From IMG/VR virus record IMGVR_UViG_3300030406_002411, positions 1-28,747 of that record: a DNA stretch of 28,747 bases; one strand, given 5' to 3'. The position numbers and the translations under genes are program-made. This stretch comes from a virus. The notes beneath the pieces are model-generated. The model saw only the letters and a list, made by a program, of their open reading frames with translations. It was not told where the DNA came from and did no database searches. Position 1 is the first letter of the stretch, and each line of letters opens with the position of its first letter. Shown here in pieces: positions 1 to 28,747 of this stretch.

Positions 1-225
1 GTACCGCCATCAGCGTCTAGCGTAACTCCACCACTAGAGTTAAGCGTAACTGTTGTACCTGCAAGTTCTGCTGTACCGTCGGCAGTAATTGAAATATTAG
101 CGGCGGCGGCGGCAGTATCAGTCGTTGTGATATCTAACGTACCATTTGTACCGGCAGTAATTGTAGCTGTATCGTCAGTGGAACCAGTGAGAGTAATTAC
201 TTTACCATCAACCGTAATATCGTCT
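1..225 (-). repeat. Fibre shaft repeat, copy 2 (may continue past the edge)
   Basis: Second copy of the repeat at 397-621, same frame, with the shared core DGKVITLTGST ... LDADGG. The array may hold further copies outside the window. Confidence 0.8.
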
Positions 226-1487
226 ACAGTTAAAGACGATAAAGTTCCTAAAGAAGTTACGTTTGTCTGCGCCGCAGTTTGAAGAGTGCCCGTTAAATTA
301 CCGTTAATATTACCAGTTACATTTCCAACAACGTTACCAGTAAATCCACTAGATGTAATTGTACCTAAGGATGAACCACCATCGGCAAATGTGATAGTGC
401 CACCATCTGCATCAAGCACAACCCCGCCACTAGAATTGAGTGTTACTGTAGTGCCCGCAAGCTCTGCCGTTCCGTCGGCTGTTATAGTTATGTTAGCGGC
501 GGCGGCATCAGCATCTGTGGTCGCAATATCTAACGTACCATTTGTTCCTGCTGTTAGTGTTGCAGTATCGCCTGTAGAACCAGTTAAAGTAATAACTTTG
601 CCATCTAAAGCTACATCATCGGCGGTTACAGAACCCCCGGTAATAGCACCAGTAGTAGTAATCGTGCTTGACCCGGTATCAATGTTTCCAAAACCACTTG
701 TTATTGACCCAGAATCCAAAACACCTACTGACGTAATGACGCCACCAGTGTAGGTTTTTAAGTCGGCGGCAGTTATTTGTTTCATTGTGCCGCTATCATT
801 CAAGATAAGCTGATCGGCATCTACTACTGTAACACTACTAGAAGATGTATCACCGTCTAAAATATTAAGTTCAGCGGGTGTAGCGGTAATGTTAGTGCCG
901 CCAATATCTAACGTAGTCATACTAACTTCACCAGCAACGGTAACTACACCAGAAGCTAGAGTAATTAAATCAGTATCACTAGTATGTCCTATTGTTGCCC
1001 CGTCAATATTGACATTGTCAATAACAGCCTGTGTCACAGCACTGTTTGTACCTAACGTGATTCCGTCTACGGAACCTCCATCTATATTTGCGGTGTCTGC
1101 TACAAGCGCGTCTGTGGTCACAGTACCATCAAAAAACGCATCTTTGAATTCTACAGAGCTAGTGCCTAAATCCACATCGTTATCTGTAACGGGAACAATT
1201 GCACCATCTTGAAAACGAACTTGTTCTACGGTAGAACCTGCACCGCCCGCATCTACGAACACACCCACTCGATTATTTGTGTTATCTACTACGACTTTAT
1301 TTAGAGGTGTAGTTACGCCCGGATCTCCTATTAGACCAATTACAGGTCCTTCAGCCGCTGTCCCATCGTGCTTATGTCCGGTAGAATTGTTAAAAGCGGA
1401 AAGAACCTGATTAAACTCATCATTTGAGTGTGCCGCTGTTATAGTGTCGCCGTCAGAATACGAGGACTGCCTAGTGTATCCCGCCAT
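1..1487 (-). CDS. Tail fibre / appendage protein, N-terminal 495 codons, cut by the window edge
   Basis: An uninterrupted minus-strand reading frame starts at ATG 1487 and is still open at base 1, so at least 495 residues are present and the C-terminus is missing. The start shares one base with the stop of the upstream gene (TAATG). The first ~60 residues (MAGYTRQSSYSDGDTITAAH...) are followed by long stretches rich in Gly, Thr, Ser, Asp, Val and Ala with short alternating beta-type segments, typical of phage fibre shafts. Two ~75-residue units repeat with a 132-residue period (motifs DGKVITLTGST, AGTNGTLDI, ADGTAELAGTTVTLNSSGG). Being the last gene of the structural order agrees with a receptor-binding or tail-appendage role. 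No enzymatic motif is seen. The function is inferred from composition, repeats and position, not from a recognised adhesion domain. Confidence 0.75.
   Translation of the reverse strand, partial: MAGYTRQSSYSDGDTITAAHSNDEFNQVLSAFNNSTGHKHDGTAAEGPVIGLIGDPGVTTPLNKVVVDNTNNRVGVFVDAGGAGSTVEQVRFQDGAIVPVTDNDVDLGTSSVEFKDAFFDGTVTTDALVADTANIDGGSVDGITLGTNSAVTQAVIDNVNIDGATIGHTSDTDLITLASGVVTVAGEVSMTTLDIGGTNITATPAELNILDGDTSSSSVTVVDADQLILNDSGTMKQITAADLKTYTGGVITSVGVLDSGSITSGFGNIDTGSSTITTTGAITGGSVTADDVALDGKVITLTGSTGDTATLTAGTNGTLDIATTDADAAAANITITADGTAELAGTTVTLNSSGGVVLDADGGTITFADGGSSLGTITSSGFTGNVVGNVTGNINGNLTGTLQTAAQTNVTSLGTLSSLTVDDITVDGKVITLTGSTDDTATITAGTNGTLDITTTDTAAAAANISITADGTAELAGTTVTLNSSGGVTLDADGG
397..621 (-). 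repeat. Fibre shaft repeat, copy 1
   Basis: Coding repeat inside the tail fibre gene. It aligns without gaps to bases 1-225 at an offset of exactly 396 bases (132 codons). The protein similarity is much higher than the DNA similarity because many third codon positions differ, so the duplication is not recent. Confidence 0.8.
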
Positions 1488-3013
1488 TATCTTCTTCCTC
1501 CGGGAGTAAATTCAATTTGATAGCCTTTTAAAGATATTGGAGAAGCTCCTGCATTATCTTCAAGTCTTAGCCCTAAAACAAAGCCTCCCCCTTCAACTGT
1601 TTGTCGTGCTAACGGTGCTCCTGACGCACCATAAGTTGCAGTGCCATATGTAGATTGCGTAGCACCATATATTGCAAAAACACCACCAATAGCTAAATCA
1701 TAAGGATCAGGTTGAGGAACATCCGCCGCATCAAAATCATACAATAATCGGAAAGTAGAACTGACGTTACCTTCATTAGTGTAGTTCCAAATTACACGTT
1801 GCATAGATTTTCGTAAACCGGGATCTCCCATCGTATGGTCAGGAGAACGGTATATAGCTTTTATGCTTGTTCCATCAAATGTATTACCCGACTCTTGTTG
1901 ATGAACATAATGGTCGTAACCTGCATGTAACACTGTTTCTACATTGTTGATAAAACCGGAGGTTGCATACGTAGGTTTTAACCCTACTATGTCAGCATAC
2001 TCAAAACCTATACCACCTCGTTCTCCAGCTTTTATTACGCCAATTACACCAGCGGCTTGGGCTGTTGTAATTGCATCAGTAGGAAAAAATAGTCGATACT
2101 GTGATTTTTCTCTAATTACTAAAGATGAAATGCGTTCTAAAGAAATACCGTCTAATCTAGTTTGTATTTGTTTAGATACAGTTCCTAATTCCGTATCACC
2201 TATTCTTTCTGTGCCGGCTACCGTACGTAAACCGTCCGGTGCTAAAAAGATTAAATCACCGCCGATCTCTTGAACACTGAAACCATCTGAACACCCTATT
2301 TTACGTGTGATAGGATTAAGCTGGAAATCTACTACGGAATTACCTACTAGCTGATATATCTCGTCTGTGCAAAATACAATCAACCTATCCCGGAATACCC
2401 GTAATTTAACAACAGGGCTTTCAGTTCTGAACGATCCGCCGCCATTAGCGGGCGTAAAGTCTGTTGGATCAAATGGTGCGCTAAAAAAGACTTCAGACGG
2501 ATTGGCAGACGCGCCAGATAAAAACAGATGTGATTTAAATACCGCACAAAGAGAAGGGTTACTCGGGGCGGGAGACGCACTTATGTCTGTCACTGATGAA
2601 TCATCATAGATAGATGCACGATTAGCACCGTCACACCAAACTATCTTTTCTGTCCCATCAAAATTAAATACAGCAAAATCGTATCGCCCAGCACTTGTTC
2701 TACCGCTGTCAATTTCAGTCCAGCTACCAGACCCGCTTGTTCCTGTAAATACTTTTTCACCACGCGATGCAACAACTTTTGTTTTATAGATTGCAATGCC
2801 TAGTATTTTTTCTGTTGAAGCAGAAGTCTGCGGGACTATATTGGTATTGAACTTAGTAAAACCGTTTAAACGACGATACCCTCCCGCTATGTCAGGTTCA
2901 AAGTTTTGTAGCTCTAACGCCGCACCGGGTGGCAAAGAAAACGTATCTTTATTTAAAACTAAACCACCCGACAGTCTAACTACATAAGGACTAATAGCAG
3001 AAGTATCTGGCAT
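1487..3013 (-). CDS. Probable tail hub / stabilisation protein (P22 gp10-like position)
   Basis: A 508-residue protein starting in a TAATG overlap with the stop of the adaptor gene. The N-terminal segment (LSGGLVLNKDTFSLPPGAALELQNFEPDIAGGYRRLNGF) followed by many short beta-strand blocks, e.g. KVVASRGEKVFTGT, HLFLSGASANPSEVFFSAP and DRLIVFCTDEIYQLVG, looks like a beta-propeller-like phage protein. The length is close to P22 gp10 (about 470 residues), which sits below the gp4 adaptor. It lies directly after the adaptor-like gene and before the fibre, the order expected for a connector-closing or tail-hub protein. No catalytic motif is visible. I recognise the general type but cannot name the exact family with certainty. 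Confidence 0.6.
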   Translation of the reverse strand: MPDTSAISPYVVRLSGGLVLNKDTFSLPPGAALELQNFEPDIAGGYRRLNGFTKFNTNIVPQTSASTEKILGIAIYKTKVVASRGEKVFTGTSGSGSWTEIDSGRTSAGRYDFAVFNFDGTEKIVWCDGANRASIYDDSSVTDISASPAPSNPSLCAVFKSHLFLSGASANPSEVFFSAPFDPTDFTPANGGGSFRTESPVVKLRVFRDRLIVFCTDEIYQLVGNSVVDFQLNPITRKIGCSDGFSVQEIGGDLIFLAPDGLRTVAGTERIGDTELGTVSKQIQTRLDGISLERISSLVIREKSQYRLFFPTDAITTAQAAGVIGVIKAGERGGIGFEYADIVGLKPTYATSGFINNVETVLHAGYDHYVHQQESGNTFDGTSIKAIYRSPDHTMGDPGLRKSMQRVIWNYTNEGNVSSTFRLLYDFDAADVPQPDPYDLAIGGVFAIYGATQSTYGTATYGASGAPLARQTVEGGGFVLGLRLEDNAGASPISLKGYQIEFTPGGRR

Positions 3014-3672
3014 TATACGGCTCTAAAGTAATCTTTACGGTTAATAAGTTCAACTCTCATTCGGGCTAAACCTTCTTTGTAATCTCGTTCTGTTAGTTGG
3101 GCAGACTGTAAATCTGAACGTAATACGTAAGCGTAGTATTTAGCTCTGTTTACAATAACGTCGTGAAAACGTTCTGGAATTATTGGAGTATCGGTATTAG
3201 CACTCAAATCACTATGGGTAGCGTAATACTCATAATTAATTGTGTATGTAGCATTTGGCTCTGGATATAGGCCCAACTTCAAATCTGGAGTAAGGTAGAA
3301 CCTTTCAGGTTCAGCCAGATGATCATCTCCGGGATCACTATTAAGTGCTAAGTAAGATTGATTGTATTCGTCGTAACTTAGAAACTTAAGTAATTTAAGA
3401 GGCTTGGTTCCACCCGGGTTGAGTATTACAGCATCTTCATTTAAAGTTTTTAAGTCAGTTTGAAGACTATACTCTCCAGTACCGGACGATGTCGTTATGG
3501 TGTTTGATGAGTAAGTAAAAGGCCACTCAACCTCTGAATTAATGATATCTTTTTGTGCTTTATTAATTAAATCTTTTACAGCACTTTGAATGCCTCGTGT
3601 AGAAGCAACAGATGTAATTACAACCTCATTTAGTTCTAATAAAACAGCGTTTACCAATTGTAAGTACGTCAT
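3013..3672 (-). CDS. Head-to-tail adaptor (P22 gp4 / T7 gp11-like)
   Basis: A 219-residue protein with an alpha-helical N-terminus (residues ~1-45, containing GIQSAVKDLINKAQKDIIN) followed by a beta-rich middle with the E(V/W)PF type motif (SEVEWPFTY). A C-terminal helical part ends in LINRKDYFRAV. This helix/beta/helix layout and the WPF element are common to adaptor proteins that bind below the portal (P22 gp4, T7 gp11 type). GGAG lies 8 bases before the ATG. The gene follows the small beta protein and is fused by TAATG to the next gene. The role is inferred from layout and position; tail tubular protein A-like function in a T7-type tail is the same idea. Confidence 0.6.
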   Translation of the reverse strand: MTYLQLVNAVLLELNEVVITSVASTRGIQSAVKDLINKAQKDIINSEVEWPFTYSSNTITTSSGTGEYSLQTDLKTLNEDAVILNPGGTKPLKLLKFLSYDEYNQSYLALNSDPGDDHLAEPERFYLTPDLKLGLYPEPNATYTINYEYYATHSDLSANTDTPIIPERFHDVIVNRAKYYAYVLRSDLQSAQLTERDYKEGLARMRVELINRKDYFRAV

Positions 3673-4032
3673 TTAAGTTACTCCGGGTGTAAACAACTCT
3701 TCTACAGACACAATTACATCAAGAGCATCAGCACTAGATGCGGTTGCTTTTAGAGTGTCTCCAGCATTAAAAATAAAAAACCCCTCTGATAATTGTAGAT
3801 AAAGTTTTGTATTTACTGTTGTAGTATTAGTAATCTTATAAGTTGCAGAAGCAGAACTATCTGTCCACTCCAAAGTTATGTCGGCATTACTGCCAGCTAT
3901 GTTCCCTACGTGAATAAGCTTTATTACGCCTGTGTAGTTTGATGGGCAAGTGTAGATAGTAGTTTGGTTAGTTGATGTTAACTTAACCCCTATACTTCTT
4001 ACTTTAGCATTTGTTCCTTCTAAAACAGGCAT
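3673..4032 (-). CDS. Small beta-rich structural protein
   Basis: About 119 residues, starting at ATG 4032 in a TAATG overlap with the lysozyme stop. A longer GTG start at 4041 is possible but lacks the overlap logic. The sequence is nearly all beta-type (TNQTTIYTCPSNYTGVIKLIHVGN, TYKITNTTTVNTKLYLQLSEG), with no charged helices and no catalytic signature. It resembles small head- or tail-associated beta-sandwich proteins in podovirus late operons. Its place among the connector genes supports a minor virion component. Function otherwise unknown. Confidence 0.55.
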   Translation of the reverse strand: MPVLEGTNAKVRSIGVKLTSTNQTTIYTCPSNYTGVIKLIHVGNIAGSNADITLEWTDSSASATYKITNTTTVNTKLYLQLSEGFFIFNAGDTLKATASSADALDVIVSVEELFTPGVT

Positions 4033-4457
4033 TAGTGCCACTCACCTATTCGCATAGCTTCCGATAGTCTATGTGCTCTTTGCCCAACCTGACGCGCCCA
4101 GCGACTATCCATCATTTCAACACTAGCTTGAATGAAATCCTCTTGCTCAATAGCCAACCACATGTTTTGAAATTTAAGCAAAGTTGGAATCCCCAGATTA
4201 AAGCCCATGTCTACAAGCACTCGCTGACGAACAGCATCAAGTTCAGCAACCATCGGCTTTTTACTAAGTAATTCATCTTCTACGATCTTAATATCGTTCT
4301 TAAGAAGATACCGCGCCTCATCTTCTGTAATACCACGATCTTCAATGTTACGACCTACTCCAATGGTTAGCTTGTCAGCAGTGCATTGGTATGGCTTTAA
4401 TTCAAGACCCTCATGTGTAATAAGCTGGTTCTCTAGAGATGCCATATCGTATTTCAT
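4032..4457 (-). CDS. Endolysin, T4-type lysozyme (glycoside hydrolase family 24)
   Basis: A muramidase that cuts the MurNAc-GlcNAc bond of peptidoglycan. The catalytic signature of the family, E-x8-(D/C)-x5-T, is present as E16 (HEGLELKPY), C25 and T31 (LTIGVGRN), counting from the ATG at 4457. Here Cys replaces the Asp of T4 lysozyme, a variant known in the family. The later GITEDEARYLLKNDI and QRVLVDMGFNLG segments also match the family. I prefer the start at 4457 because it forms TAATG with the upstream stop and has AGGTGG 8 bases upstream; a GTG at 4469 would add four residues. No signal peptide is seen, so release should need a holin, which is not adjacent. Confidence 0.9.
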   Translation of the reverse strand: MKYDMASLENQLITHEGLELKPYQCTADKLTIGVGRNIEDRGITEDEARYLLKNDIKIVEDELLSKKPMVAELDAVRQRVLVDMGFNLGIPTLLKFQNMWLAIEQEDFIQASVEMMDSRWARQVGQRAHRLSEAMRIGEWH

Positions 4458-4708
4458 TAACATTTCCACCTACGCCGAGCCGCAAGACCGCGCTCTCCTT
4501 TCCAGTTTTTAGAACGGGCACAGAAACTCTTGCGTCGTTTAGCGGCTTTACTTCCCGGTTTTACTTTACCCGTTACAGGAGGTTTTAAGTTTGACCCGGT
4601 CTCTCTATTGTATTTAGCACGACCTTTTGCGGTGAGTCCAGCACCCTGCTTTACAGAACGTTTTTCGCCCCGTTTAACAGATAGACTAACGTTTTTTCGT
4701 CTTGCCAC
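4457..4708 (-). CDS. Small Arg/Lys-rich protein with SFCARS...RRRWKC motif
   Basis: 83 residues, starting at GTG 4708 with AAGGA six bases upstream. Very basic throughout. It contains TAKGRAKYNRETGSNLKPPV, GSKAAKRRKSFCARS and a C-terminal GERGLAARRRWKC. I recognise this pattern from small conserved proteins of aquatic phages and some large algal viruses (possibly the DUF6321 group; name from memory). Function unknown. The two Cys and the extreme charge would suit DNA or RNA binding, or a minor virion role. It overlaps the previous basic gene by 23 bases and is joined to the lysozyme by TAATG. Confidence 0.75.
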   Translation of the reverse strand: MARRKNVSLSVKRGEKRSVKQGAGLTAKGRAKYNRETGSNLKPPVTGKVKPGSKAAKRRKSFCARSKNWKGERGLAARRRWKC

Positions 4709-4949
4709 GTCCGGTCCTTACTTTTGCTCGTCTTGTATTAGCTACAACAGTTTTACCCTTAGCACCTGCCGCCTTTTTCTTACGGGCAGTTTTAGCTCTC
4801 TCGCTCTGGGACAAACTTTGCGCTTTCTTTTTGGGTAAACAACGATCAGGGTTTTTCTTATCTTTGGATGTTCCACAAGGCCCTTTTATTTTACCGTCTG
4901 TTCCAATACGGACCCACTCTTGTTTTAACCACTGTTTAAGCTGTCCCAT
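4686..4949 (-). CDS. Small Lys-rich protein with CGTSKDKKNPDRCLP motif
   Basis: 87 residues. The N-terminal part (WLKQEWVRIGTDGKIKGPCG) is followed by SKDKKNPDRCLPKKKAQSLS and a long Lys/Arg/Ala tail ending GRGKTKKR. The same Cys-containing core is known to me from small phage proteins of unknown function. The start lies one base beyond the stop of the preceding gene (TAATATG), with AAGG upstream. It is one of four consecutive basic genes. A DNA-binding or condensing role is possible but only inferred from charge. Confidence 0.7.
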   Translation of the reverse strand: MGQLKQWLKQEWVRIGTDGKIKGPCGTSKDKKNPDRCLPKKKAQSLSQSERAKTARKKKAAGAKGKTVVANTRRAKVRTGRGKTKKR

Positions 4950-4950
4950 A

Positions 4951-5235
4951 TTATGCCTTTTTACGTGCGCGTCTAATTGCTTCTTTACCGCGTTTTGCTA
5001 TTTTAGCTTGTTCTGTTTTACCAGCTACCTTAGCACGTTGTTCAACAACGGTAAGTATTTGTATTTTACGTGCAAAAGATTTACCGCTATTTTTAACACG
5101 TTTTACTGTGTCTCGTGCATCTTGCACAGTAGCGTATTTTATTGGAACTGTATCTTTAGGATTTTCGTCTGTGTACAGTCTACGACTACTACCTTTAGGT
5201 TTTTTACCTGTTCCTACTTTAGGGTCTTTTTTCAT
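4951..5235 (-). CDS. Small basic protein with RRLYTDENPKDTVPIKY motif
   Basis: 94 residues. It contains the block GSSRRLYTDENPKDTVPIKY followed by a helical segment ending in ARKIQILTVVEQRAKVAGK. This block is shared by small proteins of aquatic phages and some eukaryotic giant viruses (a DUF5824-like group, by memory). It starts in a TAATG overlap with the previous basic gene, with GGGG/TAGG upstream. Unlike its neighbours it has no Cys. Function unknown. Confidence 0.7.
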   Translation of the reverse strand: MKKDPKVGTGKKPKGSSRRLYTDENPKDTVPIKYATVQDARDTVKRVKNSGKSFARKIQILTVVEQRAKVAGKTEQAKIAKRGKEAIRRARKKA

Positions 5236-5465
5236 TACCTACCCCTACGCTTACCGCCCTTGGACTTTTTAGCGTAATTAGGATCTTTACAGTATTTTGA
5301 TGCGGCTAGGTTTGCATATGCTGACGGGTATGTATCAAAGGTGCGTTTCGCCCAAGCTTTACCTTCAGGACAAATCTTTCCTTTACTTTTAGCTTTTTTC
5401 TTACCGCCTTTTGCGGCTTTCTGACGGGCCATCGCAAATCTGTCGGTATATCCCATAGGTTGCAT
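5235..5465 (-). CDS. Small basic protein with YPSAYANLAASKYCKDPNYAKK motif
   Basis: 76 residues. Lys-rich N-terminus, then ICPEGKAWAKRTFDTYPSAY and KYCKDPNYAKK, then a GGKRRGR tail. The YPSAYAN element recurs in small phage proteins of unknown function. The first ATG (5465) has GGGGG seven bases upstream and is chosen over two internal Met. It is the first of the four basic genes and comes just after a terminator-like hairpin at 5521-5538, so part of its expression may rely on read-through from the capsid genes. Confidence 0.7.
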   Translation of the reverse strand: MQPMGYTDRFAMARQKAAKGGKKKAKSKGKICPEGKAWAKRTFDTYPSAYANLAASKYCKDPNYAKKSKGGKRRGR

Positions 5466-5520
5466 GTAGTTACCCCCGGAAGGCTTAACGCGAGTTTAAA
5501 GTGTTTACGTATAAGAGTCA

Positions 5521-5538
5521 AGCCCCCCGAAGGGGGCT
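5521..5538 (-). terminator. Stable hairpin with UUCG loop after the capsid genes
   Basis: A perfect 7-bp stem, AGCCCCC/GGGGGCT, closes a TTCG tetraloop on the minus strand (the extra-stable C-UUCG-G loop type). It lies 8-25 bases after the stop of the gene at 5546. The following minus-strand bases (TGACTCTTATA) lack a clean T-run, so it may be a partial terminator, an RNA 3'-end protector or a processing barrier that sets the high level of capsid mRNA against downstream genes. Confidence 0.6.
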
Positions 5539-5545
5539 ATCATCA

Positions 5546-6013
5546 TCAAGTTCCAGTAGATACCGTTGCTGATTCTACGGGGTTAACAGAAACATCTGCT
5601 ATGATTGCGTGTACACGGAAACGCAAAGCAGTAGTTCCTGAAGATCCAGAATCAAGAACGGTGACTTGGATTGCGTCAGCAGAAGTAACCATATTAACGC
5701 CAGCGGCTTTCAGATTGAACTGAATTATAGCGGCGGCATTGGAGGCACCTCCATCAACAAGTGAATCTACATCTGTAGAAACACCTACATCCAAAGTAAC
5801 GTTCGCGTTTCCAGACGCTTCCAAGACCTCCAGTGCACCACCGATAACGATGGTGTCAGCAGGTAGGTCGATTAGTTTTACCACATCGTTACCCGCGAGT
5901 GATGTGTTATCCACAGCATCATACACAGGTGAAGTGATAACGTAAGGGCGTTGTACAACACCGGGATGACCAACAGTGCCACCCCCGGTAACGGTACGAT
6001 CATAAGTAGCCAT
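5546..6013 (-). CDS. Probable head decoration / capsid-associated protein
   Basis: 155 residues, mostly beta-type, acidic and rich in Val, Ala, Asp, Ser and Thr (VKLIDLPADTIVIGGALEV, ANVTLDVGVSTDVDSLVDGG). AGGAG precedes the ATG. It follows the major capsid gene by 13 bases and precedes a hairpin, so it would be made in large amounts with the capsid protein. Small proteins of this composition directly after the major capsid gene are often decoration or stabilisation proteins in podovirus heads. This is inference from position and composition. Confidence 0.55.
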   Translation of the reverse strand: MATYDRTVTGGGTVGHPGVVQRPYVITSPVYDAVDNTSLAGNDVVKLIDLPADTIVIGGALEVLEASGNANVTLDVGVSTDVDSLVDGGASNAAAIIQFNLKAAGVNMVTSADAIQVTVLDSGSSGTTALRFRVHAIIADVSVNPVESATVSTGT

Positions 6014-6026
6014 TAATCATCTCCTA

Positions 6027-7031
6027 TTATGCAAAGTCGATAACGGCGCGAACAATAGCCTCTGGACGTAATACTTTACGACCAAACACATGAAGTCCAC
6101 GAACAATATCGCTAAAGCTTTCAGTTGAACGAACTACCTCTGTCTTTGCAATGTGTGAAGCTGTAGAAGTTGAGGACATATGTCCAGCAAGAACGACGTT
6201 TTCACTACCATCTGTAGCCAGTGTAGCTGTGGCATCAGTCAATACAATTTGATCTGTGCCGCCTGTAGAGTTAAGTGCAGTTGTCTTGTAACAAGCAAAT
6301 CCAGCAATGTTACCCTGCATAACTAATCCATTACGCAGTGGTGATGTTGCGTCACCTGTTACCTGTACTTCTGCAAATTTAGCTCCAGCACCAAACAGAT
6401 TCTCGTAGAAAGCTGGGTTGGCTACAAACCAACGGTTTTCTTCTGGAATTGATTGATCATCTAACGCACGAGCCATAGCAAGCATCAGATTGATTGCATT
6501 GTCACCGTTGTTACCCGCAACGTTGATTGGAGCATTTGCTGTTCCAAGGTTGGTGGCATCTGTAGTGGTCAATGCAGATGGTGCTGTTGATCCTGTTGAT
6601 AGTGAGCCAGCAATACCAGCCCCATCAGACATAGCTTGTAGAACATTGAAGTCATACTTACGCTTCAATGCAAACGCACCAGAAGATGTAGCAAGAGCTT
6701 CAAAGTTGATGTGGCTCTGACGCTCTTCAATGTCATCAATCTTAAATGCAAAAGCATTTGCCTGATCTACAACCATTGTAATCTGATCATCAGCAAGGTC
6801 TTGTGGGTTTACCACAGCACCCCTAGTGTATGATGATACAGTGAGCACAGGCTCTTTGATAATACGAACTGTGTCTCCAAAGTTTTCAATTTCACCAGCG
6901 TAGTCAGTGTTGGTGATATCTTCCACGACAGAGGCACGACGGAAAAACTTCAGTACTTTCTGAGAATAAATTTCTGGTAGAAAGTTGCCTGAAGGTAAGT
7001 TGCCGTAACCGGCGGCTGTACCTATAGCCAT
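6027..7031 (-). CDS. Major capsid protein
   Basis: 334 residues. The N-terminus (GNFLPEIYSQKVLKFFRRAS, then VVEDITNTDYAGEI and FGDTVRIIKEP) is characteristic of tailed-phage major capsid proteins with the HK97 fold as found in T7-like and related marine podoviruses. Further family-like segments are MVVDQANAFAFKIDDIEERQ, DDQSIPEENRWFVANPAFYE and GLHVFGRKVLRPEAIVRA near the C-terminus. GAGGAAG lies six bases before the ATG. It sits directly after the scaffold gene. No C-terminal Ig-like extension is apparent and the length is ordinary for the family. Confidence 0.9.
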   Translation of the reverse strand: MAIGTAAGYGNLPSGNFLPEIYSQKVLKFFRRASVVEDITNTDYAGEIENFGDTVRIIKEPVLTVSSYTRGAVVNPQDLADDQITMVVDQANAFAFKIDDIEERQSHINFEALATSSGAFALKRKYDFNVLQAMSDGAGIAGSLSTGSTAPSALTTTDATNLGTANAPINVAGNNGDNAINLMLAMARALDDQSIPEENRWFVANPAFYENLFGAGAKFAEVQVTGDATSPLRNGLVMQGNIAGFACYKTTALNSTGGTDQIVLTDATATLATDGSENVVLAGHMSSTSTASHIAKTEVVRSTESFSDIVRGLHVFGRKVLRPEAIVRAVIDFA

Positions 7032-7055
7032 TGTATACTTCCTCGTTTGAGATAG

Positions 7056-7949
7056 TTATGAATTTAGGTCTACACGACCCTCTGCACGGGCGGCATCAAG
7101 TTCAGCTTCTAGTTTGTCGAACTCCCACGGTTTTAATTTGCCAATTTCAGACGCTTTCCAAATACGCTTACTTGAGTCGTTATCTGCAACAATGTTAGTA
7201 GAAACTTTTTTAGTTACTGCTGTTGCAGGGTCTTTGCTTTTATTTGAAGTTTTTGTCTTTTGTACACCAGTGTCAGCTTTGTAAAAATCAACAACTCTTG
7301 CCGCCCATTTAGCATCGGTATTATTTTTAAAAATACCATCTGAAATAGAGTCCGGCTGTTGGTCAAGCCACGCTAAAAACCTTTCGTCAGTGCGAAGAGT
7401 AATAAAGTCAGGATGATATGCTTGCAACTCTTTAAAAGCCGCTTGTATCTTAAGCTGTTCTTCCTTACCTTTTAGTTCTTCAACTTCCGATTTTAAAGCT
7501 GTAATTTTATTTTCAGCTTGTATAGATGAAACAGTTTCAACGATAGCATATACGTCAGGGTACTTGTTTTTAAACTCTTCCAACTCTTGTACGTTTTTTG
7601 GTAACTCTGTTGCAGAAACTCCGCTCTCAACGGCAATTTCTTGAGTTTTAGTAAGTTCTGACTCTTTTAACTTCCACTCTTCTAGTTTAGAATCGTAGTG
7701 TCTTTTTAAATCGTCGTAACGTTTTTTATAGTCTGTTTCAGGTTCTTGTTGTGGTTGTGCAAAACTAGAATCCTCTGCGGGAGTGGCCTCAGCTTTTTCT
7801 GTGGGGTCCTCAGCTAATTCAGTATGCTCCTTTTCATCTTCATCTTCATAAACTTCTTTACGATAGTCTCCACGATAAAGATTTTCGTTGTTGACTGTGC
7901 CAAAGCTATCATTGGGCTTATTGGCACGATGCCCTTTTTGTTTTGCCAT
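7056..7949 (-). CDS. Capsid scaffolding protein
   Basis: 297 residues, strongly charged and mostly helical. There is an acidic, disordered N-terminal third (YEDEDEKEHTELAEDPTEKA), a central coiled coil from about residue 75 to 170 (YKKRYDDLKRHYDSKLEEWK, SEVEELKGKEEQLKIQ) and a small C-terminal domain containing KPWEFDKLEAELDAARAEGR that could contact the coat. Such a protein immediately before the major capsid gene is the expected scaffold (T7 gp9 / P22 gp8 role): it guides procapsid assembly and leaves the shell. AGGAG precedes the ATG. Confidence 0.85.
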   Translation of the reverse strand: MAKQKGHRANKPNDSFGTVNNENLYRGDYRKEVYEDEDEKEHTELAEDPTEKAEATPAEDSSFAQPQQEPETDYKKRYDDLKRHYDSKLEEWKLKESELTKTQEIAVESGVSATELPKNVQELEEFKNKYPDVYAIVETVSSIQAENKITALKSEVEELKGKEEQLKIQAAFKELQAYHPDFITLRTDERFLAWLDQQPDSISDGIFKNNTDAKWAARVVDFYKADTGVQKTKTSNKSKDPATAVTKKVSTNIVADNDSSKRIWKASEIGKLKPWEFDKLEAELDAARAEGRVDLNS

Positions 7950-8031
7950 TGTATTCTCCTATCTCACGGGGCCTCATGGCGGAGGGTAGCCGTAGGTTAT
8001 GGGGTCAGCGGGATTGCTGAGTAGCCATGAA

Positions 8032-8724
8032 TTAGGATTGCTTTGCTCGTTTTTGAACTTCTTTTTTACCGCGATTATTTATTTTTTCAAGACGGTCATA
8101 GCCAATGATTTTGGCAAGTTCTGGGGGGATTAAAACCTCTCCTCTAGAAACGAGCAGAGCTACATAATCTTCTTTACTTATTTTATCGTTACGTGCTGAT
8201 ATGTCAACACCTTGCTGTTCCGCTTCCTCTAGCGCATTTATAATCATTTCTTTAACGTCGGAGGAACCCATGAATTCTACAGCGGGAGCATTTAGTACAA
8301 ATGTTCCTGAAGGAACATCCACCGGAACATCATCAGCTACAGTTGCTTCTTTAGAAACGTTTTCTGGTTCTGTTCCAATAAACCCCGGCTGATTAATTCG
8401 TGGTGCTGTAGACTGGGGACTTGCAAAACCTTCAGTGCCACCCATTTTCATCGGTTTTTTTACGGGTGATGCCAATTTTGTTATGCGTGAAAGTAAATCT
8501 ATTGTCGCTTCACCTAACGGGGCTGATTGTTGTGGTTGCTGAGTCATGGTCTGCATTTGAGTAGCCACAGGGGTAGGAGCAGTGTCTTGCTGTTTTACAA
8601 ACATAGCATCACTTTTAGCCTGTTGTATTTTTTTACGAGCCTTAGTAAATTCTGCCGCAAATCTGTAGTTACCCTCAGAAAGTAACGCTTTTTCTATAGA
8701 TGTGATTACTTCAAGATTTTGCAT
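8032..8724 (-). CDS. Late-operon protein with GTFVLNAPAVEFMGSSDV and GEVLIPPELAKIIGYDRL motifs
   Basis: 230 residues. The first ~60 are helical and charged; residues ~60-125 are Gln/Pro/Thr-rich linker; the C-terminal half contains DDVPVDVPSGTFVLNAP and SRGEVLIPPELAKIIGYDRL. This VPSGxFVLNAxA ... GExxIPPExAxxIG pattern recurs in virion or late proteins of several podoviruses, but I know no firm function. Its place between portal and scaffold suggests a head or ejection component. Start ATG 8724 lies inside the end of the preceding small gene (14-base overlap), with only a weak Shine-Dalgarno sequence, so translation is probably coupled. Confidence 0.6.
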   Translation of the reverse strand: MQNLEVITSIEKALLSEGNYRFAAEFTKARKKIQQAKSDAMFVKQQDTAPTPVATQMQTMTQQPQQSAPLGEATIDLLSRITKLASPVKKPMKMGGTEGFASPQSTAPRINQPGFIGTEPENVSKEATVADDVPVDVPSGTFVLNAPAVEFMGSSDVKEMIINALEEAEQQGVDISARNDKISKEDYVALLVSRGEVLIPPELAKIIGYDRLEKINNRGKKEVQKRAKQS

Positions 8725-8944
8725 TTGTTTTTACCACTTTTTCAAAATCACTCTTGAGGTTCATTAACGTTTCCAGTAAAACCATCTTCCCCTGCATTTG
8801 GAACATTTCCCGTTCCGATTGTGCCGTTACCAACCCCCGAAGCGTCAACTGGTGGAGGTCCGTCAGATAGTTCGTTAGGCCCTCCCATGCCTGTGGGTTG
8901 TTGACCAGCGGCCCCACTTTCTGGGCCAACTCCTTGTTGAGCAC
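8711..8944 (-). CDS. Small helical protein overlapping the portal 3' end in another frame
   Basis: 77 residues from GTG 8944. The start has a strong Shine-Dalgarno (AAGAGG, 8953-8958) eight bases upstream. About 197 bases overlap the last 65 codons of the portal gene in a different frame. The protein has a sensible, mostly helical sequence (ELAQKVGPLVNNPQAWEGL, LHQLTLRGLVTAQSEREMF, QGKMVLLETLMNLKSDFEKV), whereas the portal frame across the same bases is a low-complexity Gly/Pro/Asn tail. The TAQSEREMFQMQG...LETLMNLK style matches short proteins encoded just after the portal in other podoviruses. It should be a genuine late product of unknown role, perhaps a portal-associated factor. Confidence 0.75.
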   Translation of the reverse strand: MLNKELAQKVGPLVNNPQAWEGLTNYLTDLHQLTLRGLVTAQSEREMFQMQGKMVLLETLMNLKSDFEKVVKTNAKS

Positions 8945-10847
8945 TTTGAATTCCTCTTAAAATTTCTGCGTAAATCTGTGCCTCGTCAAGATCATTAACA
9001 AGCAAATCTGGATCAATATCCTGTGAGATAGCTATCTCTTTAACGAGGTTAGGTAGTTTAATAAATGGGGCTAGTAATGGATTACCAACTGTTTGTAACA
9101 ATGCTGTAAGTCGCTGTGAACGAACTTCCTTTTGCATTACGGCGGATGTGCCACGAGGTTTAATTTCCAAGTCTCCAACTATTTCTGGAGAGTTTTCGTC
9201 GTATTGCATATTCCATTGGAAATACGCTTCCCCTAGAGGCTTAAGTAAATAATCATCAATGTTTTTAATTACGGTTTTTAAGGACAAAGAACCTGACCCT
9301 AAAAGCATAGATAGCCCTGAGGCTGTACGTCCGGTTCCTGTTACGCCTGTCTGTCCGTGAAGCACTGAGGGTATTCCGGTTTCTTCATCGGCTAACTGGC
9401 GGCTTATCTGGTACATTTGGATGTTTTCTGGTGCGGTGTTTGGAAACTTCAGTCCATTAATCGCTGTCCCAGTTACACCGGATTGCCGTCTGAATATTTT
9501 ACCCGGAAAGATATCAAAGTTTTGACCGGGAACAAGGCTAGCCTCGTCAACATCAAAAACAAGATTCCCTGCTAACGCTAAATTGTCTATTGCCATACGC
9601 ACATGCCCATTCATGAGCATCTGTGCGTCTTCCATGTTTTCTGCAACGCCAACACCCCATATTTGATAGGGATTGATTTCATAAGGGAATGCTTGAAAAG
9701 GGATTCGCGCTGGAGTAAAAGGATTCAAAACGCATCGTAAAATAATACTACCACAAACCCACGCGTTAATTTGAACCTGATCTAATTCATCAATATCATC
9801 AGAAATACTCATCCCGACTTCACGGGCAAATTTGGCGTCTAAAACACCCCAGTATTCTAAAACTTCAAAACGATTTTCTTGATAGTAAGGTTCTGTCTCG
9901 TCCTCTCGGATAGTGTCTTCATAATACTTATCCTCGTAGTTAGGTCCTTTTGCTATACAAGTTTCAATTGCCTCCCTATCAAAAAACGGAAGTGACATTA
10001 AAGACCGTAGCTGTTGACGATTCATACGATGACGCTGTATAACGTATTCACAGTCGTTGATATTTACAGCAGAAGGATCAGGGTGAAAATCCCAAAGTGA
10101 TACATGCTCAATTTTAGGAACCAATTTTTCCATAGGGTTGTAAGTTCGACCCTGATCACCGCTGTCCCAACGGTGAATTTGTTTGTAAAAATTGAATGGT
10201 CCTTTTATAACCCCTGTGCCTAGTAAAGCAGATTCAAATATCGCGTAACGTAGTACGTTAACAGCGTCAGTATCTAATAACTGATCATGAATCTGTTTTT
10301 CTAGTAAACGTGCCGCTTCTTTAGCCGGTTCAACTTGAGGTTCTCCGACATTAGATGGTCCCTCTGTAAGATTAAGGCCGTCATACTTTGAACCTAAATT
10401 AGATAGCTGAGTGGCACCCGGTGGCAATTCCATGCCATCCCCGGGAAAACCAAAAGGGCTTTGCATTGGTAAAGCTTGATCAAGGGGCGTGGTAACGTGA
10501 GCAAATTCAGCAATACCTTCTGGAACAGGACTTGATTCAACAACAATTGGAAACTTTTTATTTGCAAAAAGTATATCAATTATCTGTCCGTAGGCGGCTA
10601 GAACTTTAGTTTTTGTTATTTTAATAAATACTTTAGACCGCTCACTTTCACGATACTGTGTTGTTGAGTCGTAATAGCCTTTGTAGTTTTTGTACGCTTG
10701 TAGCCACCGCTCTTCATGACTGCGGCGACCATTTTCAGAATCTTCAAACTTATTCTGAATATACCCGGCTAAACCGGGCATTTGCTGTTCAGCGTCAATA
10801 ACTTCAACCTGACCATCGTCAGGCTGTTCCATAAACCCTTGGGCCAT
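8748..10847 (-). CDS. Portal protein
   Basis: 699 residues, close to P22 gp1 in length and much longer than T7 gp8. It forms the twelve-subunit ring at the packaging vertex. Characteristic segments are RRSHEERWLQAYKNYKGYYD and FIKITKTKVLAAYGQIIDIL near the N-terminus, KIEHVSLWDFHPDPSAVNI in the middle, and DEETGIPSVLHGQTGVTG with TASGLSMLLGSGSLSLKTVI later. The last ~75 residues are a Gly/Pro/Gln-rich tail, overlapped by another gene. The ATG has only a weak ribosome site and follows the preceding stop by two bases, so translation is probably coupled to the gene at 10850. Confidence 0.9.
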   Translation of the reverse strand: MAQGFMEQPDDGQVEVIDAEQQMPGLAGYIQNKFEDSENGRRSHEERWLQAYKNYKGYYDSTTQYRESERSKVFIKITKTKVLAAYGQIIDILFANKKFPIVVESSPVPEGIAEFAHVTTPLDQALPMQSPFGFPGDGMELPPGATQLSNLGSKYDGLNLTEGPSNVGEPQVEPAKEAARLLEKQIHDQLLDTDAVNVLRYAIFESALLGTGVIKGPFNFYKQIHRWDSGDQGRTYNPMEKLVPKIEHVSLWDFHPDPSAVNINDCEYVIQRHRMNRQQLRSLMSLPFFDREAIETCIAKGPNYEDKYYEDTIREDETEPYYQENRFEVLEYWGVLDAKFAREVGMSISDDIDELDQVQINAWVCGSIILRCVLNPFTPARIPFQAFPYEINPYQIWGVGVAENMEDAQMLMNGHVRMAIDNLALAGNLVFDVDEASLVPGQNFDIFPGKIFRRQSGVTGTAINGLKFPNTAPENIQMYQISRQLADEETGIPSVLHGQTGVTGTGRTASGLSMLLGSGSLSLKTVIKNIDDYLLKPLGEAYFQWNMQYDENSPEIVGDLEIKPRGTSAVMQKEVRSQRLTALLQTVGNPLLAPFIKLPNLVKEIAISQDIDPDLLVNDLDEAQIYAEILRGIQSAQQGVGPESGAAGQQPTGMGGPNELSDGPPPVDASGVGNGTIGTGNVPNAGEDGFTGNVNEPQE

Positions 10848-10849
10848 AG

Positions 10850-11071
10850 TTATTTACCAGATTCGTTATATAAAGAGGTATCGTCTGCCATTGAAAACAG
10901 TGACGGATCAACAGTTGTTTTTGTTTGTACCTTTGGTGCATCTTCTGTTAAAACATCAGTTTTTGCTTGCGTATCAAACTCTAGTCCTTCACGGTAGAGA
11001 TTTGATTCTCCCACATTAGCGTCAACTGTTTGCTTATCAGCATTCATGATTTGTGCTTCACTATAATTCAT
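10850..11071 (-). CDS. Small acidic protein upstream of portal, unknown
   Basis: 73 residues with AGGAG and ATG correctly spaced at 11071. Hydrophilic, acidic and probably disordered (EGLEFDTQAKTDVLTEDAPK), with no Cys and no hydrophobic core. Its stop is two bases from the portal start, and it lies between the recombinase-like gene and portal. No family recognised. It could be a small assembly factor, or chiefly act to couple translation of the portal gene. Confidence 0.6.
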   Translation of the reverse strand: MNYSEAQIMNADKQTVDANVGESNLYREGLEFDTQAKTDVLTEDAPKVQTKTTVDPSLFSMADDTSLYNESGK

Positions 11072-11088
11072 GGTATTCTCCTAAGTTA

Positions 11089-12996
11089 TTAATAGCCTCT
11101 TGTTCTGGCTCCAAATTCACCAAAACTCTGTAGTAGTTCATCTTGATCCATGTCGTAAGATCGTTCTAGTAGCTCTGTTCCTTCTTCTGCTGTTGCTTTA
11201 GCACCCATTTCTGCAAGCGGAATAACCGCGCCCGGAGGCGTTAATTCTGCCGCAAATTTTGCTGTGCGTAGTCCCGTTGAAACTTCAGGAGATGTGCCTA
11301 AAATTCCCTCACCTTTTTTTATATCTGCTTGAATTTCTTCTGCGAGAAAAACAGCCCCAACTGTAGGTAATATTGGTCCTAAAGCTTTTGTTAAGTTTAT
11401 GCCAAGTTTTTTTAAACCGTCTTTAAACTTAGCTTGATCCTCCTCAGAAAGGGGAGTACCAGAGGGAGTTTTTGATTTAGCTTCAGCACGGGTTTCAGCG
11501 AGTTTTTGACGCTCTGCTTGAAGTTGTTCTGCTTTTGCTATATTTTCTTCTTCTTGAGCTAAAGCTTTCTTTGTTATATCCTGTGCCGCTTTCTTATTTT
11601 CAGCAGTTACTAGTTCTCTTCTTGACTCTAATGACGCTAGCTCTTCCGTTGTCATTTGACGAGGTTCAACAACAGTTTTTTCAGATAATTGTTCGCCCCT
11701 ACGAACAACCTTAATCGGACTAGCATCTTTATCTGTAAAGCCGGGGATATCAAGACCCATAGCGGTTGCTGTCTCATTTAGAGTGCTCGCGCCAATTGCC
11801 TCACCAATCATACTTTCAAAAGAAAGTTGAACAGCCGCCAACGGGTTATCTGTGCGTACAATAGTTGAAAGATAGTGTTTGTTACCTACTTTTCCAATTG
11901 CCGCGTTAAGTTGAGCATCTGTGTGACCGAGCATTTTTTCTGCTTCTTCAGGATACCCAAGCTCACTCACAATCATAGTATAGATTATTTTACGGAAATC
12001 TTTAGCTTCGTCAAAAGGACGACCCAAGATTCCTTCAAACTGTTCCATTCGTGGAGTAATATTTTCCCGAATGGCGTTTGTCATTTTTTGTGTGGTTACG
12101 TCAGGAAATAGGTTGTCTGATCCTAATGACTGCGCTTCAACTGCTTGTAAAGCTAAAGTTTGATATAAAATACTGTTTTTATCAAGAATTAAATCAGTAG
12201 CTGTTTTATTACCCGTTGTGCCCACAGGAAATATAATTGCTCCTTTTTCAATATCAAAGTACCCCGGGGGACGATCTACTTCAATCGTGCTTAAGTCGTA
12301 AGCACCTAAACGTAAATCTGCGACTTCTCCGGGACGATACGGGGCAAGAGAGCTTGCAATTAATGCATTTGCAGTGCTGGTATCTTCAACGGTGCTTAAA
12401 CCTGCTACAATTTCAGGAAAAGCCTGTTTTGCAGGAGGAATTCCCTCAAACGATTTACTTCCTCGTGATTGTTTTGCAGAAGCTAAACCAGCGGCCTTTT
12501 CTTTTGGATTTTGATACAAAAAAGCCGCGTCATCTGTTACGAGAGTATGTGTGCCTTTAAGGGAATTAAATACGCCCGACCAACCGGGATCAATTGACGC
12601 CGTATGTTTAGCAATTTTCTCCATTGCCTCACGGCTGTTAGAAATGTCTTTAAATGGTGTGTCAAGAGTAAACCCGGCTTTTTGAGTACTATTCAATACA
12701 ACATTTGCACGGTTAGAGATTGTTCCGGGGGAAGGAGACTCCCCCGGCATTATTTTATTTTCTGGCGGAAACATTTCAGCAAACACTTTACCAATTGGTG
12801 TTGCTTGCGTAGCTGGTTGTAACTTAATACCCCGAGCATAAAAATCTAAAACAACAGACTCACGAACAGTTAACGTGCCATTCAGTAGTTTATCTTCAAG
12901 AAAAGAACGCACTGGCAAATCATTGTAACTTGCGTAACCTAACTTCTTTACAAGCTCTGTTAGAACCTCTTGCTGTGTTTTTCTTTTTTGTGCCAT
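11089..12996 (-). CDS. Tyrosine recombinase-like protein with long C-terminal extension, in the late operon
   Basis: 635 residues. Residues ~200-380 carry the tyrosine recombinase (phage integrase) signature. Box I Arg is R221 in PYRPGEVADLRLGAYDL; a beta-hairpin Lys may be K264 (TGNKT); the box II Arg is R335 in KDFRKIIYTMIVSELG, with Lys at the usual His position (332); LGHTD gives H358; the nucleophile candidate is Y375 (KHYLST). R335 to H358 spacing is 23, close to lambda Int. Residues ~110-200 could be a core-binding domain. Beyond ~440 come a Glu/Lys/Ala coiled coil (~448-508) and a hydrophobic segment (PILPTVGAVFLAEEI). No strong ribosome site is seen; the ATG abuts the terL stop. A site-specific recombinase between terL and portal is unusual. 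It may act in integration or concatemer resolution, or be a virion protein derived from a recombinase. Confidence 0.75.
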   Translation of the reverse strand: MAQKRKTQQEVLTELVKKLGYASYNDLPVRSFLEDKLLNGTLTVRESVVLDFYARGIKLQPATQATPIGKVFAEMFPPENKIMPGESPSPGTISNRANVVLNSTQKAGFTLDTPFKDISNSREAMEKIAKHTASIDPGWSGVFNSLKGTHTLVTDDAAFLYQNPKEKAAGLASAKQSRGSKSFEGIPPAKQAFPEIVAGLSTVEDTSTANALIASSLAPYRPGEVADLRLGAYDLSTIEVDRPPGYFDIEKGAIIFPVGTTGNKTATDLILDKNSILYQTLALQAVEAQSLGSDNLFPDVTTQKMTNAIRENITPRMEQFEGILGRPFDEAKDFRKIIYTMIVSELGYPEEAEKMLGHTDAQLNAAIGKVGNKHYLSTIVRTDNPLAAVQLSFESMIGEAIGASTLNETATAMGLDIPGFTDKDASPIKVVRRGEQLSEKTVVEPRQMTTEELASLESRRELVTAENKKAAQDITKKALAQEEENIAKAEQLQAERQKLAETRAEAKSKTPSGTPLSEEDQAKFKDGLKKLGINLTKALGPILPTVGAVFLAEEIQADIKKGEGILGTSPEVSTGLRTAKFAAELTPPGAVIPLAEMGAKATAEEGTELLERSYDMDQDELLQSFGEFGARTRGY

Positions 12997-14691
12997 TTAG
13001 TACCCAAAGGTTGCATCTTGTGGTTGAAAAGTGCTATTTTTTATGTCTTGGAGAGATTTATGAATACTGACATATCCGGTGGTTCTAGTCATAAGCATGT
13101 AACGCAACGCATCGTATGCATGGTCTTCAGCTTTTGTATCTACGTCTTCACTGTTTGTTTTAGAAAGAGGTATACCCGCAAGTTGTTTAATTATGTTTGT
13201 GCACGTATAAAAAAACTTTACTGTAGGTTCTCCCGTAAACTCATTGTCGCCAAGCCGACGATGTATTTCCATCTTGCCAGCAATACGACTTCTATCAGAC
13301 GGAACCCACCGACATCCGCAACGAATCATCGTTTCAGCAATGGAAGGACCATATCCTGTTTTGTTCCAACATGAAGAATCTAAAACAGTGTAATGAGGTT
13401 TAGGATCATATTGTTCTAATTCTAGTATTTTAGCGGCTAGTTGCTCTGCTGTAAAGTGTTTTACATAAAGCTCTCTATATATCCATATGTTGTTGTCCCA
13501 ATCGATTGCACCCCAGAGTACGCACGAAGGGCTTGCGTAGCCGTAGTCTGCCGCTCTGATACGCGGCCAGTTGGCGGGCAACTCAAATGGATCAACCACA
13601 TGTTTGATTTTGCTAAATTCAGGAAAGGCACATCCTTCTGCCACATCCCAATCGCCATCAAGTAATCTTTTTCTTTCGACTTCTGGGAGAGAGAGGAGCA
13701 TTGCCTCATACTGTCCATCCGCCATGAGATATGGGTTGTCGGTAAGTCGTGCGGGTACGAATTTTCTCCAGTATAGGGGTTGACCGTGCTTGCTGTGACC
13801 CTCTGGGTATATAAGTGGCTTTTCAGATTCAATATCGCTGGGGATGAAGCGAATGCCGGGTTCACCTTGGTCGATGTACATTTTCTTGACCCACCAGCCG
13901 CCAACGCCTCCGGGGTTAGCTGTGCAACGCATGGAGAGATTTGCGGAGAGTTCAGGGTCCGTGCTCCGTAAACGTGACCGTAGATATTCCCATACGTAGG
14001 GGGTGGGATACTGTGTAATTTCATCGATGGCTATCCAATTGAAGGCTTGTCCCTGATATCGGGTAACGTCCTTGTCTTTGTCAAGATAACTAAACCAGAT
14101 AGTGGCCCCCGACGGGAAATGCCATGTGGATTTAGACTCTCTAAAGGAGGCACCGGGAAACGCCTTGGGATAAAGTTGTTTAGATTTGGAGATGAGTTCA
14201 GTCAATTCATCCAGAGTGCGACGGAGTAATAAACCACGATGATTAGGATTATGGCAATAACGGAGAGGATCTGCCAAGAGAGCGAAACTCTTTCCTCCAC
14301 CAGCCGCACCGCCGTATAGTACATCTTGTTCAGGTGCTGACAGAAAGTCCTCTTGTGGTCCATCATTCGGTTTGAATACAACTTCAGATTCTCCCACAAG
14401 CTTTTTAACTGCGTCTGGTAAGGCATTTAAATCTCCTACATCAATTACTCGTGAATTTTTACCTTGTAGTGCTGTTTCTACTTTTTTAGCGGCACTCTCT
14501 CTTTTTCTAGCTCTTTGTATTTGTTTATCAGCCGCCGCCCGCTTCTTTTCGGCTTCTTTCTTAGAACGGCGTATACTCGCCTGTGTGGCTCTCCGAGCTT
14601 TTTCGGCTGTGGAGAGGTTATAACGTGCTTTAGGCGCGTCAGGGTCCTTTCTAGGGCGTCCACGGGGGCGTTTTAAGGCTTCACTGCTCAT
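12997..14691 (-). CDS. terL: Terminase large subunit with N-terminal AT-hook-like extension
   Basis: 564 residues. The packaging motor: an ATPase plus a nuclease that cuts concatemeric DNA. Walker A is GGAAGGGKS (residues 127-135), Walker B is WIAIDE (219-224), and the coupling segment TANPGG is at 258-262. The RNase H-like nuclease acids are D382 (AADYGYASP), D438 (VLDSS) and D523 or D527 (EDHAYDALRYM). Ahead of the motor lie ~75 basic residues beginning with an AT-hook core (KRPRGRPRKDP, residues 7-17) and a Lys/Arg/Ala helix, which is not part of a minimal terminase. The ATG overlaps the end of terS by 11 bases. Packaging strategy cannot be read from sequence alone. Confidence 0.95.
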   Translation of the reverse strand: MSSEALKRPRGRPRKDPDAPKARYNLSTAEKARRATQASIRRSKKEAEKKRAAADKQIQRARKRESAAKKVETALQGKNSRVIDVGDLNALPDAVKKLVGESEVVFKPNDGPQEDFLSAPEQDVLYGGAAGGGKSFALLADPLRYCHNPNHRGLLLRRTLDELTELISKSKQLYPKAFPGASFRESKSTWHFPSGATIWFSYLDKDKDVTRYQGQAFNWIAIDEITQYPTPYVWEYLRSRLRSTDPELSANLSMRCTANPGGVGGWWVKKMYIDQGEPGIRFIPSDIESEKPLIYPEGHSKHGQPLYWRKFVPARLTDNPYLMADGQYEAMLLSLPEVERKRLLDGDWDVAEGCAFPEFSKIKHVVDPFELPANWPRIRAADYGYASPSCVLWGAIDWDNNIWIYRELYVKHFTAEQLAAKILELEQYDPKPHYTVLDSSCWNKTGYGPSIAETMIRCGCRWVPSDRSRIAGKMEIHRRLGDNEFTGEPTVKFFYTCTNIIKQLAGIPLSKTNSEDVDTKAEDHAYDALRYMLMTRTTGYVSIHKSLQDIKNSTFQPQDATFGY

Positions 14692-15085
14692 CTACAACGA
14701 TTTCTTGTTTGGAGGGGAGTAGAACGACTCCGTGAACAGCTTGTATGTTTACATTATGAGTTTCTTGCTTACCTAAACCTACACGATTTAACAAAGATTC
14801 GGCGGCTTGAAGGCGAATATTATCGCCACGTTCTATTTCTGGAGCATCTATAGTAGAAATTAGCTTATTTACTGCTTTTACAGCACCTCCTGCAAGCACA
14901 CTGCGGGATCTTTCTATGATTTCAGTAGCTAAACTCTCTTTTAAATGCCCTATGGAGCCTGAAGAGTACCCGGCTACCTCACAAGCACGGCTAAAATTAC
15001 CCCCATTGTCAAAAAGAGCATCTAAAAAAGTTTTTTGTTGTTCATTTAGCTCTCTTTTACGAGTTTGCTGGGGTAATAAATTCAT
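14681..15085 (-). CDS. terS: Terminase small subunit
   Basis: 134 residues from ATG 15085, which has GGAGA correctly placed upstream. An in-frame extension to 15205 would add 40 residues but crosses the promoter and has atypical composition, so I reject it. The protein begins RKRELNEQQKTFLDALFDNG, then NFSRACEVAGYSSGSIGHLK, a helix-turn-helix typical of small terminases that bind the packaging site. A helical oligomerisation part follows (AVKAVNKLISTIDAPEIERG, RLQAAESLLNRVGLGKQE). It is the first gene of the late operon and directly precedes terL. Confidence 0.85.
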   Translation of the reverse strand: MNLLPQQTRKRELNEQQKTFLDALFDNGGNFSRACEVAGYSSGSIGHLKESLATEIIERSRSVLAGGAVKAVNKLISTIDAPEIERGDNIRLQAAESLLNRVGLGKQETHNVNIQAVHGVVLLPSKQEIVVDEQ

Positions 15086-15175
15086 ATTTTCTCCAAAAAA
15101 ATGTACAAAACGCAGTGGTGTAAAGACTTTATTACTGCAATGTCGATTCTCTTTACCGCTGGATTGCACAAATAC

Positions 15176-15205
15176 ATTATGGTATCTAACTTTTAAGTTT
15201 GTCAA
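15176..15205 (-). promoter_or_regulatory. Late operon promoter, sigma70 type
   Basis: On the minus strand TTGACA (15205-15200), an 18-base spacer and CATAAT (15181-15176). Start of transcription is expected near 15169, leaving a leader of about 85 bases before terS. Five of six bases match in the -10 and all six in the -35. Confidence 0.65.
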
Positions 15206-15220
15206 CTAAGATAAAAACAC

Positions 15221-15249
15221 TTGACGTAATTTAAATACGACAGTAAACT
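15221..15249 (+). promoter_or_regulatory. Divergent plus-strand promoter
   Basis: TTGACG (15221-15226), a 17-base spacer and TAAACT (15244-15249). It lies back to back with the late promoter; the two -35 boxes are 15 bases apart. No protein gene follows it on the plus strand before the terminator at 15301. Confidence 0.5.
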
Positions 15250-15255
15250 GGGTTT

Positions 15256-15332
15256 GTAAGCCCACGGGGGTATACCCCCAAGCTTATCCCGCCGCATACG
15301 CCCGCAGGTATCCCCTACTTGCGGGTTTTTTT
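15256..15332 (+). ncRNA. Candidate small RNA, about 77 nt, unknown
   Basis: Between the plus promoter and an intrinsic terminator there is no ORF, but there is compact structure. A perfect GGGGG-TATA-CCCCC stem (15266-15279) is followed by the terminator stem (15301-15325). A further stem, TGGGTT-TGTA-AGCCCA (15249-15264), spans the expected start site. The layout fits a short structured transcript. It could instead be an attenuated leader or a transcript that primes replication. Confidence 0.4.
15301..15332 (+). terminator. Intrinsic terminator, plus strand
   Basis: Ten-bp stem CCCGCAGGTA / TACTTGCGGG with one G-U pair and loop TCCCC, followed directly by seven T (15326-15332). A textbook rho-independent terminator. 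Confidence 0.85.
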
Positions 15333-15673
15333 ATGCCCGCTGGCACCGTTGGTACCTAACGGTAAGCCGGGAGTGTGCAATATTTGTACAACAACCTAAA
15401 AATAAAAAAAATACCGTTAGTTTGCATACGTATACCCCTACACCCCGCGTGGCCCTAGCCGCCCGCACCCCAATAAATCTTTTAATTACCATCGGTGATG
15501 CCCGCGATATCAGCCATTGGGTAAAACCGCCAGTATTCATCGTGCGTTCTAAAAGGTAATTGGTCACGCGCCACCTGTGTGCCTGAACTCCAGTGACAAA
15601 TCCAACCAAAAGAAGTTTCTAAAAGTTTCCCATCGGTCCCCTATTTGAATACCCCCACTGGACACCCAGAAAA
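15333..15673. other. Non-coding stretch with inverted repeats (possible att, pac or origin sequence)
   Basis: No credible gene on either strand. A strong hairpin occupies 15340-15370: CTGGC plus ACCGTT pairing with AACGGT plus GCCGG, with a two-A bulge. The core TACCGTTAG occurs again at 15412-15420, inverted relative to CTAACGGTA at 15356-15364. An A-rich segment lies at 15396-15411. Beyond 15420 I see only short dispersed inverted repeats (AATTACC near 15483, GGTAATT near 15555). Clustered inverted repeats beside the late promoter and near terS would suit a packaging, attachment or replication site, but nothing decides between them. Confidence 0.4.
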
Positions 15674-15712
15674 ACCCGAAAGCTTTACTGGTCAACGCTT
15701 TGGGTATTTTTC
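15674..15712. terminator. Bidirectional terminator-like hairpin
   Basis: ACCCgAAAGC (15674-15683) pairs with GCTTTGGGT (15697-15705) with one bulged G. ATTTTTCT follows on the plus strand, and the minus strand also continues into a T-rich run (TTTTCTGG). Confidence 0.6.
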
Positions 15713-15718
15713 TAGGAC

Positions 15719-15744
15719 AAAAAAAGGCCCCCGTAGTGGAGGCC
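15719..15744 (-). terminator. Intrinsic terminator of the regulatory operon
   Basis: On the minus strand GGCCTCC-ACTAC-GGGGGCC (15744-15726, one G-U pair) followed by seven T (15725-15719). It lies about 60 bases after the stop at 15803 and would end transcripts coming from the winged-helix gene. Confidence 0.8.
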
Positions 15745-15802
15745 AAAAAGCCGGCGGTGGAAATGAGATTGGAGGACTCAACACCGGCTTGAGGGAACGC
15801 AG

Positions 15803-16012
15803 TTACCCTGTTCGGATGGACAGGTAAAGGTCGTTCGCGTCAGACAGCAAGTTGTCCAGTTCCTTCAAGAATGCTTGATCAGCATCTGTTAAGTAAACTT
15901 TCCGCTCTATGCCAGATCCCTCAACCTTAGCGGCATAAGCATTACTAGACACAATAGACCGTAGACGGTTGATCTGGTCAGGCGTGAAACTCAGTGATTT
16001 TTTCATACGCAT
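15803..16012 (-). CDS. Small unknown protein after the winged-helix regulator
   Basis: 69 residues from ATG 16012 (or the Met two codons later). GGGAG lies upstream, overlapping the stop region of the preceding gene. Helical and charged: SFTPDQINRLRSIVSSNAYA near the N-terminus and LTDADQAFLKELDNLLSDAN near the C-terminus. No Cys, no membrane segment. It is the last gene before the terminator at 15719-15744, so it is co-transcribed with the regulator and may modulate it. No family recognised. Confidence 0.6.
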   Translation of the reverse strand: MRMKKSLSFTPDQINRLRSIVSSNAYAAKVEGSGIERKVYLTDADQAFLKELDNLLSDANDLYLSIRTG

Positions 16013-16017
16013 TGGAT

Positions 16018-16494
16018 TTAGCTCCCGTTTACTATTTTCTTGAGTGCGTTATGCACATCTGGAGAATACACAAAGCTTTCCGAATGTACAACCTCTATCC
16101 CGCGGTAGTGCCGTTCCAACATACGACAGACTTTGTCGATGTTCTGGTGGTGGAGAGCAACCCGCTTAGGTTTGCCAGCCAAACGATACACCAGTGGGAC
16201 ATGGAAGCGACTCCGAAGGTGCAAGATATACTGGTAGGCAGTAGATCGGGTGACACCTAAGACCAGAGCAATGTGCTCTACCGACAGAGGGACGTCCGAC
16301 TTGTGCAAAAGATCCAAGATTTTAAAATGGGTTTTACCCCACTGATTAACCGCCTTAGGGGCAGAAAGCTCTAAGGCTTTGACATCATCCGCTAGAGCCT
16401 CCAGTGTCGAAACGATGGAGACTCTGGCAACACCATGTAATTTGCCCGCTAAAGCTAACAACTCATCAGCGATACGCTTTTGTTCTGTGTTCAT
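16018..16494 (-). CDS. Winged-helix DNA-binding protein, probable transcription regulator
   Basis: 158 residues, with AGGAC seven to eight bases before the ATG. The N-terminal ~45 residues are helical. Residues ~55-114 look like a winged helix: FKILDLLHKSDVPLSVEHIA, the recognition helix region LGVTRSTAYQYILHLRS, then a beta wing (VPLVYRLAGKPKRVAL). The C-terminal ~40 residues are mixed. It has its own upstream promoter (16528-16556) and lies close to the late control region, so a role in phage gene control is reasonable. Its targets are unknown. Confidence 0.6.
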   Translation of the reverse strand: MNTEQKRIADELLALAGKLHGVARVSIVSTLEALADDVKALELSAPKAVNQWGKTHFKILDLLHKSDVPLSVEHIALVLGVTRSTAYQYILHLRSRFHVPLVYRLAGKPKRVALHHQNIDKVCRMLERHYRGIEVVHSESFVYSPDVHNALKKIVNGS

Positions 16495-16527
16495 TGTAAA
16501 TGTCCTATGATAATGATGATTAAAAGA

Positions 16528-16556
16528 ATTAAAACGAACTTGTATAACAGACTCAA
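16528..16556 (-). promoter_or_regulatory. Putative promoter of the regulator operon
   Basis: Minus strand TTGAGT (16556-16551), a 17-base spacer, TTTAAT (16533-16528). It lies in the 76-base gap after the DUF932-like gene. A short GACT-TTTTG-AGTC dyad overlaps the -35. Confidence 0.45.
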
Positions 16557-16570
16557 AAAGTCCCCGATCA

Positions 16571-17593
16571 TCAAGCCGCCTCCAATGCTAACCACTGGGG
16601 AGACTCCAACACAGCACGTACTTCAGCATTACGCTTAAACTGGACGCGATGTTGTTGAGCGTTACCCCGACTGGTTTGAAGCTCGGTGGTAGTGCCGTCA
16701 TCGTTCTGACGCTCCCACGTTGCATCAGTGTGAGTCGCCCAGTGTGTTAAGGCGTTATAGCCCGCCCACAGAGTACGGCCAAGCTCAATTTGCTCTTCAT
16801 TAAAACGATGCGTTAGGTAATCCAATAGTCGCCCATTGACTCGGGTAGTATTGTCACTGGATAACCTACGGCCTTCACCTGTCAGCCGGCAAACTGTGTT
16901 CTCTAGGATCTCAGTCCATTGGCTAGGATGCAGGTCGATGGTTCTCCATGCGTCCATCTTTTCCCGGTGGTTCATGAACATATCAAGCCCTAGGTTAGCT
17001 TTAGCGATCATCGCACTAGGGGACAAACTGGCGGTGTGCTTGCGTTTTTGGTGGTACGCCTTCTGCCCCCCGAACACCATCGTATTACGGCAATAGTCGC
17101 GGTAAGCACCGGAGAACACCTGAAACGCCCACGACATGTCAACGCTGTTAACGATATCGGCTCTAGCCGTGATGCCATCGCCTTTGCCGTCGATATCAAA
17201 CGTTAGGTCGTTAAAGTAAACAGCCCGGGAAGCTTTGCGGCCTCCCTCATACAACCGATCTACTACCGTCAGGTTTCCGGTGGGTAAGCTCGCATTATCC
17301 ACGATGGTGTTACCTTGGTGACGAAACACCTCGCCGTGGTCGACTAGCTTGTACGTCTTAGCGACTGGCGGAGAGTCCAACACCTCGCCACTGACAGTAT
17401 TGCGTAAAGCAAAAAACCCGTCGAACGGCTTATGACTAAAACCGCCAATAGTCGGCGTTTTTGTGTATAGGGGAATCTTGCTAATTTGCCCCCGCTCCGC
17501 AAACAAGTCGATACTGGTGACGTCATCGTGCACCATCTCAAGACCGTTGGGTATTTCACGGATCACCCCGTCCGGTATGAATTGACTCGACAT
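16571..17593 (-). CDS. DUF932-family protein (phage/plasmid-type)
   Basis: 340 residues from ATG 17593, which follows the upstream stop by one base (TAACATG) and has GGGGG eight bases before it. The in-frame extension to 17632 is rejected because it runs back into the preceding gene. The sequence shows DUF932 features: a substrate-like N-terminal half with TPTIGGFSHKPFDGFFALRN and KTYKLVDHGEVF, then MSWAFQVFSGAYRDYCRNTM, DLHPSQWTEILENTV and a C-terminal TLWAGYNALTHWATHTD. The family occurs in phages and plasmids, with no settled biochemical function. It pairs with the small gene upstream and shares its promoter. Confidence 0.75.
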   Translation of the reverse strand: MSSQFIPDGVIREIPNGLEMVHDDVTSIDLFAERGQISKIPLYTKTPTIGGFSHKPFDGFFALRNTVSGEVLDSPPVAKTYKLVDHGEVFRHQGNTIVDNASLPTGNLTVVDRLYEGGRKASRAVYFNDLTFDIDGKGDGITARADIVNSVDMSWAFQVFSGAYRDYCRNTMVFGGQKAYHQKRKHTASLSPSAMIAKANLGLDMFMNHREKMDAWRTIDLHPSQWTEILENTVCRLTGEGRRLSSDNTTRVNGRLLDYLTHRFNEEQIELGRTLWAGYNALTHWATHTDATWERQNDDGTTTELQTSRGNAQQHRVQFKRNAEVRAVLESPQWLALEAA

Positions 17594-17594
17594 G

Positions 17595-17996
17595 TTAGTT
17601 ACCCCCCTGCACAGATTTAGAAACCCCGTCACGCCAATCGATCACGGTCGTTTCAGTTTGTAGAAAATCGTCGGTAGTTTTGTCGTAACCCGTCTCTAGG
17701 TTTTCGATGTAAGTCCCATCAAAATACTTAATGGTAGGCTCTACGCCATAAGCGAGAATGGTCGCCCAAGCACTGGTGCAGTCAACGGCAACAGTCAATT
17801 CAGTACCGATATTCCATTCGACTGATCCGATACTCTGGCCCCCCAAGTGTCCAGACTTTCGGTCACTCATTCGCAACTTAATGATCTGGACAGGTAAGCC
17901 GTAGGCATCCTTTTTCAGTAAGAGAAACGTACCGGCATCGCCAGCAGTCCAAGTAAACTCCGATATCAGAGTTCCTTCAATCGTTTGCATATCCAT
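17595..17996 (-). CDS. Unknown protein, partner gene of the DUF932-like protein
   Basis: 133 residues. AGGAG stands eight bases before the ATG at 17996, and an extended -10 lies about 50 bases further upstream. Mixed beta-rich soluble protein (TWTAGDAGTFLLLKKDAYGL, GTELTVAVDCTSAWATILAY) with an acidic C-terminal third. No known motif, no membrane segment. The single-base gap to the next gene indicates coupled expression. Confidence 0.6.
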   Translation of the reverse strand: MDMQTIEGTLISEFTWTAGDAGTFLLLKKDAYGLPVQIIKLRMSDRKSGHLGGQSIGSVEWNIGTELTVAVDCTSAWATILAYGVEPTIKYFDGTYIENLETGYDKTTDDFLQTETTVIDWRDGVSKSVQGGN

Positions 17997-18045
17997 TAGA
18001 TAAGCTCCTGTTTAAATCCAACCACACCGTGCAGTTGGTCTCTTG

Positions 18046-18051
18046 ATCATA
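18046..18051 (-). promoter_or_regulatory. Extended -10 promoter for the DUF932 operon
   Basis: Minus strand TG-C-TATGAT, an extended -10 (hexamer 18051-18046). No good -35 is seen at 17 bases. The ~43-base leader contains a CCAAC / GTTGG hairpin before the Shine-Dalgarno sequence. Confidence 0.4.
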
Positions 18052-18075
18052 GCACAGAAAACAAAGGTACATAAC

Positions 18076-18243
18076 CTAAATAAGAGTAAATAAAGAAAAA
18101 AAGGCTAAATAAAACAAAACCAAGATCCAAAGGCCACGCAACAACTGTCGCCTACCGCCGGCCTCTATTAGTTTTTGGTTTTGTATTGCTCTCTCAACCA
18201 TATCATCAAACCGCTCTCTGACAATTTTGATTTCCCGCATCAT
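18076..18243 (-). CDS. Small C-terminally membrane-anchored protein
   Basis: 55 residues from ATG 18243 (a second Met follows directly), with AGGAG ten bases upstream. A longer in-frame start at 18372 would run within the preceding gene and is rejected. The first ~32 residues are charged and helical (IKIVRERFDDMVERAIQNQK), and the last ~20 form one membrane helix (LWILVLFYLAFFSLFTLI). This is a tail-anchor topology. It could be an early membrane-acting protein; a single-helix holin is possible but its place far from the lysozyme argues against it. No family recognised. Confidence 0.5.
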   Translation of the reverse strand: MMREIKIVRERFDDMVERAIQNQKLIEAGGRRQLLRGLWILVLFYLAFFSLFTLI

Positions 18244-18265
18244 CCTTAACCGGCTCCTGACAAAT

Positions 18266-18925
18266 TCAATGCGTCTTAAAAATAATGTTCTTATCGGGCG
18301 CGTCCCAACAAAGAGCGCAAGTTGTACAAGCTTGTGTTTTTCCTTCCTGTTCTGGACACACAATACCGTCACTGGTTAGCTCCTCACTGTTGGCACTAAA
18401 CGCCCCGCAAGTATCAGACCATCGTACGGCCCATCGTTCCGGGAAATGAAAACGTGTAAGCATTAGCTCGTTGTGTATCGGTCCTTCCTCTACATGCGTA
18501 TATCCCCACACATAGAGATTCTGGTGTGATACCAAAAGTCTACGCCAAAGTCGCACATACTCTGCGCTATAGAAATCCCCTAAAACATGTAAGCGCACCA
18601 AGACTAAACGGCCTTTGTTTTTGGCCTTAGTACAAATTTCTTTTAACTCCTTAATCAATCGTGCCTCTAGTTTGTCGCCATGCTCAATACGATGGGCGAA
18701 CGGCATATTGTTACCGTAGCAATCATTCCAGTGATGGCAAGAGGTCGGGCATGTTTCCCGTTCAGTTAGCGTGAGGGTATACACCTCCGCACCTTTCAAC
18801 TTACCTTTTTTTACGTGCCTCCCTGCACCTCCTATTTTCGCGCTCGATGGCTTCTTTAAGACGGAGTGCAAGTATCCCGTCAAGCTTTTTTTGCTTTTTT
18901 GGTAACGTGTTGTTGTTAGGTACAT
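18266..18925 (-). CDS. Cys-rich GP88-like phage protein
   Basis: 219 residues from ATG 18925 (GGAG nine bases upstream; a GTG at 18940 would add five). Family-like blocks are SLTLTERETCPTSCHHWNDC type near residues 50-69, CYGNNMPFAHR, VRLHVLGDFYSAEYVRLW (~110-127), WGYTHV, and a C-terminal cysteine set with CPEQ and CTTCALC (C200, C203, C206). The order of Cys, the HxxGDF motif and the final Cys cluster resemble the phage GP88-like group. The clustered Cys and His suggest bound Zn or Fe-S, which is an inference. Function is not established. Its first ~42 codons overlap the preceding small gene in another frame. Confidence 0.6.
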   Translation of the reverse strand: MYLTTTRYQKSKKSLTGYLHSVLKKPSSAKIGGAGRHVKKGKLKGAEVYTLTLTERETCPTSCHHWNDCYGNNMPFAHRIEHGDKLEARLIKELKEICTKAKNKGRLVLVRLHVLGDFYSAEYVRLWRRLLVSHQNLYVWGYTHVEEGPIHNELMLTRFHFPERWAVRWSDTCGAFSANSEELTSDGIVCPEQEGKTQACTTCALCWDAPDKNIIFKTH

Positions 18926-19016
18926 TGTTTGGTTCTCCACTAAAAGTGATCGGTCTTTCGTCGTTTGCTCTCCAGTCTGCCAAGGCTTCTGGATGACATA
19001 TTGTTTTCGGCTTCAT
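18801..19016 (-). CDS. Small unknown protein overlapping the GP88-like gene
   Basis: 71 residues from ATG 19016, which overlaps the previous stop as ATGA and has GGGGGAG just upstream. The in-frame extension to 19055 is therefore unlikely. The first half is polar (HPEALADWRANDERPITFSG); the end is a basic helix (ILALRLKEAIERENRRCREA). It shares 125 bases with the next gene in another frame, which is long for such an overlap. Both starts have ribosome sites, so both are kept, this one with less certainty. Confidence 0.5.
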   Translation of the reverse strand: MKPKTICHPEALADWRANDERPITFSGEPNNVPNNNTLPKKQKKLDGILALRLKEAIERENRRCREARKKR

Positions 19017-19216
19017 TTTCTCCCCCTGTATAGAGCTAGCATATCGTGAGCGCACCGTAAATGTGACATAGCGTTATCTAGGTCACTTGATTCGGTATCA
19101 CTAGTGTCATGCAAGATGGTGATGGCTTCGGTTATTAAGTTAAAACATTGCGTCAATTGTTTATCAACTAGCGCATCGACTCGTAGTTTATTTTCGTTCC
19201 TACTTGTTACGATCAT
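19013..19216 (-). CDS. Small helical unknown protein
   Basis: 67 residues from ATG 19216, with AGGA nine bases upstream, starting 17 bases inside the preceding gene. Helical and soluble (VDALVDKQLTQCFNLITEAI, LDNAMSHLRCAHDMLALYRG). No known motif. Short overlaps on both sides place it in one co-translated early operon. Confidence 0.6.
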   Translation of the reverse strand: MIVTSRNENKLRVDALVDKQLTQCFNLITEAITILHDTSDTESSDLDNAMSHLRCAHDMLALYRGRK

Positions 19217-19736
19217 TTCTAGTCTTCCTTAATGTGTACAATTTCTGTAGAGCTTCACGGGGACTACCCCCATATTCTGTATCTAGCATTGCCTCTACCG
19301 CAAACACGGGTTTATACTGGTCAACAATTCGACACTCTACGCGAGCGTTTAACATAAAGTTAAGTAACGTTGTGTCGGATGGCTTTTTAACTTGTATACT
19401 GTTTTCCATAGGTGCCTCCTTTAATGGTATGGTTTCGGTTGCGTCGTAATGCTCCAACCACGATTCTAGGTGAGCGTCGTCGGACATTCCTCCTCTTGCT
19501 TTATCAATGTGCATAATGTCGCACCACGGATACTCCTCGCCTAGACAATCCAATACCTGTTCTTTCGTTTCTGCAAAAACGTTAACTACAAAGTATCGGC
19601 AAGGCTCAAAAGGTGGATTCTCTGTGTCTTGATCCAACAAGATACAAGCCCAACGGCAAATCATCGGCATATGATCGGCGTGTACAAAGTGTGGTCGTAT
19701 GTTTCGATATTGTTCTGCAATCATTTTAATAACCAT
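19200..19736 (-). CDS. Unknown two-part protein with a strong internal start
   Basis: 178 residues from ATG 19736 (an alternative Met lies four codons on). The N-terminal ~105 residues form one compact-looking unit with Trp and Cys (HMPMICRWACILLDQDTENP, CRYFVVNVFAETKEQVLDCL). The C-terminal 69 residues start at an internal ATG (19409) with a near-perfect ribosome site; that part (TLLNFMLNARVECRIVDQYK, YGGSPREALQKLYTLRKTRN) reads as a self-contained unit. No family recognised. The stop of the previous gene lies inside its start region, giving coupling. Confidence 0.6.
   Translation of the reverse strand: MVIKMIAEQYRNIRPHFVHADHMPMICRWACILLDQDTENPPFEPCRYFVVNVFAETKEQVLDCLGEEYPWCDIMHIDKARGGMSDDAHLESWLEHYDATETIPLKEAPMENSIQVKKPSDTTLLNFMLNARVECRIVDQYKPVFAVEAMLDTEYGGSPREALQKLYTLRKTRNDRNK
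19407..19422 (-). promoter_or_regulatory. Strong internal ribosome binding site and ATG
   Basis: Minus strand AAAGGAGG (19422-19415), five-base spacer, ATG (19409-19407), in frame inside the gene at 19200-19736. It is the best Shine-Dalgarno sequence among the small genes of this block and should yield a separate 69-residue C-terminal protein. Confidence 0.6.
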
Positions 19737-19911
19737 CCTGCATTAATTCAGTTATGAGGTTATGACCTATGTGCTCTGCGGCAACATTAATTCTCTGTTG
19801 TAAATTTTCACGGGTATTCCTGTATTGTTTAAAACGCTCCCGAACTAGTTCGGTAACTTTCTTGCTCTCGATCATCTCAAGAATCTCATCATCAGTAAAA
19901 TGTTGTTTCAT
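19726..19911 (-). CDS. Small helical acidic unknown protein
   Basis: 61 residues from ATG 19911, with GAGG seven bases upstream. Entirely helical and charged (FTDDEILEMIESKKVTELVR, YRNTRENLQQRINVAAEHIG). No recognised motif. It overlaps its neighbours by a few bases on each side, in keeping with one operon. Confidence 0.55.
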   Translation of the reverse strand: MKQHFTDDEILEMIESKKVTELVRERFKQYRNTRENLQQRINVAAEHIGHNLITELMQDGY

Positions 19912-20168
19912 TTAAATACCTCGCTTTGAGAATCCCAATTAAGATCATCTACAATAACTTGCTCCTGCGTCTCAATCCACACTCTCGCGCCACAAGACAA
20001 CGGCTTATCTGGCGAATACACAAGCTTGCTAGGCCCGTTAATTCTTACGCCAAAACCTTTCGTATTGCTCTGGCTTGTTTTTACAGTAACAACCGGCCTG
20101 AGATCGTCGGGATTCTTTGCGTTATGTCGGATATTGTGCTGATTAATGTGTATGCGTTTAATTGTCAC
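19908..20168 (-). CDS. First gene of the minus early operon, unknown
   Basis: 86 residues from GTG 20168, with AGGAG seven bases upstream. Basic N-terminus with several His and Asn (IKRIHINQHNIRHNAKN), then a beta-type part (RPVVTVKTSQSNTKGFGVRI, CGARVWIETQEQVIVDDLNW). No known family. As the gene nearest the divergent control region it would be transcribed first on this side. It is preceded by a leader of about 160 bases if the promoter at 20338-20366 is real. Confidence 0.55.
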   Translation of the reverse strand: MTIKRIHINQHNIRHNAKNPDDLRPVVTVKTSQSNTKGFGVRINGPSKLVYSPDKPLSCGARVWIETQEQVIVDDLNWDSQSEVFK

Positions 20169-20283
20169 ATTAATTCTCCTGTTTTATGAATGAATCCCGA
20201 CGGTACCGCACCTTTACTACGCCCGATAGTAGACTTTGGTAGTGCAAGAAAAACATCTTACCTAATAATAGGGGGGATGACTG

Positions 20284-20296
20284 CGTACTAAGTACG
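20284..20296. promoter_or_regulatory. 13-bp palindrome, possible operator
   Basis: CGTACT-A-AGTACG is a perfect inverted repeat in the leader of the minus operon. It could bind a dimeric repressor. Confidence 0.35.
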
Positions 20297-20337
20297 TTTA
20301 AGATTGAGGGGGGTTACCCCGGCGGGACTCGGGGCGA

Positions 20338-20366
20338 AGCATACATTGTTTGGTGTATCTAATCAA
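20338..20366 (-). promoter_or_regulatory. Putative promoter of the minus early operon
   Basis: Minus strand TTGATT (20366-20361), 17-base spacer, TATGCT (20343-20338). It lies next to the TGACA box array and faces away from the replication promoter. Confidence 0.4.
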
Positions 20367-20370
20367 GCTC

Positions 20371-20430
20371 TGACATTTTCTGTTGACATTTTTAATAATT
20401 GTTCTGACAATCTTCTCTGACATTTTGTCA
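20371..20430. repeat. TGACA box array around the replication promoter
   Basis: Plus-strand boxes start at 20371 (TGACATTTT), 20384 (TGACATTTT), 20405 (TGACAATC) and 20418 (TGACATTTT), with an inverted TGTCA at 20426-20430. Spacing between starts is 13, 21 and 13. The last box and its inverted partner form the dyad TGACA-TTT-TGTCA. The second box is also the promoter -35. They suit operators or origin iterons. Confidence 0.6.
20383..20411 (+). promoter_or_regulatory. Promoter of the replication operon
   Basis: TTGACA (20383-20388), 17-base spacer, GACAAT (20406-20411). The expected start near 20418 leaves about 27 bases before the primase ATG. Confidence 0.6.
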
Positions 20431-20444
20431 TGAGAGGGAAAACA

Positions 20445-21242
20445 ATGAAAATCGCAGACTACGTAAAGTCTTTACAGTTACAGGCTAACGAATCACATCG
20501 CGGGCAATGCCCCGTTTGTAGTAGAACCAACACCTTCACAGCTTCTAATGTGAATGGAACTCTTCTCTGGAACTGCTACAGTGCGTCATGTGACTTAGGG
20601 GGAGGTGGCATACTACCCCAGTTTATTACCGACGTGGCTCAAAAACCCCGACCTGCACCGTTTGAAAAACCTCCATCATGGTCACGCCGTGATTTACCGG
20701 ATGTTGCTAAACAGTATTTAACTAAGGTGCATAACAATGACAGATGGACTGACTTCTACTGGGACGTTCTCAAACGCCGTCTTGTATATCCTATCTACGA
20801 TGCTGATCATAAGCTTGTAGACGGAGTAGGGAGAGCTATGGCACAACGACGTTCTATTTGTGACGATCTTTCAAAACCGGCAGGAAAGCACAGTTGGCGA
20901 CAAGCAAAATGGTATAGATACGCTAACTACAAAGGTGGGTTTGTATGTGGCACAAATCCCATCCATGTTGTTGTTGAAGATGCACCGTCGGCTATTGCCA
21001 TTTCAGATTGGGTAACTGGCTATGCGCTGTTAGGGACTAATCTCACGGACGAGCACCTCGCCTATTTAAGTGGAGTATCTAAAGTTGTTGTTGCTTTAGA
21101 TAAGGACGCTACCGATAAAGGCTTGCAAATGGTTCGTAAATTAAATACAGTCACGCAGACTGACTTACTGGTCTTAGACCATGACTTAAAAGCTATGGGG
21201 GAAACAGAGCGTGAGCAACTTATCCGAAAGCACACCTCTTGA
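20445..21242 (+). CDS. DNA primase with zinc ribbon and TOPRIM domain (T7 gp4 N-terminal type)
   Basis: 265 residues from ATG 20445, which has AGAGGG six bases upstream; the ATG at 20430 lies in the operator dyad and lacks a site. It makes RNA primers for the lagging strand. The zinc-binding set is C22, C25 (CPVC), C44 and C49 (WNCYSASC). TOPRIM motifs are VVVEDAPSA with E178, and ALDKDAT with D219 and D221. In T7 the primase is fused to the helicase; here the helicase is a separate overlapping gene, so the two would need to associate. First gene of the replication operon. Confidence 0.9.
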   Translation: MKIADYVKSLQLQANESHRGQCPVCSRTNTFTASNVNGTLLWNCYSASCDLGGGGILPQFITDVAQKPRPAPFEKPPSWSRRDLPDVAKQYLTKVHNNDRWTDFYWDVLKRRLVYPIYDADHKLVDGVGRAMAQRRSICDDLSKPAGKHSWRQAKWYRYANYKGGFVCGTNPIHVVVEDAPSAIAISDWVTGYALLGTNLTDEHLAYLSGVSKVVVALDKDATDKGLQMVRKLNTVTQTDLLVLDHDLKAMGETEREQLIRKHTS

Positions 21243-22506
21243 ATCTAAAATCGTTGCGTTTTGCTTACGTAAGCAATGCTACGACAAAGTTAAAAATACT
21301 CTTGATTCCGATATGTTTGAAGGTGACTGGGCTTCAATATGGCACTCAGTCGTCGTGGCACACTGTAATTATGACGGTGATGTAAGTAAAGACGAGTTGC
21401 TTGGGCTATTTGATGTTGAATACCCCGCCATAAACGACACCATACGAGAGCGGTGTTGGGAAAAGATTGACGATCTTAAGGACGTATCGGGCGATAACTA
21501 CGAGTTGCAATTTGAAATCATCAAAAAGTTTTGGATGCGTCACCGTGCGCGTGTCATATCAGAGATGGCTGTCAAGATATTTTTAGGTAAAGAAAATGAA
21601 TTTGGAGAACTCAAACGTCTCATTGAATCAACGGCTGAAGACTCGATTGGTGAGAAGACATCCTACACAGAAGTTAAGATGGGGTTACATGAGCTTTTGG
21701 ACTCCCTTACGCTTGACCCCGACTTTCCTTTCACATGGAAGCCACTCGCCAACATCGTACCGGGGCTGGATCGCGGGCATTTTGGAATCGTCTTTGCGCG
21801 TCCAGAAACGGGTAAGACTACATTCTGTTCTTTCCTCGCGCAGAGTTACCTCAAGCAAGGCTTCAAGGTTGCGGTATGGGGCAATGAGGAACCCGCTATA
21901 CGAACTAAGTTACGTATCATCCAGAGCTATGTTAAAACTACGAGGGAAGACCTTGTTAGAGAACGTGATAAATACGCGGAGATTTACCGGAAACAGATTG
22001 CTGACAATCTACATGTTCTTGACTGTGTTGGAACAACCATTCAGGAAGTGGATGACTGGTGTAAAATCAACAAACCGGATGTTGTATTTATAGATCAGTT
22101 AGATAAGGTGATTGTAACTGGCAAGTACAACCGCAGTGATGAAAAATTAAAAGAGATATACTTGCAAACCCGGGAGATTGCTAAACGAAATAAATGTTTG
22201 GTATGGGGCGTATCTCAAGCTTCTTATGAAGCAGAGGGTATGAGGGTTTTAAGTTATCACGTGCTTGATAATTCTAAGACAGGCAAAGCCGGGGAAGCTG
22301 ATCTCATTTTAGGTATAGGAAAAGTAGATGACGAGTGGGGTAATGATGGCATCCGTACCGTGCATATTTCCAAGAATAAGGTGAACGGGGAGCACGGAAG
22401 CGTTACTGTTCGCATGGATAAAGATCGTGCTTACTATAATCAAAGTAACATACCTGATGATTTAATGACGGAGGATTATTTTAATGCACAGCAGAGTCAA
22501 ATGTGA
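21211..22506 (+). CDS. Replicative DNA helicase, DnaB/SF4 family
   Basis: 431 residues from GTG 21211, with GGGGGA eight bases upstream, overlapping the primase end by 32 bases. A hexameric ring helicase that unwinds DNA with NTP. Walker A is ARPETGKTT (196-204), a catalytic Glu is likely E226 (VWGNEEP), Walker B is VVFIDQ (291-296), and the H4-like segment VWGVSQAS has Q336. The N-terminal ~150 residues, with STPLESKIVAFCLRKQCYDK, look like a DnaB-type helical N-domain rather than a primase. Together with the separate primase this is a split version of T7 gp4. Confidence 0.9.
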   Translation: MSNLSESTPLESKIVAFCLRKQCYDKVKNTLDSDMFEGDWASIWHSVVVAHCNYDGDVSKDELLGLFDVEYPAINDTIRERCWEKIDDLKDVSGDNYELQFEIIKKFWMRHRARVISEMAVKIFLGKENEFGELKRLIESTAEDSIGEKTSYTEVKMGLHELLDSLTLDPDFPFTWKPLANIVPGLDRGHFGIVFARPETGKTTFCSFLAQSYLKQGFKVAVWGNEEPAIRTKLRIIQSYVKTTREDLVRERDKYAEIYRKQIADNLHVLDCVGTTIQEVDDWCKINKPDVVFIDQLDKVIVTGKYNRSDEKLKEIYLQTREIAKRNKCLVWGVSQASYEAEGMRVLSYHVLDNSKTGKAGEADLILGIGKVDDEWGNDGIRTVHISKNKVNGEHGSVTVRMDKDRAYYNQSNIPDDLMTEDYFNAQQSQM

Positions 22507-22717
22507 AAACTGTGACGGCCCTGCGGATGTAATAGATAATGGCACACTGTGTGCTACGTGCTGGCTAAAAAGGAAATATAGGAATGGTAAGCCGAACAAT
22601 GAGGTTGGGCACGATAAGCGAAATGACTTGCACAAGGCGGTTGCTCGCAGAGGGGTACGAGGTTTTTTGGCCTGTAGCCAATCAAGGTCCGATAGACTTA
22701 ATAGCCGTGCACGTTAG
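22484..22717 (+). CDS. Small zinc-ribbon protein
   Basis: 77 residues from ATG 22484, with GGAGG nine bases upstream. The first 30 residues hold a likely zinc site, CENC and CATC, separated by 13 residues (VKCENCDGPADVIDNGTLC). The second half is basic and lies in the bases that also encode the next protein in another frame, so its sequence there may be only loosely constrained. The start overlaps the helicase end by 23 bases. Probable DNA-binding accessory of the replication operon; no specific family. Confidence 0.6.
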   Translation: MHSRVKCENCDGPADVIDNGTLCATCWLKRKYRNGKPNNEVGHDKRNDLHKAVARRGVRGFLACSQSRSDRLNSRAR

Positions 22718-22883
22718 CACTGGAGAAATTAGACTAATAGATGTCAAAACGGTATCCCGGCGTAAAGACGGGACTAGGGTGGCAAGAGTGACTACCCCTC
22801 AACAAAAAGCCTTAGGCGTAGAGATTGTAGAGATTGAAATAGATGAACATTCTGACATTCGACGTAGAGACAACGCATATTAG
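22584..22883 (+). CDS. Small PD-(D/E)XK nuclease-like protein
   Basis: 99 residues from ATG 22584, with AGGA nine bases upstream. The core fits a minimal PD-(D/E)XK fold: E13 in GTISEMTCTRRLLAEGYEVF, D38 in QGPIDLIAV, and D53-x-K55 in RLIDVKT, then a short basic beta segment. The order resembles small archaeal Holliday-resolvase-like or group-specific phage nucleases that read E...GPxDLxAx...xDVKT. It overlaps the zinc-ribbon gene by 134 bases and the exonuclease gene by 41 bases. Substrate unknown; structure-specific cutting in recombination is plausible. Confidence 0.7.
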   Translation: MVSRTMRLGTISEMTCTRRLLAEGYEVFWPVANQGPIDLIAVHVSTGEIRLIDVKTVSRRKDGTRVARVTTPQQKALGVEIVEIEIDEHSDIRRRDNAY

Positions 22884-23406
22884 TAGACCTAATGGTAAGT
22901 TTACACCGCTTCCTTACTACGACAATTACTTAGTAAGTATTGGGTATAAGGTCTACGAGGAGGGTCGTAAGGAGTTTGATAACTATCTGTGCTTTACACA
23001 TGATGAAGAACCCCCTACAAAACTTGGGCACACTAAATTTCAGTATGTCTTAGATCGTGCTGATGTCATTGTAGGTCATAACATTAAGTTTGATCTCAAC
23101 TGGATTAAGTCTTGTAATTTTAAATATGATGGACCTGTGTATGACACGATGGTAGCAGAGTATCTTCTTGCGCGGTCAAGACGATGGCCTCTTTCATTGG
23201 AGGCAGTCGCTAAAAGGTATGAGGTCACTCAGAAAAAGAAAGACCTTACAGCGGAATACCTTAACTCAGGTAAAACGTTTGCACAGATACCTTGGGAAAT
23301 AGTCGAAGAGTATGGGCGGGCTGACGTTGATGCTACATGGGAAGTTGCGTGTAAGCAGGTTCAAGAACGTTACAAAACATCTTGGGAGGCGATCTATGGC
23401 TTCTAA
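22843..23406 (+). CDS. Stand-alone 3'-5' exonuclease (DnaQ-like, DEDDy)
   Basis: 187 residues. Proofreading-type exonuclease with all motifs: D7 and E9 (LTFDVETTH), D84 (VGHNIKFDLNW), and Y157-x3-D161 (YGRADVDATW). It corresponds to the N-terminal domain of family A polymerases such as T7 gp5 and Pol I, but here ends with its own stop. The start directly ahead of exo motif I matches the usual domain edge. The polymerase gene begins 11 bases before this stop, so the two proteins are made together and probably work together. Confidence 0.9.
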   Translation: MNILTFDVETTHISRPNGKFTPLPYYDNYLVSIGYKVYEEGRKEFDNYLCFTHDEEPPTKLGHTKFQYVLDRADVIVGHNIKFDLNWIKSCNFKYDGPVYDTMVAEYLLARSRRWPLSLEAVAKRYEVTQKKKDLTAEYLNSGKTFAQIPWEIVEEYGRADVDATWEVACKQVQERYKTSWEAIYGF

Positions 23407-24940
23407 GTTACTACCCACACTACGTCTCTCCTTTGAAATGACCAACGTCTTATCAAACATAGAACGTAATGGAATACATATAGATTTAAATGCACTAGAT
23501 AAAATTGAAGCTGAGTACAAGGATGAACTAAACAAACTAGAAAAGTTTTTGCAGGATGAAGCTCAAAAGGCAATGGGGGATACCCCAATCAATTTGCAAT
23601 CGCCTGATGATCGTTCCATGCTTTTTTACTCTAGGCGTGTCATAGATAAAAAGAGATGGTCTAGTATTTTTAATCTAGGCAGTGAGGTACGGGGGTCGAC
23701 TCGTAAGCAAAAGTTACGCACAAGAATGTCACAGCGGGACTTTAATGCAAACGTGCGCGTTAACACCGAAATCTTGTACAAAACAAAAGCCTCTAAGTGT
23801 ACAGCCTGTATGGGGACTGGTCGTAAGAGGGTGCTTAAAAAAGACGGCACTGTGGGTAAAGCAGTAAGGGTATGTCGTTCTTGTAACGGCACTGGATTAC
23901 TCTACGAAAAAACCTCTGAGTACGCCGGTTTTAAGATTATTCCAAGAGACTCTTGGGACACTGCTTCAGCAGGATTTAAAACAGACCACGAGACATTAGA
24001 TCAACGATTGCCAGAGCTTAGTGGAGAAGCTAGGCGTTTTGCAGAGGCATACACGCGATTCAACGCTCTGCGAACGTATCTTTCAACATTTGTTGAAGGG
24101 CTTAAGAACAATTGTGATCGGAAGGGCTTGGTTCATCCCGACTTCATGCAGTGTATTACAGCAACTGGAAGGCTATCTTCACGAAACCCAAACTTCCAAA
24201 ACATGCCGCGAGGCTCAACTTTTGCAATTAGAAAAGCGGTGACCTCTAGGTTTGAGGGCGGCAGTATCATGGAGGCGGATTACTCTCAGCTTGAGTTTAG
24301 GGTAGCGGGCTACCTAGCTAATGATCCACAGGCTTATCACGATGTTGAAAATCAGGTAGACGTGCATTCAGTTACAGCGGATATTATTGGGTGTAGTAGA
24401 CAAGAAGCAAAAGCGCACACCTTTAAACCTCTGTACGGCGGAACAACAGGCACTAGAGATCAACAGAGGTACTACCGTGCTTTCAAGGAAAAGTATGCGG
24501 CGGTGACTGCATGGCACAGAGATTTGCAGAAGGACGCTGTAGAAAAAGGGTACATAGAATTACCGTCAGGTAGACAGTACGCTTTTCCCGGCACTACGTG
24601 GAATGAATGGGGGAGTGCCACTAATCGCACAGCTATATGTAATTATCCGGTGCAGGGCTTTGCTACAGCAGACTTACTACCGATAGCTCTAGTTTATCTA
24701 ACTAAATTAATTCAGGAGTCAAACTGTAAAAGTTTGATATGTAATACAGTACACGATAGTATCGTGCTTGACATTTTTCCCGGGGAGGAACAAACTGTTG
24801 CAGACATGGTAATGGAGGCTATGCTTTCAATACCAAGTGAGTGCCAACGCCGTTACGGCATAGTTTACGATATGCCTGTCGGGTTGGAAATTAAAGTAGG
24901 TCCCAATTGGGGTAACCAAAAAGAGATAAGGACGGCATGA
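23396..24940 (+). CDS. DNA polymerase, family A, polymerase domain only, with zinc-finger insertion
   Basis: 514 residues from ATG 23396, with GGAGG six bases upstream inside the exonuclease gene end. The long in-frame extension to 23312 is rejected for lack of a site. Motif A is ADYSQLEFR with D295. The O-helix is RQEAKAHTFKPLYGG (R335, K339, F343, Y347). Motif C is NTVHDSIVLDI with H453 and D454. Between the thumb start (NLQSPDDRSMLF, ~66-77) and the region at ~195-235 sit two DnaJ-like elements, CTACMGTG (C135, C138) and CRSCNGTG (C160, C163), likely binding zinc. The Phe at the Pol I 762 position predicts discrimination against dideoxynucleotides. It lacks an exonuclease domain, which is supplied by the previous gene. 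Confidence 0.95.
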   Translation: MASKLLPTLRLSFEMTNVLSNIERNGIHIDLNALDKIEAEYKDELNKLEKFLQDEAQKAMGDTPINLQSPDDRSMLFYSRRVIDKKRWSSIFNLGSEVRGSTRKQKLRTRMSQRDFNANVRVNTEILYKTKASKCTACMGTGRKRVLKKDGTVGKAVRVCRSCNGTGLLYEKTSEYAGFKIIPRDSWDTASAGFKTDHETLDQRLPELSGEARRFAEAYTRFNALRTYLSTFVEGLKNNCDRKGLVHPDFMQCITATGRLSSRNPNFQNMPRGSTFAIRKAVTSRFEGGSIMEADYSQLEFRVAGYLANDPQAYHDVENQVDVHSVTADIIGCSRQEAKAHTFKPLYGGTTGTRDQQRYYRAFKEKYAAVTAWHRDLQKDAVEKGYIELPSGRQYAFPGTTWNEWGSATNRTAICNYPVQGFATADLLPIALVYLTKLIQESNCKSLICNTVHDSIVLDIFPGEEQTVADMVMEAMLSIPSECQRRYGIVYDMPVGLEIKVGPNWGNQKEIRTA

Positions 24941-25785
24941 ACGTTATGAACGAAATAGCAACCGTGGCTGAAAACCCATTTGATAACATGATACAGGCTG
25001 TCAAGGATGGCAACCGTGAGGACTTGATGCGTTTATCAGGTCAGTTAAGTGATGATGCACCAAAGCAAGGTTTGATGCGTCTGAGTATCAATTACGACAC
25101 TGAGACTGATGATGGTCAAGTTCTTAAAAAAGGCACTTGGAAAGTTTACTATGATGGTGAATTTGTTTATACGGAGAAAGTAATGTTCAGACCTATGGTC
25201 AGAACTTACGAATGGTCTGTCTGGGATAATGATGAAGGTAAGTTTTCATCTAGGTCTGTTCAAGCTCCCTCCTTGGACTACCGTTTTCCAGACACTACGG
25301 GCGGTGACAAATGTGGTCGTCTGACTAAATCAGAAGAGGCAGAGTTAGGTGAGGATCACCCAAAGACTTTAGCTTCTAGATTAGCGACGTGTAATCAAGT
25401 GTTTTATGCTCTCATTAGCTTGGTAGGTAAAACCGCTGATGGACGCGAAGTTAAGATACAGGATTATCCCTGTGTTTCATACTTCAAGCGTTCTGGATTC
25501 AGACCTGCGCGTGAGGCGATTGAAAAGCTGGGCAAGAATGTTGCTATGTATGAGACTCAATTTGAGTTGACTACCAAGCGGCATAAGCAAGGCAGTGTGA
25601 CGTATTTCACTCCTGTTTTTACGCCGACTGCCAAAAAGCTTCAGCTTAGTGATGCTATGGAGGTTTACCAGATGTTCCTAGAGACCATCAAAGCTTCCAA
25701 CTCACAAATTCATGAGCAACATAAGGAAGCAGTGAAGGCGAAAACCACTGACGAAGAAACTGACCTTGCGGCAGATTTCAACTGA
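24937..25785 (+). CDS. Probable single-stranded DNA-binding protein
   Basis: 282 residues, starting in an ATGA overlap with the polymerase stop, with AAGG upstream. The middle is beta-rich with many aromatic and basic residues (KKGTWKVYYDGEFVYTEKVM, VRTYEWSVWDNDEGKFSSRS, YPCVSYFKRSGFRPAREAIE). The C-terminus is an acidic tail ending EETDLAADFN, like the acidic, Phe-containing tail of T7 gp2.5 that contacts polymerase and helicase. Placement between polymerase and nuclease matches an SSB. It is longer than gp2.5 (232 residues). The call is from composition, tail and position. Confidence 0.65.
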   Translation: MNVMNEIATVAENPFDNMIQAVKDGNREDLMRLSGQLSDDAPKQGLMRLSINYDTETDDGQVLKKGTWKVYYDGEFVYTEKVMFRPMVRTYEWSVWDNDEGKFSSRSVQAPSLDYRFPDTTGGDKCGRLTKSEEAELGEDHPKTLASRLATCNQVFYALISLVGKTADGREVKIQDYPCVSYFKRSGFRPAREAIEKLGKNVAMYETQFELTTKRHKQGSVTYFTPVFTPTAKKLQLSDAMEVYQMFLETIKASNSQIHEQHKEAVKAKTTDEETDLAADFN

Positions 25786-26672
25786 TGCTGGCGGAAGTCA
25801 AGGTTAAAGACTTCCTTTTAAGGGCGGTGCGGGGAGAGACGGATCTCTCCCCCGCTGTTCTTGATGATTTTGCACAAACATGTAAAGAGGCTTTAAAAAA
25901 GCAGTTTACGTCCCGGGATCAAGATTGGCGCGTTCGTATGAGCGGGCTTGGTCGTCCTCTCTGTCAACAAATACAGGGTAGAGACGGTAGCACCGAAGAG
26001 ATGACGTATAATGCTATTTTAAGATTTCTTATAGGAGACTTGGTTGAGGCTGTCATGATGGTGGTCCTCAAAGAAGCAGGAGTCACTATTGTTGATTCTC
26101 AGAAAAGCTGTGAGCTAAAGCTTGGCAATGAAACTGTTGAGGGCACACTAGACGTTATTCTGGACGATCCAGTGAATGGCGAAAAAGTCTGGGATATTAA
26201 ATCTGCAAGTCCTTTTTCTTACGCACAAAAATTTAGCCGGGGATACGATAACCTCAAAAGCGACGATCCTTTTGGTTACCTTATGCAAGGGTTTTTATAT
26301 GCGACAGCCGTAGGTAAAGATTTTGGTGGCTGGCTTGTTGTTGATAAATCAAGCGGTGAAATACAGTTTGTACAAGCCCCAGATGATCAGGAAGAAGATC
26401 GGATGGCGTACATTGAAGAGGCAGTAAACCGGGTGGCTAAACTTAGTTCTGGGTTTACTTACTCTAAACCGCCCATGCAACCTGAAGAAGAAACGTATAG
26501 TGTAAGCAAGGTAATACACAAGACGGGAAATAAATTACTTAACAAAACTTGCACGTTCTGTGGTTACAGGGAAGTGTGTTGGCCTAAGGCAGTGAAGCAT
26601 GAAAAAGTCACGTCAAAAGCTCGTATTAAACCCCTAGTTTGGTACCACACGCTGAAGGTTAAAGAGTTATGA
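25785..26672 (+). CDS. RecB/Cas4-like PD-(D/E)XK exonuclease with probable Fe-S cluster
   Basis: 295 residues. Nuclease motifs in order: E88 (IGDLVEAV), D123 (VEGTLDVIL), D137-x-K139 (VWDIKSAS) and Q168-x3-Y172 (YLMQGFLYA), the motif IV typical of RecB/AddB/Cas4 relatives. One N-terminal cysteine (C60 in GRPLCQQ) plus C256, C259 and C265 (CTFCGYREVC) match the arrangement that holds a 4Fe-4S cluster in Cas4 and AddB. In T7-like phages a separate exonuclease degrades host DNA and processes recombination ends; this is the likely counterpart. It starts one base inside the previous stop and overlaps the next start by four bases. Confidence 0.85.
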   Translation: MLAEVKVKDFLLRAVRGETDLSPAVLDDFAQTCKEALKKQFTSRDQDWRVRMSGLGRPLCQQIQGRDGSTEEMTYNAILRFLIGDLVEAVMMVVLKEAGVTIVDSQKSCELKLGNETVEGTLDVILDDPVNGEKVWDIKSASPFSYAQKFSRGYDNLKSDDPFGYLMQGFLYATAVGKDFGGWLVVDKSSGEIQFVQAPDDQEEDRMAYIEEAVNRVAKLSSGFTYSKPPMQPEEETYSVSKVIHKTGNKLLNKTCTFCGYREVCWPKAVKHEKVTSKARIKPLVWYHTLKVKEL

Positions 26673-26902
26673 CTAAGCACCCGCCGATAGTCTACGCGTA
26701 TGACAACAACGGTTTAACAGGAGAGTCTGCTTACCTTTGGGTTTTGTTTTTAATGCGTGAAGCTCAACTGCAAGGTAATACAGAGGATTTCAATAAGTGG
26801 AAAGACTTAGCTAAGTCGATGAGACCTAGCAAAAAATCTCCGCCTCCTTCAAGTGTTTTTAATTCTGATCTTATGGATGCAATAGATGAGTATCTGATAT
26901 GA
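26669..26902 (+). CDS. Small unknown protein
   Basis: 77 residues in an ATGA overlap with the nuclease stop. Soluble; N-terminal half YAYDNNGLTGESAYLWVLFL with helices following, then a Pro/Ser linker (KKSPPPSS) and an acidic end (DLMDAIDEYLI). No recognised motif. Four-base overlaps on both sides support it as part of the operon. Confidence 0.6.
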   Translation: MTKHPPIVYAYDNNGLTGESAYLWVLFLMREAQLQGNTEDFNKWKDLAKSMRPSKKSPPPSSVFNSDLMDAIDEYLI

Positions 26903-27180
26903 TTAAAACAGCGTTACAAATTATTAATCCTGCTACAAACGCGCTACGTAATAGTCCTCCAGAATACAAGTTTTGGTTATCTATTACGCTAGCATCTATG
27001 TGGTGCATTGCTTTCGGTATTTTTACCGCAGAGTTACTCACGATTGGGCACAATATAATCGGACATTACATTTTAATTTTTTGTGTGTTTATTACGTGGA
27101 GAATGTTTAAGTTCACAAAAAAGCACCAAAGTCCCGCCACAAAAAACAAAGTGGTGTGGGACTTAAATCGGGAAGGGTAA
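26899..27180 (+). CDS. Two-helix membrane protein with possible -1 frameshift extension
   Basis: 93 residues in an ATGA overlap. Two hydrophobic helices at about residues 25-48 (FWLSITLASMWCIAFGIFTA) and 52-69 (NIIGHYILIFCVFITWRMF), then a basic tail. Position in the replication block and lack of a neighbouring lysozyme make a holin role uncertain, though size and topology would allow it. The tail contains A AAA AAC at 27141-27147, in phase for -1 slippage, which would replace the last ten residues by a 38-residue tail. The alternative is a simple early membrane protein. Confidence 0.65.
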   Translation: MIKTALQIINPATNALRNSPPEYKFWLSITLASMWCIAFGIFTAELLTIGHNIIGHYILIFCVFITWRMFKFTKKHQSPATKNKVVWDLNREG

Positions 27181-27263
27181 AACGTCACTGGACTGACCCA
27201 TCTGCGGTAGAAGAGATTGACAGTGGGTATAACGCAAGAACAGATGAATGGGAAGAAAAGTAA
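27129..27263 (+). other. Candidate programmed -1 frameshift site and extension
   Basis: The heptamer A AAA AAC (27141-27147) falls in X XXY YYZ phase of the membrane protein frame. Shifting back one base opens 38 codons with protein-like sequence (HWTDPSAVEEIDSGYNARTD, then EWEEK), ending at TAA 27261-27263, which overlaps the next ATG as TAATG. The heptamer sits in the loop of a hairpin: AAGTCCC (27129-27135) plus CCAC pair with GTGG plus GGGACTT (27058-27064 counted as 27158-27164). The fused product would have 121 residues. Confidence 0.4.
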
Positions 27264-27400
27264 TGTTTAAGGTGTATATTTTTATTTTATTTTCATTTAG
27301 TTTAGTTATGTCTGTGTTTATGTACATAGCTACGCCTAACTTAAGCGTAGGTTTTACAAACATATGTGGTGAAGATAAGTTCTTTTGTGTGAGGGATTAG
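27263..27400 (+). CDS. Small secreted or membrane protein, 45 residues
   Basis: ATG 27263 in TAATG, preceded by GGAAG seven bases away. The first ~23 residues are a hydrophobic helix (MFKVYIFILFSFSLVMSVFM). The remaining part faces a compartment outside the cytoplasm if this is a signal anchor, and contains two Cys (NICGEDKFFC). The stop abuts the next ATG (TAGATG). Size and topology suit a small early membrane protein; no family known. Confidence 0.5.
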   Translation: MFKVYIFILFSFSLVMSVFMYIATPNLSVGFTNICGEDKFFCVRD

Positions 27401-27784
27401 ATGAATTTACTTTTAACTAAGGATGCTGAAACTAGGGATTTAATCGCCTTAAATGAAAACACCCATGCCATATACATAGGGGATGCTAGTGATGGTCTAG
27501 CTTCGCCGTGGGTTAGGTGGGCTAGGCTTCATGAACGATGCCACTCTCTTACTCTTCTGGAAAAGTTTACTTCAAAGATGACGCCTCTGTCGTACACAAC
27601 ATGGGAAAGAGATAAGCGTGTACTAGAAAAGGAACTGAACCACATTGATAATCTTCTCAGACAAAACGTGATAGTAATACTTCCTATGGATAATTACCTT
27701 GAGGCTTTGGGGGCTGTTAGGTCAACCAGTCCTGAGGTTCATGCGCTGGTCACTAAACGTGTGGATAGTTGGAGAAAGTCTTGA
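27401..27784 (+). CDS. Unknown soluble protein before endonuclease I
   Basis: 127 residues, with GAGGG five bases before the ATG. Contains ENTHAIYIGDASDGLASPWV, then helices rich in Leu and charged residues (WERDKRVLEKELNHIDNLLR, NYLEALGAVRSTSPEVHALV). No catalytic pattern recognised and no membrane segment. Its stop overlaps the start of the resolvase gene (TTGA), so the two are translationally coupled. Confidence 0.6.
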   Translation: MNLLLTKDAETRDLIALNENTHAIYIGDASDGLASPWVRWARLHERCHSLTLLEKFTSKMTPLSYTTWERDKRVLEKELNHIDNLLRQNVIVILPMDNYLEALGAVRSTSPEVHALVTKRVDSWRKS

Positions 27785-28152
27785 GACCCCGTCGTCATAG
27801 CTACAGATCAGACTACGAGTTACAAGTCGCTAAAAACTTAGCGGATAGAGGCGTGAAGTTTGAATACGAAAAACATAAAATACTGTACATTCCCAAAACT
27901 AAAACGTACGTTCCTGATTTTTATTTACCTAATCAAAATATTTATGTTGAAGCTAAGGGGTTCTTTTCTCCCGCAGACAGGCAGAAAATGCTTTTGGTAA
28001 TTCAGCAGAATAAAGAGCTAGACATACGTCTTCTTTTTTTGAGAGCATCTAACAAGTTGAACAGGTCTAGTAAAACAACTTATAGCCGTTGGTGTGATCG
28101 TCATGGTATATTGTGGGCTGATGGTCAAATCCCGGATGAGTGGGTGGCATGA
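27781..28152 (+). CDS. Endonuclease I, Holliday junction resolvase (T7 gp3 homologue)
   Basis: 123 residues from TTG 27781, chosen because GGAG stands six bases upstream and the start overlaps the previous stop as TTGA. An upstream TTG at 27769 would add four residues. The protein follows T7 endonuclease I closely: YRSDYELQVAKNLADRGVKF with E13, TYVPDFYLP with D46, IYVEAKGF with E57 and K59 (T7 E20, D55, E65, K67), then LDIRLLFLRASNKL and HGILWADGQIPDEW. It cuts branched DNA to resolve recombination intermediates before packaging. Confidence 0.95.
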   Translation: MRPRRHSYRSDYELQVAKNLADRGVKFEYEKHKILYIPKTKTYVPDFYLPNQNIYVEAKGFFSPADRQKMLLVIQQNKELDIRLLFLRASNKLNRSSKTTYSRWCDRHGILWADGQIPDEWVA

Positions 28153-28508
28153 TGGATGATTTTGAAGAAAAACTAATGATACTAGAACAGGCTAGTCTTC
28201 TAAAAGGAAGATACTATCTCGTTCTTGAACCTGAGGAAGATGAAGAAAGTGGTTTCTCTATCCGTGCGTATGCAACTAGGGATATTAAAGTTGAGGATAA
28301 TTATGATCCGACATATATTATTATGCAGGGTCTTATTGGCACGTTACAAGAAGAGTTTGATGAGGTATATGATAAGGGCATTTCGCGGGTTAGTCTTGAG
28401 ACGCTCGCAGAAGTGGTGGGAGAAGACAAGCTCAAACCAGAACACTTGGAAAAAGTTAAAGAAATAAAGGACAATGTAATTCAAGTTGATTTCGGTCAGA
28501 CGCAATGA
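28149..28508 (+). CDS. Small acidic unknown protein
   Basis: 119 residues from ATG 28149 in an ATGA overlap with the endonuclease stop. The in-frame GTG at 28140 is less likely. Acidic throughout (VLEPEEDEESGF, LQEEFDEVYDKG), mixed helix and strand, ending EIKDNVIQVDFGQTQ. Overlaps the next start by four bases. No known family; such acidic early proteins sometimes mimic DNA, but nothing specific supports that here. Confidence 0.6.
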   Translation: MMDDFEEKLMILEQASLLKGRYYLVLEPEEDEESGFSIRAYATRDIKVEDNYDPTYIIMQGLIGTLQEEFDEVYDKGISRVSLETLAEVVGEDKLKPEHLEKVKEIKDNVIQVDFGQTQ

Positions 28509-28732
28509 AAAACGATGATTGGAAAAATCCTGAACATTACAAGAAGAAAAAGTGGGAAGCTATTGATATTATTAAGGATGTGCTTACTCCTGAACAATTT
28601 AAAGGTTACTTAATTGGTAATTCATTGAAGTACTTACTACGTGTCAATGATAAAGACACTCCTTTGATGAATGTAGGAAAGACGGCATGGTATAGTGCGC
28701 GTGGAGAAAAGGAATTAGAACAGGATGATTGA
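28505..28732 (+). CDS. DUF3310 family protein
   Basis: 75 residues. Matches the DUF3310 pattern: NPEHYKKKKWEAIDIIKDVL, then EQFKGYLIGNSLKYLLRV and a C-terminal GKTAWYSARGEKEL. This small family is common in phages, is sometimes annotated as nucleotide-kinase-like, and has no proven function. It starts in an ATGA-type four-base overlap with the previous gene. Confidence 0.85.
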   Translation: MKNDDWKNPEHYKKKKWEAIDIIKDVLTPEQFKGYLIGNSLKYLLRVNDKDTPLMNVGKTAWYSARGEKELEQDD

Positions 28733-28747
28733 CGTCGACTATTCACG
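28725..28747 (+). CDS. Start of a further gene, cut by the window edge
   Basis: ATG 28725 overlaps the DUF3310 stop by eight bases and has AAAGGA ten bases upstream. Only about seven residues (MIDVDYS) are visible, too few for a function. Confidence 0.4.

Follow-up and report, generated by a model that had tools for sequence, protein, structure and literature searches.

A tyrosine recombinase-type protein with an exchangeable C-terminal tail, encoded between terL and portal in uncultured phages related to HMO-2011

INTRODUCTION

Tyrosine recombinases of the PF00589 type, such as Xer, IntI4, the integrase of Tn1549 (Tn1549 Int) and lambda Int, combine a core-binding domain with a catalytic domain, and carry the residue set R-K-R-H-Y. 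The protein that we describe here resembles them in its domains, in this residue set, and in its profile and predicted-fold matches. It differs from them in ~250 extra residues at the C-terminus, in its position in a late operon, in a Lys that replaces the His of the HxxR motif, and in that its family includes a subfamily with Arg in place of the box III His. The related phages HMO-2011, CRP-2 and ctYwJ313 encode a canonical integrase that is likewise a tyrosine recombinase without the HxxR His (Met takes its place), but it is shorter (292–383 aa), has no comparable tail, and was not found in the contigs with the locus that were searched. This integrase lies upstream of the replication module, according to passages of the published account (PMC9038755). 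In the literature covered by our search, which left most subscription papers and preprints outside, no tyrosine recombinase has been described between terL and portal in these phages.

Three other systems invite comparison. Cre of phage P1 is also a phage tyrosine recombinase, and it acts on incoming DNA. To our knowledge, Cre has no such tail and is not encoded in a structural operon. Two Cre peptides were detected in purified P1 virions, and in the part of the report available to us the authors excluded Cre as non-structural (PMC9024508). The internal proteins of phage T4 join a diverse, anti-restriction payload to a conserved capsid targeting sequence, as sections of one source relate (PMC3012670). 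They offer an analogy of working only—diverse payload, constant targeting element—with no claim of homology, and they differ from the present protein in that payload and in that here the tail varies, too. Finally, the repressors MrpR and SroF have the tyrosine recombinase fold. In MrpR the box I Arg is lost (V137/S138) and V257 occupies what should be the place of the box II Arg, judging by its position in a table in an excerpt of the source (PMC10516654). The catalytic Arg lost in MrpR are kept in the proteins of this locus.

RESULTS

The gene and its neighbours

The window, meaning the whole stretch of DNA that was analysed, is a virus record of 28,747 bases; a longer contig, G001 (40,867 bases), is 99.7–99.97% identical to it over two overlapping pieces. 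The late operon of the window lies on the minus strand and encodes terL, a protein of 635 aa, an ORF of 73 aa and an SU10-type portal, in that order (Table 1). Pfam and PHROGs matches on both neighbours bear out the late placing given in the initial annotation. At the 12996/12997 junction (TAAATG), the ATG of the gene follows the terL stop directly, with no gap, and co-expression with terL and portal is therefore to be expected. A promoter-like site stands at the head of the operon; with 9.3 such sites expected in the region and 11 observed, it is weak evidence. The replication genes, including a family A DNA polymerase, are oriented opposite to the late operon. The DnaJ-type insert of this polymerase is a mark of HMO-2011-type phages, as stated in the portions consulted of PMC9038755.

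Small ORFs before the portal recur. In the nearer kin of the window, ORFs of 65–82 aa carry a motif resembling ES.LYREgLEF; small ORFs also stand there in four loci that have no recombinase gene (L082, L084, L085 and L095), with the motif weak or absent.

Table 1. Coordinates of features in the window
Feature	Position	Strand	Evidence or remark
Late-operon tyrosine recombinase-type protein with C-terminal tail, 635 aa	11089..12996	(-)	
Predicted core-binding and catalytic domain, residues 42-379	11860..12873	(-)	Region of the model aligned by VIA-align with IntI4, Tn1549 Int, lambda Int, XerH and Cre
R221, box I Arg	12334..12336	(-)	42/42 heads
K264, likely beta-hairpin Lys	12205..12207	(-)	Lys 35/42, Arg 3, Gln 1, gap 3; model confidence low at 260-264
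K332-D-F-R335, HxxR position with Lys replacing His	11992..12003	(-)	R335 42/42; position 332 variable
H358 (LGH)	11923..11925	(-)	His 24/42, Arg 16/42, Tyr 1, Lys 1
Y375, putative nucleophile	11872..11874	(-)	41/42; model pLDDT <50 at 368-382
Long helix (predicted coiled coil), residues 450-507	11476..11649	(-)	AlphaFold secondary structure
C-terminal tail, last 90 residues, swappable module	11092..11361	(-)	Identity with L040: tail 64%, head 22%; with L002: tail 26%, head 70%
terL	12997..14691	(-)	PF03237 4.7e-7, phrog_979 4.1e-60
73-aa ORF preceding portal	10850..11071	(-)	Small ORFs in same place in many loci
SU10-type portal, N-terminus MAQGFMEQPDD with GF motif	8748..10847	(-)	PF23899 3.5e-25; also PHROGs
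Promoter-like TTGACA-18-CATAAT, head of late operon	15176..15205	(-)	Weak evidence (see text)
Family A DNA polymerase with DnaJ-type insert	23312..24940	(+)	PF00476 1.1e-50; PF00684 5.6e-5 (below curated cut-off)

Relationship to the tyrosine recombinases

The initial annotation proposed an integrase-type catalytic core, to be checked against PF00589 and by structure prediction. On its own, the window protein matched nothing informative in Pfam, in PHROGs or among PDB sequences, and its tie to the tyrosine recombinases depends on relatives that bridge the gap. The nearer relatives in IMG/VR are 58%, 33%, 26% and 22% identical to it. Six sequences, with identities down to 18%, were aligned (alignment A2). 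Among the 34 invariant columns are R221, K264, R335, H358 and Y375, although which Tyr is lined up is the alignment program's own choice. PF00589 matches two of these six at E up to 1 (best 2.9e-9) and the integrase family phrog_1 also matches two (best 2.8e-12); as a profile against PDB, A2 found just two bZIP (MafG) chains at E ~1.

The comparison was extended to 53 proteins that occupy the same genomic place, between terL and portal. PF00589 matches 12 of them (best 5.1e-23) and phrog_1 matches 22 (best 3e-31). The profile of all 53 has as its top PDB sequence the archaeal Xer recombinase 4a8e (9.5e-17), followed by integrases, XerH, IntI4, XerD and lambda Int; one name fits ill (9i5v, RaiA, 7.8e-5), and rows at 0.22 or above are mostly unrelated helical proteins. 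In a hold-out test, each protein was searched with a core profile trained on rows less than 35% identical to it, nine rows (L048, L070, L071, L075, L088, L090, L091, L093 and L094) having been excluded from training by eye. With column positions derived from an alignment that contained the tested row, 45/53 proteins were found below 1e-3, the window protein at 5.4e-30; the best of 400 decoy ORFs reached 0.013. Eight locus proteins (window, L011, L012, L056, L064, L076, L079 and L081) were compared by tblastn with a phage collection. Four had local matches, to features annotated as integrase, site-specific recombinase or XerD, to one hypothetical protein and to unannotated records; the other four had none, and no record covered 80% of a query. 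By these sequence relationships, running through its relatives, the 635-aa protein belongs to the tyrosine recombinases. The initial annotation had named a lack of recombinase hits as part of what would refute it, and such hits exist.

The predicted fold agrees. The AlphaFold model of the window protein, built with 15 sequences, has a mean pLDDT of 70.5; confidence is low in the Tyr loop (residues 368–382, <50), in the stretch before K264 and in the tail. VIA-align superimposes the model on IntI4 with Z 12.0 (245 residues, 3.7 A) and on Tn1549 Int, lambda Int, XerH and other recombinases with Z 10–12. All 13 rows with Z of at least 10 are tyrosine recombinases, and they span residues 42–379. 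The structures of SroF and YopR appear in the same list (Z 7.0 and 5.3). Foldseek reached E 3.6e-3 at best, with nothing below 0.001. Values of Z below ~13 can reflect a common arrangement in helical models; we nevertheless accept a predicted core-binding plus catalytic fold for the window protein, because the top rows and the sequence profiles agree. A model of L056, which represents a second type of head (the first 350 residues), gave Z 14.0 to 4a8e (249 residues, 8.2 A) and a Foldseek E of 5.3e-5. Its VIA-align list also has type IB topoisomerases (Z 8.5–9.7), which rank below the Xer and integrase rows.

Catalytic residues and selection

The initial annotation had named R221, R335, H358 (in LGH) and Y375 as catalytic residues and Lys 332 as the substitute for the HxxR His, and all five stand where it placed them; K264 joins them as the likely beta-hairpin Lys. 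Their conservation speaks against coincidence. Conservation was counted in 42 divergent recombinase-class proteins with a full core. The box I and box II Arg are present in 42/42, the Tyr in 41 and the beta Lys in 35; R-K-R-Y is complete in 35/42. With its R/K/R/H/Y residues the window protein has the full set of the superfamily, the HxxR His apart. This last position is variable across the family. Its loss alone is no sign of a dead enzyme, for Met stands there in the three canonical integrases, and CRP-3, an int-bearing phage of the HMO-2011 kind whose sequence was not read, integrates at tRNA-Met, according to the part of the source at hand (PMC6918029).

Box III is more diverse: His in 24 heads, Arg in 16, Tyr in one and Lys in one. 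The Arg-type heads (L041–L044, L046, L047, L053, L056–L058, L062–L065, L079 and L092) often read QGR in place of LGH, and the Arg is kept across divergent members. Altered active-site chemistry in these heads is possible, and some members of the family may be unable to recombine DNA on account of the Arg.

Head dN/dS was 0.12 for L062/L064, 0.04 for L056/L057, 0.05 for L054/L056 and 0.06 for L046/L056 (dS near 2), the last three pairs sharing one cluster; two wider comparisons were saturated. The heads of these few close pairs are under purifying selection. Tails are looser than heads, at 0.60 (L062/L064) and 0.21 (window/L040). Kept catalytic residues favour a working recombinase, and from sequence we judge the protein to be probably active.

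Independent exchange of heads and tails

As the initial annotation noted, ~250 residues follow the core. They comprise a long helix (the proposed coiled coil, as predicted by AlphaFold), an Ala/Gly-rich, moderately hydrophobic stretch, and a short end motif. The hydrophobic segment noted earlier is present at residues 533–551, though weak (Kyte-Doolittle maximum 1.38) and without a clear membrane helix. A hydrophobic stretch with a maximum of at least 1.2 occurs in the last 260 residues of 22/41 proteins and in the first 400 residues of 1/41.

Taking the head as the first 350 residues and the tail as the last 90, we find that the two are exchanged independently among phages with similar terL. 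L012 and L020 are 100% identical in terL, 19% in the head and 94% in the tail; L020 was discovered because its tail matched that of L012. L049/L051 (terL 93, head 22, tail 79) and window/L040 (terL 91, with the values in Table 1) follow the same pattern. The reverse occurs in L062/L064 (terL 100, head 99, tail 44) and window/L002 (terL 92). An optional N-terminal module, the first ~140 residues, is common to different heads in L048, L054 and L058. Each of six records matched by the A2 model (4–41 kb) holds one copy, and hence no reservoir of cassettes is seen in one genome. Among the other ORFs of the fetched stretches, no tail relative was found at 0.01.

Distribution on the terL tree

The terL–portal interval was examined in the best 80 IMG/VR loci (from at least 80) for HMO-2011-like terL. 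Thirty-nine have a recombinase-class gene, eight another or unclassified long ORF and 26 neither, and seven are uninformative; the gene is thus present in 39/73 informative loci of these best 80. In those 26, terL and portal abut in 22 loci, and a small ORF alone separates them in four.

A terL tree of 83 rows, rooted at the midpoint, accounts for the 44 rows with a recombinase by 6 changes; shuffles required 27.8. One starred group of 56 rows contains all 44, together with eight rows with other proteins and four with none. The 30-row group of the window has the gene in 29, and L048 is cut by the contig end before the core. A second starred group, of 26 rows, is entirely of the gene-less class and includes HMO-2011, CRP-2, ctYwJ313 (one 219-aa ORF in the interval) and phiM6 (several ORFs). 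HTVC115P, with three small ORFs between terL and portal, is a long branch beside the 56-row group, its position unsure. The pattern suggests that the locus recombinase is ancient on one side of the tree and has been retained there. It is not essential, since L095, whose terL is close to that of L078, is without it, and the non-recombinase proteins of L088, L090 and L091 mean that the slot can hold other things. The phages in which this widespread, mosaic locus occurs form an uncultured group with relatives among the common phages of the ocean.

A motif shared with portal N-termini

The loose form of the end motif is [QNDSGET][GNS]F[ILMV]. A stricter form is present near the C-terminus (last 16 residues) in 14/41 proteins and near the N-terminus (first 16) in 2/41, and 13/1630 internal 16-mers contain it. 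A relaxed form occurs in the last 16 residues of 17/41 recombinases versus 1/285 other forward ORFs (63 loci); the motif and its relaxed form were picked after the ends had been viewed, and 27/41 tails are akin in one loose cluster, so p values overstate the case. At the N-termini of those 285 ORFs the relaxed motif is found 17 times, 16 of them in portals. Many portals of the group start M-[AS]-D-N-F-L-[EQ]-P or similarly (MAQGFMEQP in the window), and the stricter motif is present in 25/71 distinct portal starts of all kinds. Neither side is uniform. The relaxed motif is absent from 24/41 recombinases, the window C-terminus QSFGEFGARTRGY fits the motif in part only, the group portals of L045, L068, L071, L073, L076 and L092 are without it, and L100, L103 and L106, outside the group, have a similar portal start. 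As a lead from sequence, the tail and the portal N-terminus may bind the same partner.

A broader C-terminal tag, GG..V (8/49 locus ORFs, 68/5089 others, spurious frames included), was dropped as a specific signal, being common also in small ORFs upstream of terL. Several of these small ORFs (L020 1557–2245; L073–L079; L088–L091) end in a shared tag like KYANGGGVRKAK.

Integrases, prophages and att sites

HMO-2011 and its closest relatives mostly have terL directly next to portal; a canonical integrase, where there is one, lies elsewhere. The gene of the window, between terL and portal, does not have the early-region position of a lysogeny integrase. In a comparison of profiles, A2 and the canonical integrases (A4) matched with a probability of 1%, which is not significant. 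A model of the canonical integrase was built from HMO-2011, CRP-2 and ctYwJ313 and searched against 21 records. It matches its three sources (by construction; PF00589 finds them independently) and G017 (L116), and no record with the locus recombinase; among the 21 records, no canonical integrase was found in a locus contig. PF00589 and phrog_1 searches agree, and PF00589 also misses the locus gene in G001. HTVC115P and phiM6 have neither gene. In genomes or contigs of at least 37 kb, which may be incomplete, the canonical integrase is present in 4/6 without the locus gene versus 0/6 with it (p = 0.06; shorter records, hitless with or without the gene, were excluded). Exclusion of the one by the other is not significant, and it is plausible that the locus recombinase replaces the lysogeny integrase.

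A scan of GTDB contigs with the group terL profile, using two peptide patterns of limited reach, gave two distant relatives and no prophage of the group, and so lends no support to lysogeny. A contig of a Blastopirellula MAG (a planctomycete; L130) has a terL relative at 50% identity. The att-like sites that the initial annotation suggested near 15333–15673 received no support: repeat scans yielded only short, weak repeats, tRNA and Rfam scans of the window gave no match, and an Rfam scan of G001 gave none of tRNA type.

DISCUSSION

In our preferred reading, the protein is a tyrosine site-specific recombinase made together with the late proteins; it may take over from the integrase that HMO-2011 and its closest relatives encode for lysogeny in their early region. 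Its N-terminal part, the core-binding and catalytic domains, would recognise and recombine a DNA site. Its C-terminal part (coiled coil, Ala/Gly-rich segment and end motif) would be an assembly tail that docks where the portal docks. The docked recombinase would be packaged, would enter the next cell with the genome, and would act there at once, in integration or in circularisation of the incoming DNA. The tail, the motif shared with portals and the position in a structural operon favour association with the virion, and podovirus ejection proteins carry and swap enzyme domains, according to sections of a published account (PMC8954989). We regard loading into the virion as an even matter. The whole proposal of a late-made, tail-docked, packaged recombinase that acts in the next cell stands slightly below even. 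That the enzyme integrates or circularises phage DNA is a tentative suggestion. A little more tentative is the evolutionary reading, in which recombination left the early lysogeny region and became a function of the virion: heads of a polymorphic recombinase family were traded, the tail came to mimic the N-terminal docking motif of the portal, the enzyme is packaged at the portal vertex, injected and active before gene expression, and the Arg-for-His subfamily has a naturally altered active site. The initial annotation offered either a late or delivered recombinase or a virion protein evolved from an integrase, and both options may be partly right.

The main rival, unlikely in our judgement, keeps the enzyme in the producing cell. 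The protein would be a late, Xer- or Cre-like resolvase that resolves multimers or concatemers before or during packaging, and the tail would only tie it to the terminase–portal machinery. A similar role was proposed for a phage tyrosine recombinase by the phiCbK authors, in the part of their paper available to us (PMC3556154), and the location between terL and portal, the best PDB sequence match to Xer and the GTDB scan without prophages all suit it. From a housekeeping resolvase, however, one would expect neither head swapping between phages with similar terL nor the loss of the gene in so near a relative as L095. Terminase packaging, too, does not normally need a resolvase. A tyrosine recombinase near structural genes, with mosaic gene ends, might instead suggest a DNA invertase or shufflon that switches the genes around itself. 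We rejected such a cassette, and consider it very improbable, since the inverted repeats around the gene are only weak, the six A2-matched records have one copy each, and the other ORFs of the fetched stretches include no tail relative.

The remaining readings question what the head does, or to whom. A domesticated fold, in which the protein has given up recombination and serves in the virion, binds DNA or regulates as MrpR/SroF of SPbeta-type phages do, would accord with the VIA-align rows for SroF and YopR, with the lost HxxR His and with the box III Arg of 16/42 heads. Yet in MrpR the box I Arg is gone and V257 sits at the apparent box II place, whereas R221 and R335 are kept in 42/42 heads here and the Tyr in 41/42; we think this reading improbable. 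Quite improbable as well is a delivered weapon or counter-defence, in which the ejected recombinase would target the DNA of the host or of a competitor (at dif or att sites, or in resident prophages). Such a role would account for head turnover, by analogy with the T4 internal proteins, and fits tail turnover, but neither a target site nor direct evidence points to it, and kept catalytic residues do not by themselves discriminate.

A related group with a late, tail-bearing enzyme would alter the way in which life cycles of this kind are deduced from genome sequences. Should the tail be a packaging signal, it would provide a small tag for loading enzymes into a podovirus capsid. The locus supplies dozens of natural head–tail combinations and a natural His-to-Arg active-site series.

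Further features of the region

The late operon is separated from the next ORFs by ~600 bases of the window (15206–15802) that contain no clear gene; terminator-like stems lie in this stretch at 15300–15326 and 15744–15726. Beyond the late operon, a DUF932 protein is encoded at 16571–17632 (9.5e-16). The terL proteins end in FGY, which is invariant in the 8/8 that were aligned (alignment A3).
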